Source: Celeribacter neptunius
Lineage (GTDB): Bacteria; Pseudomonadota; Alphaproteobacteria; Rhodobacterales; Rhodobacteraceae
Length of the DNA: 64,000 bases
NCBI RefSeq assembly: GCF_900113955.1
Contig: NZ_FORH01000005.1
Span: forward strand, 248,001-312,000
Reading direction: 5' to 3'
In this document: in pieces, positions 1 to 64,000 of the stretch
How the letters are laid out: the number at the start of each line of letters is the position of its first letter
Position numbering within the stretch: position 1 is the stretch's first letter
Made by a program: the position numbers and the translations under genes
Notes under the pieces: generated by a model
What the model was told of the DNA's origin: nothing
Databases searched by the model: none
What the model saw: the letters and a program-made list of their open reading frames with translations, nothing else

Positions 1-671
1 GCGTCCCGCAGCCGGACGGTTTCGGCCTCCGGATCGTCCGCCACCGGGTTGGTGATCACCACGCGCGGCTCGTGCAGGTAGACATGACCCTCGGCGACGC
101 CCTCCTGACCGGTGGCGCCGCGGAACATCACCGGGTGCTGATGCAGGGCCGGAATGCCGCCATCGTCGCCGACGAAAGCGCCCAGCTCGGTCATCTCGGC
201 CAGCACCATGGCGACCACTTCGAGCGCATAGACCTCGTCACCGGTAAAGGCGCGGGCCTCTTTCGATTGCACGACCAGGACGCCGAGGATCTCGCCCAGC
301 CGCTGGATCGGCAGGCCCAGAAAGCTGGAAAAGATCTCTTCGCCGGTTTCCGGCATGTAGCGAAAACCGCGCTCGGAGGGCGCATCGGCGGTATTGACCA
401 TGGAGCGGGTGCGCGCCACACGGCCAACGAGGCCTTCGCCGATCCGCATCCTAGTCTGGTGCACGGCTTCTGACTTGAGACCTTCGGTGGCGCAAAGCTC
501 GAGGGTTTCCTCGTCGCGGAACAGGTAGATCGAGCACACTTCGGTGTGCATGCTGTCGGCGATCAGATGGGTGATGCGATCCAGACGGGTCTGGCCGGCA
601 CTGTCCTCGGCCAGAGTGTCCCTGAGCCGGCCCAGAAGCTTCCGGCTTTCGCTCTCCAAATGCTGTGGCAT
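1..671 (-). CDS. ptsP: PtsP (EI-Ntr) phosphoenolpyruvate-protein phosphotransferase, N-terminal part
   Basis: The frame is open from an ATG at 671 to the window edge, about 223 codons, so the PEP-utilising catalytic part is outside. Residues about 15-165 form a GAF domain, with the segments ELCATEGL, RIGEGLVG and FLGLPIQR typical of PtsP. A linker to the phosphohistidine domain follows. EI-Ntr starts the nitrogen-related phosphotransferase relay (PEP to NPr to EIIA-Ntr) in the cytosol, and the GAF domain is its regulatory input. GGCGGGGAC precedes the start. The gene lies downstream of lysC on the same strand, an arrangement I know from Rhodobacteraceae. A GAF-only protein cannot be excluded from this fragment, but the spacing and sequence fit PtsP. 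Confidence 0.85.
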   Translation of the reverse strand, partial: MPQHLESESRKLLGRLRDTLAEDSAGQTRLDRITHLIADSMHTEVCSIYLFRDEETLELCATEGLKSEAVHQTRMRIGEGLVGRVARTRSMVNTADAPSERGFRYMPETGEEIFSSFLGLPIQRLGEILGVLVVQSKEARAFTGDEVYALEVVAMVLAEMTELGAFVGDDGGIPALHQHPVMFRGATGQEGVAEGHVYLHEPRVVITNPVADDPEAETVRLRD

Positions 672-869
672 GTCCCCGCCGGTCCTGATCACGCGCCTTG
701 CTGGCGTTGTTTGCGTCTTCTCTTATGCAACGCTTTAGAGCACCGATGTGGGGTTTGCCCAGAGAAAATCAACCATCGGCTGTGTCATGAGCCGATATTT
801 GCGTGGAAAAAGTGCAGAAAAATCCGTGGCTTGATTGTGCAGGTGCAGAAAGATACCCGCTGAGGCGGC

Positions 870-1235
870 TCAGGCAGGCTTGCGCCCGATCCGTCCCAAA
901 TGGGTCACGCCGAAGCCTTCCGAGGACTTCAGCCCATATCCCAGCACCCGGTCGAAACCGGCATGCGCAATCCACAACAGCCCGAGACAGAGCGCGACAG
1001 GCGCGGCGGTGAGCCAGCCGATCAGGGCGACCAAGGCTCCGAAGGCATAGAGATGCAGGAGGTTGTAGACGACGGCCCCGACACGCGGGCCGGCCCCATA
1101 GGCGGCAAAGGACAGGTCGGGTGTGAAGAACAGCAGCGCCGCTGCCCAGAGCGGCAATGGCAGACCGATCTGCCACAGCGCGATCGATGTCGCAAAAAAT
1201 ATAACGCCGCCTTCGAAACGCTGCCAGAGGATCAT
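870..1235 (-). CDS. DUF4260 family integral membrane protein
   Basis: This 121-residue hydrophobic protein has about four membrane-spanning stretches. Its conserved features are FFTPDLSFAAYG in the middle and HAGFDRVLGYGLK near the C terminus, followed by THLGRIGR, which together mark the DUF4260 family. No biochemical function is established for the family, and none is inferred here. The gene lies between lysC and ptsP on the same strand, but a strong terminator after lysC (1288-1321) suggests it has its own promoter. Confidence 0.8.
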   Translation of the reverse strand: MILWQRFEGGVIFFATSIALWQIGLPLPLWAAALLFFTPDLSFAAYGAGPRVGAVVYNLLHLYAFGALVALIGWLTAAPVALCLGLLWIAHAGFDRVLGYGLKSSEGFGVTHLGRIGRKPA

Positions 1236-1287
1236 GGTTCAAATTCCTTCCGTTAAATCATCTCTCGGATATGCGAAGAGGCCGGGC

Positions 1288-1321
1288 AAAAGAAAACCCC
1301 GATCCGCGAGGACCGGGGTTT
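1288..1321 (-). terminator. Rho-independent terminator of lysC
   Basis: Read on the minus strand, a 12-nt arm (AAACCCCGGTCC) and its partner (GGATCGGGGTTT) enclose a TCGC loop, with one G-U pair. A T-rich run (TTTTCTTTT) follows. The hairpin begins about 40 nt after the lysC stop codon, where a terminator is expected. Confidence 0.85.
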
Positions 1322-1359
1322 GCAGATTTGTCGGGGCCGGAGCCCGGCGGCTGTCTCGA

Positions 1360-2595
1360 TCAGGCTTTGTCGAGCTCGAATGCGTCATGCAGCGCCTGCA
1401 CGGCCAATTCGGTGTATTTGCGATCCACCAGCACGGAAATCTTGATTTCGGAGGTGGCGATGACCTTGATGTTGATGCCCTCGTCGGAGAGCACCTGGAA
1501 CATCTTGGCGGCGACACCCGATTGCGAGCGCATGCCGATGCCGACCAGCGAGATCTTCGCCACATCGGTGTCGGAGATCAGCTCTTCAAAGTTGAACTTG
1601 CCTGCGCTCTTGGCCTCTTCGAGCGCCGCCTTGGCGCGGTTCACCTGATCCACCGGACAGGAGAAGGTCATGTCGGTGCGACCCTCTTCCGAGATGTTCT
1701 GAATGATCATGTCGACATTGACACCGGCCTCGGCCAGAGGGCCAAAGATGCTGGCGGCGATGCCGGGACGGTCCGCGATCGAGACCAGGGTCATCTTGGC
1801 TTCTTCGCGGGAGGCGGCGATGCCCGAAACAGGTTTGTTTTCCACGATTTCCTCCTCGGCACAGATCAGGGTGCCGGCATTGGGGTCATATTCCTCGAAA
1901 GACGAAAGCACGCGCAGTTTCACGCCGAAACGCATGGCCAGTTCCACAGATCGGGTCTGCAGCACCTTGGCGCCCAGAGAGGCCAGTTCGAGCATTTCCT
2001 CGAAGGAGACTTTCTCCATCTTGCGGGCCTTGCTCTCGACGCGCGGGTCGGTGGTATAGACCCCGTCCACATCGGTGTAGATGTCGCAACGCTCGGCGCC
2101 AAAAGCGGCGGCAAAGGCGACGGCGGTGGTGTCGGAGCCACCGCGGCCCAGCGTGGTGATCCGGCCCTCATGGCTGATGCCCTGAAAACCCGCGACCACG
2201 GCCACTTTCATGCCTTCGCCGAATTTGGTCATGAGATTGTCGGTCGGGATCTCTTCGATCCGGGCGGCGCCATGGGCGGAATTGGTCTTCAAGGGCACTT
2301 GCCAGCCCTGCCAGCTGCGCGCCGGCACGTCCATTTCCTGCAATGTGAGCGCCATCAGCCCGGCCGTCACGTTCTCGCCCGACGAAACAACGGCGTCATA
2401 TTCGCGCGCGTCATACATCGGCGAGGTCTCGGAGACATAGCCCACGAGCTTGTTGGTCTCGCCGGACATGGCGGAGACGATGACGATCACATCATAGCCA
2501 TTGGCAACCTCGCGGCCGACGCGCTTGGCGGCGCGACGGATGCGGTCGAGCGTGGCGACGGATGTGCCGCCGAATTTCATCACGAGAATTGGCAT
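1360..2595 (-). CDS. lysC: Aspartate kinase
   Basis: Aspartokinase phosphorylates L-aspartate, the first step towards lysine, threonine, methionine and diaminopimelate. The 411-residue protein has the usual length of the alphaproteobacterial enzyme. The amino-acid kinase domain holds KFGGTS at residues 7-12, GRGGSDTT at 150-157 and TDVDGVYTTDPR near 175-185. Two ACT domains for feedback control occupy about residue 265 to the end. An in-frame ATG lies 20 codons upstream, but the start at 2595 has a GGGGGAACAGGG site and gives the canonical MPILVMKFGG opening. A terminator follows at 1288-1321. Confidence 0.97.
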   Translation of the reverse strand: MPILVMKFGGTSVATLDRIRRAAKRVGREVANGYDVIVIVSAMSGETNKLVGYVSETSPMYDAREYDAVVSSGENVTAGLMALTLQEMDVPARSWQGWQVPLKTNSAHGAARIEEIPTDNLMTKFGEGMKVAVVAGFQGISHEGRITTLGRGGSDTTAVAFAAAFGAERCDIYTDVDGVYTTDPRVESKARKMEKVSFEEMLELASLGAKVLQTRSVELAMRFGVKLRVLSSFEEYDPNAGTLICAEEEIVENKPVSGIAASREEAKMTLVSIADRPGIAASIFGPLAEAGVNVDMIIQNISEEGRTDMTFSCPVDQVNRAKAALEEAKSAGKFNFEELISDTDVAKISLVGIGMRSQSGVAAKMFQVLSDEGINIKVIATSEIKISVLVDRKYTELAVQALHDAFELDKA

Positions 2596-2704
2596 CTTTT
2601 GCCCTGTTCCCCCGTCAACAGATTGGTTCCGGCTTCCTAAGAGGCTTGGGCCCAAAGCGCAAGGGTGCGCGGGCTTTCCAAAGGGATTTGACGGTGTTTT
2701 TCGC

Positions 2705-3358
2705 TCAATAGGCGTGGGGTTTTCCGTCCCAGGTCTCGAAACAGCCGGTGGTGGCGGGCGACAGCCCCTCGAAACGGTCGCAGAGCCCGCCTGCCGCCTG
2801 TTCCGGCGTGATATCGGCGGCGCTCCCGCCCATGTCGGTCCTGACCCAGCCGGGGTGGTAGATGCCGACGGCGATGCCCTCGGGTTTCAGATCCGTGGCG
2901 AGGTTGCGCCCGAGATTGAGCGCGGCGGCTTTCGAGGCGCGGTAGATATAGCTGCCACCCGGGGCACGGGTATGCGAGGCCATTTGCGAGGAGATGATCG
3001 CAATCTTGGCATTTTGCGCGGCTCGGAGCGCCGGCAGAAAGGCCTGAATGGTCAGGAACACGCCGGTGACATTGACCGCGAGTTCCTCGGCCCACATGTC
3101 TGCCGGATAATCGCTCTCGAGCGACTGCCCCCTGTCGAGATAAAGTCCGGCATTGCAGATCAGCAGATCGATCGGCGTGTCGGACAGTTTCTCCGCCAGC
3201 TCCTTGATCGCCGCCGGATCTTTGACATCGAGCGCATGGAGGGTGTCGCTTCCGCTGGTCGAGGTGCCGATCACCTCATAGCCTCGGGTCGTCAAGGCAA
3301 CGGACATGGCGGCGCCAATGCCACGCGAGGCACCGGTGATCAGAGCTGTGGGCATCAT
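2705..3358 (-). CDS. Short-chain dehydrogenase/reductase (SDR) family oxidoreductase
   Basis: This is a classical SDR of 217 residues with a Rossmann fold. The NAD(P)-binding motif TGASRGIG is at residues 8-15, NAG at 69-71, a serine cluster at 123-124 and the catalytic pair Y139 and K143 in YRASK. The PGWVRTDMGG segment after the active site is typical of SDRs. The substrate cannot be told from sequence. Two adjacent ATG codons (3358 and 3355) both follow a GGGAG ribosome site, so the start is uncertain by one codon. A longer upstream reading frame lacks SDR similarity and was not used. Confidence 0.88.
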   Translation of the reverse strand: MMPTALITGASRGIGAAMSVALTTRGYEVIGTSTSGSDTLHALDVKDPAAIKELAEKLSDTPIDLLICNAGLYLDRGQSLESDYPADMWAEELAVNVTGVFLTIQAFLPALRAAQNAKIAIISSQMASHTRAPGGSYIYRASKAAALNLGRNLATDLKPEGIAVGIYHPGWVRTDMGGSAADITPEQAAGGLCDRFEGLSPATTGCFETWDGKPHAY

Positions 3359-3552
3359 GTGGTCTCCCGGAGAACATGTTTGTGCGCATGGTCGTGGGAA
3401 AGCGGTCTGCAGGTCAAGCGCGGCAGGGCGCCCGTCTGTGAAACCCCGATGTGCGCGAACGGATGGGGCTTTCGAACAACGCACCCCCGCCTTCAACGCC
3501 TGACATCAGCCACAGGCGCGAAGCCGTGGGACGTGTGTGGCGCTTATTTGGC

Positions 3553-4077
3553 TCAGTTCATCTTCCGCTTCGGTGTGAAGGGCAGGGGCAGGAGCGGTAC
3601 GCCCTCTTCCAGCAGGGCCTTGGCCTCGTCGATCTTGGCCTCGCCATAGATCGAACGTGCGGGGGTCTCGCCTTCGTGGATCCTGCGCGCTTCCTTGGCA
3701 AATTCGACGCCGACGTAATCCGAGTTGGCCTCGACCTCGGCGCGCAGCTTTGCCACCGCCTGTTCGACCTCTTTGGCGCTGGGGACCGGCGCGGTCATCG
3801 GGAGACCGTGCTCGGGTTTCGGAAGATCCGGCGGCTGGGGCGCCCCGTGATGTTCCGAGGCATGTTGATGCTGCTGTTCGACGGATGCCCCCGTGCCTTC
3901 GGCGCGGTTGCGGGCGGTGCTGACGCGGGGCGCCATCATTGCCTTTTGCACCTCGGACGAGCCGCAGACCGGACAGCTTACCTGGCCCGAGGCCTTGAGG
4001 CTCTCGAAGGCCTCGGCGGAGCGAAACCAGCTTTCGAATTGGTGCTCCTCGGAGCATTTGAGCATGTAGCGGATCAT
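3553..4077 (-). CDS. DUF1178 family protein, putative zinc ribbon
   Basis: The 174-residue protein opens with MIRYMLKCSEEHQFESWF and has a CPVCGS pair near residue 35. Together with the early cysteine these could bind a metal. A His/Gln-rich, low-complexity middle follows, then a conserved end with YVGVEFAKEARRIHEGE. That last block and the start identify the DUF1178 family, common in Alphaproteobacteria and without known function. Upstream in-frame start codons are ignored because the family begins at MIRY. The neighbouring Nudix gene is on the same strand 73 nt away. Confidence 0.85.
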   Translation of the reverse strand: MIRYMLKCSEEHQFESWFRSAEAFESLKASGQVSCPVCGSSEVQKAMMAPRVSTARNRAEGTGASVEQQHQHASEHHGAPQPPDLPKPEHGLPMTAPVPSAKEVEQAVAKLRAEVEANSDYVGVEFAKEARRIHEGETPARSIYGEAKIDEAKALLEEGVPLLPLPFTPKRKMN

Positions 4078-4150
4078 CGAGAGGGTGTTCCAAATGTGCA
4101 GAGGCACAGCATAGCCTCGCTCGGAATCCTTTGCAAATCACGGAATGGGG

Positions 4151-4630
4151 TCAGAGACGATAGGCCCGCGGGTCGAAATGGCGGATGATCTGGGCTAGTT
4201 CCGGTTCATCGACCATGTTCGAGGCCTTCTTGGCGGAGACCCATTTGCGTTTGCGCTCGGCGGCTTCGGGGTATTCGTCAAAGACCCAGCGGGCTTTCAG
4301 GGGAAACACCGCGACGACGCAGGGCATCGGCAGATCGCCGTCGCGCGGATATTTCAGATAGGAATAGAGCCCGATGCAGATCGGGGCGGGACGGCCTTTG
4401 ATGCCGGCCTCTTCCCAGGCCTCGGTGGCCGCAGCCTGAACCGGCGTCTGACCGTCCATCGGCCAGCCCTTGGGGATGATCCAGCGTTTGCGGCGGCGCG
4501 ATTTGATCAGGAGAACTTGCAGCTTGTCCTTGCGCCAGCGCCAGACCAGCGCGCCGAACTGCGTCCGGACACCGGTTTTGGTGCCGGGTCCGAGTTTGAC
4601 CGGGTGCTGTCTGGTTCTCAGCAATGACAC
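4151..4630 (-). CDS. Nudix hydrolase
   Basis: Nudix enzymes hydrolyse nucleoside diphosphates linked to other groups. The core box is readable at about residues 55-77 (GWPMDGQ, then TEAWEEAG), but it departs from the consensus: Q replaces the first Glu and T the Arg before the EE pair. The metal-binding EExG core is kept. KSRRRKRWIIPKGW before the box resembles the DIPP (diphosphoinositol phosphatase-like) branch. The GTG at 4630 is preferred because an AGGAGGGTCAGGA stretch stands before it. The ATG at 4690 has no visible ribosome site. The substrate is unknown. Confidence 0.85.
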   Translation of the reverse strand: MSLLRTRQHPVKLGPGTKTGVRTQFGALVWRWRKDKLQVLLIKSRRRKRWIIPKGWPMDGQTPVQAAATEAWEEAGIKGRPAPICIGLYSYLKYPRDGDLPMPCVVAVFPLKARWVFDEYPEAAERKRKWVSAKKASNMVDEPELAQIIRHFDPRAYRL

Positions 4631-4772
4631 GTGTCCTGACCCTCCTGCGTCCGACCGATTTCCGGCTCCTCCCAAACCCGATGATCGCATCAGACTGAAT
4701 GATCCGTATCAAAGCTATGTGACAGCTGGAAAGAAAATTCGACGTTCAGGGACTGATCCCGGTCGCGAAGGC

Positions 4773-6071
4773 TCAGGCCAGCGCCTGTAATTTCGGCAGA
4801 TCCGCCAGCGCCGCCCAGAAGGCTTCCTGACGCATCTGGTCTTCGCGCAGCGGCGCCAGCGCGGCATGGGCGCGTTGCGCCATTTCCGCAGCGGCTTTCG
4901 GATCGGCCATCAGCCCGGCGACCGCGGCGCTCAGCCCGTCGGCATCGGTGAGCAGCCGCGCGGCTTCGGCCTCGTCGAGGGCGCGATAGGCGGCATGGTG
5001 GTTGGAGACATGCGGCCCGTGCAGGATCGCGGTGTCGAATTGCACCGGCTCATAGGGGGTATGGCCTCCGCGTTCGACCAGCGAGCCACCGATGAAGGAG
5101 ATCCCGGCCAGACGATACCACAGTGCCATTTCGCCCAGCGTGTCGGCCAGATAGACCGGCGCGGAGCCGGGTGCCTCGCCCTTCGAACGCTGGGCAAAGG
5201 TGAGCCCGGCCTGTTTCAGTTCGGTGATCACGGAATCCGCCCGGGCCGGGTGACGTGGAGCGAGGATCAACCGGGCCGAGAGGTTCTGCCGCCGCAGCGC
5301 CTGAAAGGCATCGCAGATCAGCCGTTCTTCACCGGCATGGGTCGAGGCGGCAAGCCAGGTCGTCTCGCGCGCGAACTGCGGCACCAGCGCGTCAAACTCG
5401 GCCGAAGGTGTCTCATCGATCTCCACGGTGCTCTTAAGGTTCATCCGCGGCAACAGCACCTCTGCGGGCAGGCCGAGCTGCAACAGGCGCTGTTCCGAGG
5501 CCATGTCCTGTGCCGCGAGATGGCTGATGGCCGTGATCGTGCGCCGGGTCACGCCGCCGAAGAGGGGGCTCAGTTTTTCCCAGCGACCAGCGGTCTTTTC
5601 CGACATCCGTGCGCCGGCCACGACGACCGGGATGCCGCGCTTGGCCAGAAGCGTGAACCGGTTGGGCCAGATCTCGTTCTCGAGCGAGACCAGAACCGCC
5701 GGCCGCATCGTGTCGATGAAACGCGTCAGCACCGGGCGGAGATCCATCGGCGCCAGCCGCACGGTGAGCCGGGGCAGCTTCCATTTGCGCACCATGCGCC
5801 GGGCCGAGACGGTGTTGACGGTGACCAGCACTTCGATCCCGGGGGCACGGCGGAGCGCCTCTTCGATCATGCCGCGGGCGGCCGTCAACTCGCCATTCGA
5901 GGCCCCGTGCACCCAGAGCACCGGAGCAGCAGAGGGGGGGCGTTTGAGAAGGTCTGCGCCGAACCGTTGTGCAAGATCCGACAGGCGCTCGCGCCCGCGC
6001 AGGATCTGGCGCAGCAGGACAAGCGCGAAGAGCGGGCTCAGACAGGTCAGGAGAAAGCGATAGAGGAACAA
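4773..6071 (-). CDS. waaA: 3-deoxy-D-manno-octulosonic acid (Kdo) transferase
   Basis: WaaA (KdtA) transfers Kdo from CMP-Kdo to lipid IVA at the inner face of the cytoplasmic membrane, an essential step in lipopolysaccharide core synthesis. The protein has 432 residues. A hydrophobic N-terminal anchor spans residues 3-20, and WVHGASNGE at 53-61 holds the catalytic glutamate, which in the family sits in an HGxSxGE context. ENEIWPN and the later SFIGGSLVERGGHTPYEP block are also family hallmarks. It is transcribed away from the divergent peroxidase gene across a 190-nt promoter region. Confidence 0.95.
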   Translation of the reverse strand: MFLYRFLLTCLSPLFALVLLRQILRGRERLSDLAQRFGADLLKRPPSAAPVLWVHGASNGELTAARGMIEEALRRAPGIEVLVTVNTVSARRMVRKWKLPRLTVRLAPMDLRPVLTRFIDTMRPAVLVSLENEIWPNRFTLLAKRGIPVVVAGARMSEKTAGRWEKLSPLFGGVTRRTITAISHLAAQDMASEQRLLQLGLPAEVLLPRMNLKSTVEIDETPSAEFDALVPQFARETTWLAASTHAGEERLICDAFQALRRQNLSARLILAPRHPARADSVITELKQAGLTFAQRSKGEAPGSAPVYLADTLGEMALWYRLAGISFIGGSLVERGGHTPYEPVQFDTAILHGPHVSNHHAAYRALDEAEAARLLTDADGLSAAVAGLMADPKAAAEMAQRAHAALAPLREDQMRQEAFWAALADLPKLQALA

Positions 6072-6169
6072 GCGTGCGGCCCCGGTCGGACAAGTTTGTC
6101 TTTGGGCTTACGCGTTTGGCCGGGGGCTTGGCAAGACTCTGCTGATCAAGAAAAGGCTTAGAATTAGAA

Positions 6170-6183
6170 TTGATCTAAATCAT
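6170..6183. promoter_or_regulatory. FNR/FnrL-type binding site
   Basis: The sequence TTGATCTAAATCAT matches the FNR/Anr consensus (TTGAT, four bases, ATCAA) at all but the last base. It is centred about 85 nt before the peroxidase start at 6262, which leaves room for a class II promoter and a leader of about 45 nt. Control of cytochrome c peroxidase by FnrL under low oxygen is established in Rhodobacter. Control here is inferred. Confidence 0.7.
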
Positions 6184-6261
6184 AGCCTGTCCGCGGTGCT
6201 GTCCTAGGGTCGGGGGTGCGCGCGACATTTCAACAGCATCATCGATGCCAGGGAGAGACAG

Positions 6262-7323
6262 ATGAAATTTGCCCGCTTTCTATTTTTGACCAGCGCGACA
6301 GCCATGAGCCTCGGGGCCATGGGCGTGGGGGCTTCGGCCAGCGAGCTGCGCGAGACCGCGCTAGAGTATTTCAGACCGCTGCCTTCCACGGTTCCGGCCG
6401 TGGCCGACAATCCGATCACCGAGGAGAAGATCGACCTCGGCAAGGCGTTGTTCTTCGATCCGCGCCTGTCGGCCTCCGGCGTGTTCTCCTGCTATTCTTG
6501 CCACAACCTGACCACCGGCGGGGATGACAATATGGAAACCTCGGTCGGCCATGGCTGGCAGAAAGGTCCGCGGAACTCGCCGACCGTGTTCAATGCAGTG
6601 TTCAACGAGGCGCAGTTCTGGGACGGGCGTGCCGCGGATCTGAAAGCCCAGGCCAAAGGGCCGATTCAGGCCGGTGTCGAGATGGCCAATACGCCGGAGA
6701 ATGTCGTCGCGACGCTGAATTCCATGGGGCAATATGTCGACTGGTTCACCGCGGCCTTCCCGGAAGAGGGCGACCCGGTCAGCTTCGACAATATGGCCAA
6801 GGCGATCGAAGCCTTCGAAGCCACCTTGCTGACGCCGGCGCCGTTTGACGCCTGGCTCAATGGCGATGACAATGCGATGTCCTCCGACGAACTGGCCGGG
6901 CTTGCGCTGTTCATGGACAAGGGCTGCGTGGCCTGTCATTCCGGCGTCAATGTCGGGGGAGAGGGCTATTATCCCTTCGGCCTGATCGAAAAACCGGGCT
7001 CCGACATCCTGCCGGAAGGCGATATGGGCCGGTTTGCCGTGACCGCGACCGTGGATGACGAATATGTCTTCCGTGCCGGGCCGCTGCGCAATATCGCTCT
7101 CACCGCCCCCTATTTCCATTCCGGCAAGGTCTGGGATCTGAATGTGGCGGTGAAGATCATGGCCGAAAGCCAGCTCGGCGAGGCGCTCTCGGAGGAAGAT
7201 ACCGATCAGATCGTGGCCTTTCTGGGCGCGCTCACCGGCAGCATGCCCGAGATCACGACGCCGGTGCTGCCCGCCGAAACGGCCAGCACACCGCGCCCGC
7301 GCCAGGAGGTGATCCCGAACTGA
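6262..7323 (+). CDS. Di-haem cytochrome c peroxidase (CCP/MauG family)
   Basis: This periplasmic enzyme reduces hydrogen peroxide to water with electrons from small cytochromes. The 353-residue protein starts with a signal peptide (hydrophobic core residues 7-22, ASA cleavage near 27). It has two covalent haem sites, CYSCH at 77-81 and CVACH at 222-226. LGKALFFDPRLSASG and RNSPTVFNAVFN between the start and the haems are typical of bacterial di-haem peroxidases. The ATG follows GGGAGAGACAG. An FNR-type site lies upstream. A MauG-like maturase is the alternative, but no methylamine genes are nearby. Confidence 0.92.
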   Translation: MKFARFLFLTSATAMSLGAMGVGASASELRETALEYFRPLPSTVPAVADNPITEEKIDLGKALFFDPRLSASGVFSCYSCHNLTTGGDDNMETSVGHGWQKGPRNSPTVFNAVFNEAQFWDGRAADLKAQAKGPIQAGVEMANTPENVVATLNSMGQYVDWFTAAFPEEGDPVSFDNMAKAIEAFEATLLTPAPFDAWLNGDDNAMSSDELAGLALFMDKGCVACHSGVNVGGEGYYPFGLIEKPGSDILPEGDMGRFAVTATVDDEYVFRAGPLRNIALTAPYFHSGKVWDLNVAVKIMAESQLGEALSEEDTDQIVAFLGALTGSMPEITTPVLPAETASTPRPRQEVIPN

Positions 7324-7437
7324 TCGCCCCTTTGCTCGGATCGGGGCCAGAGGCCGCCGAACACAGGCTGCGGACCACTGGGCGCCGAATATAGGGCGAG
7401 ACAGGAAACAGGGCGAGACAGGAAAAGGATAAACAGG

Positions 7438-7503
7438 AAAAGCCCCGGCCAGGGGGCTGCGCGGATCGTCCCTTCCTGCGCAGCCTCGGGTCGGGGCTTT
7501 CAT
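7438..7503. terminator. Long bidirectional hairpin between convergent genes
   Basis: AAAAGCCCCGG on the left pairs with TCGGGGCTTT on the right. Inside, GGGGGCTGCGC pairs with GCGCAGCCTC, so the stem is long and imperfect with a loop of about 15 nt. A-rich and T-rich ends flank both sides, as in a terminator serving the convergent genes ending at 7323 and 7551. Just upstream (7392-7441) the unit GACAGGAAA or ACAGGAAAAG recurs three times; its role is unclear. Confidence 0.65.
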
Positions 7504-7550
7504 GTCTGAGACCTGTGTGAATTTACCCGTGTGAGCCTATCCGCGTGAGT

Positions 7551-7988
7551 TTACCCGTTGGAGGGCGCGCCTCGGCCGTCGCGGGCGCGGTCGAGATAGG
7601 AGCGCATCATGGTCATGCCGATCCGGTCGACCAATTGCGACATCTGATTTTCCCCCTGACGCTCAAGATCGGTACAGGCGTCCAGCAGGTTCTGGATCGT
7701 CTTGTGTTCCTGTGCCGAAAGCGCGGGCAGGGGCTGGTGCGTCTGCCGATTCTCTCCGGCCTGTGGCGTTCTGCGGATCTTGCGCCCTGCGGTCTTGCCG
7801 TTCCGGGCCTCCGTAAAGGGCGCGCTCGGGATGTTGCCGGGGACCGGTTGAACCGGCATGTCGCGGGTGAAGGCCAGCGAACAGACCTCCGCAGGGAGGG
7901 CAATCTCGACCCGCCGCTTCCGGCCGTGCCGCAGGGCGGAGAGCGCTTTGTCGCGGGGGCCCGTTTGATCCGATCCGTCGTGTGCCAT
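7551..7988 (-). CDS. Hypothetical protein, 145 residues
   Basis: I do not recognise this protein. It is basic, rich in Arg, Pro and Gln in its first 80 residues, and ends in a helical segment (about 85-135) with LDACTDLERQGENQMSQL and MMRSYLDRARDGRG. It has no signal peptide and no membrane span. An AAGGA site stands 6 nt before the ATG. The gene lies 62 nt downstream of another uncharacterised gene on the same strand, perhaps in one transcript. Reading frames overlapping it on both strands lack comparable start signals. Confidence 0.55.
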   Translation of the reverse strand: MAHDGSDQTGPRDKALSALRHGRKRRVEIALPAEVCSLAFTRDMPVQPVPGNIPSAPFTEARNGKTAGRKIRRTPQAGENRQTHQPLPALSAQEHKTIQNLLDACTDLERQGENQMSQLVDRIGMTMMRSYLDRARDGRGAPSNG

Positions 7989-8050
7989 GAGAAATCCTTG
8001 AGTGAGAAATCCTTGGGGGAGACATTCGTGGGTGAACCCGAGCCGCAGGC

Positions 8051-8650
8051 TCAGGCGTTGAGGAGTTTCAGGAAATGTGCCCGCAGTTGATGTTCCTGCG
8101 CAGCGAGAAAGGCGAAAGCGGTGGCATCGGGTGTGTAGCGCAGCAAGTCCAGCCCTCCTTCCGGCGTCGGGACAAAGGCAATCAGGGCCGTTCTGTCATC
8201 AGACGGCAGTTGACGATGGGTTTCAAGCGCAAGACGCACCATGTCGGTGTCCCCTTGTTCGCATTCCACCACGACAAGCTTGAACCGTTCGGTTTCCAGA
8301 TGGGCGCAGAGCTCCTCCGTGCAGGTTGCAATACGCGGATTCAACCCTTCTGCGGCGCGCCGTGCAAGGCTTTCTTCCGGCGAAACCCGGCTCAGCAACA
8401 AGATATCGTATTCCGATATGGGTTTGCGCATTTTCGAGGCCGTCGCGCCGGGCGCGGTCTCTGCCTCATGTTCCGCCGCATCGGCAAAACTGCCGTCGGA
8501 AGAGGTGTCCCGCGGAAGCGGGCGATGTGCGCTGGCATGCGGCGCATTGGAAGGCGTCGTGGCGGGGTGCATTATGTGGCGCGCGACATCAAAGCGCTTT
8601 GAATCTCGCGCGAGCGAGAAATCTGACGTGGGACGAGATGAGATGGACAT
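8051..8650 (-). CDS. Hypothetical protein with a receiver-like C-terminal domain
   Basis: The 199-residue protein has a disordered first half. From about residue 85 it has a pattern of alternating beta strands and helices: YDILLLSR, then FKLVVVECEQGD, then TALIAFVP. The order resembles a CheY-type receiver, but the phosphoacceptor position reads as Glu-rich (VVVECE) rather than a clear Asp, so any receiver fold would be degenerate. The start at 8650 has AAGGAGCAGACC before it. The gene is divergent from the TolB/TPR membrane protein gene and could share regulation with it; this is inference only. Confidence 0.55.
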   Translation of the reverse strand: MSISSRPTSDFSLARDSKRFDVARHIMHPATTPSNAPHASAHRPLPRDTSSDGSFADAAEHEAETAPGATASKMRKPISEYDILLLSRVSPEESLARRAAEGLNPRIATCTEELCAHLETERFKLVVVECEQGDTDMVRLALETHRQLPSDDRTALIAFVPTPEGGLDLLRYTPDATAFAFLAAQEHQLRAHFLKLLNA

Positions 8651-8934
8651 GGTCTGCTCCTTTTCTGCCTGCTGTTTACAAGCCGGAATTTCGAAGGGCA
8701 GAAACAAAGGGTTTCATGGCGCCGTATCACGCGATGTTTCGCGCGACACGTTCGGCCATGGTCATGTAACATCTGGTAACAGGTGAGGGTATCTCAGCGT
8801 TATGTGCGAAATTTGCGCAATTTTATTGCGATTTCCGCCTCTGAGCTGCTGTTTTTGCACGCTCTTCTTTTTTTGCAAATGAAACATGTTACAGTCGCGA
8901 GGTCAGCAATTACTGATGCGTGAGGGGGGCGTCC

Positions 8935-10851
8935 ATGTTGATTGGCGCGGAACGGACTGCGAGGATGCAGCAAGAAGTCGAAGCACTTCTTGAAAGTCCG
9001 GCCTTTCAACGCTCCAAAGCCAATCGCTCGCTCCTGAAATATTTGGCGGATGAGGATCTGGCCGGGCGGGGCGACGCGATCAGCGAATATTCGATTGCAC
9101 AGGATCTGTTGGGGCGTACGGAGAGTTTCGATCCTTCCGTTGACCCGATCGTACGGGTGCGGATGCGGCGCCTGCGCGAGGCGATCGCGAGCTTTTACAG
9201 CGCCCATCCCGAACGGTCCTCACAGATCGCCCTGCCGCGCGGCTCCTATATGCTCTCGCTCACCGGTCCTGGGGGGGCAACCGGACAGGCCGTCGCCACG
9301 GAGCAGATGGCCGTGGCGCCCCCGGAGGGCTCCGAGCCGGCTCTGGAGGTGGCGGCGGTGACGACCGATCGAGGGGCCGGGGAGGCTGGTGGAGCGACCG
9401 ATGAGGCCGGGACACAGATTGCGAGCGGAGAAGACGATCCGGCGGGCAAGGGGGCTGGTAAGGGCCCGGCCACAGGGCGTCTGGTTCGACGCGCGCTGTT
9501 TGCCGCGCTCGGCCTGCTGTCGATCGCCGCGATTGCCCTGATCGCAACCGTGTTCTGGATGCGATCGTCGCCGGTGCCGGAGACCGCGCAGACCCGGACC
9601 CCGTCCGGGTATCCGATCGTGGCGATCGCACCTTTCACCAACCTGACCAAGGACCCGGCCAATGACGTGTTCGAAAAAAGTATTCCGCGGCAGATCGCCG
9701 GGGATTTCCAGCGGTTCGGCCGGGCGCGGGTGCACATCCTTTCCGCCGATCTGAAAGAGGAGGCCGCCGGCGCCGATTACCTGCTGCGCGGGTCGATCCT
9801 GAGTCTGGAAGGGTCGGTCGATCTGGCGCTTGTGTTCTCGGATGCCGCAAGCGGTGCGGTGTTGATGAAAACGCGGATCACCCGCGATGACCAGGACGGC
9901 GATTACGATGCCGCGCTGCGTAAGATCTCGCAGATCGTGACCGGCAACCTGACCGCGCAGGGCGGTCTCCTCAGCGCGCTCAATCAGGAAATGTTTGCCC
10001 GGAGCCCCGGTCGCCCGGATCAGGAACGGCTCGGTGTGTTTCGCTGCGTCGTGCTCACCGACGTCTTTCTGACGGATTACGACCCGGCGGAGTTCGAAGC
10101 CGCCTATCGTTGTTTCGAGCGGTTCGAGGGAGAATTCGACGATGATCCTGCGGCGCAGGCGGCTTTGGGCACGCTGATGATGCATTCCGTGCCGGAATTC
10201 CATTTCATGGATGTCTCCGGCTTGCCGAAGGAGATGCTGTCCACGGCAGATGAGGCGATGCGCTATGCCGAGACTTTGGCAGATCTCTACCCGTCTCTGG
10301 ATGCGAGCTTCATCCTCTTGGGAGCGATGCGCAATGTGCGTGGCGAAACCGAGCAGGCGATCCGCAGCCTGCAAACCGCTGTCGAGCTGAACCCGGCGAA
10401 CCCGACCGCACACGGGGTTCTGGCCTATGCCTACCTGTCGGCGGATCTGCTCAACGAGGCGCGCGAGGCCGCGCAGACGGCGGTGCGTCTGAGCGCCGAT
10501 CCCGCGCCCTATCTCTATTTTCCGCTCATGGTCTCCGGGCTGGTCCACAAGAACGCCCGTCTGGTCGATATGGCGCGGCACCATTACGCGGGCCAGAAAC
10601 AGCCGGAATATGAGATCGTGCTTCTGGCGGCGGCGGCGATGATTGGGGATCAGGCCGAGATCGAGCGGCTGAAGCGCAAGATCGGCACCCCCGAAGACCC
10701 GCTGGCGGAGCTGCGCCCGATCCTGCATGGCGAAATCGCTCTGGGGGCGATTGAACATTATCTCGAGACGGTGGGGGTCGATGTGCCGGATCCGACCTGT
10801 CTGTCCTCGGCCTCCGGCAATGTATCGCGCCATATGGAATGCGCCCAATAG
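8935..10851 (+). CDS. Membrane protein with N-terminal regulator-like, TolB-like and TPR domains
   Basis: This 638-residue protein has three parts. Residues 15-105 (LLKYLADEDLAG, EYSIAQDLLG, SFDPSVDPIVRVRMRRLREA, LPRGSYML) match a domain often found at the N terminus of adenylate-cyclase-like or transcription-regulator-like proteins. A single membrane span lies at about 187-207. Residues 225-330 carry a TolB-N-like motif (VAIAPFTNLTKDPANDVF and DYLLRGSI). The rest contains TPR-type helical repeats. Such proteins are thought to be signalling or scaffolding proteins with no cyclase activity of their own. The start at 8935 follows GAGGGGGG at 5 nt; the ATG at 8920 has none. Confidence 0.8.
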   Translation: MLIGAERTARMQQEVEALLESPAFQRSKANRSLLKYLADEDLAGRGDAISEYSIAQDLLGRTESFDPSVDPIVRVRMRRLREAIASFYSAHPERSSQIALPRGSYMLSLTGPGGATGQAVATEQMAVAPPEGSEPALEVAAVTTDRGAGEAGGATDEAGTQIASGEDDPAGKGAGKGPATGRLVRRALFAALGLLSIAAIALIATVFWMRSSPVPETAQTRTPSGYPIVAIAPFTNLTKDPANDVFEKSIPRQIAGDFQRFGRARVHILSADLKEEAAGADYLLRGSILSLEGSVDLALVFSDAASGAVLMKTRITRDDQDGDYDAALRKISQIVTGNLTAQGGLLSALNQEMFARSPGRPDQERLGVFRCVVLTDVFLTDYDPAEFEAAYRCFERFEGEFDDDPAAQAALGTLMMHSVPEFHFMDVSGLPKEMLSTADEAMRYAETLADLYPSLDASFILLGAMRNVRGETEQAIRSLQTAVELNPANPTAHGVLAYAYLSADLLNEAREAAQTAVRLSADPAPYLYFPLMVSGLVHKNARLVDMARHHYAGQKQPEYEIVLLAAAAMIGDQAEIERLKRKIGTPEDPLAELRPILHGEIALGAIEHYLETVGVDVPDPTCLSSASGNVSRHMECAQ

Positions 10852-11097
10852 GACCCGGATCATCCGGACCTCCTGAAACACTTAGGTCATCTGGATCGGT
10901 CACGGGATTGGGGGCGGGCGGTATTTGCCCCTTCGGGGCAAGGCGCGGCTTGGTATAAATTTTTATTATCACATACAGTAATTAATAGAATTTATAATTA
11001 TCACCTCCGCCTGATAGCTCTTTCAGGGAAGCCTGGTTCCGGGGCAGAGACACCCCCGGGCGCCGGTCGGTCCGCCATAAGCGGATCGCAATTTTGA

Positions 11098-13296
<2,199 letters not shown>

Positions 13297-13322
13297 GCTC
13301 ATCTGACTGCAGAAGCAAACAC

Positions 13323-13356
13323 GCGGGCGCCCGGAAACGGCGCCCGCTTTCTCTTT
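13323..13356 (+). terminator. Rho-independent terminator of katG
   Basis: A perfect 9-bp stem, GCGGGCGCC paired with GGCGCCCGC, encloses a 7-nt loop (CGGAAAC). TTTCTCTTT follows, 26 nt after the katG stop codon. Confidence 0.9.
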
Positions 13357-13468
13357 GGGATGTCGTCGGACAAAGGGGCAGGGGACCTACCCGGACCAGC
13401 GGATGGCAGCCACAGCCAGCGGAGTGAACCCACAAAAGAGAGGCGAGGGGTGAATTTCAGGGGGTATA

Positions 13469-13488
13469 AAATGGTGCCCGGGGGCGGA
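13469..13488. other. Left attachment site of element 1 (partial tRNA-Phe 3' end)
   Basis: The 20-nt sequence beginning AAATGGTGCCCGG and ending GGCGGA is identical to the 3' end of the tRNA-Phe gene plus three flanking bases (52457-52476). It is the chromosome-side footprint expected after integration at that tRNA. Beyond 13488 the sequence departs from the tRNA. Confidence 0.85.
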
Positions 13489-13522
13489 GTGCATAAAGTT
13501 TCTTAAAACAAAGACTTAGTGA

Positions 13523-13596
13523 AAAGTGGGACACTTGATCTTCCCATAGTTTCATTAGGTTTTTCGGGAAAATTGTCCCACCATTTTGGGTGGGAT
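13523..13596. repeat. Left-end GTCCCAC repeats, candidate integrase arm sites
   Basis: Three copies of the motif GTGGGA or TCCCAC lie here: AAAGTGGGACACTT (13523-13536), TTGTCCCACC (13573-13582) and GGTGGGAT (13589-13596). The last two also form a 7-bp hairpin. The first two are exact reverse complements of sequences near the other end of the element (24989-25002 and 25020-25029). Their position 35-110 nt inside the att core fits arm-type binding sites of a lambda-type integrase. Confidence 0.5.
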
Positions 13597-13645
13597 TCCG
13601 ACTGCACAGGCTGCCAGCACATCCTTTCAAAACCTCAAACGAAAA

Positions 13646-13676
13646 GACCCGCAGGAACGGCAATTCCTAGCGGGTC
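13646..13676. other. Perfect-arm hairpin before the primase gene
   Basis: GACCCGC and GCGGGTC form a 7-bp stem, with an inner AGGAA/TTCCT pairing around CGGCAA. On the minus strand TTTTCGTTT follows the stem, so it could terminate leftward transcription. On the plus strand it lies in the leader of the primase gene. The rest of 13357-13691 contains only the att site and the GTCCCAC repeats; I see no gene in it. Confidence 0.5.
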
Positions 13677-13694
13677 CAAAATAGGCGTGATGTG

Positions 13695-15926
13695 ATGAAA
13701 GATACCCTCGATATCCCAAAGAATCAACCCTCTACAGGCAACCTCACAGGCCTGCTTTCCGACCTGCCCAGCAATCTTATGGCAGCCGCAGACCTCGCTA
13801 GGCGCGGCTTCTCTGTCTTTCCTGTCCGCAATTGGGGAGATGGTGAAGCATGGAAACCGGTTAAGGGATTTCCAGAGAAGGCTACACGCGATCTCGACCA
13901 GATCCGTGCTTGGTGGGCGATGTGGCCTGATGCGCGCGTGGGCCTTCTGACCGGTGAAGCTAACGGGCTAACCGTGATCGACGTAGATATGAAGAACGGA
14001 AAGGATGGTGTCGCCTCTCTTGCTGAGCTGGGCTTCGCTGATCTGGACAAGATGACGCCGGTTCGCAGCCGATCGCCTTCCGGTGGCTGGCACCTCTTCT
14101 TTAAATACCAGCCTGGACTCAAAGGCACAGTGGGACGGCTGGGCGAAGGTTTGGACATTCGAAACAACAGACAGTTTGTCATCGCACCTGGCTCATACAA
14201 GGATTCAACTCAATATGCCGAGATGGGCGCCCCTTTGGGTGAGACTGAGCTGCCACCCTTTCCTGAATCACTGATCCCTGAGCCGGAACCTGAGCGGCCC
14301 ACAATTGAACTTCTCACAGTAGCTTCCCCAGATCAGTGCCAATGGGCTGCGGACAGGCTCACAATGCTGGCCGATGACCTTGCCGCCCTTTCGGAAGGGT
14401 CGCGCCAGTCGACTCTAAATGAGACCGTACTCTGGGCGGGCGGGGTTGGTGCGCATGGTATGCTTGATCGCGAAGAGACGCGCGAGCTTCTACTGGAAGC
14501 CTGTTTTGCGAACGGGCTGCCCGAGAGTGAATTTGAGGCAACCTTTGACCGCGCCTGGAATGACGGAATGCGCAAGCCTGTTTCCGATTTCCCGCTGCTC
14601 TACACCGCAGACGACTTCGACGATTTGCAAGTGCAAAGCCCAGCCTTCGAGGCAGGCGAAAAACTAAATCTTGCAACTTTCGCCAATGGCAATATGAAGC
14701 CCTCCCTTTCGGCAACCATGTTCTTTCTGATCAAGGTGAACGCTGAGAGGAATCTGGGCCTAAAGTTCAATGAATTTTTGCGGAATGAGGAATGGCTGCG
14801 CGGTGAAGTCACAGACGCCGATCAAACTGAAATCAAAATCTGGATCGAACAGGCTGGGATTACGTACGCTTCCTGCCCATTGCACAGCGTTTCAAAATCA
14901 GACGCCAATGACGCAATTGCCGCTTTATCGAGAAAGCACCCTCATCACCCTGTTCGCGACTGGCTTTCCTCATTGCATCATGACGGGCAGCGACGGGCTG
15001 AAACGCTCTTCATTGATTACCTAGGTTGCCCGGATACGCCTTATTTCAGAGACACCGCCCGACTGCTACTTGTCGCGGCTGTAGCAAGGATTTTTGAACC
15101 GGGCCACAAGTTCGATTTCGCCCCGATCATTGAAGGTGCCCAAGGTATTCGGAAATCGACCTTTGTGAAGACGCTGTGTCCAAGGGCGGATTGGTACGGC
15201 GATCCACAGATTGACTGGTCCGAAGACAAGCACGTCCTAGAGCAAACACAAGGTATCTGGCTTTTGGAGCTAGGAGAGCTCACCGGGCTGCGCAAAGCCG
15301 AGGTGAACGTGATTAAAGCTGCCATTTCACGGACACACGATAAAGCACGAGAGGCGTATGGGCGCAAAAGTCAACGGGTGGCGCGACAGTTCGTCATGAT
15401 CGGCACCACGAATGATCGTGATTACTTGGTCGACGATGAGAACCGCAGATTTTGGCCGATACCGGCTCAGGTCGAACAGACGGACACCGAGAAACTTGCT
15501 AGAGAGATACCTTCAATCTGGGCCGAAGCTGTAGCCATTTATAAGCAGATGCGGACGCAGCAACCCGAAGGGCCGTTACCCCTCCATTTAACCGGTGATG
15601 CAGAGAGCCACGCCCGCAGGCTTCAAAAATCTCGGCGCAAAGAGAGCGAGAGCGATGTATTGGCCGGGCAAATCGAACACTGGCTCAACACGCCACTTGG
15701 CGACGGGTTTGACGACTTGGACGCAGCGCCGATGCAACCGACATACAGGGACGAAGTGTGCGGGCTGGCTGTATGGCGCGAAATGCTTGGCAATAAAGGT
15801 GTGCCCCCTCAGTCCGAACTCACCAAGATCGGCAGAGCCATTGCTTCGCTTGGATGGATCAAGGAAGGGCGCAAACGTCATCCTGAATACGGGCAACAGA
15901 TAATACACAGGAGGCCCACGTCATGA
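13695..15926 (+). CDS. Prim-Pol primase fused to a VapE-type helicase-like ATPase (satellite replication protein)
   Basis: The N-terminal part (about residues 30-200) is a bifunctional primase-polymerase domain, with the metal pair in VIDVD near 95-99 and SGGWHLFF near 130. The C-terminal half belongs to the virulence-associated E (VapE/DUF5906) family, with a P-loop-like EGAQGIRKST near residue 480 and a later IGTTNDRDYLVDDENRRFWP block typical of the family. Such proteins start replication of excised satellites and plasmids. The start is the ATG at 13695 or the GTG just before it. An array of 9-bp repeats lies directly after the stop codon. Confidence 0.88.
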   Translation: MKDTLDIPKNQPSTGNLTGLLSDLPSNLMAAADLARRGFSVFPVRNWGDGEAWKPVKGFPEKATRDLDQIRAWWAMWPDARVGLLTGEANGLTVIDVDMKNGKDGVASLAELGFADLDKMTPVRSRSPSGGWHLFFKYQPGLKGTVGRLGEGLDIRNNRQFVIAPGSYKDSTQYAEMGAPLGETELPPFPESLIPEPEPERPTIELLTVASPDQCQWAADRLTMLADDLAALSEGSRQSTLNETVLWAGGVGAHGMLDREETRELLLEACFANGLPESEFEATFDRAWNDGMRKPVSDFPLLYTADDFDDLQVQSPAFEAGEKLNLATFANGNMKPSLSATMFFLIKVNAERNLGLKFNEFLRNEEWLRGEVTDADQTEIKIWIEQAGITYASCPLHSVSKSDANDAIAALSRKHPHHPVRDWLSSLHHDGQRRAETLFIDYLGCPDTPYFRDTARLLLVAAVARIFEPGHKFDFAPIIEGAQGIRKSTFVKTLCPRADWYGDPQIDWSEDKHVLEQTQGIWLLELGELTGLRKAEVNVIKAAISRTHDKAREAYGRKSQRVARQFVMIGTTNDRDYLVDDENRRFWPIPAQVEQTDTEKLAREIPSIWAEAVAIYKQMRTQQPEGPLPLHLTGDAESHARRLQKSRRKESESDVLAGQIEHWLNTPLGDGFDDLDAAPMQPTYRDEVCGLAVWREMLGNKGVPPQSELTKIGRAIASLGWIKEGRKRHPEYGQQIIHRRPTS

Positions 15927-15928
15927 TC

Positions 15929-16148
15929 TGTGCACCCTGTGCAGCCTTGTGCACCCTAGAAATTCTCAGAGGGTGCACACGAAAACTGTTAAATACCAAC
16001 GCTTTGATAGCAATGTGCACCCTGTGCACCCTGTGCACCCTAAAAACCCTAAGAGTTTCGGGAGAGAACAGAGACTGTGCTACTGGGTGTCTCGGGCTCG
16101 CCTATGAAAAGTATGGAAAAGTGGGTGCACAGGGTGCAAGGGTGCACA
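15929..16148. repeat. TGTGCACCC repeat array, candidate replication origin
   Basis: The 9-mer TGTGCACCC occurs exactly at 15929, 15948, 16014, 16023 and 16032, with a one-base variant at 15938. The last three exact copies are head to tail. The reverse complement GGGTGCACA occurs at 15971, 16123 and 16140, with a variant at 16132. All lie between the primase stop and the terminase gene, flanking a more AT-rich middle. A reading frame (15923-16306) spans the array but looks like a by-product of the repeats. Nothing else is visible in this 364-nt gap. Confidence 0.7.
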
Positions 16149-16290
16149 GCCGCGCTCAGATCAAGCGGGCAAAAGGCTGGGCATATATACTCGGTCACAC
16201 ATTGGGTCCCTTTAGGGGCCGGTGCATCGCGGAGACTCGGAACCGCGACTCTTTAGCCGATTCAAAATTTTCAAATGATGGGAGTCAGAA

Positions 16291-16809
16291 ATGCACTCTG
16301 ATTTAACTGCACTCCTCTCTTCCGACGAGCCCGCAACCTCGCAGCAAGGATTGCCGGTTGAAATGCGCGAAGGTGAGTTGGCAACCCTGTTAGGGGTAAC
16401 GGGTAGCCGAGTGCGCACGCTGGCGCAGGATGGCGCAATCGTTAGATCGCGGCGCGGCTGGTATGACGTTGCCGCGAGCGTGACAGCCTACTGCGCCCGG
16501 CTGCGAGAGGCCGCCGAACGGGCTGGCCGCCCGTCTTTGCAATCGGATGAAGTGAAGGCCGCTGCGGCGAGGCTCAAAGCCGCGCAAGCTGACCTTGCAG
16601 AACTAAAAGCCTCGCAGGCGCGCGGAGAGGTGGTCCCGATCGCCGATGTGGTGCGAGAATGGGCCAGCTTGCTCCGAGACCTGCGCAACGCTCTCCTGGC
16701 CGTTCCCAGCCGCTGCGGCGCCAGCCTGCCTCATCTCACCGCGACAGACATTTCCACAATGGAACAGGAAATCAGAATCGCCTTGGAGGGCTTGGCCGAT
16801 GCAGATTGA
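16291..16809 (+). CDS. Phage terminase small subunit (Nu1-like DNA packaging protein)
   Basis: The 172-residue protein begins with a winged-helix-like DNA-binding region (EGELATLLGVTGSRVRTLAQDG, residues about 26-48). A long charged helix follows (about 85-115), then a C-terminal part probably used to contact the large subunit. This layout is that of lambda Nu1-type small terminases, which recognise packaging sites. GGGAG lies 6 nt before the ATG. Its last 11 nt overlap the large-subunit gene, indicating translational coupling. In satellites this protein directs packaging towards the satellite genome. Confidence 0.8.
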   Translation: MHSDLTALLSSDEPATSQQGLPVEMREGELATLLGVTGSRVRTLAQDGAIVRSRRGWYDVAASVTAYCARLREAAERAGRPSLQSDEVKAAAARLKAAQADLAELKASQARGEVVPIADVVREWASLLRDLRNALLAVPSRCGASLPHLTATDISTMEQEIRIALEGLADAD

Positions 16810-18556
16810 ACAGGTTCGCCGCGAAGCCTTGAAAGCTCTACTACCGTCACCCAACGTGCCGCTTGCGGACTGGATCGAGTCCAACGTCTATATTCCCGCG
16901 AGTGCATCGGCCTTGCCGGGGAAAATGAAGCTGTGGCCGTTCCAGCGCGGCTGGTGCGAAGCCCTCGAAGATCCCGAGATTGAGCGCATCACCATCGCCA
17001 AGGGCGCTCGCATTGGGTACACGCAATGGCTTTCCGCCTCGCTGGCTCATTTCGTGGCGAACGCGCCCGCTCCGATCATTGCCCTACAACCCACCAGCGA
17101 CGATGCGCGGGATTTCAGCGTGGAACTTGAATCTATGTTTGAAGCCTCGCCCGAACTGCGGGGCCTTCTGACCGATGATGATGCGAATGGGCGCTCCACG
17201 ATGCTCGCGAGACGGTTCCCCGGTGGCTCGCTCAAATTTCTAGCGGCCAAGTCGCCTCGCAATCTGCGGCGCCACACAACGCGCTTCCTCGCGATGGATG
17301 AGGTCGATGGCTATGAGATCACGCAAGAGGGCGATCCCATCAAGTTAGCGGAGATGAGGACACTTACCTTTCGTGACCGAAAAATCTTGGCAGGCTCAAC
17401 ACCTGTCTTCGATTATGGCCCGATTACCCGGCTCTACAGTGAATCCGATCAACGGGTGTTTGAATGCAAATGCCCGAGTTGCGGGGAGTATTCCGAGATC
17501 AAATGGGCCGATATTCGCTGGCGCGAAGGCGATCCAGAGTCCGCGCATTGGGTGTGCCCTAATAACGGCTGCGTGATCGAAGAACGACACAAGCCCGAAA
17601 TGGTGGCAAATGGACGTTGGCGCGCAACCAAGCCCGAGGTAAAAGGTCACGCTGGTTTCAAGATCAATTGCCTTGTGAGCCCGCACCACAACGCCCGCTG
17701 GAGCAATCTGGCCGCTGAGTTTCTGACAGCGAAAAAGAGCCCCGAGACGCTGCAAGTGTTCACCAACACCATATTGGGCGAGCCTTGGAAAACAGAGGGT
17801 GAGGATTTCGACGAGCACGAACTCTTCGGGCGTCGGGAATCGTTCAGTATAGAAAACCTGCCGCCCGAACTTTTGTTTTTGACTCTTGGCGTAGATTGTC
17901 AGGACGATAGACTCGAACTGGTTCTGATGGGCCACACGGAAACAGATTGGCTTATCCTCGATCACAGAGTGTTTTGGGGGCCTATTGATGGAGAAGCCGT
18001 CTGGCAGGACCTCGATTCCCTGTTGCGTGAAAGCTGGCCGCATCCCAAGGGCGGAACAATTCGAGTTGATGCTTGCGCAATCGACAGTGGGGACGGTGGC
18101 CATTTGGAAACTGTAATGGGGTTCGCAAAACCCCGGTTTTCGCGGCGTGTCGTGCCGATTAAAGGTGTTCCGGGGTTCTCTCGCGCGTTGCTGCAAAAGT
18201 CCGGCACGAGAGGCCAGCACTTGTGGCTTTGTGGCGTAGATGCTGCAAAATCGCAGTTGTTTACCCGCGTAGCCCGGAAAGAGGGAATCCGCTTTTCCGA
18301 GGACCTTTCTCCTGTATTTTTCGAGCAATTCGCTTCGGAAAAGCGGGTTCTCAGATACGCGCACGGGAAGCCGCAACCACGCTTCGAAAGGATCAAAGGC
18401 AAACGCGCGGAGTCGCTGGACGCTTCAGTTTACGCGTTGGCAGTTCGATCACTGATCAACCAAAGGCTTGATCTGCGGGCGGAAGAACTTGCCAGCGCAG
18501 CCGCACCGAAGAAACAGGAACGGGTTATCCGGAGTCGCTGGCTCTCCGGCGCTTAA
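16799..18556 (+). CDS. Phage terminase large subunit, GpA family
   Basis: The 585-residue protein matches lambda GpA. It has an ATPase motif KGARIGYT at 68-75 (a variant Walker A as in GpA), a Walker B FLAMDEVDGY near 163-172, and a cysteine cluster (CKCPSCGEY then CPNNGC) about 100 residues further on. A nuclease domain begins at LGVDCQDDRLE near 360. It cuts and pumps DNA into the prohead. The start at 16799 is internal to a longer open frame and is chosen because it overlaps the small-subunit stop and gives the family N terminus. Confidence 0.95.
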   Translation: MQIEQVRREALKALLPSPNVPLADWIESNVYIPASASALPGKMKLWPFQRGWCEALEDPEIERITIAKGARIGYTQWLSASLAHFVANAPAPIIALQPTSDDARDFSVELESMFEASPELRGLLTDDDANGRSTMLARRFPGGSLKFLAAKSPRNLRRHTTRFLAMDEVDGYEITQEGDPIKLAEMRTLTFRDRKILAGSTPVFDYGPITRLYSESDQRVFECKCPSCGEYSEIKWADIRWREGDPESAHWVCPNNGCVIEERHKPEMVANGRWRATKPEVKGHAGFKINCLVSPHHNARWSNLAAEFLTAKKSPETLQVFTNTILGEPWKTEGEDFDEHELFGRRESFSIENLPPELLFLTLGVDCQDDRLELVLMGHTETDWLILDHRVFWGPIDGEAVWQDLDSLLRESWPHPKGGTIRVDACAIDSGDGGHLETVMGFAKPRFSRRVVPIKGVPGFSRALLQKSGTRGQHLWLCGVDAAKSQLFTRVARKEGIRFSEDLSPVFFEQFASEKRVLRYAHGKPQPRFERIKGKRAESLDASVYALAVRSLINQRLDLRAEELASAAAPKKQERVIRSRWLSGA

Positions 18557-18867
18557 ACGCAATCTCTGAGAATTCCCTCAGATTGGTATGCGAAGTCGTC
18601 AAAGGTGAGATAATAGCGCTCGCAATCATTTCCAAAGTTAGAACGGCATTTCAGGTATTTCTGTGCTGCATCTTTCATGGTGAAGAGCTTGCCATAGAAA
18701 TATTCAACCGAGACGCATTTGGTGTCATCGCTCAGGCGTGCGAACGCGTCATCATACTTTTCGTACAAGGTGCCGCAAAGCATTTCCAATTCGTTGTTTG
18801 ACGATTTGAAGTCTAGAGTTTCCACCGGTTGCTGTACGATTTCTCGTATTCTCTCGAATTCCTGCAT
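18553..18867 (-). CDS. Hypothetical small protein of element 1
   Basis: I do not recognise this acidic 104-residue protein. It has four cysteines (near residues 31, 50, 74 and 82) and a mostly helical composition. It runs against the surrounding head genes, and its stop codon overlaps the end of the large-terminase gene by four bases. AAGGGG stands before the start; a GTG at 18873 is an alternative start. Small genes in this reverse position in satellites often interfere with helper phages or hosts, but nothing in the sequence proves that here. Confidence 0.55.
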   Translation of the reverse strand: MQEFERIREIVQQPVETLDFKSSNNELEMLCGTLYEKYDDAFARLSDDTKCVSVEYFYGKLFTMKDAAQKYLKCRSNFGNDCERYYLTFDDFAYQSEGILRDCV

Positions 18868-18895
18868 CTTCACAAATCCCCTTCAAAACAATGAA

Positions 18896-19132
18896 TCAAT
18901 CGGTGACAGCATAGGATCGACCGTCCTCCCAGTACAGCCGCGTTAGAGCCGCTGGCGTAATCCCTCTGGCACTGCACGCTTCCACATACTTCGAATAGGG
19001 AATGAAGGCTTGCCGCATTTTGCCATGTCGCCAAGGCTTGCGACGAATGGGTCTGCCTAATTCAGACTGACTGCACCCCAGGTGCTCTGCCGCAGCTTTC
19101 AAGAGAACGTATGTCTTAGGTTCGTCTGTCAT
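18896..19132 (-). CDS. Small putative DNA-binding protein of element 1
   Basis: The 78-residue basic protein contains VLLKAAAEHLGCSQSELGRPI, a helix-turn-helix-like pattern similar to excisionase and small phage regulators, followed by a basic stretch (RRKPWRHGK). AAAGGAGGG gives a strong ribosome site 5 nt before the ATG. It is divergent from the head-gene block and faces a region with two dyad operators (19351-19394), so it is a candidate regulator of that block. That link is inferred. Confidence 0.6.
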   Translation of the reverse strand: MTDEPKTYVLLKAAAEHLGCSQSELGRPIRRKPWRHGKMRQAFIPYSKYVEACSARGITPAALTRLYWEDGRSYAVTD

Positions 19133-19350
19133 CGGAACCCTCCTTTAACAAAATAGCCGACCACCCCACTCTCAGAAAGGATGGCCGGCCGGGCGTGCGA
19201 GGAGGCCGAAATCCTCATACGCCAACTCTGTTTCGGGTGTGTACGACTGGCCGAACGTGCCGCCCAGTCGCAATTTTCCACCATCATCGTCGGCTCAGAG
19301 AAGGATGCAGATAGCCGATTTGAGCTTTCGATAGAACCTTACTAACACTC

Positions 19351-19394
19351 TTGCATAACTCTGTGCAAGATATTTGTTGCACAACTTTGTGCTA
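19351..19394. promoter_or_regulatory. Tandem 18-bp dyad operators in the divergent promoter region
   Basis: Two related palindromes, TTGCATAACTCTGTGCAA (19351-19368) and TTGCACAACTTTGTGCTA (19377-19394), are spaced 26 bp centre to centre. The second is a palindrome in 7 of 8 base pairs. They lie 36-79 nt before the gene at 19430 and 219 nt or more from the divergent gene starting at 19132. The arrangement suits cooperative binding of a dimeric repressor. The rest of 19133-19429 shows no gene. Confidence 0.6.
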
Positions 19395-19429
19395 GTGTGT
19401 TATTCGAGAGAAAATTACAGGAGACAACC

Positions 19430-19984
19430 ATGCGCCTCGCAGAGATCGCCAACAAACTTGCAGCCCATGAGGCAATGGAAGCCGATGCCCTCCACAACGT
19501 CCTTCGGGGGCCAGCGGTTAAGGTTCTTTTTTCTGCACAGCCTGGGCGAGGCCGCACCAGCGCCGCCGAGTATGCCGCAGAAGAACTTGCACGGGCGCGC
19601 TTGCTCTTGGCTGCACGCGACTGCGGCTTGACGGGTCCTGAACTCGCAACATTCAACAATGCTCTCAATGAGCCCCCTAAAGCCGGTATTCTCACACCTC
19701 CGAGCGCGAAAGTTGACGGTGGCACATTTTATGAGAATGGCCTTCGGACGCTGATCCGGGGGACGCGCGCTGGTGAGAACTGGGACGTTCGTGTTCGCTT
19801 CACGCTCACCCAAGACGGGAAACGTCGCATCTCACCTTGGGTGCGGTGGGAAAAGTGGGAGGAGTCCCGCAGAGCCTCCGCAGCTGTGGATCTTCTTTAC
19901 AGCGAAATCCCGCGCGGAATGGTGATCATTCCCGCCTCTGATCTGATCCGCCCGCTTCTCGATCTGATTCCCGAGGAAGATTAA
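19430..19984 (+). CDS. Hypothetical protein preceding the portal gene
   Basis: I do not recognise this 184-residue soluble protein. It has an N-terminal helical part (residues 1-60), and a second part with beta-rich segments such as WDVRVRFTLTQDGKRRISPWVRWEKWEE, ending in an acidic tail. AGGAG stands 6 nt before the ATG at 19430. It is the first gene of the head-structure block and ends 3 nt before the portal gene, so a role in regulation, assembly or packaging of the head is likely but unproven. Confidence 0.65.
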   Translation: MRLAEIANKLAAHEAMEADALHNVLRGPAVKVLFSAQPGRGRTSAAEYAAEELARARLLLAARDCGLTGPELATFNNALNEPPKAGILTPPSAKVDGGTFYENGLRTLIRGTRAGENWDVRVRFTLTQDGKRRISPWVRWEKWEESRRASAAVDLLYSEIPRGMVIIPASDLIRPLLDLIPEED

Positions 19985-19987
19985 CCC

Positions 19988-21328
19988 ATGAAGCTGCCCC
20001 GCCTCTTCCGCCGCTCTGAACAAGCGCCGCAAACGCGCTCATATGACGCTGCAACCTCTTCCCCGCGTCGGTTTCAGGCTGGGCAATCGCGCTTTTCTGC
20101 CTACGGCCCGGAAACCGTAGCGGCTGGCCCCATGATTCGTAGTCGGGCTCGATATTCCGCAGAGAACAATGCCCTTGCAGCCGCAGCCATTGCCGCTTGG
20201 ACAGATTCCGCCGTCGGGCCGGGGCTGATGCCCACAAGCCAGCACCCGGACCCTGCAATTCGTACCGCACTCGATACAGGCTTTCGCAACTGGGCGAAGC
20301 GGGCTGATGCCTCTGGCCGCTCAGATTTCGCGGGCATCCAAGCCGCAGTCGTGCGGGCCGAACGGATCGACGGTGAAGCCTTTGTGATGTGGCAGGGCGG
20401 GAAGCTCTTGCACCTGCCGCCCGAACAACTTGCTGATCTCACAACAGACACCATCGCCGCAGGCGTGGAACTGGGCGACGACAGCCAAGCCATTGCTTTT
20501 CATGTGCACCCAAGCCGCCCCGATGGCATTCAAGCCACCTATGCGCCACCTGTCCGCGTTGCTGCCTCCGAGATGCTGCATATTTTCGAGACCCGAGGAC
20601 CGGGCCAAATCCGGGGCGTGTCGGCTCTTTCGCCTGTGTTGCTCACCCTGTCCGAACTCGATGGGCTGGAAGACGCGCTTTTGACGCAATCGAAGGTGGC
20701 GGCGCTGCTTTCTGTGATCTTGAGCGATCAAAACAACATCACAGCCGAAGACCCTTTCACAGAAGGGCAGTCCCTTGAGCCGGGCGCAATGATCCGCATG
20801 GCCGGGAATTGGAAAGTTGACGCAATCGCGCCCCAGCAAACTCAACAGGCAGAGGCTTTCTTGCAGCACCTATCCAGACGCATTGCCGCCGGGGTTGGTG
20901 TTCCTGTGCATCTCGTCAACGCTAACGTGTCGGACGCAAATTACTCTAGCCTGCGGGCCGCAATGGTGGCCTACAGGCAGCGTATTGAGCGTTACCAGTG
21001 GCAAACGCTTGTGCCGCAATTCCTGAATCCTGTTTGGAACCGTGTTGCGACCCTGACCGCGCTGGATCTCGGGCTTGAACTCGATGACGCGCTTTTTGAG
21101 GTGGAGTGGATCGCGCCAAAACAGCCTTGGGTTGACCCACAAAAGGACAGTTCTGCCACAATCTCGCTCATTGAGAATGGGCTCATGTCGAGAAGGCAGG
21201 CCGTGGCAGAGCTGGGCTATTCGATCGAACAGTTGGACGCCGAGATTGCAGCCGACCGGGAGCGGGAAACCACCCTTGGTTTGGAATTTAGCGTGCCTCT
21301 GAAAGAACAAATGGAATCCAAATCATGA
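19988..21328 (+). CDS. Phage portal protein, lambda GpB-like
   Basis: The 446-residue protein matches lambda-family portals. It has an N-terminal Arg-rich segment, RSRARYSAENNALAAAAIAAW near residues 50-70, GPGQIRGVSALSPVLLTLSELDGLEDALLTQSKVAA in the middle, and a C-terminal acidic and amphipathic part. Portals form the dodecameric ring at one capsid vertex through which the terminase pumps DNA and to which the head-tail connector binds. GAGGAAG precedes the ATG. The stop overlaps the start of the protease-capsid gene (ATGA), so the two are coupled. Confidence 0.93.
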   Translation: MKLPRLFRRSEQAPQTRSYDAATSSPRRFQAGQSRFSAYGPETVAAGPMIRSRARYSAENNALAAAAIAAWTDSAVGPGLMPTSQHPDPAIRTALDTGFRNWAKRADASGRSDFAGIQAAVVRAERIDGEAFVMWQGGKLLHLPPEQLADLTTDTIAAGVELGDDSQAIAFHVHPSRPDGIQATYAPPVRVAASEMLHIFETRGPGQIRGVSALSPVLLTLSELDGLEDALLTQSKVAALLSVILSDQNNITAEDPFTEGQSLEPGAMIRMAGNWKVDAIAPQQTQQAEAFLQHLSRRIAAGVGVPVHLVNANVSDANYSSLRAAMVAYRQRIERYQWQTLVPQFLNPVWNRVATLTALDLGLELDDALFEVEWIAPKQPWVDPQKDSSATISLIENGLMSRRQAVAELGYSIEQLDAEIAADRERETTLGLEFSVPLKEQMESKS

Positions 21329-23109
21329 ACAAACGACTGACGGGAAACCTTGCAAACGCAAGCAAAATTAGCCCAACGCGACCCGATCGGAGTTTGGGTG
21401 AGCGGTTCAATCGCGCCATGCCGCGCGAGGGCGCGTTTGACGAAGCCTCCCGCACGTTCCGCGCAACCATTGCGACCGCTACGCCGGTTCAACGCCGGGA
21501 TGCAAAGGGGCCATTTCTGGAAGTGCTGGACCCGAACGGCCTTGAGATTGAAGCCGGTGCCGATTTCCCGCTCTTGACTGATCACCGCCCCGCCGCGCGC
21601 GAGACTGTCGGGCGTGTGCATGGCTTGGAAGTGGATGGCCACAGGGTTCTTGCCTCGCTGCGCCTCGCCAACGTCGATGACGTGGAGCCCCTTGTGCAAC
21701 GCATTCGCGACGATGTGCTCAAGCACGTTTCCGCAGGCTATGCCGTCCTCGAATGGCGCGAAACCATCGACCCTGAAACCCGCCAACGGACCAAGACGGC
21801 AATCCGCTGGCGTCTGCGCGAAGTCTCTTTGACGCCAATTCCTGCCGATCAAAACGCCACTATTCACAGAAGCATGGAGAATGATATGCCTTTTGACCTC
21901 GAAACCCGCATGGCGTTGGTTGATACGCTGCGCACCGCTTGCGGCCTGCCTGACACTTGGGGCGAAGACCTCACCGAAGAGGCTGTAACGGACACCGAAG
22001 TTCGCGAAGCAGCCCGTGAAGCGATGCTCAAACGCAACGCGCCTCAGATCCGCATTACACGCGATCATACCAACCCCGCCGAAATTCAAACCCGCGCTGC
22101 CGACGCGCTGGCTTTCCGCATGGCTGGCGGCGATCTGCCCGAAGCCTCCCGCGAGTTTGTCGGCATGTCTCTTGTCGATCACGCCAAGGACGCATTGACC
22201 CGATCGGGCGTTTCTATTCGCGGCATGTCTGCGGACGACGTTTTGCAACGGTCTAACGGCAGCTCTGATTTTCCGCTTCTTGTGTCCAATGCGATGGGCA
22301 AAGTGGCGGCTCAGGCTTATCAGGCTGCGGAGTCGCCGCTCAAGGCTCTGGCCCGCAAGCGCACCCTCTCGAACTTCAAAGAGTCGACGGCAATCCGCTT
22401 GGGCGAAATGGGCCGCCTCGAAGAGATGAATGAACACGGCGAGTTTAAACACACCTCGCGAGCCGAAGCGGGCGAGTCTATGGCGCTCAGCACCTTTGGG
22501 CGCGCGATCAATGTTTCCCGCAAGCTGATTATCGACGATGATCTTGGCCTGTTGGGCGATATGACCTCTGCAATGGGGCAGGCTGCGGCGCAGACCGAAG
22601 CGGAAGAACTTGTGGCACTCTTCACAGGCAATCCCGATCTGTCTGACGGCACGCCGGTGTTTGATGCTTCCCGTTCGAACACTGTATCGGTGGCCTTGTC
22701 CGAAACCGCGATTTCTGACGCCCGCAAACACCTACGGACGGTGAAGGGGCTCGATGGCAAAACCATCATCGCAGTGAAGCCCAAGTATCTTGTTGTGGGG
22801 CCGGATCTCGAAACCTCCGCTGAGAAATTGCTGGCTGCGATCTATGCCGCCACTGCCGATGATGTGAACGCCTTCGCGGGCAAGCTGACCCTCGTTGTCG
22901 AACCTCGCATTGAAGGCAACGCTTGGTTTGTTGCGGCCGACCCGGCGTCTGTGCCGTCGATCCAGTACGGCTATCTTGCCAGTGCGCAAGGCGTCCAAAT
23001 TCAACGTGCTGAGGCTTGGGATACGTTGGGATTGAAATACCGGGCCTTCCTTGATTTTGGCTGCGGCTGGCTCGATTGGCGCGGCGTCTATCACAGTGCC
23101 GGTGCATAA
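21325..23109 (+). CDS. Prohead protease-major capsid fusion protein
   Basis: Two head functions are joined in 594 residues. Residues about 45-190 are a U35-type prohead protease, with a His in LLTDHRPAARETVGRV and a Ser in HVSAGYAVLEW as likely catalytic residues. A linker of about 100 charged residues, suitable as a scaffold, follows. From about residue 310 to the end is an HK97-fold major capsid region with FKESTAIRLGEMGRLEEMNEHGEF and YGYLASAQGVQIQRAEAWDTLGLKYR. Natural fusions of this kind are known in phages and gene transfer-like elements. The protease would cut the fusion during maturation. Confidence 0.92.
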   Translation: MNKRLTGNLANASKISPTRPDRSLGERFNRAMPREGAFDEASRTFRATIATATPVQRRDAKGPFLEVLDPNGLEIEAGADFPLLTDHRPAARETVGRVHGLEVDGHRVLASLRLANVDDVEPLVQRIRDDVLKHVSAGYAVLEWRETIDPETRQRTKTAIRWRLREVSLTPIPADQNATIHRSMENDMPFDLETRMALVDTLRTACGLPDTWGEDLTEEAVTDTEVREAAREAMLKRNAPQIRITRDHTNPAEIQTRAADALAFRMAGGDLPEASREFVGMSLVDHAKDALTRSGVSIRGMSADDVLQRSNGSSDFPLLVSNAMGKVAAQAYQAAESPLKALARKRTLSNFKESTAIRLGEMGRLEEMNEHGEFKHTSRAEAGESMALSTFGRAINVSRKLIIDDDLGLLGDMTSAMGQAAAQTEAEELVALFTGNPDLSDGTPVFDASRSNTVSVALSETAISDARKHLRTVKGLDGKTIIAVKPKYLVVGPDLETSAEKLLAAIYAATADDVNAFAGKLTLVVEPRIEGNAWFVAADPASVPSIQYGYLASAQGVQIQRAEAWDTLGLKYRAFLDFGCGWLDWRGVYHSAGA

Positions 23110-23111
23110 CG

Positions 23112-23327
23112 ATGGCAACGCTCGCTCAACTTCAGACATGGCGTGACGACCTACAAGACGCTCGTTTTTCAGGTGTGAGAACCGTGCGCGACTCCAATGG
23201 CGAGGAAGTCACCTACAAATCCGATTCCGAGATGCGCGCCGCCCTGGCCTCGATCGACTCGGAAATCCGCAGGCTCAGCAAGCCCGCAAGTTCGACAATT
23301 CACTTCCAAACTTCGAAAGGGCTTTGA
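23112..23327 (+). CDS. Head-completion (gpW-like) head-tail joining protein
   Basis: The 71-residue protein has the gpW pattern: a first helix (LAQLQTWRDDLQDARFSG), a beta hairpin (RTVRDSNGEEVTYK) and a second helix (DSEMRAALASIDSEIRRLS). In lambda, gpW closes the portal after DNA packaging and forms the platform for tail attachment. In a tail-less satellite this protein would make the capsid fit tails supplied by a helper. It follows the capsid gene by 2 nt. Confidence 0.8.
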   Translation: MATLAQLQTWRDDLQDARFSGVRTVRDSNGEEVTYKSDSEMRAALASIDSEIRRLSKPASSTIHFQTSKGL

Positions 23328-23329
23328 AA

Positions 23330-23659
23330 ATGGCTACCAATTTTATCCAACCCGGTGACACGCTCACCATTCCTGCCCCGTTTGATGTGCTTTCCGGCGG
23401 CATCGTGATCGCTGGCAATATCGTGGGCATTGCGCAAGGCGATGCTTTGGCCGGCGCTGACCTCGACGTGAAAACCTCGGGCGTCTGGACGCTCTCTAAG
23501 GTGGGCGCTGATGACATTGAGCTTGGCGCACCGCTCTACTGGGACGACAGCGCGGAACTGGTGACGATCACGGCAACCGACAACACCCGACTCGGGACCG
23601 CGGCCGAAGCCGCAGGCGCGTCGGTGGGCTCTGTGGCTGTGAAGCTGATTCAGCTCTGA
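23330..23659 (+). CDS. DUF2190 family capsid cement protein
   Basis: The 109-residue beta-rich protein matches the DUF2190 family: ATNFIQPGDTLTIPAP at the start, then VLSGGIVIAGNIVGIAQGDALAGADLDVKTSGVW, and ALKLIQL-like VAVKLIQL at the end. Members are recombination-associated or cement (decoration) proteins that stabilise phage capsids. The ATG at 23330 overlaps nothing and follows GAAAGGG. Confidence 0.85.
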   Translation: MATNFIQPGDTLTIPAPFDVLSGGIVIAGNIVGIAQGDALAGADLDVKTSGVWTLSKVGADDIELGAPLYWDDSAELVTITATDNTRLGTAAEAAGASVGSVAVKLIQL

Positions 23660-23669
23660 GATTGATGTG

Positions 23670-23918
23670 ATGCCCGCAGCCTCTCCCCATATGCGCACTG
23701 TGCTACCGCCGCCCACGCGGCGTGGCCTGTCGCGCGTGGAGGCTGCGGAATATATCGGCGTAGGCGCATCGAAATTTGACGCGATGGTCACGGACGGAAG
23801 GATGCCTAAGCCTAAGAAAATAGACGGGCGAAGGGTCTGGGATGTGCGGGCTTTGGACAGCTTTTTTGATGCCTTGCCCGGTGGTGACGACTCAGACCAC
23901 AATCCGTGGGATGAATAG
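23670..23918 (+). CDS. AlpA/excisionase-like helix-turn-helix protein
   Basis: The 82-residue protein carries a MerR/AlpA-type DNA-binding region, SRVEAAEYIGVGASKFDAMVTDGRMPKPKKIDGRRVWDVRALDSFF. It lies directly before the integrase gene, where excisionase or AlpA-type activators of excision usually lie, so it probably controls the direction of recombination. The start is the ATG at 23670 or the GTG before it. Confidence 0.8.
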   Translation: MPAASPHMRTVLPPPTRRGLSRVEAAEYIGVGASKFDAMVTDGRMPKPKKIDGRRVWDVRALDSFFDALPGGDDSDHNPWDE

Positions 23919-23933
23919 ATGCCCGAGGATTCG

Positions 23934-25046
23934 ATGAAATTTCGTTTGAAGTACGTGGTCGAAGACACCGACCGGCACGGCAACGTCCGGCTCTATTACC
24001 GGCACAACGGCAGCAAGATCCGCTTGCGCGGGCCTGTCGGGTCGCCTGAATTTCTGGCCGATTACCGCCGTGCGGCGAACCCACAAAAAGAGAAAAAGAC
24101 CACGACCGCCAAGCCGGGGCGCGTGGTGCCGCGCAGCGTCAAATGGCTCTGCGTTCAATACTACAAAAGCGCCATGTTCACCGAACTGGACCCACGGACA
24201 CAAAAGGTCCGGCGCTCCATTCTGGAACGGTTTTGCCAGCACAAGAACGATGGCGACAAGCCGTTCGCACTTCTGTTGCCGCGTCACATCCGCGTGCGCC
24301 GCGATGAGATGGCAGACCGTCCCGAGGCGGCCAACGGCATGGTGAAAGCCTTGCGCCAGCTTTACCGCTATGCGCTGCGCTATGACCACCACGACGACAA
24401 CCCCGCTGAAAAGGTCGAATACCTGAAGGGCAACCCGGACGGCTTCCATTCTTGGTCTCTGGGCGAAATCGAGAAATATGAAGACGCCCACCCGGTAGGG
24501 ACCCCGGCGCGCCTCGCTTTGGCTTTGGCCCTCTACACGGGACAGCGCCGCGCCGATTTGGTCACGCTTGGAAAGCAACACGTCAGGGATGGGTGGTTGA
24601 CCTTCACGCAGCACAAGGGGCGAAATCACAAGCCCGTGCGCATGGAGATCCCCGTCATCCCCGAATTGCAGAAGATTATCGACGCCACCCCTACGGGCGA
24701 TCTGACGTTCCTTGTCACCGCCTTCAATCGGCCTTTCACGTCCAACGGGTTTGGCAATCGCTTCCGCAAATGGTGCGACGAAGCGGGCCTTCCGAATTGC
24801 TCTGTCCACGGATTGCGAAAGGCGGCAGCCGCGCGTCTGGCCGAACTGGGCTGCACGGAACAGGAGATCATGGCAATCACTGGCCACACCACCAGTAAGG
24901 AAGTCACCAGATACACCCGCGCAGCGAGTCAAAAGACCCGTGCCGAAAGCGCGCTTCGCCGTTTCTCAGGAGAACAAAAGCCGGACAAAAGTGTCCCACT
25001 TTCGATGGCGGTTGTTCCCGGTGGGACAAAATCGCAACCTAAGTAG
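23934..25046 (+). CDS. int: Tyrosine recombinase (integrase) of element 1
   Basis: The 370-residue integrase has an N-terminal arm-binding-like part, a SAM-like core-binding domain, and the catalytic domain with all expected residues: Arg I in TGQRRADL, HGLRK as the H-x-x-R pair, GHTT as the third position, and the Tyr nucleophile in VTRYTRAA. It catalyses insertion of element 1 into the tRNA-Phe 3' end. The start at 23934 has GAGGATTCG in front of it, better than the ATG at 23919. The gene ends 26 nt before the right junction, a normal placement for tRNA-targeting integrases. Confidence 0.93.
   Translation: MKFRLKYVVEDTDRHGNVRLYYRHNGSKIRLRGPVGSPEFLADYRRAANPQKEKKTTTAKPGRVVPRSVKWLCVQYYKSAMFTELDPRTQKVRRSILERFCQHKNDGDKPFALLLPRHIRVRRDEMADRPEAANGMVKALRQLYRYALRYDHHDDNPAEKVEYLKGNPDGFHSWSLGEIEKYEDAHPVGTPARLALALALYTGQRRADLVTLGKQHVRDGWLTFTQHKGRNHKPVRMEIPVIPELQKIIDATPTGDLTFLVTAFNRPFTSNGFGNRFRKWCDEAGLPNCSVHGLRKAAAARLAELGCTEQEIMAITGHTTSKEVTRYTRAASQKTRAESALRRFSGEQKPDKSVPLSMAVVPGGTKSQPK
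24989..25029. repeat. Right-end GTCCCAC repeats, candidate integrase arm sites
   Basis: AAGTGTCCCACTTT (24989-25002) and GGTGGGACAA (25020-25029) are exact reverse complements of 13523-13536 and 13573-13582 at the other end of the element. Both lie inside the 3' end of the integrase gene, 45-85 nt from the junction core. Confidence 0.5.
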
Positions 25047-25072
25047 CTGACAAGTAACAATAAAAAATAAGG

Positions 25073-25122
25073 ATGGTGCCCGGGGGCGGAATCGAACCAC
25101 CGACACGAGGATTTTCAATCCA
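25073..25122. other. Junction between elements 1 and 2: partial tRNA-Phe copy
   Basis: Bases 25074-25122 are identical to 52460-52508, the 3' 49 nt of the tRNA-Phe gene from the anticodon loop to the CCA. The first 17 of these plus the preceding A also match the left att of element 1. The copy serves as the right end of element 1 and the left end of element 2. It lacks the 5' part of the tRNA, so it does not encode a working tRNA. From 25123 to 25342 I see only a leader region with a CCGCTGAGG / CCTCAACGG inverted repeat at 25246-25273. Confidence 0.9.
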
Positions 25123-25342
25123 GAACTAAATAATAATATTCAGCTGCTTAGCTCAGTTGAGATTGTCAAACCGGCAACCAAGCATCAAAGACTTAGCCGC
25201 CATTTGTCAAACCTATCCTCGGGGTTACCCACCCAAAGAAAAACCGCTGAGGGGGCTGCCACCCACCTCAACGGTAATGCAATTCTATCTGCCTTCTCTA
25301 TGTATCAAAAAAACGACCGAACCGCAAACGGGGGAGGTGCGC

Positions 25343-26077
25343 ATGCCTAAGCTTAATCGTTTCGAATGGCTGAAGGCCGTTTTGCAATGCGCTGAACTCA
25401 ACTCGTCAACAAAAGCTGTTGCTTCCGCGCTCTCAGTCCAGTTTGCAAATGACAAGACAGGGCAATTGAACCCCTCCCTGAAGACGTTAGACGAGTTCCT
25501 GGCTGGTATGTCGCTTGCTACCATCAAACGTTGCTTGAAGCAGCTTGTTGAGTTGGGCTGGCTGTTTCGTACTGAGGGACGCGGCGCGGGCAATCATACC
25601 GAATACGACCTTCGCGCTCCTGCAAAAATTATCCCGTTTCGTCCGAAGAAAAAGGGTGCGCCGATGAGCCTTTCCGAAGAGAGAAAGGGGTCATTCGTGA
25701 CAGACAAAGGGAGCATGGGTGATCTTTCCAATATAAGGAAGGAACAATCCAAAGAACAAAAAAACGCGCTTGAGCCGGATATACCGGATGGAGGGCCATC
25801 CGGCTCGGCGCGCGAGGGCCGTGCTACGGAAACCGTTTTTGTTGCTCGCCAGTCCTTTGGTTGCCGCCAATGGGAGAAATTCACCGAACGAATGTTTGGT
25901 GATTGGATCGACCGAATACTCCCCGAAGTCATTGAAAACGGTGAGCGCGGCTATTGGCTGCCTGCCAAGTTCCCCCCAACCAACAAAAATGATTGGGCTG
26001 CTTGGCGCAACTGGCTGATAGCTGACGATTGGACGTTGCTCGCAGCATCAAAATATGGAGAACGCGATGCCTGTTGA
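25343..26077 (+). CDS. Helix-turn-helix protein, possibly replication- or regulation-related
   Basis: The 244-residue protein has a winged-helix region in residues about 10-80 (KAVASALSVQFANDKTGQLNPSLKTLDEFLAGMSLATIKRCLKQLVELGWLFRTEGRG), a pattern found in primase- and replication-associated helix-turn-helix proteins of mobile elements. A charged linker and a conserved Trp-rich end (WAAWRNWLIADDWTLL) follow. GGGGGAGG stands before the ATG at 25343. It precedes the mob genes on the same strand. I cannot assign a precise function. Confidence 0.7.
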   Translation: MPKLNRFEWLKAVLQCAELNSSTKAVASALSVQFANDKTGQLNPSLKTLDEFLAGMSLATIKRCLKQLVELGWLFRTEGRGAGNHTEYDLRAPAKIIPFRPKKKGAPMSLSEERKGSFVTDKGSMGDLSNIRKEQSKEQKNALEPDIPDGGPSGSAREGRATETVFVARQSFGCRQWEKFTERMFGDWIDRILPEVIENGERGYWLPAKFPPTNKNDWAAWRNWLIADDWTLLAASKYGERDAC

Positions 26078-26090
26078 GAGAGAGCAAGGT

Positions 26091-26149
26091 TACGCATGTA
26101 GCTACGCGACATGCACCTTGGAAGGGAATGGGCAAGCCCTTTCCCCTTC
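26091..26149. other. Candidate origin of transfer (oriT)
   Basis: In the 104-nt gap before mobC lie two inverted repeats. GCATGT (26094-26099) pairs with ACATGC (26109-26114). GAAGGGAATGGGC (26121-26133) pairs with GCCCTTTCCCCTTC (26136-26149), with one mismatch and one bulge. A direct repeat of TACGC also occurs here. The position just upstream of a MobC-type gene matches known oriT placement; the nick site cannot be identified by eye. Confidence 0.45.
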
Positions 26150-26181
26150 ACCCCAAGCCCGGCGCGCGTCAGGTGGCTGGC

Positions 26182-26538
26182 ATGAGTAAGCGAGAGCCGA
26201 AACCGCGTGTGGTGCGGAAGCTGGTTTTGCGGGTGCGCTGCACGGAGGAGGAGCGTTCTGCGTGGCTGCGTAAAGCCCGCGCTCAGGAGCGATCCCTGTC
26301 GGATTACGCCCGCCATCTTCTGTCGGATGCACCAACGCAGAGACGGGCGCGACCGCCGGAGGTCGATCCCGTGCTGCTGGCGGCCGTCGGACGTGCGGGC
26401 AACAATCTCAACCAGATCGCTCGCGCCATCAACACAGACCGCAAGGCGGGGCGCGCTATCGACCTGATCGCGGTGCGCACGCTCTTGATGGCGCTGGACC
26501 GACAGCTTGCCGAGATCGTCGCGGAGCATTCCCGATGA
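26182..26538 (+). CDS. mobC: MobC-type relaxosome accessory protein
   Basis: The 118-residue basic protein has the plasmid MobC pattern: a ribbon-helix-helix-like start with RVRCTEEERSAWLRKARAQERSLSDYARHLL, then LLAAVGRAGNNLNQIARAIN, the family signature. MobC proteins help the relaxase melt oriT DNA. The start at 26182 follows AGGTGG; the longer frame upstream overlaps the preceding gene and is not supported. Its stop codon overlaps the relaxase start (ATGA). Confidence 0.9.
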   Translation: MSKREPKPRVVRKLVLRVRCTEEERSAWLRKARAQERSLSDYARHLLSDAPTQRRARPPEVDPVLLAAVGRAGNNLNQIARAINTDRKAGRAIDLIAVRTLLMALDRQLAEIVAEHSR

Positions 26539-28235
26539 TGGTGCGCTTCTTTACACATGGTGATGGCTCGGGGCGTGCGGCAGTGGAATACCTGCTGGCC
26601 GAGGAGGTCGCGGCCTATACCGAAGACCGCGAGCGCATCGCAGGCCAGACCGTTCGCCGTGATGTGTTGCCAGAGGTGCTGTCAGGCGATCCGGATCTGA
26701 CACGCGCCCTGATCGACAGCAACACCCGGAAGTGGCGCTATACCAGCGGTGTCGTGGCCTTCCATGCGGAGGATGATCCCTCCGAAGCGGATCAGGCGGC
26801 TGTGATGGCTGATTTCGAGAAAGCCGCCTTTGCAGGGTTGGAGAGGGATCAGGCGAATATCCTCTGGGTGCGCCATCGGCATATGGGCAATGTCGAGCTG
26901 CATTTCCTGATCCCGCGCGTCGAACTTTACGGCAACCGCTCGTTCAACCCGGCTCCCCCGAAGTCTGAGGCATATTTCAACGCCTTTCGAGACTATTGGA
27001 ATGCCCGCGCGTGCTGGATCAGCCCGGAGGCCCCCTCCCGTAAGCGCATGGTGAAGCCGGTGTTCGATTTTGGTGACCGGCAGGGCATCAAGGAAACGAT
27101 CCAAACGCTGATCATCCAGCGGATCGAAGCCGGTGAGATCAGCAACCACGCCCATGTCCGAGCCGCGCTCGCCGAACTGGACGGCCTCGAATTCAAACCA
27201 CTGACTGACAAACAGCTTGAGAAACGCCGCAAGGCCGATGCGGAGGAGGCCCGAGGCGGCAAGCGCCGCAGGCGTGACAGCCGCATCACCATGCGCGTCA
27301 CTGGCACCTCGGACAGCCTGCACACATTCCGCCTTGAAGACAGGATATTCCATGAAGACTGGACCGCAGATGAATACTTTGCTGCAAAGCCTGCAAGCGA
27401 AGGTCGAGACACAAAACCAGACGACCGAAGCGCAAACCCAGGAGATGTTGAACGACTTCGAGCAGCGTTTGTCGCAAGCGTTGAACGCCGCGCAGCAAAA
27501 AATCATGCGCGATATGCACGACCTCGAAAAGCTGAGCGAGCTGATCCACGACCGGACGGCCACCCAGGTCGAGGAACAGGCCCGCAAGATACGGCAGGCG
27601 ACAGTCGAGCTGGAAGCCAGCCGGAAGGAATGGCGCACTGTGACGTGGAAAACCATGCTGCCGACCTACCTGATCGGGGTCTTGCTGACCTTCTGGGTGC
27701 TCTTGATGGCGGTGCAGCTGACCTTTCCCGAACCACAGAACACGACGGCGAAGCCGGGGCTGGCACTGTTCGGTCTCGAAAGGGCGAGGGTGAGCCGTGG
27801 CCCTGGCGGCCTTGGCCAGGTGCTGAGCCTGCCGCGCGGCGTCACGCTGGCCGATTGTCCGATCCCAAACCTGAACGGCGGCGAAGTTTGCGTCGAGACC
27901 GCAACCACGAGGTAGACCATGTCACACCCGCAACTGACGCCATTCGAGACCGCATTGCTGCGCGCTGTCGAAGGACTGAACACGACATTCGAGGCTGGTT
28001 TGAAGAGCGCCAGCGCCTCGCCGAACGAGTTCGAGACTTTGCATCACGCATTCAATCGCTTCGCGACCGACTTGGAGAAACGCTTGACCGTCTTGGAGCG
28101 GCAGCAGGCGGAATTGCGGCGTCTGTTGGAGGCTGGCTGACCCGGCGATCTGCGCAGCGGAACGAAGTTAAGCAGAGCAAACCTAAGCGGAGAGGCACGG
28201 CATCCGCGCCCTTCTCTTATGACCCGAAATTCTAA
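26535..28235 (+). CDS. mobA: ColE1-type (MOBP5/HEN-like) relaxase
   Basis: The relaxase nicks oriT and stays bound to the transferred strand. In this 566-residue protein, residues 110-128 (ILWVRHRHMGNVELHFLIP) carry the catalytic metal-binding motif. H114-x6-E121-x-H123 aligns with the H-x6-E-x-N motif recalled for ColE1 MbeA. A likely nucleophile is Y19. The C-terminal 270 residues are Arg-rich and of unusual composition. The reason is that two further genes are read from another frame over 27352-28140, exactly as mbeB and mbeD are nested in ColE1 mbeA. Confidence 0.88.
   Translation: MMVRFFTHGDGSGRAAVEYLLAEEVAAYTEDRERIAGQTVRRDVLPEVLSGDPDLTRALIDSNTRKWRYTSGVVAFHAEDDPSEADQAAVMADFEKAAFAGLERDQANILWVRHRHMGNVELHFLIPRVELYGNRSFNPAPPKSEAYFNAFRDYWNARACWISPEAPSRKRMVKPVFDFGDRQGIKETIQTLIIQRIEAGEISNHAHVRAALAELDGLEFKPLTDKQLEKRRKADAEEARGGKRRRRDSRITMRVTGTSDSLHTFRLEDRIFHEDWTADEYFAAKPASEGRDTKPDDRSANPGDVERLRAAFVASVERRAAKNHARYARPRKAERADPRPDGHPGRGTGPQDTAGDSRAGSQPEGMAHCDVENHAADLPDRGLADLLGALDGGAADLSRTTEHDGEAGAGTVRSRKGEGEPWPWRPWPGAEPAARRHAGRLSDPKPERRRSLRRDRNHEVDHVTPATDAIRDRIAARCRRTEHDIRGWFEERQRLAERVRDFASRIQSLRDRLGETLDRLGAAAGGIAASVGGWLTRRSAQRNEVKQSKPKRRGTASAPFSYDPKF
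27352..27915 (+). CDS. MbeB-like mobilization protein nested in the relaxase gene
   Basis: This 187-residue protein is read in a different frame inside the relaxase gene. Residues 7-60 (MNTLLQSLQAKVETQNQTTEAQTQEMLNDFEQRLSQAL region) match the start of ColE1 MbeB. A coiled coil follows, then a membrane span at about 102-123 (LPTYLIGVLLTFWVLLMAV). In ColE1, MbeB stabilises the relaxosome and attaches it to the membrane. The ATG at 27352 has AGGA at 6 nt. The frame shows real protein character (heptads, clean membrane span), so it is not a shadow. Confidence 0.8.
   Translation: MKTGPQMNTLLQSLQAKVETQNQTTEAQTQEMLNDFEQRLSQALNAAQQKIMRDMHDLEKLSELIHDRTATQVEEQARKIRQATVELEASRKEWRTVTWKTMLPTYLIGVLLTFWVLLMAVQLTFPEPQNTTAKPGLALFGLERARVSRGPGGLGQVLSLPRGVTLADCPIPNLNGGEVCVETATTR
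27919..28140 (+). CDS. MbeD-like small mobilization protein nested in the relaxase gene
   Basis: The 73-residue protein begins 3 nt after the MbeB-like gene and is also wholly inside the relaxase gene. TPFETALLRAVEGLNTTFEAGL, then a coiled coil ending in LEKRLTVLERQQAELRRLLEAG, fits the MbeD/MobD family of plasmid entry-exclusion or mobilization helpers. GAGGT precedes the ATG. Confidence 0.72.
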   Translation: MSHPQLTPFETALLRAVEGLNTTFEAGLKSASASPNEFETLHHAFNRFATDLEKRLTVLERQQAELRRLLEAG

Positions 28236-28255
28236 GCAAACGAAAGGACATGACC

Positions 28256-28435
28256 ATGAGCACAGAAAAGAGCTTCATCGATCAGATCGTGGCGCAAATC
28301 CAGGACACCGTGCGAGACATGGAAGATTCTGGATTTCTGGATGAGCTTGCCCAAGCGCCAGAGAAGGCGGAAACGCCGCAGGCACAGGAAACGGAGGCGC
28401 CGAAGGATACGGACCGCTCGCATGACAAGTCGTGA
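28256..28435 (+). CDS. Small hypothetical protein after the mob genes
   Basis: The 59-residue acidic protein has an amphipathic first half (FIDQIVAQIQDTVRDMEDSGFLDELA) and a low-complexity Glu/Pro/Ala tail. GAAAGG lies 8 nt before the ATG at 28256; the ATG at 28250 is too close to it. It starts 20 nt after the relaxase stop and is probably co-transcribed. No function is known. Confidence 0.5.
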   Translation: MSTEKSFIDQIVAQIQDTVRDMEDSGFLDELAQAPEKAETPQAQETEAPKDTDRSHDKS

Positions 28436-28746
28436 AGCGGATATTCCTTCACTGTCAACTTTCGGCCACGCCCTCCCCTGCCTTGTGGGGAGGCGATGTC
28501 AGGCGAGGCCGGAAGTGCGACGGTAGCCGGAAAATCCACATGAGCGAGACGCCATGTATCGAGCGATTGTGGGGTTTCCGGCGGGCCTGCGAAACGCAAC
28601 AGAGCTATCAAGGTATGAAACTATTGCGTTATAGAGCCGTACTCGGTCTTTAAGTATGAACGAGGGATTGACCATGGTTATGAGACGTCTCTGCCTGTAC
28701 TTGCCGAATTTCTTCTGACAAGCCCCTCCACACTACAGCCATGGTA
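28436..28746. other. Non-coding gap between mobilization and fructosamine regions
   Basis: This 311-nt gap between convergent transcription units holds one clear hairpin, CCTCCCC (28472-28478) paired with GGGGAGG (28487-28493). It is not followed by a T-run. I see no gene, tRNA or repeat beyond this. Confidence 0.5.
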
Positions 28747-29874
28747 TCATGCGTAGACAGCGGGTTCGGAATGCTGGGTAAAATCCGCCCGTTTCAAACG
28801 AGCTTCATTTTGATCGAAAACATGTAGAAGTTCCGGTTTTACAGACAGTTCAATCTCCATGCCAACTTCGAGTTCCGTAGTCCCTGGCAATTTTGCAATC
28901 AGGGGTTGGTCAAAGAATGTACCTTCGAGATATACTAATTGAACCTCTCCCAGCTGCTCAATAAGGGAAATGCACCCCTTCAAAAAGCCAGAGCCAGCTT
29001 CAGCTAGCCAGACATCTTCTGGGCGAACTCCTAGCATGACAGATGAATCAATGAGTTCCCCCCCTGAGGACACTGGAATGCGTATGGTATTGCCATCTTT
29101 GGTACAAACCTCTGTTTCATTACCTGCTTTGGTGAGGCGAGCTGGTATGAGATTCATGGCTGGAGAACCAATAAACTGAGCCACAAAAAGACTCGCTGGC
29201 TCTCTATACAGCTCAATAGGCGTCCCCACCTGTTCGATTTTGCCGTCTTTCAAGACAACAATACGATCTGCAAGGGTCATCGCTTCAACCTGATCATGTG
29301 TTACATAGATCATTGTTGTATCAGGCATAGACTGTTTCAATTTCGCGATTTCAATTCTAGTGGCCACGCGCAATGCTGCATCCAAGTTTGAAAGAGGTTC
29401 GTCAAACAGAAAGACTTTCGGATTGCGTACAATGGCCCGTCCGATCGCGACCCGCTGCCTTTGGCCGCCAGACAGAGCCTTCGGATGACGTTGAAGGAAA
29501 GGGGTAAGATGCAAACTCGCGGCAGCTTTCTCGATGCGTTTCTGAATTTGATCTTTTGAAACCCCGGCAATCTTCAATCCGAATGCCATATTATCGAAAA
29601 CGGACATGTGAGGGTAGAGCGCATATGACTGAAAAACCATGGAAATTCCACGATTAGCGGGCTTCACGTAGTTCATCAGTTTTCCGTCAAGATGGAATTC
29701 ACCTGATGAAATCTCTTCCAAACCTGCAATCGTTCGAAGCAGCGTCGATTTCCCACAACCTGATGGCCCAACGAATACAACAAACTCACCGGACTCGATG
29801 TCGAGATCAACACCATGTAACACTTCCACTGTGCCATAGTTTTTTCGAATATTTCTTAGTTTAATTTCAGCCAT
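28747..29874 (-). CDS. Sugar ABC transporter ATP-binding protein (UgpC/MalK/MsmX type)
   Basis: This ATPase drives the importer encoded by the permease genes at 33045-34864. Residues 36-44 hold the Walker [10 protein letters not shown]. Further on are the [15 protein letters not shown] signature and a [11 protein letters not shown]alker B. The C-terminal 130 residues form the regulatory OB-type domain of the MalK branch ([12 protein letters not shown]). It is the last gene of the operon, next to the FAD oxidoreductase. The B. subtilis fructosamine importer needs an ATPase of this same type. Confidence 0.92.
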
Positions 29875-29907
29875 GTTTTTCTCACTTCTGTTGGATTTAC
29901 CGTCAGG

Positions 29908-31317
29908 TCACGCACTCGGCGCGAGTTCCGATATTTTTCGATTTATCCAGCCGACCTTTTTGTTTTGAATTTCCAGATCGTTGCGCTTGCAGATTGCATG
30001 TCGGACAACACGTGCGCCCAGATAGCGCAGAGGCTCCGGCGGCAGAGCTGTTCGGCGGGTTAATCCAACAAGACCACTTCGGCTCCATTTGTCATCGGCT
30101 CCAAGCACTAGGCTTGCGAGGATGTGGCCAGCAACAGGTGTTTGAGCTATTCCCGTACCATTGAACCCGACGCCATAGAAAAGTCCGGGGGCATCTTCCA
30201 TTTCTCCGAAAACCGGCAAATGCTCTACCATGCAATCAACCGGTCCAGCCCAATCATGTGTCACGGAGAGATTGGCAAGCTCTGGGTAGACGCGCCTCAA
30301 TTCCTTCTTATTGTCGCTTCCATGATTTGGGCTTTGATTGAATTCGGGGCCCATCAGCCCCTTGTACGCCACTTCGCCGCTTCCGCGGCCGAAGATGACG
30401 CGCCCCTCTTGGGTTCGCTGATAATATAGGACATTCGCCTGAGAATCGCAGATCGCTTTTCCATCCTTCCACCCAAGTCGGTCCAGAATATCTGCCGCCG
30501 GTTCTGTCGCGATCACCTGACTGGCAACAACATAAAGATATCGTCTCAATTCGGGGATCGCCGAGGCCCATGCGTTGTTGCAGATGACAACTTTCTTAGC
30601 TTGCACCTGCCCTTGAGGGCATGAGAGCTGCCACGTTTCACCTTGCAGCAGTGAAAGGACGGGACTTGCTTCGTGGATCGAAATCCCTTGAGACAAGGCA
30701 AGATCGCGCAACCCCAACGCCAGACACGCCGGCTGAACCGTTCCAGCATGTTTTTCCACAATGCCTTGATAAGATGCAGAAGACCCCGTTTCTTTGTGAA
30801 GAGTCGCGGCATCACACGTTTCGAAAGGTTTGATGCCCTGCGCCGCACACAACCCTTCGGCGTTTTGCCATGCGCCCTCCTGCGCTTTCGAACTTGCAGT
30901 CCAGTACCAACCGTCGAGACGCAGCTTCATATCGATACGTCCTGACATTTGGAGCTCTGCCAGTTCATCGATTGCATCAACACTCGCGTTACACAAAGAA
31001 CGTGCTTCTTCGGGACCGACGAGTTTCTCCAGAAGATCGATCTCAGCAAACCAACTGTGGACCTGTCCGCCATTCCTCCCGGACGCGCCAGAGCCACAGA
31101 AGTCCGCTTCAAGGATCGTGATCTTCAAATTGCGATCCCTTTCGCGCAGACGCAATGCAGTCCATAGTCCGCAAAAACCGCCTCCGACGATCGCAACATC
31201 CGTCTCTTCGTTGCCAACAAGGGCTTGTGTCGCCACAGAGCCACCAGCATCTTGCAGCCAGAAAGATCTTTGCTCAGGAGCACAAATTTCCGGTGCCGCG
31301 AGTCGGTATTTCTTCAT
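29908..31317 (-). CDS. FAD-dependent oxidoreductase, DAO family
   Basis: The 469-residue flavoprotein binds FAD through IVGGGFCG at residues 43-50, followed by the GRNGGQV loop near 85. The closest recognisable relatives are PuuB-like amine or glutamylputrescine oxidases and sarcosine-type oxidases. In this operon the natural substrate would be a fructosyl amine or amino acid. Canonical frl operons do not include such an enzyme. The start at 31317 has GGAGATCTGAG and lies 1 nt from the kinase stop codon. The substrate remains unknown. Confidence 0.85.
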   Translation of the reverse strand: MKKYRLAAPEICAPEQRSFWLQDAGGSVATQALVGNEETDVAIVGGGFCGLWTALRLRERDRNLKITILEADFCGSGASGRNGGQVHSWFAEIDLLEKLVGPEEARSLCNASVDAIDELAELQMSGRIDMKLRLDGWYWTASSKAQEGAWQNAEGLCAAQGIKPFETCDAATLHKETGSSASYQGIVEKHAGTVQPACLALGLRDLALSQGISIHEASPVLSLLQGETWQLSCPQGQVQAKKVVICNNAWASAIPELRRYLYVVASQVIATEPAADILDRLGWKDGKAICDSQANVLYYQRTQEGRVIFGRGSGEVAYKGLMGPEFNQSPNHGSDNKKELRRVYPELANLSVTHDWAGPVDCMVEHLPVFGEMEDAPGLFYGVGFNGTGIAQTPVAGHILASLVLGADDKWSRSGLVGLTRRTALPPEPLRYLGARVVRHAICKRNDLEIQNKKVGWINRKISELAPSA

Positions 31318-31318
31318 C

Positions 31319-32185
31319 TCAGATCTCCGCCTTTTCAATAATGTCTGCGTATTTTTCGATCAGCCAACTCGGGATTGGGGCCATCTCCTGTGGGAAGCCG
31401 CCAGGATAGCTGCAGGTGATCGCCGCTGCGTTTGTCGCCTGTCGAAGCGCTGCCTCCGCTGCAATTTGCTCAATGATATAGGCCTTGAGAAAGGCGGCGA
31501 TAAAACTGTCTCCGGCACCGCAGGTGTCCACAACCTGAATGTTTTTTGCCGGACAATGATGGATGTTGCGCCCATCGTGAAACCAGGCGCCCTTATTGCC
31601 GCAGGTCACCACGACTTGTTGGGCTCCCTTCAAGATGAATATCGTCAAAAGCTCCTCTGGGGTCACATCCGGTCTCTCGGAACCTGCCGCGAAAACCAAA
31701 GGGATACCTTGCAAGTCCAGTGCATCATGCTGTGTCGAAACATCGATGCTGAAAGCCACGTTGTCCCGGCGCAAACGCCTCAGCAGCTCCGGGCTGCTAT
31801 TGGTTCCGAGGTGGACCCAATCCGCTTCGAGCAAACGCTCATATTGCGCAAGCGCCGGAATATACTCTGCCCCCACGCCCAAATCTTCGAGAAGGAAACT
31901 CCGGTCCCCTTCCTCATCCGTTAAAAGAGTGACCGCCGTGCTTCCCTGTGCAACTTCAAGGGAGGAGATATCAAGACCAACCTCGGCAAGCGCATTTGCC
32001 ACGATCTGGCCTTCCGGGTCCGAACCAATTTTCCCGAAATAACTTGCGGACAAGCCGGACAAATGCCAGTTTACAGCTACATTCAGTGCGTTACCTCCCA
32101 CGGTCATGTGGTTTTGTGTCAGGTAAACATCAAGGCAATTATCGCCAACGGCGATCAGATCGCGATGAGATATATCGGAATTCAT
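31319..32185 (-). CDS. frlD: PfkB-family kinase, FrlD-like (fructosamine kinase)
   Basis: FrlD phosphorylates fructoselysine at O6 before the deglycase acts. Of 288 residues, the first 40 read IAVGDNCLDVYLTQNH then GGNALNVAV, closely following the opening of E. coli FrlD as I recall it. The catalytic Asp is D226 in DTCGAGDSF (220-228). The gene overlaps the upstream epimerase gene by ATGA. GAAGAGAG precedes the ATG at 32185. Fructosamine specificity is inferred from this similarity plus the deglycase partner in the operon. Confidence 0.82.
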   Translation of the reverse strand: MNSDISHRDLIAVGDNCLDVYLTQNHMTVGGNALNVAVNWHLSGLSASYFGKIGSDPEGQIVANALAEVGLDISSLEVAQGSTAVTLLTDEEGDRSFLLEDLGVGAEYIPALAQYERLLEADWVHLGTNSSPELLRRLRRDNVAFSIDVSTQHDALDLQGIPLVFAAGSERPDVTPEELLTIFILKGAQQVVVTCGNKGAWFHDGRNIHHCPAKNIQVVDTCGAGDSFIAAFLKAYIIEQIAAEAALRQATNAAAITCSYPGGFPQEMAPIPSWLIEKYADIIEKAEI

Positions 32186-33048
32186 TGGAAACTCTCTTCC
32201 ATGTTGATCCACGGAGAAATCGCAGACAGATTCCTGCGCCATGTGGCAATGGGATCAAGCGCATAGGATCCGTCGCCGAAGGGCTCAAAGGAAAACGTGC
32301 CTGTGTATCCTCCGTCTGTAAGTTCATGCATAAATTGAGGGATATTGAGTTCACCATCGCCTAGTGCGAGGTGACCAGAGGGCTTGCCGTCAACAAGATG
32401 GACATGCGCCAACCTATCTCCGAACAGTTCTATATACGTGGCAATGTCATCCCCCGCCGTCGCCATTGCCACAAAATCAAGCACAACATCGATGTCGTCC
32501 CGCGACAGTTGCTTGAGCATTTGCAGAGCACTCGCCGCAGATATGACCAGATTGCTTTCACAGCGCTGTAGCGGCTCGAGCAGAGATTTCAGCCCAAGAG
32601 ATGCGGCAAATTCTGTAATCTGCGACAGGCTTTCGAGGGACCGGGACCATGCCTCTTCAATGTTTTCGGTCTCGCAACCGCGCCCTGAGGTCAGAAAAAG
32701 ATATTCTCCCCCGAGCTCAGCACAGAATTCGGCTGCTTTGCAAAAATAGTCGATACTATTTGCACGCAACTCCGGATCTTTCGACGCGATATTGACGGGA
32801 TACATGACCTGTTCTGGCGTCAGGCAATGCACCGACAAATCATTTTCCCTCAGACAGTTTTTAAGATGTCTGATCCGGTATTTGTTCGCCGTCGAAACAT
32901 GAAGATGCGGTGCCACGGCCCAGAGCTCTATGCGCGTCATACCACTGCGGTGCATTTCCTTCGCGAAGAGTTCAAAAGGCGCATGTTGGAACGAGAAATT
33001 TGAACCCAATATTCGCGAGAACGGGACATCAGATAAACGATGCTTCAT
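32182..33048 (-). CDS. Sugar phosphate isomerase/epimerase, FrlC-like TIM barrel
   Basis: The 288-residue protein belongs to the AP-endonuclease-2 TIM-barrel group. Metal-binding residues are seen in SLLEPLQRCESN (Glu), VVLDFVAMAT (Asp), HVHLVDGKPSGH (His, Asp) and FSFEPFGDG (Glu). E. coli FrlC of this fold interconverts psicoselysine and fructoselysine, so the same role is plausible. A simple sugar isomerase is the alternative. It overlaps the permease gene by 4 nt upstream and the kinase gene by 4 nt downstream. Confidence 0.78.
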   Translation of the reverse strand: MKHRLSDVPFSRILGSNFSFQHAPFELFAKEMHRSGMTRIELWAVAPHLHVSTANKYRIRHLKNCLRENDLSVHCLTPEQVMYPVNIASKDPELRANSIDYFCKAAEFCAELGGEYLFLTSGRGCETENIEEAWSRSLESLSQITEFAASLGLKSLLEPLQRCESNLVISAASALQMLKQLSRDDIDVVLDFVAMATAGDDIATYIELFGDRLAHVHLVDGKPSGHLALGDGELNIPQFMHELTDGGYTGTFSFEPFGDGSYALDPIATWRRNLSAISPWINMEESFQ

Positions 33049-33914
33049 TTTCCCATCCCGTCAGTTAGCCCGCGTATAAAGTAGCGTTGGGTCAGGAAGA
33101 AAATGATCACAATCGGCAGTGCCGAGATGGTCATCGCAGCAAAGACCTGTCCAAAATCTGTCCCATGTTTCGACATCAGCGATGTCAGACCAACAGGCAA
33201 TGTCTGGGTGTCTGCCGAACTCGTGAAAATCATAGCAAAGAGATATTCGTTCCATGCAAATAGAACATGCAGGATCACGCAAGATACTATGATCGGTTGG
33301 CACAAGGGCAGGATTATTTTTCGGAAAATCTGGCCCTCAGTTGCCCCGTCCATGCGGGCGGCCTCGTCCAAATCATAGGGCAAATCAAGCATGTAGGCCC
33401 GGATTAAGAAGGTCGTAAATGGGATGCGAAACGCGGTGTAAAGCAGGATCAAAGCCCAGTGCGTGTCATAAATCCCAAAGCTTTGCATCATGCGCACCAA
33501 TGGGACCAGAGCCACGGTCGGGCTGAGCATCATCCCCCCCAACACAAAGCCCACGAGAAGCGGCTTTCCTGGGATTTTGGTTCGCGTCAGGCCAAAAGCG
33601 GTCCATGCACTGATCAGCACTGTTGCGACAATTGACATCGCAGTCACGATGAGGCTCGACACGACAAACTGGCTGACACCATTATTCCAGGCGTCAACAT
33701 AGGAACTGAATGACCAGTTTTGTGGCAGAGCAAACGGACTGTTGAAAATTTCGGTGTTACTTTTGAAGCCGCTTAACGCCATCCAAAGGAGCGGGTAGAG
33801 CACGACAATGCCCAACAAAACCAGAAAGGATTGTAAAACACCCCGTCCGACAATGACCCAAGGGTTTGGTTTCGGTTTGTGCGCGACTTCCGGAATGATG
33901 TTCTGAGTGCTCAT
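33045..33914 (-). CDS. Carbohydrate ABC transporter permease (MalG/FrlM type)
   Basis: The 289-residue inner-membrane protein has six predicted spans and the cytoplasmic EAA loop (DEAARMDGATEGQIFRKIILPL) that couples to the ATPase. PLLWMALSGFKSNTEIF at the start and NEYLFAMIF near the end are typical of MalG-type permeases. The start at 33914 follows AAGGGTGAACAC. The ATG overlaps the stop of the other permease gene. Confidence 0.92.
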   Translation of the reverse strand: MSTQNIIPEVAHKPKPNPWVIVGRGVLQSFLVLLGIVVLYPLLWMALSGFKSNTEIFNSPFALPQNWSFSSYVDAWNNGVSQFVVSSLIVTAMSIVATVLISAWTAFGLTRTKIPGKPLLVGFVLGGMMLSPTVALVPLVRMMQSFGIYDTHWALILLYTAFRIPFTTFLIRAYMLDLPYDLDEAARMDGATEGQIFRKIILPLCQPIIVSCVILHVLFAWNEYLFAMIFTSSADTQTLPVGLTSLMSKHGTDFGQVFAAMTISALPIVIIFFLTQRYFIRGLTDGMGK

Positions 33915-34864
33915 GTGTTCACCCTTTTCCGTTTTGTGTACCAAAGCTGGGCAAGGCCACACATCGTGGTGACAACAAAGATCAAGGATCCGATTGCCGC
34001 AGCGTAGCCCATGTCATTTTGTGTAAAACCCATCTCGTAAAGCCACGTCCCAAGCACCTGAGAGGAATTGTTCGGACCGCCGCCCGTCATGACCATGATC
34101 TCGTTGAACACCTGAAATGCACCGGTGATCGTGACAATGATCATCATACCAGTCATCTCACGGGTCATCGGTAGAGTGATCGACCAGAGTTGACGTAGGG
34201 CCCCGGCGCCGTCCATGCGGGCGGCGTCATAGAGTTCTTTTGGAATTTTTTGGATTGCGATGGTAAACAGTAGGGCGGAGTAGCCAAATCCTTGCCATTG
34301 GCTCATCCCGATGATCGCATAAATCGCGGTATCTTCATCGCCCAACCACGCCTTTGCGTAGGCCCCGAGGCCAAGTATTTTCATGACCTCTTCCAACAGG
34401 CCAATATCGGGCTGATAGATGAAGTAAAACAGAAGCCCCGTTACGGTCGTAGATATCGCGGATGGAACGAAATAAACTGCACGCCAAAAATTCCGCATTT
34501 TTCTGGAGGATAGATCCTCGATGATCGCCGCGACGATGAAGGCGCCGAAGACCTGAAAAACAATGGAGATTATTGCATACAGGAGGTTATTCCTTAGCGC
34601 GCTCCAGACAACCTTATCCGAGAAAAGGCGTGTGTAATTTTCAAGCCCGACGTTTTCGACTTCACCCGTAAAGATGTCCTGCATTGTCGTACTGACACGA
34701 AAGTTCTCGATAATCGGATAATAGACGAACCAACCCACGATAATGAATGCCGGTAGCACCCACCGCCATTCAAGCATCATTGCGGCAAGATGTTTGTATC
34801 GTGAGTAAGGCGTGGAGCCAGCATAGCTGGCCCCACTCGTCTCATGAACATTCAACCAAGCCAT
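33911..34864 (-). CDS. Carbohydrate ABC transporter permease (MalF/UgpA/FrlN type)
   Basis: The 317-residue membrane protein has six spans and an EAA loop (KELYDAARMDGAGALRQLWSITLPM). The segment VFNEIMVMTGGGPNNSSQVLGTWLYEMGF is typical of UgpA-type permeases. With the neighbouring MalG-type protein it forms the transmembrane channel. It begins 5 nt after the solute-binding protein gene, with only a weak ribosome site (GGA), so translation is probably coupled. Confidence 0.92.
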   Translation of the reverse strand: MAWLNVHETSGASYAGSTPYSRYKHLAAMMLEWRWVLPAFIIVGWFVYYPIIENFRVSTTMQDIFTGEVENVGLENYTRLFSDKVVWSALRNNLLYAIISIVFQVFGAFIVAAIIEDLSSRKMRNFWRAVYFVPSAISTTVTGLLFYFIYQPDIGLLEEVMKILGLGAYAKAWLGDEDTAIYAIIGMSQWQGFGYSALLFTIAIQKIPKELYDAARMDGAGALRQLWSITLPMTREMTGMMIIVTITGAFQVFNEIMVMTGGGPNNSSQVLGTWLYEMGFTQNDMGYAAAIGSLIFVVTTMCGLAQLWYTKRKRVNT

Positions 34865-34869
34865 TCCAA

Positions 34870-36180
34870 TTAGTTCCGGATGGAATGGGCAGTAGTGCGA
34901 ACATCAGCCACAACGTCTTCGGCCGATTTTGTCCCACCAACGAATGCCTGAAAAGAGGACAGCCATTCTGATGCCACACGAGGATGATTGACCGTGTCCA
35001 GCCACTGGATCAAGTAGGACGCTTCAGCAATATCATCGAGCCCTTCAACCACGGACGGGTTCATGTTTTCGGAATCAGCTCCACCTTGAACTGCCGGCGG
35101 TTGACCAAAAGGTGGTGCAGAAAGGATTCGTGCATTTTCCGGTTTCGTGACGAATTTCATGAAATCGATGGCAAGCGGGATATTCTCCGATGCAGAGGAA
35201 ATCATGTATCCTTCGGGGGCACCTTCCAGTGCCATGTGATCCCCTGCAGCATCTTCCGCAGGAGGTAGAACAAAGAAACCGAAATCATCAGGCGTCAATT
35301 TTGTGGTCGGTTTTGCTGAGGAATCGAACTCGATAATCTCCTGATAATACATTGCCGACACACCATCGCTGAACTGTTGGATCGCTGTTTTGTAGGAGAT
35401 GGCGTTTACATCGGCACCAATCGTGCAGGCGTCTTGAAACTCACGAAATTGGTTAAGGGCAGCTACATAGCCCGGGTCGTCGAATGTTGCAGTGGCCGGA
35501 TCATAATCGGCCTCGAGAACAGTCTGGGGCACGTTGTAAGCAAGAAGCTGACCGAGATAATGCAAGCCAGCCCATGGCTCCTTGTTGCCGAAAGAAACAG
35601 GCAAGTATCCTGCAGCATCAATGGTTTTACAGGCTTCAATGAGTTCGGCATGTGATTTCGGAACATCAATGCCCAGTTCATCAAAAATCGGTTTGCTGTA
35701 GCCCATGAACTTGGCATCGAGATAGAGCGGTATGCCGTAGTATTTGTCGTTATACATAAAGGCGCTGACCGCAGCCGGGGCAAATGTCTTCCCCCAGTCC
35801 GTGTCTGGTCCAATGACCGGGCTAAGGTCTACGGCCCGATCACCCCGAACGAAGTTCCCGCCCCAAGTCCCCGTCCAGGAAAAGAAGATGTCAGGAAGCG
35901 AATTCGAAGCCACCAGCGTTTTGGTTTTCCCTTTAACACTGTCGTCATCTTCCTGAATCAAGCTGATGCTGACATCAGGGTGCAACGCTTCGTATTTCTT
36001 AGCCATTTCAATGAAATAGGGCTGTAGGCGCTGCATTCCGAACTTAGTCAGAATGCTGAGCTCTCCAGAATATTCGACGGTTGCATTCGGATCAGCCATT
36101 TCGGCTTGTGCTGCCATGGGAGGCAACGATGCACATCCGAAGATCAGCGCCAGAGCAGTTGTCTTTGAAAACACTTCCAT
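34870..36180 (-). CDS. Periplasmic solute-binding protein of the sugar/fructosamine importer
   Basis: The 436-residue protein starts with a signal peptide (hydrophobic core about 7-18, cleavage after AQA at 26). The rest is a family 1 extracellular solute-binding protein: HPDVSISLIQEDDDSVKGKTKTLVASNSLPDIFFSW, SFGNKEPWAGLHY and MALEGAPEGYMISS. It should capture the substrate, here most likely a fructosyl amino acid, and hand it to the permeases. AAAAGGAG precedes the ATG. Confidence 0.92.
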   Translation of the reverse strand: MEVFSKTTALALIFGCASLPPMAAQAEMADPNATVEYSGELSILTKFGMQRLQPYFIEMAKKYEALHPDVSISLIQEDDDSVKGKTKTLVASNSLPDIFFSWTGTWGGNFVRGDRAVDLSPVIGPDTDWGKTFAPAAVSAFMYNDKYYGIPLYLDAKFMGYSKPIFDELGIDVPKSHAELIEACKTIDAAGYLPVSFGNKEPWAGLHYLGQLLAYNVPQTVLEADYDPATATFDDPGYVAALNQFREFQDACTIGADVNAISYKTAIQQFSDGVSAMYYQEIIEFDSSAKPTTKLTPDDFGFFVLPPAEDAAGDHMALEGAPEGYMISSASENIPLAIDFMKFVTKPENARILSAPPFGQPPAVQGGADSENMNPSVVEGLDDIAEASYLIQWLDTVNHPRVASEWLSSFQAFVGGTKSAEDVVADVRTTAHSIRN

Positions 36181-36219
36181 TTTCTTCTCCTTTTCCTGTT
36201 GGTGACACGCTTTTAGTTT

Positions 36220-37266
36220 TTAGTATTCAACGCGTTTGTAGTAGCGACGGGTCGTCAGTGGATGGTCTCGCAGCACTTCCAGATGCGCGCTCAGTCGTTC
36301 CAGCAAGGTTGCAAGGATGACAGGCGAGATCATGGCTCGAATGCTGTTAGAAATCCCCGGCAGATCCACAGATGCCGCATCCAGAACATGCAGCTTATCG
36401 GTGTAACGTTTTGCGAAGGCTTCGACACGGTCGCCGAGAGGTCGGAATTCGTCCTCCCCTTTGAACAGGAAGAGGCTTACACCGGGTTCCAGCAACTCTA
36501 GCGTGCCATGGAAGAAATCTGCGCCATGAACAGGTCGCGTCCTGATCCACTGCATCTCTTCGAGAATGCACATGCCGTAATAATGGGCTTCTGGCCATAC
36601 AGAACCCGCACCTGTGAAAATGTGATATTTTTCATTCTGAATTTCATCGGCAAGCCTTGCGGCCTCGGCCTCATATGCTGCCTTCGCATCGGCTAGGAGC
36701 TCAGGGAGTTTAGCGAATTCATCAACGATCTCGTCGTAATTCGAAATTGCCCCCGTCTCAGCTAGCAACGCAAGAACAAGCGTCATCGTCTGCAGATAGA
36801 ACGATTCAGACGATGTATCATCCTCGGCAAAATTCGTGTAGGTTTTATCGGCCTGCTTTGCGAGAGGCGTATTTGCATGCCCAGTGAGGCTGAGGGTTTT
36901 GACTTCTCGCGATTTAAGAAATTCCAAAAGTGCAACACTTTCCTTTGTCGTCCCGGAAAGTGACGGCAGGATCACCAGTGCCTTTTCATCAAGCCCGTAC
37001 GGCGGATCAATAACGACCTGCGCTGGATAGCAGGCCTCAACGGGAAAATTGCTGTACTTTTTTGCCAGATCGATGGCGGGTTGTGTCAAAAGCTGCACGC
37101 CCCCGGTCCCCATGAAGTAGATGCGTTCAACACCGTCTTCCAGGAACTCTTTCATCATCGAACGCGCTGTTTCAGAAATCGCTGCAGCGCCTGCCTGAAT
37201 TTTTACAAACCGGTCGCGATCAAAATTCAGCATTTTAGTGCTCTTGGTTTCCACACTTACATTCAC
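36220..37266 (-). CDS. frlB: SIS-domain fructosamine-6-phosphate deglycase, FrlB-like
   Basis: FrlB splits 6-phosphofructosyl-lysine into glucose 6-phosphate and lysine. The 348-residue protein has two SIS domains. The diagnostic second-domain segment HGTLELLEPGVSLFLF and the C terminus TRRYYKRVEY follow the E. coli FrlB pattern (HGPLEIVEPG, RRYYGGLVEY) as I recall it. The GTG at 37266 lies 8 nt after AAGGAG. The leader has a perfect 7-bp hairpin (37284-37290 with 37304-37310). This is the first gene of the operon, downstream of a LacI operator. Confidence 0.87.
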   Translation of the reverse strand: MNVSVETKSTKMLNFDRDRFVKIQAGAAAISETARSMMKEFLEDGVERIYFMGTGGVQLLTQPAIDLAKKYSNFPVEACYPAQVVIDPPYGLDEKALVILPSLSGTTKESVALLEFLKSREVKTLSLTGHANTPLAKQADKTYTNFAEDDTSSESFYLQTMTLVLALLAETGAISNYDEIVDEFAKLPELLADAKAAYEAEAARLADEIQNEKYHIFTGAGSVWPEAHYYGMCILEEMQWIRTRPVHGADFFHGTLELLEPGVSLFLFKGEDEFRPLGDRVEAFAKRYTDKLHVLDAASVDLPGISNSIRAMISPVILATLLERLSAHLEVLRDHPLTTRRYYKRVEY

Positions 37267-37320
37267 TTCTTTGTCTCCTTTTTGCCGCGAAACGCAGAAA
37301 ATATCGCGGCACGTGTTTTT

Positions 37321-37336
37321 GTGGGATCGATCTCAC
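37321..37336. promoter_or_regulatory. LacI-family operator, promoter-proximal copy
   Basis: GTGGGATCGATCTCAC is a 16-bp palindrome with one mismatch. It lies 55 nt before the first gene of the fructosamine operon and repeats, with one base changed, the perfect operator at 37379. A central CG dyad is typical of LacI-family sites. Confidence 0.78.
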
Positions 37337-37342
37337 ATTTCG

Positions 37343-37369
37343 TCCAAAAGAAAAGGGGAATATCCCCTT
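37343..37369 (-). terminator. Rho-independent terminator of the lacI-type gene
   Basis: On the minus strand, AAGGGGA pairs with TCCCCTT around a 3-nt loop and TTCTTTT follows. The hairpin is about 100 nt past the regulator stop codon. It lies between the two operators, so the operon promoter must lie on the operon side of it. Confidence 0.78.
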
Positions 37370-37378
37370 GAGCAAGAA

Positions 37379-37394
37379 GTGAGATCGATCTCAC
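37379..37394. promoter_or_regulatory. LacI-family operator, distal perfect copy
   Basis: GTGAGATCGATCTCAC is a perfect 16-bp palindrome, 58 bp centre to centre from the second copy. The spacing of 5.5 helical turns and the terminator between them suggest looping or dual repression of the operon. Confidence 0.82.
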
Positions 37395-37469
37395 ACCCAT
37401 GAAGCCATATTAAAAAATACCTGACAAGACTAAAATGTGCGGGGTACCCACGGAACTTCCGACGCCGTT

Positions 37470-38483
37470 TTAAATGTTCAAGACGGATCCGCGGACGATT
37501 AACTGCGTTGGAAACTGAATGGATTTCACGGGCGCCTGACTGCCCGCAATGCGCTCCATAATCATCTTAATTGCAAGCGGACCTATCTTATCAACCGGTT
37601 GGGATAAAACAGTAATTTGGGGATCTGAAAAGGTTGCCATATCGAAGTCATCAAAGCCAATGATCGAAACTTCATGAGGAATTTTAACGCCGAGTGTGCG
37701 CAGCGCAAGGAGTGCGCCTTTGGTCATCAAGCTATCAGTTGTGAAGATCGCAGTTGGTTTGTTTTCCTGATGAAAAAGTCTAATTGTTGCATCAATTGCA
37801 TGCGAAATAGTCGATTTTGATTCGACAACAAGCGTTTCATCAAAGCTGATCGACCTATTCTTCAAGGCCAGCCGGTACCCGGCCAAGCGGTCACGCGTTG
37901 AGGCGATGCGAGAATCATCGTGGATGACAGCGATACGCCGATGCCCATGCTCGATCAGAAACTCGACGGCCTCCTCCGCACCCTGCTGGTTATTTACGGT
38001 GATATTGTCGCAGAGCAGACCTTCCGGAACGCGGTCGATCACGACGAGTGGGTATTTATCCTCGATCAGTTTGGACAGCTGTGGAGTTTTCTCATTGCTA
38101 GCTGGCGCAACAATTATGCCTTTTACATTAAGTGCCAGAATATTGGTCAGCACCTGCTGTTCGAGTTCCACATCCTCCTGATTGGAGGCAATAATCAGAT
38201 TGGACTGATAGGCTCTCAATTCTGTTTCGAGGTCATGAGCGATTTGGCTGAAGAAAGGGTTTAAAATATCTCCAGGCACGAAAGCAATCAGAGGTAGCTC
38301 CCCTTGCCGAAGTGCCTGCGCAATACGGTTACCACGATAGCCAAGCTTACCAGCAGCCACACGCACGCGTTCCGCAGCTTCTTTCCCGACATATCCATAC
38401 CCGTTCAACGCCCGTGCAGCTGTCGCCCGCGATACGTTTGCCGCTGCGGCAACATCTTTCAGGGTAACAGATTTCGAGCTCAT
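37470..38483 (-). CDS. LacI-family transcriptional regulator of the fructosamine operon
   Basis: The 337-residue protein has the LacI helix-turn-helix at residues 5-30 (VTLKDVAAAANVSRATAARALN) with the hinge helix (ALRQGELP), then a periplasmic-binding-type sensor domain with TTDSLMTKGALLALRTLG and IIGFDDFD. It is upstream of and on the same strand as the operon, with its own terminator. It probably represses the operon through the two operators at 37321 and 37379 and is released by a pathway metabolite. A TAAGT/ACTTA palindrome at 38513-38525 lies before its start. Confidence 0.92.
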   Translation of the reverse strand: MSSKSVTLKDVAAAANVSRATAARALNGYGYVGKEAAERVRVAAGKLGYRGNRIAQALRQGELPLIAFVPGDILNPFFSQIAHDLETELRAYQSNLIIASNQEDVELEQQVLTNILALNVKGIIVAPASNEKTPQLSKLIEDKYPLVVIDRVPEGLLCDNITVNNQQGAEEAVEFLIEHGHRRIAVIHDDSRIASTRDRLAGYRLALKNRSISFDETLVVESKSTISHAIDATIRLFHQENKPTAIFTTDSLMTKGALLALRTLGVKIPHEVSIIGFDDFDMATFSDPQITVLSQPVDKIGPLAIKMIMERIAGSQAPVKSIQFPTQLIVRGSVLNI

Positions 38484-38652
38484 ATCGTCGCTACATCACC
38501 TTAGAACAAATGTAAGTGTTACTTATCGCAAGATACTTGGCATGGCAAAATATACTGTTCAGGTTTTGGTTCACCAAGGCGTTTCGCATTGCAAACTATT
38601 GAACAGCGAAGATCCCCCTCATATCGCTGTACTAACATGTGGCCGGAACATT

Positions 38653-39219
38653 TCAGATCTCCCTCGCATTGTGCTCGACATCGATCCAGTGTTTGTTCAC
38701 GGGAAGGGTTTTGGCACGTCGGACGAAATCTTCGAAGCGAACTGGCATGAAGTCCCAGACATCGACGCCCACGTTGACGCTGTTGCGCGACCCTTTCCAT
38801 TGCCCATGGACGTGCCCGAAGATTTGAAGAGCACCACGCCGGGCGCGGTTCCAGGTGATCATGGGGTAATGGCACAGAGTATGCGCTAGGTTGTCGGAGC
38901 CATCCTTGACCTCCGCCAGGTGCGAAATGCTATCCCATGGCAAAGCCAAAGTCGGTTCCAGATCGTGATTACCGATCACCAAGTGCTTACGCCCGCCCGG
39001 AAGCTGCCCGAAGATAGCTTCAAGATAGCTTGCCTCTTTGGCTTTGGGGCCAAAAGCAAAGTCACCAATGATCCAGAGGTCATCCTCTGGACGAACCTTG
39101 GACCACAGGTTCTCGATCATCACCGTGTCCATGTGACCGGCATTGCGAAAGGGCCTCCCGCAAAGCGAGATGACCTTGTCATGTCCGAAATGGGTGTCCG
39201 CCGTATACCAGTTGGTCAT
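38653..39219 (-). CDS. Metallophosphoesterase
   Basis: This 188-residue calcineurin-like phosphoesterase has all the dinuclear metal motifs: DTHFGH at 8-13, GDFAFG at 53-58, GNHD at 84-87, CHYP near 116-119 and GHVHG near 133-137. Length and motifs resemble YfcE/MJ0936-type small phosphoesterases, which act on phosphodiesters. GGAGACAAGGAC precedes the ATG. The gene is separate from the lacI unit. The substrate is unknown; a role in RNA or ligand metabolism is possible. Confidence 0.88.
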   Translation of the reverse strand: MTNWYTADTHFGHDKVISLCGRPFRNAGHMDTVMIENLWSKVRPEDDLWIIGDFAFGPKAKEASYLEAIFGQLPGGRKHLVIGNHDLEPTLALPWDSISHLAEVKDGSDNLAHTLCHYPMITWNRARRGALQIFGHVHGQWKGSRNSVNVGVDVWDFMPVRFEDFVRRAKTLPVNKHWIDVEHNAREI

Positions 39220-39402
39220 GTCCTTGTCTCCGTCAAGCCTGATGGCGGCGGCGTCGGAGGTGTTGCGGTGATGTCAGATCATCTATCGGCGAACAGCTCG
39301 AAGCCGCCCGCCGTTTCGCGGGCGCTAAATCAGGGTGATATGTGCGCGTGCTGTGATCATGTGGGCTTCATAGCGCAGATGGAGAGATTTGGCCATCCAC
39401 GA

Positions 39403-40251
39403 CTACAGGTCCATATCTGAGGCTTCGACTGTCTTGCCGGTTAGGGCTTCGACGATCTGACGATCCAGCTCTGCCATGTGCTGACGGCCAAGTTCGTAAT
39501 CCACCAGTGAAAAGCCGATGGAGGTCATGCCGGGATCGCCGTGATAGCTGACGGTGAATGTGGCGAGGCAGCCCGGTTTGATGAGCTTGTCGCGCGGATA
39601 CTCAAAGCGATATTCGACGGTGTTGCGATAGTGACTGGCTGAGCCGCAAAGTTCGTATTCCGTGATGCTCTTGCCACCTGAGGACGTTGTTTCCTCGTGG
39701 GTGATCGAACCAAGTGCATCAAGATCAGCGATAAAGCCCTCTGTGCTCCAAGCGTAAGAGAGAACCATTTCGCGCCCATTGATCTCGACGCGCGAAGGCG
39801 GACCATAAGTCTCTTCGATCTGTGCCTTGAGCGCCAGCGGCTCCGGCAACTCTTCGCTTGGCTGGCGAATGCTGCGATGGATCGCCATCGGGCGTTGCTC
39901 CATGACATCCGACGACAGCGTGGCAGTCACCTGATCCTGTGCGACCTTGGCGAGCCGCCCATTGATGCCGACATCCCCAATACGTGTGAAAAGCTGATAG
40001 GTAAACTCGAACACAGAGCCATCCGGAGATTGCACCCGCAGAACTTCGCTCTCGCTTGTTGGGGCAGCGTCGCTGCGTTCTGCGTAAACGGCCAGAACAT
40101 CGTCCAGAGGATCGCCCGGTTGCAGGCCGAGGATTTCGTATGGATACGGGCGTTCGGCAGGCGCTGGCATGACCGCCAGTGAGTCCTCTGCGTGGGCTGG
40201 TAAGGTGACTAGAGCAGCAATCAGGCTCACGGGTAGATGTTTGAGGATCAT
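39403..40251 (-). CDS. Secreted hypothetical protein
   Basis: The 282-residue protein has a signal peptide (cleavage after AHA at about 21) and no later membrane span, so it is periplasmic or exported. The mature part has segments such as YEILGLQPGDPLDDVLAVY and SITEYELCGSASHYRNTVEYRFEYP, and two cysteines near the C terminus. The opening GLQPGD pattern suggests a PDZ- or substrate-binding-like fold at most; I do not recognise the family. AAAGG precedes the ATG. Confidence 0.7.
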   Translation of the reverse strand: MILKHLPVSLIAALVTLPAHAEDSLAVMPAPAERPYPYEILGLQPGDPLDDVLAVYAERSDAAPTSESEVLRVQSPDGSVFEFTYQLFTRIGDVGINGRLAKVAQDQVTATLSSDVMEQRPMAIHRSIRQPSEELPEPLALKAQIEETYGPPSRVEINGREMVLSYAWSTEGFIADLDALGSITHEETTSSGGKSITEYELCGSASHYRNTVEYRFEYPRDKLIKPGCLATFTVSYHGDPGMTSIGFSLVDYELGRQHMAELDRQIVEALTGKTVEASDMDL

Positions 40252-40339
40252 GTGGCGGCCTTTCTATAAACGAGAAAATCAATCAATTACATATTATAGT
40301 TGATAACATTAAAGTATGTAAACCGCGACCTTGGCGCGC

Positions 40340-40561
40340 ATGGATATGCGCAAACTGGTCGGTCGAAATTTTGCACGCCTGCGTCGGGAAAAAGGCCTGA
40401 CACAGGAGCAGATTGAGGAGCGTTCAGGCCTTAGCCAGCAGTATCTGAGCGGTCTGGAACGAGGAAAGCGCAACCCTACCGTGATCACGCTCTACGAACT
40501 TGCTCAGGCGCTTGATGTCAGCCATGTTGAGTTGGTAAAGCCAGAAAACACCGATCAATAG
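40340..40561 (+). CDS. XRE-family helix-turn-helix regulator
   Basis: The 73-residue protein is almost wholly a Cro/C1-type helix-turn-helix: NFARLRREKGLTQEQIEERSGLSQQYLSGLERGKRNPTVITLYELAQALDV. It is divergent from the secreted-protein gene, with an AT-rich promoter region between. No good ribosome site is visible for the ATG at 40340, so a nearby alternative start (TTG 40331 or ATG 40346) is possible. A likely role is regulation of a neighbouring element-2 gene. Confidence 0.85.
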   Translation: MDMRKLVGRNFARLRREKGLTQEQIEERSGLSQQYLSGLERGKRNPTVITLYELAQALDVSHVELVKPENTDQ

Positions 40562-40600
40562 ACGCACTGTTTTGGGATTTCAGACCACGGTAAAAAGCAG

Positions 40601-40858
40601 CTACCCGCTACGGTTGGCTAACTTCTCGGACAGTTCCAGAATAGTGTTTGTTGCGCTTTGAAAGGTTGTCGTGCCCATGGGCCGATAGAAATCTGAGCCT
40701 CGCGCACTGGTCGCCTTTTCGATCTCAGCTATACCCAAGGCAGCGCCCAAGTTGGCCAGAATCGACTCAAGCGTTTCTCGTTGGCCTGAAGAGGTGTGCT
40801 TTGTCGATGTTGGGATGCTCCTGCCACTTGGCGGTCGCACAACAATTTTAGTCATCAT
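40601..40858 (-). CDS. Small hypothetical protein
   Basis: I do not recognise this 85-residue protein. A Ser/Thr-rich first third precedes two helical stretches (ETLESILANLGAALGIAEIEKA and SATNTILELSEKLANRSG). AAGG at 6 nt supports the start. It lies downstream of hsdR on the same strand, after a 45-nt gap, and could be the last gene of that operon. Confidence 0.55.
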   Translation of the reverse strand: MMTKIVVRPPSGRSIPTSTKHTSSGQRETLESILANLGAALGIAEIEKATSARGSDFYRPMGTTTFQSATNTILELSEKLANRSG

Positions 40859-40903
40859 TTCAAACCTTAAATACTACCACTGCGAATGCTTTTATGAAGC
40901 TGG

Positions 40904-43900
40904 TCAAGCAGCAGCTGTTTCATTGATGCTCCGAACTAATGAGACGATTTGAGCTGTTTGTGTCGGATCAAAAAGTCCATTAATGCCCATGTCGTCTAGA
41001 TCAGTATATGGGCTCTCATAGAAGCTTTTGGGATCGACCACACCGTTTTCACAGAGACTGTTGATGATCAGCTCGATAAACTCGGTTTGATTTGCCGAAA
41101 GCTGGTTGGTTGCCGCGAAATTGCTGAATACGTCTTTTGCGGCAGATCGGCTTAGACCAGTCAGAGAGCGCAGGAATACCCCCAGACCGCCTTCGTTCTG
41201 AAGCCCGTCTAGTATTTCCTGATCGGCAACACCTTCAGAAATCAGCATCCGTTCTAGTTCTTCAAGATCAGCAGGCGTCAGTTGTTCACCGCGCCTGATT
41301 TTCTGGATCGCTATGTGGTCTAAGTGGGCCTCTATGAACTTCCGCGTTTTCGCCTTGAACCGTACCTTATCCACACCACTCCCAACTTCGGGCATGTCGA
41401 TGGTCGTCGCTTCACCAATACTGTCCTCGAAATCCGTTATAACATTCTTTCGTTCTTTAGGCTGGATCAGTTCAGCAAGGTTTCGCAGACGCCGACGGAT
41501 GTCTTCGAGGATTTCAGGCGTGATGTCCTGCCAAAACTCGTCCGTTTGGATTGCCAACACAAGCTCAAGCTCCTGTGCGACCGCCGGAACGTTGGAAAGG
41601 CCCTCCAAAGCGAAGGCAAATGACACAATCCGCCGCTGAAGGTTGGCAAAGGCGGCGTCGCCGTGAAGCAGAAGCAACTGAGCATTGAGCACTAGAAGAT
41701 CAAACTGCTTTGCTGCCAGACCGCCATCTTCGAAGGCTGTGGGAAGCCCTGCAACCTCCTCAGTCAGGGCAAGACGTGCATCGAGGTCAAGCACGTCCCA
41801 TGCGTCAGCCCTTTGAAAGCGTTCGACGGATCGGCGCACTCGACGCACAATGAAGTTCTCAAGGTTCATCCCGAGAACTTCTTGGTGCAGACGGTCCTTG
41901 ATATCGCCAGCCAATGAACTCTCGTTTCCGCTTTCGACCAAGGTGTTTACCAAGTCGACACGCGAGACAAAAAGGCGTTCACCGATTGGTCGCGCTGCGG
42001 GGCCATCCGTGATTTGGGGGTTCTCATTGAAAAACTCTAAGTTTTGGCAGAAGTCAAAGATGATGAACTCTTCTTTGTCTTGCCCTGGCCCGAACAGATC
42101 CTCGCAAGTTCGGGTGCCTCTACCAACCATTTGCCAGAACTTCGTTTTAGAACGAACAATCTTGAAAAAGACAAGATTCACGACCTCCGGCACATCAATG
42201 CCTGTGTCCAACATATCGACGGAGACCGCGATATGGGGGGCTTTCTCCGCTTCTGAGAAATCGTCGATCAACGATTGGGCATAGGTGACACTATAGTCGA
42301 TGAGACGTGCAAACTGACCCATGTAATTTGGGTAATTGGCATCGAAGCGCTCGACAATGAACTTCGCATGATCGCTGTTCTTAGCGAAAATGATGGTCTT
42401 CCCAAGTCTGTCGCCTCCGGCGACTTTAATGCCGTTGGTCATTAAATGCTCAAGGACTTTGTCCACTGTATCCTTGTTGAACAGCCAGCGGTTCAAGTCA
42501 GCCGACTCCACCCGATCTGGAACCGTGCCATCATCATCCCACTCGATCGCGTCCCACTCGGCTTTTTCTTCGTCAGAAAGGCTATCGTAGTCGATACCGT
42601 CGCGTTGAAACTTCAAAGGGACCGAGATCGACCTAGGCGGCACGAGATATTCATCCGCAACCGCATCCTCTAAGTCATAACTGTCCGTTGGTATTCCGCG
42701 TTCCAGCTCAAAGAGTGAGTATGTGTCACGGTCAATCTCTTCGCGCGGCGTCGCCGTGAGGCCGACCAAGAGTCCATCAAAATAGTCGAAGATGGCACGG
42801 TACTTCCGATAGACAGAGCGGTGCGCTTCGTCGATCACGATCAAGTCAAAGTGGCCGGGGCCAAACTGCTTTTCACCGCCTTTGACGTCGTCGATCAGCC
42901 CCATCATCGTGGGATAGGTCGATAGAAAAATACGAGCACCAGAATGATCGTTCCTGGCCGGGTCATGCTTCTTCAGCAGGTTTGCACTTGCCGCCGTCGG
43001 AAAGTGTGTCTTGAAGGCATTATGCGCCTGTTTCACCAGGGCCACGCGATCCGCGAGGAAGAGAACACGCCGCACCCAATTCGCTCGCATGAGCTGGTCG
43101 ATCAGCGCAATGACAGTTCGCGTCTTGCCGCTGCCAGTCGCCATTACAAGCAGGGCCTTCCGCTGCCGGTCTCGTTCAAAAGCCTCTCCTACCCGGCGAA
43201 TGGCTCGCTGCTGGTAAAAGCGCCCAGCAATACCCTGGTCTACGGACACCCCATCTAACGATTTTCTGGTGCCTCTACGTTGGTGGAGCAGGACGAGTTC
43301 ATCCCTCTTCAGGAAGCCCGATACACGACGCGGAGGATACATCTGGTCGTCCCAGAGCCAATGTTCATAGCCGTTCGTCGTGAAAATTACCGGACGGCGC
43401 CCATACATCGCTTCAAGGCAATCGGCGTAAAGCTTGGCTTGCTGCTGCCCTATCCGGCTGTCCTTCTTGGTTCGTTTTGCTTCGACCAAGGCGAGTGGCT
43501 TGGCATCGTTTCCCCAAAGCACATAGTCGACAAGGCCTTCGCCTTTGTCATTAGGCATGCCTGATACCGGAAATTCCCGGTCGCGGTCCTGGTCGAGCGG
43601 CCACCCAGCCTCGTTCAGCAGCAGATCAATGAAAGCATCGCGCGTCGCGGCCTCATTGTAGTCGTGGTCATCTTGTACCGCAGTGTTGGCCTGGCGAATT
43701 TCTTTGATTTCAGCCCGCACTTGCGCGAGTTCAGCCTCGAGCCTCTTTCGACCTTCCTCAGATGCGAACGCGGCGGCTTCAGCGTCCTTTAGCGCTTTGG
43801 CATGGGCGTCGTGCTTCTCTTTCAATGCCTGGATTTGTGCAACTGTGCTGGCACTAATCGTCAGGGTTTTTTCCAACTTTGAGGCATCGAACTGCAACGA

Positions 43901-44296
43901 AGAGTCTGGCTTCGCATCCTTTGCATAGGTCCGCGCCATCCAATAGCAGACATGGAACAGCTCACGTACAACAGCGGCGGCGTCCTGAGGCTTGATCGGC
44001 TTACCGCTGTCATGCGCCGCCCGGTTGCCATGATCTTTGATAAATCGCGCTTTGGTGACGATAGCCGGGCCAGTGAGTTGGCCGAGCGACGGCTCAGCAA
44101 TCAACGCCGCTAGAGTGTCCTGGTAGGGCGAGCGCATCGACGGGTCGTTGCGATAAATCCATTTTATCGCTGTTTCCAAGGTCAACCGCGCCCAGAAGCA
44201 TGCGCCTCGTGGGTCGGATAGTGCCGCACTCTCAGCCTTTTTCGCGTGGGCTAGAAGGTCGGGGAAATCGGCAGTCAAGAAAACGAATTGGGTCAT
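40904..44296 (-). CDS. hsdR: Type I restriction enzyme R subunit (HsdR)
   Basis: This 1130-residue motor-nuclease cuts foreign DNA. Order: an N-terminal HEPN-like or DUF4145-type region (about 1-135), a coiled coil, the PD-(D/E)XK nuclease near 255-275 (VDYVLWG then LVEAKR), then the helicase with ATGSGKT, IDEAHRS, LTATP and QMVGRGTR, and the C-terminal subunit-contact region. It is the EcoAI/EcoR124-like helicase layout with DUF4145 at the front. The ATG overlaps the stop codon of the upstream DUF262 gene, so it is translated from the same mRNA as hsdM and hsdS. Confidence 0.95.
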   Translation of the reverse strand: MTQFVFLTADFPDLLAHAKKAESAALSDPRGACFWARLTLETAIKWIYRNDPSMRSPYQDTLAALIAEPSLGQLTGPAIVTKARFIKDHGNRAAHDSGKPIKPQDAAAVVRELFHVCYWMARTYAKDAKPDSSLQFDASKLEKTLTISASTVAQIQALKEKHDAHAKALKDAEAAAFASEEGRKRLEAELAQVRAEIKEIRQANTAVQDDHDYNEAATRDAFIDLLLNEAGWPLDQDRDREFPVSGMPNDKGEGLVDYVLWGNDAKPLALVEAKRTKKDSRIGQQQAKLYADCLEAMYGRRPVIFTTNGYEHWLWDDQMYPPRRVSGFLKRDELVLLHQRRGTRKSLDGVSVDQGIAGRFYQQRAIRRVGEAFERDRQRKALLVMATGSGKTRTVIALIDQLMRANWVRRVLFLADRVALVKQAHNAFKTHFPTAASANLLKKHDPARNDHSGARIFLSTYPTMMGLIDDVKGGEKQFGPGHFDLIVIDEAHRSVYRKYRAIFDYFDGLLVGLTATPREEIDRDTYSLFELERGIPTDSYDLEDAVADEYLVPPRSISVPLKFQRDGIDYDSLSDEEKAEWDAIEWDDDGTVPDRVESADLNRWLFNKDTVDKVLEHLMTNGIKVAGGDRLGKTIIFAKNSDHAKFIVERFDANYPNYMGQFARLIDYSVTYAQSLIDDFSEAEKAPHIAVSVDMLDTGIDVPEVVNLVFFKIVRSKTKFWQMVGRGTRTCEDLFGPGQDKEEFIIFDFCQNLEFFNENPQITDGPAARPIGERLFVSRVDLVNTLVESGNESSLAGDIKDRLHQEVLGMNLENFIVRRVRRSVERFQRADAWDVLDLDARLALTEEVAGLPTAFEDGGLAAKQFDLLVLNAQLLLLHGDAAFANLQRRIVSFAFALEGLSNVPAVAQELELVLAIQTDEFWQDITPEILEDIRRRLRNLAELIQPKERKNVITDFEDSIGEATTIDMPEVGSGVDKVRFKAKTRKFIEAHLDHIAIQKIRRGEQLTPADLEELERMLISEGVADQEILDGLQNEGGLGVFLRSLTGLSRSAAKDVFSNFAATNQLSANQTEFIELIINSLCENGVVDPKSFYESPYTDLDDMGINGLFDPTQTAQIVSLVRSINETAAA

Positions 44297-46392
44297 GCTG
44301 GCTCATCCGCTCCGAGTTGACGGTCCAGTGCTTGCCGCACCAACCCCAAAACATATGGTAGGTCCTCGTGGTCCGTTAGCTTGACCTCGGTATTTCCATT
44401 GCCCCATCGACCTACATCTGTGACATCGACCGCCATCCCGCGCGGATCGTTGAGTTCATAAGGTTCAATGTTGATAGAAATCCTGAGCGCCTTGGCCTGT
44501 GGCACGACATCCGCGAAATTTGTTTCGGCCTTGTAAGCCACGTAAAGCTTGAGGAACTGTTCGCTTACACTCGGGTCCAGCGCCATCACTTCGCGACGAA
44601 ACTGCTCGAAGAGGTCTCTCATCTTGCCTGATGTTAGATGGGGATGATCTTCGATGGTATAACCGTTGGCCTCTTCAGTCGGGGTGCGATAGGTCGCCAG
44701 GATTTCGGCGCTCAGAGAAGGTGCGGCCCAGACTTCAGCAGCCTGCTGCGCAAGCTGTTGGGCTCGCGACTCGATCGCAGCTTCGTTCCATGTATCCAAC
44801 ACACCCAACCCTTTATTGACCCGCAACGGGCTTTCTTTGAAACCGCCGGCCATGTCGCGCTTCTCAGCGAAACTCTTGTCACTGTATTCGGAATTATACC
44901 CGGTAAGCGTCAGGTTCCCCAACGTGTGAAGCCATTTCTCCTGCACGGCAGCCCAGTCAGCCCCAAGGGCGGCTTGCCATTCTGTTGATAGGTTCTCGTT
45001 CTGCGGCAGGATGTGCTCAATCGTGTAATCGTCGACCTCGACGCGCTCTTTTCTTCCGAAGTTCTCAAATTTCCGAAGCCAGTAAGTGCGGCTACGGAAG
45101 TTGTAGAGGTCGCGATCTTGAATGCGCGCAATGAACTCTTCGTCACGCGGAAACCGGCGATATGACTTCATGTTGAGCAGGTGTGCTTTGACGCTTTCCA
45201 GGTAGCGGTCTTTTTTCAGCTCCCGGCCAAACGTTGCGAAAGTCTTGTTGAGTGAGTTCGTGGGCACGGAACAGATCGCGCGACGGAAGACATAGGCCTC
45301 GACCAAGCGGACCACTTCAAGGAAATCGTCAGCGCTCAATGCGCCCGTCTTATAGTCTTTGTAGACCTCCAGAAGGAATGGGTAGGCGACATCAACTTTC
45401 AGCTCTCGCAGATCCCTGAAGCCGAGCGCCAAGGCCTTATCTTTCTCTTGCCCCAGTACGAGCGCCCCGTAGTACTGCGAGAATTCCCAGACCTCCCGCA
45501 CGAGGTCTTCCACCTCACGGCCACCGCCAATTTGTTCCTGGGAATACGCCTTGTACGCATCGTAGACATCATCAAGCCTAGGGATCGACCCGGTCACGAC
45601 CGTCAGATAATTCCGCATGAAACCGTCGAAGTGCGAGGCATAGGCAGCCTGACCAAAACCTTCTTCCATGCGCCGCCAGTATTGCTCATAGAGCCGCGTT
45701 TGCAGTTTCGGCTCCAACCCCATCAAAACGAAATTGCGGATCAGATCGGCCTGCGACAGCTCCTTGCCCGTCGAGTTCATGCTTTCGAAAATCAGCTGAG
45801 GGTTGTCATGTTCCCGGCTGAGCGCCACGTCCACAATCATCAGCTTGGCAAGGCCAGAACAAACCTCCGACACAGCCGCATCGTCCTGGTCGAGCCAACG
45901 TGAGAACATCTTGAAATTCTCGGCGACACGCATCGAATGCGGCTCGGGCAGGTCATCGCCCGACACCACCGCGTTCAGCGTCGTGCGGTCGGTCTTGGAC
46001 AATAACAGCTTGAAAGCACGTTCCCCGCTTTCGTCCGGGTCCATCAGGTATCGGTTGCGGATTTTCTTGAACGAGAAGCCGTCGACCGGCTCATCGTCGC
46101 CTACCTTGCGCGACAGCGCGGCGAGGAGCAGCGTGACCGAGGTCAGGCGCTGTTGGCCGTCGATGACAAGCAGCGGCGCGCGGCTGGACGTGTTGGACAG
46201 GCTCTCTTCGATATAAACGACCGAGCCAAGAAAATGTACCGGGATATGCCCACTGCGTCCCGCACGTCGGATGTCCTCCCACAACTGGCGGCACTCGCGC
46301 TCGGTCCAGGAATAGGTCCGCTGATAGATCGGAATGACAAACTGCGGCGCGCTGTTGATGAAGTTCAGGAGGTTGGCATCGGTAGCTTTCAT
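44293..46392 (-). CDS. DUF262 and HNH (DUF1524) domain protein in the restriction operon
   Basis: The 699-residue protein has a DUF262 (ParB-like) start with FVIPIYQRTYSWTERECRQLWEDI and LLVIDGQQRLTSVTLLL. Its HNH/DUF1524 nuclease part has DYTIEHILPQNENL and LGNLTLTGYNSEYSDKSF. Together these match GmrSD-type proteins, which use NTPs and cut modified DNA, although this is a single polypeptide. Its placement between hsdS and hsdR, with 4-nt overlap to hsdR, suggests a second defence activity coupled to the restriction system. The start at 46392 gives the family N terminus. Confidence 0.85.
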   Translation of the reverse strand: MKATDANLLNFINSAPQFVIPIYQRTYSWTERECRQLWEDIRRAGRSGHIPVHFLGSVVYIEESLSNTSSRAPLLVIDGQQRLTSVTLLLAALSRKVGDDEPVDGFSFKKIRNRYLMDPDESGERAFKLLLSKTDRTTLNAVVSGDDLPEPHSMRVAENFKMFSRWLDQDDAAVSEVCSGLAKLMIVDVALSREHDNPQLIFESMNSTGKELSQADLIRNFVLMGLEPKLQTRLYEQYWRRMEEGFGQAAYASHFDGFMRNYLTVVTGSIPRLDDVYDAYKAYSQEQIGGGREVEDLVREVWEFSQYYGALVLGQEKDKALALGFRDLRELKVDVAYPFLLEVYKDYKTGALSADDFLEVVRLVEAYVFRRAICSVPTNSLNKTFATFGRELKKDRYLESVKAHLLNMKSYRRFPRDEEFIARIQDRDLYNFRSRTYWLRKFENFGRKERVEVDDYTIEHILPQNENLSTEWQAALGADWAAVQEKWLHTLGNLTLTGYNSEYSDKSFAEKRDMAGGFKESPLRVNKGLGVLDTWNEAAIESRAQQLAQQAAEVWAAPSLSAEILATYRTPTEEANGYTIEDHPHLTSGKMRDLFEQFRREVMALDPSVSEQFLKLYVAYKAETNFADVVPQAKALRISINIEPYELNDPRGMAVDVTDVGRWGNGNTEVKLTDHEDLPYVLGLVRQALDRQLGADEPA

Positions 46393-46414
46393 GGTAACGA
46401 ACTCGATATTGGAA

Positions 46415-47272
46415 TTAATCTGAATAGGCGTGCCCGGCGTCCAGGGCATCGGTGAAATAGGGTGTGAAACCAGCAAGCATGATGGTCACAGAGACCAAAT
46501 CGCGCATTTCAATCTCGCGCAACTGGCTGGCGGCTGTGCCTGCGTGACGGATGCCGGGATAGTCATTGGCAAAGCGATAGATGCCTTTTGCAGATTCCTT
46601 GATCTGCTCGTGCGGCCAAACGGATGTTCGATCACACATCGCGCCGAAGGTATTAGCTTCGCGGCGAGCCGTAGCGTTGAAGGCAACCACATCAGGGTGT
46701 TGTTTGAACAGCGCCTCGAGAAGATTAAACTGCGCGGAGATGCACTGTTTTACCTTTCTCGGAGACTGATCACCTTTCAGATCGCGAACGCATTCCTCGA
46801 AATCATGCATGAGCGCCGCAAGAGCTGCGTCCTGAGAAGTGACATGCCGTAAGTCGCGCATCAGGCGGGCGAACACGCCGGGGAGGGTCGGGTGCAGGCT
46901 GAAGGGGCGGCGGAGGTCATAGCGGAGGCTGTACTTGTCGAGAAAATCGCGGATCAGCAGGAAATATCTGTTGGTCAGGGCCTCGCTGCCGAAGTCTTCG
47001 ATGACTGTGTGGGCGCGCTCGAGAAATTCGACGGCTGATAGCTCTCCGTTCAACGCGGTTACTTTGGTGTCGCGGAAGGCGATGCGGGCCTCGTCCTTGT
47101 CATCCACAATCGCAGCAAGGGATGTGGCCGGGTCCAGCTTTACGACGAAAGACTTGTTGAGTTCGCGGTAAAGCTCGCAAAACAGGTCTTCTGGCGCATC
47201 GTTATGTTTGGCCAATTTGCTCCAAACCTGCCGCCACATTTCGGACCAGACACCTATGATCTCGCCCCGCAT
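46415..47272 (-). CDS. Abortive-infection-like protein in the restriction operon
   Basis: The 285-residue protein ends in a region, RFANDYPGIRHAGTAASQLREIEMRDLVSVTIMLAG, which resembles the C-terminal domain of bacterial abortive infection (Abi) proteins, a HEPN-like helical domain. The rest is helical and unrecognised. AGGGGG lies before the ATG at 47272, 1 nt after the hsdS stop codon. It is expected to act as a back-up if phage evade restriction. The family assignment rests on pattern similarity and is moderate. Confidence 0.65.
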   Translation of the reverse strand: MRGEIIGVWSEMWRQVWSKLAKHNDAPEDLFCELYRELNKSFVVKLDPATSLAAIVDDKDEARIAFRDTKVTALNGELSAVEFLERAHTVIEDFGSEALTNRYFLLIRDFLDKYSLRYDLRRPFSLHPTLPGVFARLMRDLRHVTSQDAALAALMHDFEECVRDLKGDQSPRKVKQCISAQFNLLEALFKQHPDVVAFNATARREANTFGAMCDRTSVWPHEQIKESAKGIYRFANDYPGIRHAGTAASQLREIEMRDLVSVTIMLAGFTPYFTDALDAGHAYSD

Positions 47273-47273
47273 C

Positions 47274-48449
47274 TCAGAGTTCCCCCTGAAAAGCGCGATG
47301 TTGAAGGGAGGCAAACAGAAATTCTTGAGCTGCCAAGTCAGCATTTGCTCTTTGCCAAACGTGTTGTAACTTCTCACGTTGCACGCCGTACTGTTCCTGA
47401 AGGGTCATCTCAGGCACCCTCAAACGGAGTGGAGAAAGGTCTTTCTTGTTCAACTGGGGTACGGAGGACCCCGAAGCGATGTCTGACAGCGTGAACAATG
47501 AGAACCAACCAGCAAGAAAGTCCGTGTTGATGACGTTTGATCTGGGCAGCACTCCCATCAAGTTTGGGTCAAGAATGGCAGGACGCATCAAGGTGCGTTT
47601 TTTGTTTGTACCAATGGCTCCGCCCCGCTTTGGAAACACAATCGCACCGGCCGGACACGTTGCTGCTTTGGAACCCGGAACAGAGCTCCACAACGCCGCT
47701 TCGTGTACTTCTCGGGCGTTTCCTGGGCGGTTAAGGTCTGAGACCTTGAGGATCAGGTAGCCGTCTTTCTGGTCAACAAATTCCTCTCCTTCGGGCAAAG
47801 TGTTCCCAGAGAAAAAATCAGCGCAATCGCCAAGCAATGCGTTTGATGCTTGCTCACTTCGCACATCACCAAACATCTCATGAAAGATCGCCTGGCCGAA
47901 GGTGTTCAGTTTGTCGAGGGCGCGGGTGCGGAGGCGGCGGAGCGCGTCCGCCTGATCCAGTATCCCCGCAATCCGCCTCTGCTCCTCCAACGGCGGGAGG
48001 GGGATCTTGATGCCCTTGATCAGACCCATGTTGAGTCCGCGTCGCTCGTTACCTTGGGAACCCGTCAGGTGTCGAATTTCCTGGTAGCGTGCTTGAAGAT
48101 TACGAAACAAAAAATTGGAATCTAGCCGTTTGCAGTCCACTGGATGGATAGCCACAAGAGACTGATTGCAAGTCGCTTTCATCTTGAGCCTAGCAACCGT
48201 TCCGCGCGTCTTCCCTTGGCCGTTAAGCGCAATCAAGACAGAGTCTTCGGGCAAGTATTTTGCGGCAGAGCTTTGCAAGCCAGCATCCGTTATCCGACCC
48301 TCACACGACTTAATCTCTGGGTTGTGAATATCGCCGGACACAAGCCAAGGTACGTCCCCACCCTCATAGAACGCGTCATTTTTCCTGTCAGGTGTGCCTC
48401 CAGTAAACAACTCACAAACTTCGCCAATCGCCACAGACTCCGAATTCAT
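47274..48449 (-). CDS. hsdS: Type I restriction-modification specificity subunit (HsdS)
   Basis: HsdS chooses the DNA target for both methylation and restriction. The 391-residue protein has two target-recognition domains (residues about 1-150 and 205-350), each followed by a conserved helix: IPLPPLEEQRRIAGILDQADALRRLR near 150-175 and, at the end, a shorter second one. The unequal repeats mean a bipartite asymmetric recognition sequence. The ATG overlaps the hsdM stop codon by 4 nt. The target site cannot be read from sequence. Confidence 0.93.
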   Translation of the reverse strand: MNSESVAIGEVCELFTGGTPDRKNDAFYEGGDVPWLVSGDIHNPEIKSCEGRITDAGLQSSAAKYLPEDSVLIALNGQGKTRGTVARLKMKATCNQSLVAIHPVDCKRLDSNFLFRNLQARYQEIRHLTGSQGNERRGLNMGLIKGIKIPLPPLEEQRRIAGILDQADALRRLRTRALDKLNTFGQAIFHEMFGDVRSEQASNALLGDCADFFSGNTLPEGEEFVDQKDGYLILKVSDLNRPGNAREVHEAALWSSVPGSKAATCPAGAIVFPKRGGAIGTNKKRTLMRPAILDPNLMGVLPRSNVINTDFLAGWFSLFTLSDIASGSSVPQLNKKDLSPLRLRVPEMTLQEQYGVQREKLQHVWQRANADLAAQEFLFASLQHRAFQGEL

Positions 48450-50020
48450 CCGAGCATCCCTTCCAACCGGTCCAGCCCTTCGGCAATTTCGGCCTCAATC
48501 GCGCGCAGTTCGGCGATGATCTCTTTTGGGGGTTGATGGTCGACCTCCTCATGGGCCACTTCCTTGTAGCGGTTGAGCGATAGGTCCCATGTGCCCGTGG
48601 CCTGAATATCCGCCAGAGACACCATGAAGCTTTGCGCAGTGTGGGGGCGCTCGGCCTCTGCCTCTAACGCACCCCAGCGGGCCAGAATGTCCGGTAGGTT
48701 GTTCTTGGCATGTTCGTCCTCTGTCAGCGCCTCGGCAGGCACCGGCCCCAGCTTCTCAGTCGGCAACAGCTCCGTGCGTTTGTCATCAAGGCTCAGCCCG
48801 TCGGCCTCCATGTCGTAGAACCAGACATTATCCGTGCCGCCGCTTTCGGTCTTGGTGAAGATCATGATAGCGGTGGACACCCCGGCATAGGGGCGGAACA
48901 CGCCCGAGGGCAGCTTGATGATTGCGTCGAGTTTTTGTTCTTCGACGATGATCCGGCGGATGTCCTTGTGCGCCTTGGAAGAGCCAAACAGCACCCCGTC
49001 CGGCACGACCACCGCCGCGCGCCCACCCGTGCGCATGAGGCGCAGGAAGAGGGCAAGAAACAGCAGTTCCGTCTTCTTGGTCTTCACGACCTTCTGGAGG
49101 TCCTTGGCCGTCGCATCGTAGTCGAGCGACCCGGCAAAGGGCGGGTTGGCAAGGATCAGGGAGTAAGCGCCCGTGTCGGCCCCATGTTCTTCGGCCAGAC
49201 TATCACGATAAGCGACATCCGCATTTTCGACCCCGTGCAGAACCATGTTCATCGACCCGATGCGCAGCATGGTCGGGTCAAAATCGAACCCGTGGAACAT
49301 GTTGTTATGGAAGTGCTGGCGCTGTTCGGGGTTGCGCAGCATTTCAGAATGTGTTTCGCGCAGATACTCCCCTGCCGTGACAAGGAAACCGCAGGTGCCC
49401 GCCGCAGGATCGCAGATCGTGTCCTTGGGTGTGGGGGCCATCAGGCGCACCATCAGCTCGATGATGTGGCGCGGGGTGCGAAACTGGCCGTTTTGCCCGG
49501 CACTGGCGATCTTGCCGAGCATGTATTCGTAGACGTCGCCCTTGGTGTCGCGGTCGTCCATCTGGATGCCGTCGAGCAACCGCATGACTTTGTCGAGGAG
49601 AGCCGGGCTAGAAAAACCCAAACGCGCGTCTTTCATGTGGGTGGCGAAAGCTGTTCCTTCCTCCGCCATCGTCCGCATGAAGGGAAAGACGTGCTGATCC
49701 ATCAGCTTCATCTTCTCGCGGTTCTCAAAGTTGATCAGCCGTTGCCAACGCAGATCGTCGTAAGGACGTTCGATGGTTTCGTCATCTTTCGGATCGTCGC
49801 TGACCTTGTAGGTGAAGGTGCCCTCTGGGAAGATGCGCCGCTCCATCGCTGTGCCCAGCATGTTGGCCTTGGCCTCTTCCCGCGTGTGGATTTCGTCGAG
49901 CCGCTTGATAAAGAGCAGGTAGGTGATCTGTTCGATCACAGAGAGCGGATTGGAGACACCGCCCGACCAGAAGGCGTTCCAGATTTGGTCGACTTGAGAT
50001 TTGATATTGCCAGTAATCAC
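48446..50020 (-). CDS. hsdM: Type I restriction-modification DNA methyltransferase subunit (HsdM)
   Basis: The 524-residue N6-adenine methyltransferase has an N-terminal HsdM helical domain (QVDQIWNAFWSGG, ITYLLFIKRLDE), the SAM-binding motif DPAAGTCGF near 205-213, and the catalytic NPPF near 293-296. With HsdS it protects host DNA. It is the first gene of the operon, followed by hsdS, the Abi-like gene, the DUF262 gene and hsdR. Promoter signals are probably in the 50021-50044 gap or upstream of the small genes that precede it. Confidence 0.95.
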   Translation of the reverse strand: MITGNIKSQVDQIWNAFWSGGVSNPLSVIEQITYLLFIKRLDEIHTREEAKANMLGTAMERRIFPEGTFTYKVSDDPKDDETIERPYDDLRWQRLINFENREKMKLMDQHVFPFMRTMAEEGTAFATHMKDARLGFSSPALLDKVMRLLDGIQMDDRDTKGDVYEYMLGKIASAGQNGQFRTPRHIIELMVRLMAPTPKDTICDPAAGTCGFLVTAGEYLRETHSEMLRNPEQRQHFHNNMFHGFDFDPTMLRIGSMNMVLHGVENADVAYRDSLAEEHGADTGAYSLILANPPFAGSLDYDATAKDLQKVVKTKKTELLFLALFLRLMRTGGRAAVVVPDGVLFGSSKAHKDIRRIIVEEQKLDAIIKLPSGVFRPYAGVSTAIMIFTKTESGGTDNVWFYDMEADGLSLDDKRTELLPTEKLGPVPAEALTEDEHAKNNLPDILARWGALEAEAERPHTAQSFMVSLADIQATGTWDLSLNRYKEVAHEEVDHQPPKEIIAELRAIEAEIAEGLDRLEGMLG

Positions 50021-50044
50021 TTGGGAAGCACCAGTTTTTGTATT

Positions 50045-50248
50045 TTAGAGACCATAGCGCAGACGTTGCAGGCCAAATTGAAGGATAAGCAACGCGACTG
50101 AAGCTCCGATAAGCACTGACATAGAGATCAGGCTGGCTATCGCAGATATGCCTTGGAGGACGGTACCGTATTCAGTAAATATTGCTGCAAAATAGGAAGC
50201 TGCGCCAAGGACAAGTAGCGCTGTCAGTATCGGCAATACGCGGATCAT
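50045..50248 (-). CDS. Small membrane protein upstream of hsdM
   Basis: The 67-residue protein has two membrane spans (VLPILTALLVLGAASYFAAIF and ASLISMSVLIGASVALLILQF) and a short basic end. GGAAAG lies 7 nt before the ATG at 50248; the longer frame from 50281 has a poorer site. I do not recognise the family. It lies between the XRE gene and hsdM on the same strand. Confidence 0.55.
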   Translation of the reverse strand: MIRVLPILTALLVLGAASYFAAIFTEYGTVLQGISAIASLISMSVLIGASVALLILQFGLQRLRYGL

Positions 50249-50287
50249 GACATTTCTTTCCAACACAATGATTTTATCCATTTCTCT

Positions 50288-50755
50288 TCACACAGTTGTT
50301 TCGAGGTAGTCAAAAATTTCGGCTTCAGACATCTCACGACCACTTGCGAATTGCCCGACCAAGAAGCTGATCAGCTTTGCCTTCTTATGAGGTGAGAATT
50401 CGATTGCCCTTGTTCTCTGGAAGCCTTCCATAGCCAACAAGATCTTCTCGTACACATCGGGTGCCGGAAGTGTAACCGATGGAGACATGCCCAAGAGCAG
50501 CCAATTTAGGTCCACGTCAAACTTTCGATGGACATTGATAGCGAGTGCGAGCGGAACGTCACGGACAGCCGCTTCGTAGTTCCGGTACGAGCGAGGAATC
50601 ACGTCTACACTTTTGGCAAAATCACTCTGCGAAAGCCCCGCGCGTCGCCTGACTATGAGCAGGCGCTCAGCGATAGTTTCATTTTCGTGTTGATTTTGAC
50701 ACGTATGTTCCAATACAGTCGTTCCCGTACCTATGCGCACTAATTCTTCCCACAT
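50288..50755 (-). CDS. XRE-family regulator next to the restriction operon
   Basis: The 155-residue protein has an XRE helix-turn-helix at about 30-70 (LLIVRRRAGLSQSDFAKSVDVIPRSYRNYEAAVRDVPLALAI) and a C-terminal acidic helical region. It is divergent from the small excisionase-like gene at 50789, 34 nt away, and points toward the restriction genes, so it may control them or the integration module. The start is uncertain: ATG 50755, TTG 50773 or GTG 50740, the last with a GGGAAGA site. Confidence 0.78.
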   Translation of the reverse strand: MWEELVRIGTGTTVLEHTCQNQHENETIAERLLIVRRRAGLSQSDFAKSVDVIPRSYRNYEAAVRDVPLALAINVHRKFDVDLNWLLLGMSPSVTLPAPDVYEKILLAMEGFQRTRAIEFSPHKKAKLISFLVGQFASGREMSEAEIFDYLETTV

Positions 50756-50788
50756 TCGTGGCGAAGTTGGCAAGACCAGAGGCCCAAA

Positions 50789-51001
50789 ATGAACACACCA
50801 GACCTGTATTCCCCGAAAGAACTCGCAAAAATTAGTGGCTGGCCGGAACGCCGCATCCGCAACCTACTTCGCTCGGGTCATCTGCGCCATGTACGTGTCG
50901 GTACAAGTTATCTTTTGCCCAGTAGCGCGATCTCTGAATACGTCGAGCGAAACATGATCGAACCGTTGGCGACAAGTGGTCGGGAAAACTCTGGATCCTA
51001 A
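50789..51001 (+). CDS. Small helix-turn-helix protein, excisionase-like
   Basis: The 70-residue protein has a MerR/excisionase-type pattern: LYSPKELAKISGWPERRIRNLLRSGHLRHVRVGTSYLLPSSAISEYVE. AGAGG lies 6 nt before the ATG. It precedes another small protein and the integrase, all on one strand. It probably directs integrase towards excision. Confidence 0.72.
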   Translation: MNTPDLYSPKELAKISGWPERRIRNLLRSGHLRHVRVGTSYLLPSSAISEYVERNMIEPLATSGRENSGS

Positions 51002-51071
51002 AACAACGAACCGAACCTGCGCACTCCTATAGCTCCGGCAAAGCCCCTTTTAGATTTGAGAGACTCGTTAG

Positions 51072-51308
51072 ATGAGCACAACCAGCCTGAATATAAGCGT
51101 GATCGAAAAGCGTATGATGAACGCGACTGAAGCCGCTCATTACTGTGGCATTGCCGTTAAGCACTTTAAGACACTCTGTCCTGTGCGACCCGTATTGATG
51201 CCACCGAAGTACAAACAATACGACAGAATCGACTTAGACAAGTGGTTGGATAATTTGAAAGCTGATGTTGATAACGCTTCACAAAACGCCATCCTGGATC
51301 GACTTTGA
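51072..51308 (+). CDS. Small AlpA-like DNA-binding protein
   Basis: The 78-residue protein has an AlpA/HTH-17-type region: MNATEAAHYCGIAVKHFKTLC, then YKQYDRIDLDKWLDNL. It ends by sharing one base with the integrase start (TGATG), so the two are co-translated. It is the second small regulator in front of this integrase. Confidence 0.72.
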   Translation: MSTTSLNISVIEKRMMNATEAAHYCGIAVKHFKTLCPVRPVLMPPKYKQYDRIDLDKWLDNLKADVDNASQNAILDRL

Positions 51309-52432
51309 TGACTTTAGTTCGCGTGAAAGGCTTCAAAATCTTCTCTGACAGGCATGGACAGATGAGGTGTTATCATCGCCAAACCGGTCGGAAAATTGAC
51401 CTGAAAAAAACTCCGATTGGGTCGGCTGAGTTCTTTTCTGAATGCGCCAGAATTTCGGCAGTGGCAGAAGCCCTCAAACAGCAGGAACCAAAGCCCGGAA
51501 CTCTTGGAGGGCTCATGTCAGTGTATTTTTCCGAAGAGCATTTTTTGGAGCGCTCACGCGCGACGAAACGTGAATATCGAATGTGTGCCGGAATACTAGA
51601 GCCCATCAAAGACACACCAGTTTCATCCATAGATACACCGTTGCTCGCTGCCATCCATGACAAATTGGCGAGGAAGTACAGCTGGGACAAGGCGAACCGT
51701 GTGCGCAACTTCCTCATCCAAGTGTTCAAATTTTGCATCCCAAAGGGATTGATATCGAAGAATTTCGCCGAAGACGTTATCAAAAAACCCCGGCCAAAGG
51801 ACGCTCCAGAGGCATATAGGACATGGGCATTCGCAGAGGTGCAAACCGTCCTCGATGCAGCTTCACCTCAGCTAAGAGCCTCTTTGGCTACGATCTTTTG
51901 CACCGGGCAGGATCCGACCGATGCCTTGGAGTTTCGCAAGGATCAGGTGGGCGATGGCGTGATTTGGAAAGGCCGCAATAAAACCAATGTCGGCGCGGCA
52001 ATCCCGATCAGCAACGTCCTAATATCTGAACTGGCAAGGGTGCCTGCGCATGATGCGCCCACGCTTCTCGCCAGCTCGAAAGGTACGCCATGGACTTACG
52101 ACGGTTTCGCGAGCGCCTGGCAGCGACTTCGTACAAAGCTTGAAAAGGATGGCAAAGTCGCACCTGGCCTAACCCCGAAGGGGCTGCGGCACACAATGGC
52201 GACATGGCTTAGGGAGGCCGGGAGGGACGAACGTGAAATCTCCGATCTGCTGGCTCAGGACTCGAAGGTCATGGGGTTGCATTATTCCAAGAATGCCGCG
52301 CTGGCCCGTAAGAACCGGAAGACGATGCAGGTCTGGGAAGAGGAATACGAACGACGTGCCAAGCAGGCAAAAGTGTCAAACCCACAGAAAAAAGCGTCAA
52401 ACCCTGACAAGAGGAGCTTATCAGATGACTAA
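51308..52432 (+). CDS. int: Tyrosine recombinase (integrase) of element 2, with altered catalytic residues
   Basis: The 374-residue protein has the domain layout of tRNA-targeting integrases and ends 28 nt from tRNA-Phe. The Tyr nucleophile is likely in GLHYSKNAA, and the second box reads KGLRHTMAT. However, where Arg I is expected the protein reads CTGQDPTDALEF, so an Asp replaces it, and LLAQDSKV replaces the usual G-H pair. The integrase of element 1 has both intact. Either this is a divergent family with other active-site residues or the enzyme is weakened. The ATG at 51308 is chosen over the TTG at 51305. Confidence 0.85.
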   Translation: MTLVRVKGFKIFSDRHGQMRCYHRQTGRKIDLKKTPIGSAEFFSECARISAVAEALKQQEPKPGTLGGLMSVYFSEEHFLERSRATKREYRMCAGILEPIKDTPVSSIDTPLLAAIHDKLARKYSWDKANRVRNFLIQVFKFCIPKGLISKNFAEDVIKKPRPKDAPEAYRTWAFAEVQTVLDAASPQLRASLATIFCTGQDPTDALEFRKDQVGDGVIWKGRNKTNVGAAIPISNVLISELARVPAHDAPTLLASSKGTPWTYDGFASAWQRLRTKLEKDGKVAPGLTPKGLRHTMATWLREAGRDEREISDLLAQDSKVMGLHYSKNAALARKNRKTMQVWEEEYERRAKQAKVSNPQKKASNPDKRSLSDD

Positions 52433-52459
52433 AATCCATTTACTTTTCAGTTGTTTAAA

Positions 52460-52534
52460 TGGTGCCCGGGGGCGGAATCGAACCACCGACACGAGGATTT
52501 TCAATCCACTGCTCTACCCCTGAGCTACCCGGGC
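52460..52534 (-). tRNA. tRNA-Phe (GAA)
   Basis: On the minus strand a 75-nt cloverleaf begins GCCCGGG and ends CCCGGGCACCA, with the CCA encoded. The D arm is GCTC/GAGC, the anticodon loop is TTGAAAA with GAA, and the T arm reads GGTGG TTCGATT CCGCC. The anticodon stem has one U-U mismatch. The 3' half is duplicated at 25074 and partly at 13472, so this gene is the attachment site for two elements. Confidence 0.95.
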
Positions 52535-52625
52535 ACCGGGAGCGATTTCTCGCTGAACGACATCTCGTTCGGGTAGCGGGTTTCTAGTCGGGGGGGGCGG
52601 GAGTGTCCAGAGGAAAATTGCCCCT

Positions 52626-52832
52626 TCAGTGAGGTTTTTTCGGAGCGGCTTCAAACTGCTCGCGCATCGCCTCTTCAAAGGCCTCGGCGATCTCTTCCGG
52701 GTCCTCTTCGCGGCCGCTCGGCACGGCGTAAGATCCGTTCATCCATTTCGCCAGATCGATATCGGCACAGCGTTTGGAACAGAAGGGACGGTATTTCTGC
52801 ACGGCCTCATTGCCGCAGATCGGACAGGCCAT
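52626..52832 (-). CDS. yacG: DNA gyrase inhibitor / zinc-ribbon protein YacG
   Basis: The 68-residue protein has a four-cysteine zinc site, C3, C6, C18 and C22 (CPICGNEAV then FCSKRC), followed by an acidic tail. In E. coli YacG binds and inhibits DNA gyrase. Its ATG shares a base with the stop codon of the upstream RNase gene. An upstream in-frame extension belongs to the RNase gene region and is not part of the protein. Confidence 0.9.
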   Translation of the reverse strand: MACPICGNEAVQKYRPFCSKRCADIDLAKWMNGSYAVPSGREEDPEEIAEAFEEAMREQFEAAPKKPH

Positions 52833-53884
52833 CAGAGCACCTCTGGCGAGAGAATATCGGAGATCGGCGTGCGCACGCGCTTTTTCTGGATCTCGAAATT
52901 GCCCAAGGGTGTCCAACCGGCGAGAACCACGTCCTGGCCCTCGGGTTTGAAGGCGGCCTTGAGACTCTGTTCGAACTGGCGCCGGTCTTTTTTCGCCATC
53001 GGGGCAAGATCGAGAATGATCTGGCCGGCCAGCCCGCGCAGGCGCAGCTGTCGCGGCAGGTCGCGGGCGAGCGCGATATTGGCCTTGAGCCCGGCCGCAG
53101 GCGAGAAATCCCCGCCGGTGTTCACATCGACGGAGACAAAGGCCCGGGTGGGTTCGATAAAGGCCGAGCCGGCGCCCTTGAGCAGAACGCGACTGTCGAG
53201 CGCGGCATCGATCAGCTCATGAACGCCGTGATTGTCGAAGGCCGCCTCGCTGTCATCGAAGAGATCCGCATCAGCCCAGTCACGCCAGGCGGCCTCATGG
53301 GCATCGGGCCCGTCGACCAGCAATTCCGGCGCGCCGTTCACATCCGCGAGCACCGCTTCGGCGAGGCCACGCATGGCGGCGATATCGTCGGCCACATCCG
53401 CGTCGGACGCGCCTTCGCAGGCCGAGCGCAGGATCAGCCCCAGGCTTTCATCGGCGCCCTCCATGCCGTCTTCCGCCAGATCGTGCAGGCGGATGAGTGC
53501 GTCATCTTCCTTGATCTGGCGCGAAATGTTCAGCCCCGGGGCGTCCGGGGTGACGATGGCGTATTTCGATTTGAACAGGAGCCGCGTGGTCACCGGCACC
53601 GCCTTGCCATCCTCGGCAATATGGGTGACCTGCACCAGCATCGGCGCACCGGGTTTGAGCCCCTTGTTGCCACGCAGATAGGCTTGCTCGCCATTCGGCA
53701 GATCGAGAAGCGCACCGCCCATGCCCTTGAGGCTGCGCCCGCCCTTGGCGCGGTAGATCGCACCGGGGGCGGCGGGGGCGTCATCAAGGGCATCCACCAG
53801 AAGATCGTCGAGCTGGCCGTCGCGGATCAGCGCCGCAGCGCGTTTGCCCTGAACTTCGCCCAATGCAATGACAGTGCCTTTCAT
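52832..53884 (-). CDS. Ribonuclease E/G family protein (short form)
   Basis: The 350-residue protein carries the RNase E/G catalytic core, with FVSVDVNTGGDF (catalytic Asp) and, further on, IILDLAPM (second Asp). The N-terminal part has an S1-like region (GAIYRAKGGRSLKGMGGALLDL). It is shorter than RNase E (which has a scaffold tail) and than RNase G, as expected for the alphaproteobacterial short paralogue. It processes or degrades RNA in the cytosol. It is followed directly by yacG in one transcript and preceded by maf. Confidence 0.85.
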   Translation of the reverse strand: MKGTVIALGEVQGKRAAALIRDGQLDDLLVDALDDAPAAPGAIYRAKGGRSLKGMGGALLDLPNGEQAYLRGNKGLKPGAPMLVQVTHIAEDGKAVPVTTRLLFKSKYAIVTPDAPGLNISRQIKEDDALIRLHDLAEDGMEGADESLGLILRSACEGASDADVADDIAAMRGLAEAVLADVNGAPELLVDGPDAHEAAWRDWADADLFDDSEAAFDNHGVHELIDAALDSRVLLKGAGSAFIEPTRAFVSVDVNTGGDFSPAAGLKANIALARDLPRQLRLRGLAGQIILDLAPMAKKDRRQFEQSLKAAFKPEGQDVVLAGWTPLGNFEIQKKRVRTPISDILSPEVL

Positions 53885-53894
53885 CGTGTGCCTT

Positions 53895-54473
53895 TCATGA
53901 CCCGTCTCCGTACACGGGATATCCCGCCGCCAAGAGCAGGTTCGCGGTTTCCGCCACCGGCAGGCCCATCACGGCGGTGTAGCTGCCCTGAATCCATGGG
54001 ATAAAGGCGCCCGCCGGGCCCTGAATGCCATAGCCCCCGGCCTTGCCGTGCCAATCGCCCGAGGCGAGGTAGCTGTTCACTTCCAGATCCGAGAGCCGCT
54101 TCATCTTCACCGTGGTGACGACATCCTGCTCCCAGACCTGCGTGCCATGGGCGACGGCCACAGCCGTGATCACCTTATGGCGACGCCCGGACATGGCCAA
54201 AAGAAATTCGGCGCATTCCTTTTCATCGGCGGGTTTGCCCATGATACGGCGGCCAAGGGCCACCGTGGTGTCGGCGCAGAGCACGATCTCGTCCTCGGCG
54301 CGCGGCACCGCCAGCACCTTTTCACGCGCCATGCGCGCGCAATAGGGCCGGGGCAATTCGCCCTTCAAAGGGTCCTCATTGATGTCGGGAGATCGGATCT
54401 CGTCGGGGGTGAGGCCCAGCTGCGCCAGAAGCTCTTTCCGGCGCGGGCTGCCTGAACCGAGGATCAGTTTCAT
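53895..54473 (-). CDS. maf: Maf-family nucleotide pyrophosphatase
   Basis: Maf proteins hydrolyse non-canonical or modified nucleoside triphosphates. The 192-residue protein has [10 protein letters not shown] at residues 7-16 and [20 protein letters not shown], the usual signature; [15 protein letters not shown] and SYTAVMGLP complete it. It follows infA after 16 nt and precedes the RNase E/G gene by 10 nt, an order common in Rhodobacteraceae. Confidence 0.93.
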
Positions 54474-54489
54474 AGGGTCGCTTGCGCTC

Positions 54490-54708
54490 TTAGCGGAAGC
54501 GGTAGTTGATCCGACCTTTGGTCAGATCGTAGGGGGTCATTTCGACCTGCACTTTGTCGCCAGCGAGAACGCGGATGCGGTTCTTGCGCATCTTGCCTGC
54601 CGTGTGCGCGATGATCGTATGGCCGTTTTCCAGCTCGACCAGGAATGTCGCGTTCGGCAGGAGTTCCTTAACGACACCGGGAAATTCGAGCATTTCTTCC
54701 TTGGCCAT
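54490..54708 (-). CDS. infA: Translation initiation factor IF-1
   Basis: The 72-residue protein is a single OB fold: [60 protein letters not shown] and YRFR at the end. IF-1 binds the ribosomal A site during initiation and is essential. The ATG at 54708 has GGAGTGACC in front; a GTG two codons earlier is not used. Confidence 0.98.
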
Positions 54709-54798
54709 GGTCACTCCATAGTTGGTTTCACCCGCCTGATGTACGGGGCGCGCTAGTAAATGCGCCTTTAATGGCCGATTTTCAAGGTGGATTTCGCG

Positions 54799-55686
54799 TT
54801 ATTTCAGACACAGTACCGGCAAAACGCCCGGGTTTGCATCGGTTTCGCTCTCCGGCCAATGCCGGGAGACGCTGACTTCGACGCTGGCCTTGGCCATGGC
54901 GAGCGACTCGCTCAGGTCATCGACAATGGCGAAGCCGGGCGCGTTGCGGGGTCCGCGGGCCAGGGTCCCGTCCGCGGGCGCGGCGCCGTCGGGCGGACAG
55001 AACACGCGGGCCTGGCCGAGATTGACATCGATCACCTCGCATTGCGGCACCTCGCCAACGAGCGGCGCCATGGCGACGATCATCTGGCCCTCAAGCGCCC
55101 GGGCGCGGCAACCGATCTCGACCCGGCTGGCGCCTTGTTCCGTGTCGGTGCAAGACGGCACCAGAAGGATCTCGGCCCCGGCCTCGGCGCAGCGCCTTGA
55201 GATCAAGGGGAATTCGCTGTCGTAACAGATCACCGCAGCAACCTTGCCAAAGCGGGTGTCGAGCACCGGCATCGCGTCGCCAGCGACCATGTCGAGCGCG
55301 CGCTCATATGGCGTCGGCATTTGCTTTTCGAGCCAGGCCTCCCCCTCGGGGGCGCAGAACAGGGCACGGTTGACGAAAGCGTCGCCCTTGCGGGCAAAGC
55401 CCGAGCCGCCGAGGATGGTCGCTCCGGTGTCTTGCACGAGGCTGCGAATCCCCGCGCAATAGGCGTCGAAATGATCCGCGCCGCGGGCCATCCAGGCTTT
55501 TGCATCAAGCGGGGCATCGCGCGTGACCTCGCCGTAGAACGTGGCCTCAAGCGCGGTATATTCGGGGAAAACCATCAGCGTGTCGCGATCGGCTTCGAGC
55601 GCGGTCAGAGCCTCGCGGTAACGGGTGAGCCAACCTTCGGGCGTGTCGTGCCAGATCGGCTGCCAGGTCGCGGCGATCAGTCTCAC
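54799..55686 (-). CDS. Carbon-nitrogen hydrolase (nitrilase superfamily)
   Basis: The 295-residue enzyme has the Glu-Lys-Cys triad: E42 in VFPEYTAL, K121 in LEKQMPTPYE and C154 in ICYDSEFP. The superfamily cleaves nitriles or amides; the exact substrate is unclear. Overlap of its start with the GNAT gene (4 nt) shows co-transcription. Confidence 0.88.
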   Translation of the reverse strand: MRLIAATWQPIWHDTPEGWLTRYREALTALEADRDTLMVFPEYTALEATFYGEVTRDAPLDAKAWMARGADHFDAYCAGIRSLVQDTGATILGGSGFARKGDAFVNRALFCAPEGEAWLEKQMPTPYERALDMVAGDAMPVLDTRFGKVAAVICYDSEFPLISRRCAEAGAEILLVPSCTDTEQGASRVEIGCRARALEGQMIVAMAPLVGEVPQCEVIDVNLGQARVFCPPDGAAPADGTLARGPRNAPGFAIVDDLSESLAMAKASVEVSVSRHWPESETDANPGVLPVLCLK

Positions 55687-56270
55687 AATTGTTTGCCCCA
55701 GAATTGCAACTCTTTTTCAGAGGCGCTGTCTTCGGTCACGTCTTTCCAGCCGAAGCGGGCGATGACGCCGGCGAGCGGGTGATAGCCGCGGCCGCGCCAG
55801 AACCGGTCATGGCTGCGTGCGCCCTCGGGGCGGAGCGGATGATCCTCGGGCCGGATCACCGAACAGAAGGCGGAATATGTCAGCCCGAGCCGACGGGCAT
55901 GGTCTTCGCGCGCGTCGAAGAACGCGTGGCCCGCGCCCAGGCCACGATACGCGGGCAGAAGCACGGATTCGGCGCAGTAGAAAATCTCTTCCATCGGCCA
56001 GTGGTGATGCGAGAAGGCCTCGGCGAAATCCTCGGCGTGGCCCAGGAGCGGCGATCCGGTGGCGGCGCCGACCAGCCTGTCCGCGTCGAACGCCGCGACC
56101 AGAACGGCATTCTCATTGCCTGCGTAGCTCGCCATATAGCGACGCTCGTACTCGAGATCGCCATCGTAGAGGTAAGGCCAGTCGCGGAACACGGTGATCC
56201 GGAGATTTGCCAGATCGTCGAGCGCGCTTTCGACATCGGCCCCGCGCAGGGTGCGGAAGGAGAGTGTCAT
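55683..56270 (-). CDS. GNAT-family N-acetyltransferase
   Basis: The 195-residue protein has a GNAT fold with an acetyl-CoA loop, SVLLPAYRGLGAGHAFFDAREDHAR, preceded by beta strands (AVLVAAFDADRLVGAATG). The conserved RFWRGRGY end is also typical. The ATG at 56270 follows GGCGGACCC. A much longer open frame exists upstream but is out of phase with the neighbouring gene and is not protein-like. The acceptor is unknown. Confidence 0.85.
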   Translation of the reverse strand: MTLSFRTLRGADVESALDDLANLRITVFRDWPYLYDGDLEYERRYMASYAGNENAVLVAAFDADRLVGAATGSPLLGHAEDFAEAFSHHHWPMEEIFYCAESVLLPAYRGLGAGHAFFDAREDHARRLGLTYSAFCSVIRPEDHPLRPEGARSHDRFWRGRGYHPLAGVIARFGWKDVTEDSASEKELQFWGKQL

Positions 56271-56280
56271 CGGGTCCGCC

Positions 56281-56694
56281 TCACGAGACCTGTGCCACCC
56301 AGTCCTCGGCATTGTAATAGACCGAGACGCGGGCGATCTTGCCGTCCTTGATGTCGAAAAACGCGCCCGCCGGCAGGTTGTAGCGCTGGCCATGGGCTTC
56401 CGGATAGCCTTCGGCGGTCTTGAGATATTTGCCCAGGACGCGGAACTCGGCGGCGGCGCGGCTGCCGGCGTCATTGGCAAAGAGCACCATCTCGGTGAGG
56501 GTCTCTTCATAAGCCGTGTCCATCGCCTGCATGAAGGCGGTAAAAGCCGCCTTGCCATGCTCCACGGGGCCCTGGTTAATCCGGTGTTCGACATTGTCGG
56601 AGAGGCAATCGAGCATGGCCTGATGGTCGTGCTCGGCGAAAGCGTCGTAATAGCGGCTCAACAGGGCGAGGGTTTCCGCGCGGGTCTGGCTCAT
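56281..56694 (-). CDS. NTF2/SnoaL-like fold protein (ketosteroid-isomerase-related)
   Basis: The 137-residue protein has the cone-shaped NTF2-like pattern: ALLSRYYDAFAEHDHQAMLDCLSDNVEHRINQG, then EFRVLGKYLKTAEGYPEAHGQRYNLPAGAFFDIKDGKIARVSVYY. No catalytic residue pattern assigns a reaction. It starts 10 nt after the phosphatase gene, with AGGATATCCC before the ATG. Confidence 0.82.
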   Translation of the reverse strand: MSQTRAETLALLSRYYDAFAEHDHQAMLDCLSDNVEHRINQGPVEHGKAAFTAFMQAMDTAYEETLTEMVLFANDAGSRAAAEFRVLGKYLKTAEGYPEAHGQRYNLPAGAFFDIKDGKIARVSVYYNAEDWVAQVS

Positions 56695-56703
56695 GGGATA
56701 TCC

Positions 56704-57168
56704 TTAGTCTTTGGGGGTGCCGAAGCGGGACTGCATCTTGGCGATAATCTGATCGCGGGCCTGGCGATAGGCGTCGAGCTTGGCCTCGCGGCTCTCGCCG
56801 ATGCCCGTGGGGTCCATGATCGGCCAATATTCGACCTCGAGATGGTAATAGCGGGTCAGCTCAAGGGCCTGTCTCTGTGAGGCGGGTGAGAGCGCGATCA
56901 CCAGATCATAGGAGGAAATATCGTCGCCCCATTCTTTCATATCGTCGAAAGAACGGGCCTGATGGCGGTGCAGCTCGATGCCCAATTCGTCACAGACGGC
57001 GACGGCAAACCCGTCGACATCGAGATCGGAATGCACCCCGGCGGATTGGACATAGACCTGGCCGGGGTAGAATTTCTTCATCAGCGCTTCCGCCATGGGC
57101 GAACGCACCGCGTTATGGTCGCAGCAGAACAGGATCGAATGCGGGATACCTGTCGCCAAACCCGTCAC
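56704..57168 (-). CDS. Low-molecular-weight phosphatase / arsenate reductase-like protein
   Basis: The 154-residue protein has the C-x5-R loop C16-DHNAV-R22 followed by S23, after ILFCCDH. This is the P-loop of LMW tyrosine phosphatases and ArsC-type thioredoxin-linked arsenate reductases. The later Asp is in IMDPTGIGES. It sits beside UPF0262 and hisD, as in other Rhodobacteraceae, where its role is undefined. The start is a GTG that overlaps the UPF0262 stop codon. Confidence 0.85.
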   Translation of the reverse strand: MTGLATGIPHSILFCCDHNAVRSPMAEALMKKFYPGQVYVQSAGVHSDLDVDGFAVAVCDELGIELHRHQARSFDDMKEWGDDISSYDLVIALSPASQRQALELTRYYHLEVEYWPIMDPTGIGESREAKLDAYRQARDQIIAKMQSRFGTPKD

Positions 57169-57641
57169 CCCCAGTGCAAGACGCAGATCAGGGTGAACAG
57201 GCGCCGCGCGGTGTCGATATCGACCTCGGCCTTGCCTTCGAGCCGTTCCTGCAGCACCCGTGCGCCCTCGTTGTGGATGCCGCGGCGGGCCATGTCGATG
57301 GCTTCGATCTGGCTGGGCGGCATTTTCTTCACCGCGTCGAAATAGCTCTCGCAGATCTGGAAATAGTCTTTCACCACCTGCCGGAACGGCCCGAGCGAAA
57401 GGTGAAACTCGGCGGCCTTCTCATCCTTTTCCGTAGACAAATCGAATACCAAACGCCGCTCACGGATCGCCAGGCCGAGTTTGAATGGTCCGTTTGGAAC
57501 ATCGCGGTCATCGCGGGCGGGCAGGGTGAAACTGTTGTCTTCGAGCAGGTCGAAGATCGCGACCTTGCGCTCCTGTTCGATCTCGGGCGTCGGTGGCGCG
57601 AGGCCCTTCTCGTCGATGGTGACGGAAACCAGTTTGCTCAT
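57165..57641 (-). CDS. UPF0262 family protein
   Basis: The 158-residue protein matches UPF0262, an alphaproteobacterial family without known function: VTIDEKGLAPPTPEIEQERKVAIFDLLEDNSF, then FHLSLGPFRQVVKDYFQICESYFDAVKKMPPSQIEAIDMARRGIHNEGA. Its ATG at 57641 shares a base with the hisD stop codon. A GTG just before it is an alternative. Confidence 0.9.
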   Translation of the reverse strand: MSKLVSVTIDEKGLAPPTPEIEQERKVAIFDLLEDNSFTLPARDDRDVPNGPFKLGLAIRERRLVFDLSTEKDEKAAEFHLSLGPFRQVVKDYFQICESYFDAVKKMPPSQIEAIDMARRGIHNEGARVLQERLEGKAEVDIDTARRLFTLICVLHWG

Positions 57642-58960
57642 CACATGTCCTCGCCAGTGGCCTCGTTCAACCGGTCGAGCCGGGCACGCACGGAGAGACC
57701 ATGCGCTTCGAGGCTTTCGGATTTCGCCAGACGTTCCGCCGCCGGGCCGATGGCCTTGAGCGCCTCTGGAGACATCTTGGCCAAGGTCGTGCGTTTGAGG
57801 AAGTCCAAAACCGACAAGCCCGAGGAAAACCGCGCCGAGCGGGCGGTGGGCAAGACGTGGTTCGGCCCACCGACATAGTCGCCGATCGCCTCGGGTGTCC
57901 AGGCGCCGATGAAAATCGCGCCGGCATGCTGCACCTTGGCGGAGAGCGCCTCCGGCTCCGTGACGCAGAGCTCGAGGTGCTCGGGGGCGAAACGGTCCGA
58001 CAGGGCGGCGGCTTCGTCGAGATCGCGCGCGGTGATCACCACGCCGAACTCTTCCCAGGACTTGCCGGCAATGGCGCGGCGTTCGAGGGTTTCGAGGCGT
58101 TTTTCGACGGCGTCTGCCACGGCCTGCCCAAAGGCGGCGTCATCGGTGATCAGAATCGACTGCGCGCTCTCGTCATGTTCGGCCTGGCTCATCAGATCGA
58201 CGGCGATCCAGTCCGGATCGTTGTGCTTGTCGGCGATCACAAGGATCTCGGAGGGGCCGGCAATCATGTCGATGCCGACCTTGCCGAAGACCCGGCGTTT
58301 GGCGGCGGCGACAAAGGCATTGCCCGGGCCGGTGATCTTGTCGACGGGGGCGATGCTCTCGGTGCCATAGGCCAGCGCGGCCACAGCCTGCGCCCCGCCG
58401 ACACGGTAGATCTCATCGACGCCGGCGATCCGCGCCGCCATCAGGACCAGCGGGTTCGCGATGCCGTCGGGGGTCGGCACGGTGATGGCAAGACGTGGCA
58501 CACCTGCGACCTTGGCCGGAATGGCGTTCATCAACACGGAGGACGGGTAGGAGGCGAGACCGCCCGGCACGTAAAGCCCGGCGGCAGACACCGGCGTCCA
58601 GCGCCAGCCGAGGGTGGCGCCATCGGGATCGGTCCACATCTGGTCCTCGGGCATCTGACGCACGTGATAGGCGCGGATGCGCTCGGCGGCCAATTCGAGG
58701 GCGACGCGGTCCGCATTGGACACCTCGGCACAGAGTGCGTCGATTTCGGCATCCGAGAACCGCAGCGCCTCAGAGGTGAGCTCCATCCGGTCGAACTTCG
58801 CCGTCAGCTCCAGCACCGCCGCGTCGCCGCGGTTGCGCACATCCGCGATGATCGCGGCCACCGCGTCGTCGACATCCGGGCTGTCCTCACGCTTCATCGT
58901 CAAAAGCGCAGCAAAGCGGGTCTCGAAATCGGCATCCGTGGTGGACAGGAAATGGGGCAT
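57641..58960 (-). CDS. hisD: Histidinol dehydrogenase
   Basis: HisD oxidises histidinol to histidine in two NAD-dependent steps, the last reactions of histidine synthesis. The 439-residue protein has [22 protein letters not shown], the PSEILVIAD block and [17 protein letters not shown], plus the catalytic FAPEHLEL near 325-332 (Glu and His). GGAGACCGAC stands before the ATG. It is followed by UPF0262. Confidence 0.97.
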
Positions 58961-59069
58961 GTCGGTCTCCTTGATGAGACCGACATAGCGCGGCTAAGCG
59001 CAGGTCTCAAGCGCCAGTCGCTCCGCGCAATTTGCAACGGGAAATTGCCTGAGGCCTCGGGCGCCTTCG

Positions 59070-59549
59070 TCAGTCGTCGTGGCTCGGGACGTGATGCGAC
59101 GGCGCCACATAGGGGCGGGTGACGTCTTTCAGGGTCGCATCCAAGGTCTCGACCTCGAGCGCGATCGCGCCGTCGCCGGCGAGCGTGATCTCGATCTGGC
59201 CCATGCCGTCCTGCGTGGGGGTGAACGTGAGGGCGAGAAGCGACAGGATCATCTCCTTGTCGTCCGCCGGCACACCCGAGGAGCGCGCCGCCAGCACATC
59301 GTCGAACACCAGCACGGCCTGCACCCGTTCGACCGGACGCTGGCGGCGTTCGGCGGCTTCGACATCTTCCCAGCGGAAGCGGTTGATCAGAAGCGCAAAG
59401 CGGCGCCGGCTCGTGTCATAGGATATTTCACCCATCGGCACCACGGCATCCTGACAGAGCGCCGAAATCACGGTCAGATCGTCGCTGTCGAGCGCTTTGA
59501 GATAGACCGGGCGTTCGCCGCCGTCTTCGAACTTTGCATCTTCCACCAT
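59070..59549 (-). CDS. DUF2948 family protein
   Basis: The 159-residue protein is recognisable as DUF2948 by LKALDSDDLTVISALCQDAVVPMGEISYDTSRRRFALLINRFRWED and the acidic, His-rich C terminus. No function is known. It overlaps the murA stop codon with its ATG and is probably expressed from the murA promoter. Confidence 0.88.
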   Translation of the reverse strand: MVEDAKFEDGGERPVYLKALDSDDLTVISALCQDAVVPMGEISYDTSRRRFALLINRFRWEDVEAAERRQRPVERVQAVLVFDDVLAARSSGVPADDKEMILSLLALTFTPTQDGMGQIEITLAGDGAIALEVETLDATLKDVTRPYVAPSHHVPSHDD

Positions 59550-60814
59550 CAGGATTGGATCCTTTCGATTTGCGCGCCGATGCCGGAGAGTTTCTTCTCG
59601 ATGAACTCATAGCCGCGGTCGAGGTGATAGACCCGCGACACCACGGTTTCGCCCTCGGCGGCAAGACCTGCGAGGATGAGCGACACCGAGGCGCGCAGAT
59701 CGGTCGCCATCACCGGTGCGCCCTTGAGCTTTTCGACGCCGTGGACCTTGGCGTGGCCACCATGCACCTCGATATCCGCGCCCATGCGAATGAGCTCCGG
59801 CGCATGCATGAAGCGGTTCTCGAAAATGGTCTCTTCCAGAACGGAGGTGCCCTCGGCGGTGCACAGAAGCGCCATCATCTGGGCCTGCAGATCGGTGGGG
59901 AAGCCGGGGAAGGGTTCGGTGGTTACATCCACCGCTTTCACCCGGTCGCCCTTGCGCGACACCGTCAGGCCTCGGGCGTTTTCCTCGACCGAGATCCCGG
60001 CCTCTTCGAGCTTGGCGACAAAGCTTTCGACCAGCGACAGCTTGCCCCCGAGACAAGTGACCTCGCCGCCGCAGATCGCCGGCGCCAGCATGAAGGTGCC
60101 AAGCTCGATCCGGTCGGTGACCACCGGGTGGGTGGCGCCATGCAGCCGGTCGACGCCCTGAATTTCGATCCGCGAGGTGCCGGCGCCTTCGATCTGGGCG
60201 CCCATCTTGTTGAGACAGTCGCAGAGATCGACGATCTCCGGCTCGCGCGCGGCGTTCTCCAGCACGGATGTGCCTTTGGCGAGCGAGGCCGCCATGACGA
60301 AATTCTCGGTCGCGCCCACGGAAGGAAAGCGCATCTTGTGCACCGCGCCCTTGAGACCACCTGCGGCCTTGGCGTGCAGGTAGCCGTCCTTGAGGCTGAT
60401 CTCGGCGCCCAAGGCCTCGAGCGCGGTGGTGTGCAGATCCATCGGGCGGGCGCCGATGGCGCAGCCGCCCGGCAGCGACACCACCGCATGGCCGAGACGC
60501 GCCAAAAGCGGGCCGAGCACCAGATTCGAGGCGCGCATCTTGCGCACGATCTCGTAATCCGCCACCGGGTTGATCTCGCCATGGCAGGACATGGCCTGCA
60601 CCTTGCCGTCCTGCAGCGCGGTGACTTCGGCGCCCAGAGAGGCGAGAAGCGCGGTCATCGTCTTGATGTCCGAGAGCCGCGGCGCATTGGTCAGCGTCAG
60701 CGGTTCATCCGACAGAAGCGTCGCCGGCATCAGCGCCAGGCAGGCGTTCTTGGCCCCCGCGATCTCGATGTCGCCATTGAGAGGCCCGTTGCCCCGTACC
60801 AGAATCGAATCCAT
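59549..60814 (-). CDS. murA: UDP-N-acetylglucosamine 1-carboxyvinyltransferase
   Basis: MurA transfers enolpyruvate from PEP to UDP-GlcNAc, the first committed step of peptidoglycan synthesis. The 421-residue protein has K22 in IAGAKNACL and the nucleophile C118 in [15 protein letters not shown]. The Cys position implies sensitivity to fosfomycin in the usual way. It heads the minus-strand series murA-DUF2948-hisD-UPF0262. Confidence 0.97.
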
Positions 60815-60823
60815 ATGCTCGCC

Positions 60824-60982
60824 TCACTCGTCCTCTGCGACCCCCTTGTCCGAAGCACTGCGGGCGCGCGCCTGCGCCTTGCGACGCTGAAGATTGGCCT
60901 TCAGCGCGGCTTTCAGCCGATCATCTCGGCTTTTGGGGGCGGGTTTCGCAGATTTCCGGTTGGGATCGGTCTTGTTGTCCAT
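60824..60982 (-). CDS. Small basic conserved protein upstream of murA
   Basis: A 52-residue open frame runs from an ATG at 60982 to a TGA at 60824-60826, 9 nt before murA. It is highly basic (DDRLKAALKANLQRRKAQARARS) with an acidic end (GVAEDE). CGGAG lies 4 nt before the ATG. The position right before murA and the ribosome site support a real gene. Short basic proteins of this kind before murA are familiar from Rhodobacteraceae. The function is unknown. Confidence 0.72.
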   Translation of the reverse strand: MDNKTDPNRKSAKPAPKSRDDRLKAALKANLQRRKAQARARSASDKGVAEDE

Positions 60983-61174
60983 AAAGCTCCGTGTAGCCAA
61001 AGCGCCGCGCCCAGTCCAGTCTTAGCGCCCAGTCTTGGCGTCCAGCCTGAGAGTTCAGCCGTGGAGCCAAGCCGTGCTGGGGTTTCACGCGATTATGCGG
61101 CAACGGAAAGATGACGGGCGGAGGGCTCGGGGAAAGAAACTTTGGCCGAGGTGAAATTTTTCTCGAAAATGCGC

Positions 61175-61203
61175 TTGCACCGCGCCGCGATCACGTCTAA
61201 TTA
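61175..61203 (+). promoter_or_regulatory. Sigma-70 type promoter of tRNA-Thr
   Basis: TTGCAC at 61175-61180 and TAATTA at 61198-61203 are separated by 17 nt. The tRNA gene starts 45 nt after the -10 element. The rest of the 265-nt gap between 60983 and 61247 shows several copies of CCCAGTC (61006-61035) but no gene. Confidence 0.55.
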
Positions 61204-61247
61204 GCCGCCCACGGCGACGGTGACACCGCTCACCACCGCACCGCGGC

Positions 61248-61322
<75 letters not shown>

Positions 61323-61743
61323 CTTAAAATCAAATTATCCATAAAAATCATGTGCTTATGCGGATGACTTGTGCGCCAGTCCCCCTATTAGTCCCCTTTT
61401 GGGCGTTTGCTTGCAGTCTCGAATTTTTCTGTGACGTGGCATTGAACGGGTTGCAGAGGTAGGGGGTAGGTCAGTCTCCGGGGCTTTTCGATCTGGAAAA
61501 CCGCGCTCCCCTCCGTGTGCAATATCTTTTGAGAAAATAGGGGGTGGGGGTCTGGGCGCTTTGAGACAGCGCAAACCCTGCACTTGGCTCTGTTAATACA
61601 GCGATTTACAGGCTGGGTTGTCCTCTCTTTCCTGCCTTCAGGAAAGCGCAAATGGAAAACCCCGCGCTGGGCGGGGCATATCGCGCGGCTTCATGCTGTG
61701 TCATTCCCCTTGAAATGGTGTATCCTACAGGCTACATGACAGC
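61323..61743. other. Non-coding gap after tRNA-Thr
   Basis: These 421 nt show no convincing gene; short open frames on the minus strand (61356-61651) lack ribosome sites and protein-like composition. The stretch contains CCCCCTATTAGTCCCCTTTT near 61384, which may be part of an attachment region or an integrase relic. Confidence 0.45.
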
Positions 61744-62040
61744 ATGATTGAAATTCGCCAAACCAATGAGTTTCACGACTGGTTAACGGGTTTGAAAGAT
61801 GCCCGTGCCAAACAGAAGATTGCCACCCGTGTGCGCCGTATGGCTTTTGGAAACATGGGGGATGTGAAGCCCGTGGGGGCTGGCGTTAGTGAAATGCGCA
61901 TAGATGAAGGCGCGGGATACCGTGTTTACTTCATCCAGCGCGGCAAGGTTGTTGTTGTGCTTCTCTGTGGCGGAACCAAAAAGCGCCAGCAAGCGGATAT
62001 AGAGAACGCAAAAGCACTTGCGCAGGAATGGAAGGGTTAG
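61744..62040 (+). CDS. RelE/HigB-type toxin
   Basis: The 98-residue protein matches the Gp49/HigB branch of RelE-like toxins: IRQTNEFHDWLTGLKDARAKQKIATRVRRMAFGNMGDVKPVGAGVSEMRID, then GYRVYFIQRGKVVVVLLCGGTKKRQQADIENA. Such toxins cleave mRNA on the ribosome. Its antitoxin starts 2 nt after its stop codon. Toxin before antitoxin is the order of higBA-type systems. Confidence 0.9.
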   Translation: MIEIRQTNEFHDWLTGLKDARAKQKIATRVRRMAFGNMGDVKPVGAGVSEMRIDEGAGYRVYFIQRGKVVVVLLCGGTKKRQQADIENAKALAQEWKG

Positions 62041-62042
62041 AA

Positions 62043-62342
62043 ATGGCACTTGAAACCACACTCTTTGACCCCGCCGAATACCTCGACAATGACGAGGCTA
62101 TTGCGGATTACCTCTCTGACGCTCTCGAAACGGGCGACTCTGCCTTCATCGCGGACGCGCTGGGCGTTGTGGCACGCGCAAAAGGTATGAAGCAAATTGC
62201 AGAAGATGCAGGGCTTTCCCGTGAAAGCCTATACAAAGCCCTCAGCGACAAGGGAAACCCTGAGCTTTCCACTGTGCTCAAAGTGCTGTCCGCCATGGGG
62301 TTGCGCCTTACCGCTGCGCCCGTAATCCACGCCGCCGAATAA
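62043..62342 (+). CDS. HigA-type antitoxin with helix-turn-helix
   Basis: The 99-residue protein has an acidic toxin-binding part (TTLFDPAEYLDNDEAIADYLSDALETGD) and an XRE-like DNA-binding region (GMKQIAEDAGLSRESLYKALSDKGNPELSTVLKVLSAMGLRL). It neutralises the toxin encoded just upstream and represses the shared promoter. AAGGG lies 6 nt before the ATG at 62043. Confidence 0.9.
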   Translation: MALETTLFDPAEYLDNDEAIADYLSDALETGDSAFIADALGVVARAKGMKQIAEDAGLSRESLYKALSDKGNPELSTVLKVLSAMGLRLTAAPVIHAAE

Positions 62343-62348
62343 GCCAGA

Positions 62349-62658
62349 GTAACAGCCCATCAGGCCCGCCGAGCGCATTAGGGTAATCTTAGGGTGGTTG
62401 GCGGCAAGTCTAACAGCCCATCCCCACGCGGGCGCGTATTGGTCCGAGAAAGCGCAACATTGCCCGCTCTCCGTGGCCTCAAGAAAACTGTCTTGATTTC
62501 GTCCGCATGAAAAATTCACGGAACAGCGCCAGTTCTCAGGGCAGGCTTTCAGAGATTTGATAGCCCCCCTCTCCCCACGCGCGCGGGTATTGCGCTCCAA
62601 AGCGGCAGGGCAGCTTGAATATCTTCATTGTTTTCCAAGAGACGCCCTAACAGCCCAT
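62349..62658. repeat. Repeated TAACAGCCCAT motif in a non-coding gap
   Basis: GTAACAGCCCATC begins at 62349, TAACAGCCCATC at 62411 and TAACAGCCCAT at 62648. The second copy is followed by CCCCACGCGGGCGCGTATTG, and a similar block CCCCACGCGCGCGGGTATTG occurs at 62574. No gene is visible between 62343 and 62714. These may be binding sites for an element-encoded protein. Confidence 0.5.
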
Positions 62659-62714
62659 GACGCGCACAAGGCTTGGCAATGTCATGTTTTATCAACCTCT
62701 TTGCGGCAAGGGCC

Positions 62715-63239
62715 TCAGTCGCGCTCGGCGTCTCTCTCTGCCCGCCACCTTGCCCAGCGCCTTCTCTGTGCCTCTCTGATACGCTCTATACCCTCTGGCG
62801 TTCTGGCCCCCGTGCTTTTGCCGCCATGGAATTTGCAGCGGCGTTTTCCCGGCTCTGATTTCATCCGGCACGGCGTCCCCTTGCGGGTCTTTGCGCCACA
62901 GGTCACACGGCGCGTTGCGGCCATGGCTTCGGCCCTTGCGCGGGCGCGTTCCATTACGGCGGCATATTGAGCCATGAGGCGGGCGCGGTGTTGGCGGTCC
63001 CTCTCCCGCAAGCGTTCGGCGTAGCTTTCATCCCATGACGCGCTTTCGCGTGAATAGCTTGGTGGCTCAGGCAGGGGCAGAACCCGCGCCATTTGGCTCA
63101 CCGCATGAGCGTGTAAATCCACATCCGGCTTGTTCTCCCAATAGCTGACAGCATGGCGACCAATCCCGACGCGCTGGGCGAGTTCGGTTTGTGAAAGGCC
63201 AGCAGCCTTGCGGATTGCTGCGAGTTCGGTTCCGGTCAT
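62715..63239 (-). CDS. XRE helix-turn-helix protein with HGGxSTG-type zinc domain
   Basis: The 174-residue protein joins an XRE domain (ELAAIRKAAGLSQTELAQRVGIGRHAVSYWEN, residues 5-40) to a C-terminal HGGxSTG domain with cysteines in CGAKTRKGTPCRMKSEPGKRRCKFHGGKSTG. The C-terminal domain is found in phage and island proteins and probably binds zinc and nucleic acid. The ATG at 63239 lies 8 nt after GGGAG and overlaps the stop codon of the next gene. Confidence 0.82.
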   Translation of the reverse strand: MTGTELAAIRKAAGLSQTELAQRVGIGRHAVSYWENKPDVDLHAHAVSQMARVLPLPEPPSYSRESASWDESYAERLRERDRQHRARLMAQYAAVMERARARAEAMAATRRVTCGAKTRKGTPCRMKSEPGKRRCKFHGGKSTGARTPEGIERIREAQRRRWARWRAERDAERD

Positions 63240-63586
63240 GCGGGATACTCCCATTTCCGAGAAAGCGCGTTCCAGTGCCGCCCGTTTGGCCCGTGGCGCT
63301 CCCAGTCGGTCAGGCGCTTCCATTCCTCAAGTGAGACAACCTTGCCTGTCCATGTGCAGGGTGAGCCTCCCACAGAGAGCCGTGCAGGTTGGGCGGTGTC
63401 GTGCGGATCGGCTGCGGAAACAACGGCGCGGGGCGGGCTTTCGGTTTTCTGAATTTCAGGGTGTCCCCCTGCTACATCCGCTACACTTGCTACATTGGTC
63501 CCCTGTGTAGCGGATGTAGCGGGTGTAGCAGGGGTAGCCTCTTGTTTTAGAACCTCTGCCAGATTGGCTTTCACATCAAAGAACAT
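63236..63586 (-). CDS. Hypothetical protein spanning a 9-bp repeat array
   Basis: The 116-residue protein begins inside the end of the DUF3987 gene (11-nt overlap). Residues 15-40 read as Ala/Thr/Pro repeats (ATPATSATQGTNVASVADVAGG) because a 9-bp DNA repeat array runs through them. The C-terminal part (WTGKVVSLEEWKRLTDWERHGPNGRHWNALSRKWEYPA) is better conserved-looking. The protein is unrecognised. It may exist mainly to cover the array. Confidence 0.6.
   Translation of the reverse strand: MFFDVKANLAEVLKQEATPATPATSATQGTNVASVADVAGGHPEIQKTESPPRAVVSAADPHDTAQPARLSVGGSPCTWTGKVVSLEEWKRLTDWERHGPNGRHWNALSRKWEYPA
63471..63538. repeat. 9-bp repeat array with inverted copies (element 3)
   Basis: Three GCTACA units lie at 63471, 63480 and 63489, and four TGTAGC-type units at 63506, 63515, 63524 and 63533 (the last varied). 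Within each set the step is exactly 9 bp. GCTACATCCGCTACAC (63471-63486) and GTGTAGCGGATGTAGC (63505-63520) form a perfect 16-bp inverted repeat. The array sits directly after the primase-type gene, as in element 1. Confidence 0.7.
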
Positions 63587-64000
63587 GCTGCGGCCTCACG
63601 ATTTGATAGGCTTCTTTGCGGGTCGCTCCTCTCACCTCGACACCTTCAGGAAGGCGGGTAAGCCAGCCGTGCTTTTCGAGAACGGCCAGAGCTGCCCTTG
63701 CCGCCTTGCTTTCCCTCAGAGGGTTCGGCCCGAATTGGACAATCTCACGCGGCATGATTTCGCTGTGCGTCCATTTCTCGACAAGCCAGAGACGCAGCTC
63801 CTCGGCTTTCGCGGTGTCTGCGGTAATGGCTCCGGCATCCGAAAGGCGCTTGGCTTCCCCAAGATAGAATTGAGACAGGCTAATCCCGTGCGCCATGTTC
63901 TCCGGCGTTATCAGATCGGCCAGAGGGTCCGCCCAAAGCGCGAATACTCCTGCAATTCTAGCGGCTTGTTCAACTGACTTGCTCGCATAGGCCCGGACGG
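63576..64000 (-). CDS. DUF3987 primase/helicase-like protein, C-terminal part
   Basis: The minus-strand frame is open to the window edge, so only the last 140 residues are present. They read AYASKSVEQAARIAGVFALW, then LITPENMAHGISLSQFYLGEAKRLSDA, then a winged-helix-like region (WTHSEIMPREIVQFGPNPLRESKAARAALAVLEKHGWLTRL). This matches the C terminus of DUF3987 family proteins, which are helicase-related replication proteins of phages and islands. The stop codon lies 11 nt inside the start of the next gene. Confidence 0.82.
   Translation of the reverse strand, partial: VRAYASKSVEQAARIAGVFALWADPLADLITPENMAHGISLSQFYLGEAKRLSDAGAITADTAKAEELRLWLVEKWTHSEIMPREIVQFGPNPLRESKAARAALAVLEKHGWLTRLPEGVEVRGATRKEAYQIVRPQHVL

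Follow-up and report, generated by a model that had tools for sequence, protein, structure and literature searches.

A putative head-building phage satellite at a tRNA-Phe gene of Celeribacter neptunius and its tail-less relatives in alphaproteobacteria

Within a 64,000-nucleotide stretch of the Celeribacter neptunius genome (contig NZ_FORH01000005.1, positions 248,001 to 312,000), hereafter the window, positions 13471-25090 hold an island of ~11.6 kb that is very probably, judging from its genes, a helper-dependent phage satellite building its own head. Between its att sites the island carries replication, packaging and head genes, a gene for a single head-tail adaptor, an integrase gene and an excisionase-like gene; no tail gene was recognised. 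The first-pass annotation had offered the same interpretation: its tail-less, head-encoding satellite type stands, with the gene order kept in relatives, while the role it gave to the gpW-like protein, that of choosing a compatible tail, is one that we too only infer. If the satellite works as proposed, induction by a helper phage would lead to its excision from tRNA-Phe, and the excised satellite would be replicated by its primase-VapE protein. Its own terminases (TerS and TerL) would then fill the satellite's own heads with about 11.6 kb of DNA, and the gpW-type protein would seat on the satellite portal, with the helper supplying an FII-type closure protein, the tail and lysis.

The island, its tandem neighbour and its genes

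As for the boundaries of the island, the att core ATGGTGCCCGGGGGCGGA is found at 13471-13488, 25073-25090 and 52459-52476, and corresponds to the 3' end of tRNA-Phe plus one base. Since the cores at 13471 and 25073 are the 3' end of the tRNA-Phe gene located at 52460-52534, two islands lie in tandem. The att repeats previously placed around an 11.6-kb element are thus present as 18-nt cores, but with the correction that the right att also serves the second island. The latter (25073-52534, 27 kb), at the same tRNA-Phe, has its own integrase (51305-52432) and excisionase-like genes, together with a relaxase-like gene whose match falls below cut-off. G+C content is 56.8% in the satellite, 53.3% in the second island and 62.3% in the rest of the window. 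The features of the locus are as follows.

13471-13488: left att core, 18 nt, 3' end of tRNA-Phe
13692..15926, + strand: primase-polymerase and VapE-type helicase, 744 aa (PF09250, E 1.8e-29; PF05272, E 3.5e-73)
16291..16809, + strand: small terminase (TerS), 172 aa (phrog_57, E 4.3e-33)
16799..18556, + strand: large terminase (TerL) of the gpA type, 585 aa (PF05876 and PF20454, GpA ATPase and nuclease)
18553..18873, - strand: orphan ORF in the cargo slot, 106 aa, no family match
18896..19132, - strand: orphan ORF in the cargo slot, 78 aa, no PHROG match and only sub-threshold Pfam matches
19430..19984, + strand: predicted MerR-type regulator, 184 aa, immediately 5' of the portal gene
19988..21328, + strand: portal of the lambda family, 446 aa (PF05136 and TIGR01539, above cut-off)
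21325..23109, + strand: prohead protease/major capsid fusion, 594 aa (NF045541, E 2.2e-179, above cut-off; PF25209, PF10124, PF04586)
23112..23327, + strand: gpW-type head-tail joining protein (Ad1), 71 aa (NF047331 above cut-off; phrog_2545; profile match to phage gpW)
23330..23659, + strand: cement/head decoration protein, 109 aa (PF09956, phrog_122; a 111-aa form from 23324 was scanned)
23670..23918, + strand: AlpA/excisionase-like DNA-binding protein, 82 aa (phrog_25900, E 1.8e-13)
23919..25046, + strand: tyrosine integrase, 375 aa (PF00589, phrog_1)
25073-25090: right att core, with a 50-nt repeat in common with 52459-52508
52460-52534: tRNA-Phe gene

The left flank of the satellite carries katG, which is present in 17 of the 20 genomes of the genus (the source genome counted), and we compared seven katG neighbourhoods of the genus for the satellite site. 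One congener (G1130) has no satellite here: its katG leads to the att, and directly beyond this comes a stretch that matches the second island's first 206 bases at 92% identity. Because it is missing at the same place in this relative, the satellite is a separate unit. A second congener (G1131) has a 42-nt match to the att, and the five other congener neighbourhoods have none within the sequence stretch examined.

Profile searches (Pfam, PHROG and NCBIfam) bear out the genes named in the first-pass annotation, all of which are present with open frames in one block. The block is continuous, as had been stated, with the addition of the two minus-strand orphan ORFs in the TerL-portal interval. 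For TerL we chose the ATG start that overlaps the TerS gene. The PHROG matched by the AlpA/excisionase-like protein is one of transcriptional regulators, its Pfam and NCBIfam matches being below cut-off only. The capsid falls outside PF05065 and matches only PF25209, PF10124 and the protease model, considering matches up to E 1. A PDB sequence search with an alignment of Ad1 returned no phage protein.

The absence of tail, baseplate and lysis genes was likewise upheld, no such family scoring above cut-off among the island proteins scanned (ORFs of at least 50 aa). Ad1 has a weak sub-threshold match to the tail-assembly family Gp41_Mu (E 0.17), which was left out of the count. Nor did the scanned island proteins give an HNH match or a match to a closure PHROG, a head closure protein or second connector being likewise missed by the FII HMM throughout the window's capsid clade (see below). 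The earlier statement that there is no late regulator is doubtful, since the product of 19430-19984, directly upstream of the portal gene, models as a MerR-type protein. This predicted regulator may control the head genes; a Foldseek search with the 184-aa protein gave no match at E<=0.001.

Relatives at tRNA genes and their cargo

A search with the capsid protein found 27 loci, 11 of them in named genomes and the other 16 in viral contigs, eight of which derive from the same genomes as the named loci. Cement and gpW-type genes lie 3' of the capsid gene in 27/27 of these first loci. One relative, L013, is identical to the window across 13209 bases and is therefore not an independent witness. 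With an alignment of 17 capsids (E<=1e-30), matches were found in 96/394 genomes of the family, 16/385 of the class and 37/398 of the phylum, satellites and phages mixed; the same alignment gave 127 viral loci, again a mixture of both, and 80 of these were retained. When the 394 family genomes were sorted by a capsid-score rule, 46 were of satellite type, 63 of phage type, 15 of both and two ambiguous. The satellite is thus one of a large alphaproteobacterial family, whose members most likely spread on tails borrowed from other phages.

The same gene order is found in relatives at tRNA genes of eight kinds (Ser, Arg, Tyr, Cys, Met, Phe, Glu and Gln). Repeats of tRNA 3' ends flank the capsid gene in 32 rows, 30 of them distinct after removal of the copies L028 and L043; this count covers up to 122 loci, many with short stretches, and one of the 30 (L086) is a capsid match only. 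A search for intact relatives of 11-13 kb, which the first-pass annotation had proposed, thus found the same order between tRNA repeats, lying 9.9-12.7 kb apart in the 30 distinct loci. An unannotated member of the family (L250, NZ_CP038196.1, about 922100-930900), without an Ad1 match, lies beside tRNA-Glu on pBEN, a conjugative plasmid of 2.2 Mb in Paracoccus versutus.

In a tree of 147 capsid rows (a quick tree with midpoint root, from which 13 duplicate or near-copy rows and the five partial or remnant rows L146, L156, L076, L175 and L091 had been dropped, and in which L039, L072, L086 and L234 are unlabelled), the window sits within a clade of 69 rows with a support of 99. Nine tail and neck HMMs, one each for FII, tube, chaperone and tape measure and five for other tail proteins, matched 0/69 rows of this clade, in which at least 2 kb of sequence is available to the right of the capsid gene in 54/69 loci and at least 4 kb in 33/69. 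The FII HMM recovers 26/33 phage loci and none of the LPPA33-type phages, so that divergent tails could escape such a search; in the satellite rows, LPPA33 proteins used as tblastn queries found no tail match. Neither of the two observations that the first-pass annotation had named as telling against a satellite, a tail module after the same head genes at the locus or broken frames in the head genes, turned up in the window's capsid clade.

Query matches in the 54 clade loci of at least 9.9 kb were obtained for TerS in 50, TerL in 52, portal in 53 and cement in all 54, and for Ad1 in 44, primase in 40, integrase in 39 and the AlpA-like protein in 24; Ad1 was thus without a match in 10, integrase in 15 and primase in 14. 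The locus L225 is rearranged. Capsid genes of relatives are under purifying selection, with dN/dS values of 0.041-0.167 in 15 satellite pairs (some with a common member), all of them relatives because the window had no close enough partner.

In relatives, the TerL-portal interval is a cargo slot (20 rows were removed ahead of the slot count). The slot of one satellite of the window clade (L061:1906-8563) holds Cas1, an 832-aa Cas9 and an 11-repeat CRISPR array, the last also found in L251 and L252. Its spacers had no match in the other loci of the set at up to 6 mismatches, and an exact search of viral contigs with two of the ten spacers returned copies of the same array only. Elsewhere the cargo, in all five cases of defence-type genes, consists of EcoRII and a C5 methylase (L226), a D12 methylase and an HNH_2 protein (L144), a type II restriction enzyme and a methylase (L150), a methylase (L143) or a candidate PDC-S33 (L042).

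Comparison with tailed phages and published satellites

The closest tailed counterparts are lambda-like Rhodobacter phages of the RcMamaDuck type, which share with the satellite a GpA terminase, a lambda-type portal, a protease-capsid fusion, gpW and a gpD-like protein. The satellite capsid, as query, aligns with theirs over 67% of its length at about 30% identity. The gene series in RcMamaDuck and related prophages runs TerL, gpW, portal, capsid, gpD-like, FII and tail, and gpW lies 5' of the portal gene in 31/33 loci of the phage class (a class partly defined by its gpW gene). In the satellites, by contrast, gpW lies 3' of the capsid gene, FII and tail are absent, and excisionase-like and integrase genes usually follow. 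Accordingly, when the satellite was assessed as a lambda-like temperate phage, both the tail module and the FII closure gene were absent. Satellite Ad1 and phage gpW nevertheless belong to the same PHROG and align with an hhalign probability of 96.5 (E 9e-10).

Tailed Rhodobacter phages also have the protease-capsid fusion, which we consequently rejected as a marker of the branch; the absence of HNH, the other trait proposed in the first-pass annotation, keeps its place among the distinguishing features. On sequence criteria, the branch is set apart by gpW after the capsid gene (an order common also to three tail-bearing relatives), by the lack of HNH and of FII, and by a capsid outside PF05065. 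At first the capsid tree separated satellites from phages with a single change, but this split was weakened once L227, L228, L232 and L180-L183 had been relabelled as tailed, three changes then being needed. L180-L183 read as tailed phages by their frames and tape-measure matches. The other three have gpW after the capsid gene and a satellite-like order, yet carry tail-type genes: L227 and L232 have tail or neck genes, each with a tape measure, and L228 has a weak match to a distal tail protein. They lie on the satellite side of the tree, outside the 69-row window clade, and are possible links between phages and satellites. On one contig (L051), phage head genes of the gpW type adjoin a satellite on the opposite strand.

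As for the neck, the overlap of TerS and TerL in the window leaves no room for FII there. Two att-bounded satellites outside the window clade, L157 and L071, carry FII between TerS and TerL (E 1.4e-22 and E 4e-20, respectively), and L071 also has a counterpart of the gene that comes next in the phages, a neck or tail gene (E 4.5e-67). These neck proteins are 35-49% identical to phage proteins, and both FII proteins belong to phrog_7787, as does the RcMamaDuck attachment protein. Since FII is present in these two related satellites and missing here, satellites may differ in where along the neck the helper takes over.

On the features tested, the satellite would work like a cf-PICI, although we do not file it as one. 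According to the available text of the published descriptions (PMC10690885, PMC13230959 and PMC10448857), cf-PICIs, such as EcCIEDL933 and Vibrio TG54, borrow helper tails, encode terminases, a portal, a protease, a capsid and a head-tail adaptor themselves, lack a tail, and carry integrase, AlpA-like and primase genes. The satellite correspondingly has a small and a large terminase, portal, protease and capsid (the last two as one protein), a head-tail adaptor, an integrase, an AlpA-like regulator and a primase-replicase, and no tail genes. It lacks a head closure protein or second connector, an HNH endonuclease and a PF05065 capsid, the last being no formal criterion. Thus, it is set apart from published cf-PICIs, by their available descriptions rather than by sequence comparison, by the absence of HNH and closure genes, the fused protease-capsid and the PF25209/gpT-like capsid. 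HNH belongs to the cf-PICI packaging module in the available text of PMC10690885 and PMC13230959, and is missing from the list seen in PMC10448857. The PF05065 model was used to gather the 900 published cf-PICI capsids described in PMC13230959, and elements with a different capsid may therefore exist among those published; the portion of PMC11389934 available describes three radiations of cf-PICI capsids. When the Sakai thrW region was searched for a reference cf-PICI, other elements were found there.

The Streptomyces satellites MulchRoom and MiniFlayer, as partly described in PMC10690885, are alike in having their own head and packaging genes, the MulchRoom tail apparently coming from the helper. 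Compared by description, they differ in lacking a primase gene and in having direct terminal repeats, virulent helpers and HNH. Our literature search found no paper on this satellite family in the text accessible to it, and the word 'satellite' is absent from the available parts of two prophage surveys (PMC8224337 and PMC6536676).

We tentatively propose, as a possibility somewhat short of even, that these elements form a line of their own among capsid-forming satellites, spread across the class Alphaproteobacteria and based on a head of the lambda/gpT type where the published cf-PICIs have a PF05065 head. In such a line, the neck boundary would be shifted (gpW alone in the window clade, joined by FII in L157 and by FII plus one more neck protein in L071), tails would come from lambda-like phages, and the TerL-portal slot would hold defence cargo, once a whole CRISPR-Cas9 locus. 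If so, head-making satellites would have arisen on more than one phage head type and would be common in a well-sampled environmental bacterial family (46/394 genomes by the score rule), and their graded necks would provide a natural series in which to ask what neck protein determines tail acceptance.

Alternative readings and the helper

The evidence counts strongly against a decayed prophage, immobile after loss of its tail and lysis genes, which we regard as very unlikely. Phages with related heads and full tails do exist, and L146 is a real remnant of this kind, with a truncated satellite portal beside tail tube and tail chaperone pieces (59% and 43% identical to RcMamaDuck, respectively). 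Against such an origin for the island stand the same tail-less order at many independent tRNA sites within a narrow size range, the intact frames in the window and the purifying selection in relatives; the many independent tRNA sites also led us to set aside the deletion of one prophage at the window locus. A self-sufficient tail-less virus, entering cells without a phage tail, would account for the complete head and packaging set and for the lack of tail genes across the clade, but would hardly have kept a gpW-type head-tail joining protein while showing no recognised lysis gene, and is less probable still.

Least probable, in our view, is that satellite heads are fitted with the tails of the host's gene transfer agent (GTA). 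The genome does contain a GTA cluster (L191, G000:C5:515000-532000), and RcMamaDuck-type phages encode a GTA-like TIM-barrel protein. However, the GTA frames in this genome run from the capsid straight to what we take, from the RcGTA gene order, to be tail-tip genes, with no room for the middle genes that would presumably be tail tube and tape measure. The satellite itself is no part of a GTA, being att-bounded with an integrase while the GTA cluster lies elsewhere, on C5.

For a helper-dependent satellite, the likeliest candidate helper would be a lambda-like siphophage with a gpW/FII neck, an identification that we hold with less than even confidence. Across the 394 family genomes, satellites and lambda-type prophages co-occur in 11 genomes versus 3.6 expected (p 2.5e-4), in statistics with post hoc groups, kinship ignored and at most three candidates scored per genome. 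The lambda-type set comprises 31 genomes in one score band, and all 18 with fetched loci have tail genes. With all 63 phage-type genomes, the overlap with satellites is 15 versus 7.4 expected (p 0.0024). The control overlap of satellites with Mu portals is 9 versus 5.8 expected (p 0.16), Mu and lambda types being independent of each other (odds ratio 1.0). Satellites outside the window type account for most of the excess (7/26, p 0.002), window-type satellites alone giving 4/20 versus 1.6 expected (p 0.06).

In the source genome, a search by three portal families (PF04860, PF05136 and PF06074) did not turn up a complete tailed prophage in residence, which leaves the satellite without a ready helper. 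PF04860 matched only the GTA and another small element, PF05136 only the satellite island, and PF06074, which matches 50/394 family genomes, nothing. A missing resident helper is no strong objection, since in the available part of PMC11389934 none of the 17 resident EDL933 prophages detectably mobilised its cf-PICI. The same C. neptunius genome carries another compact element of ~14 kb (L192, G000:C5 about 1031500-1045100), with an integrase, an HK97-type portal, a tail tube, a protease-capsid, HNH, TerS, TerL and a tape measure.
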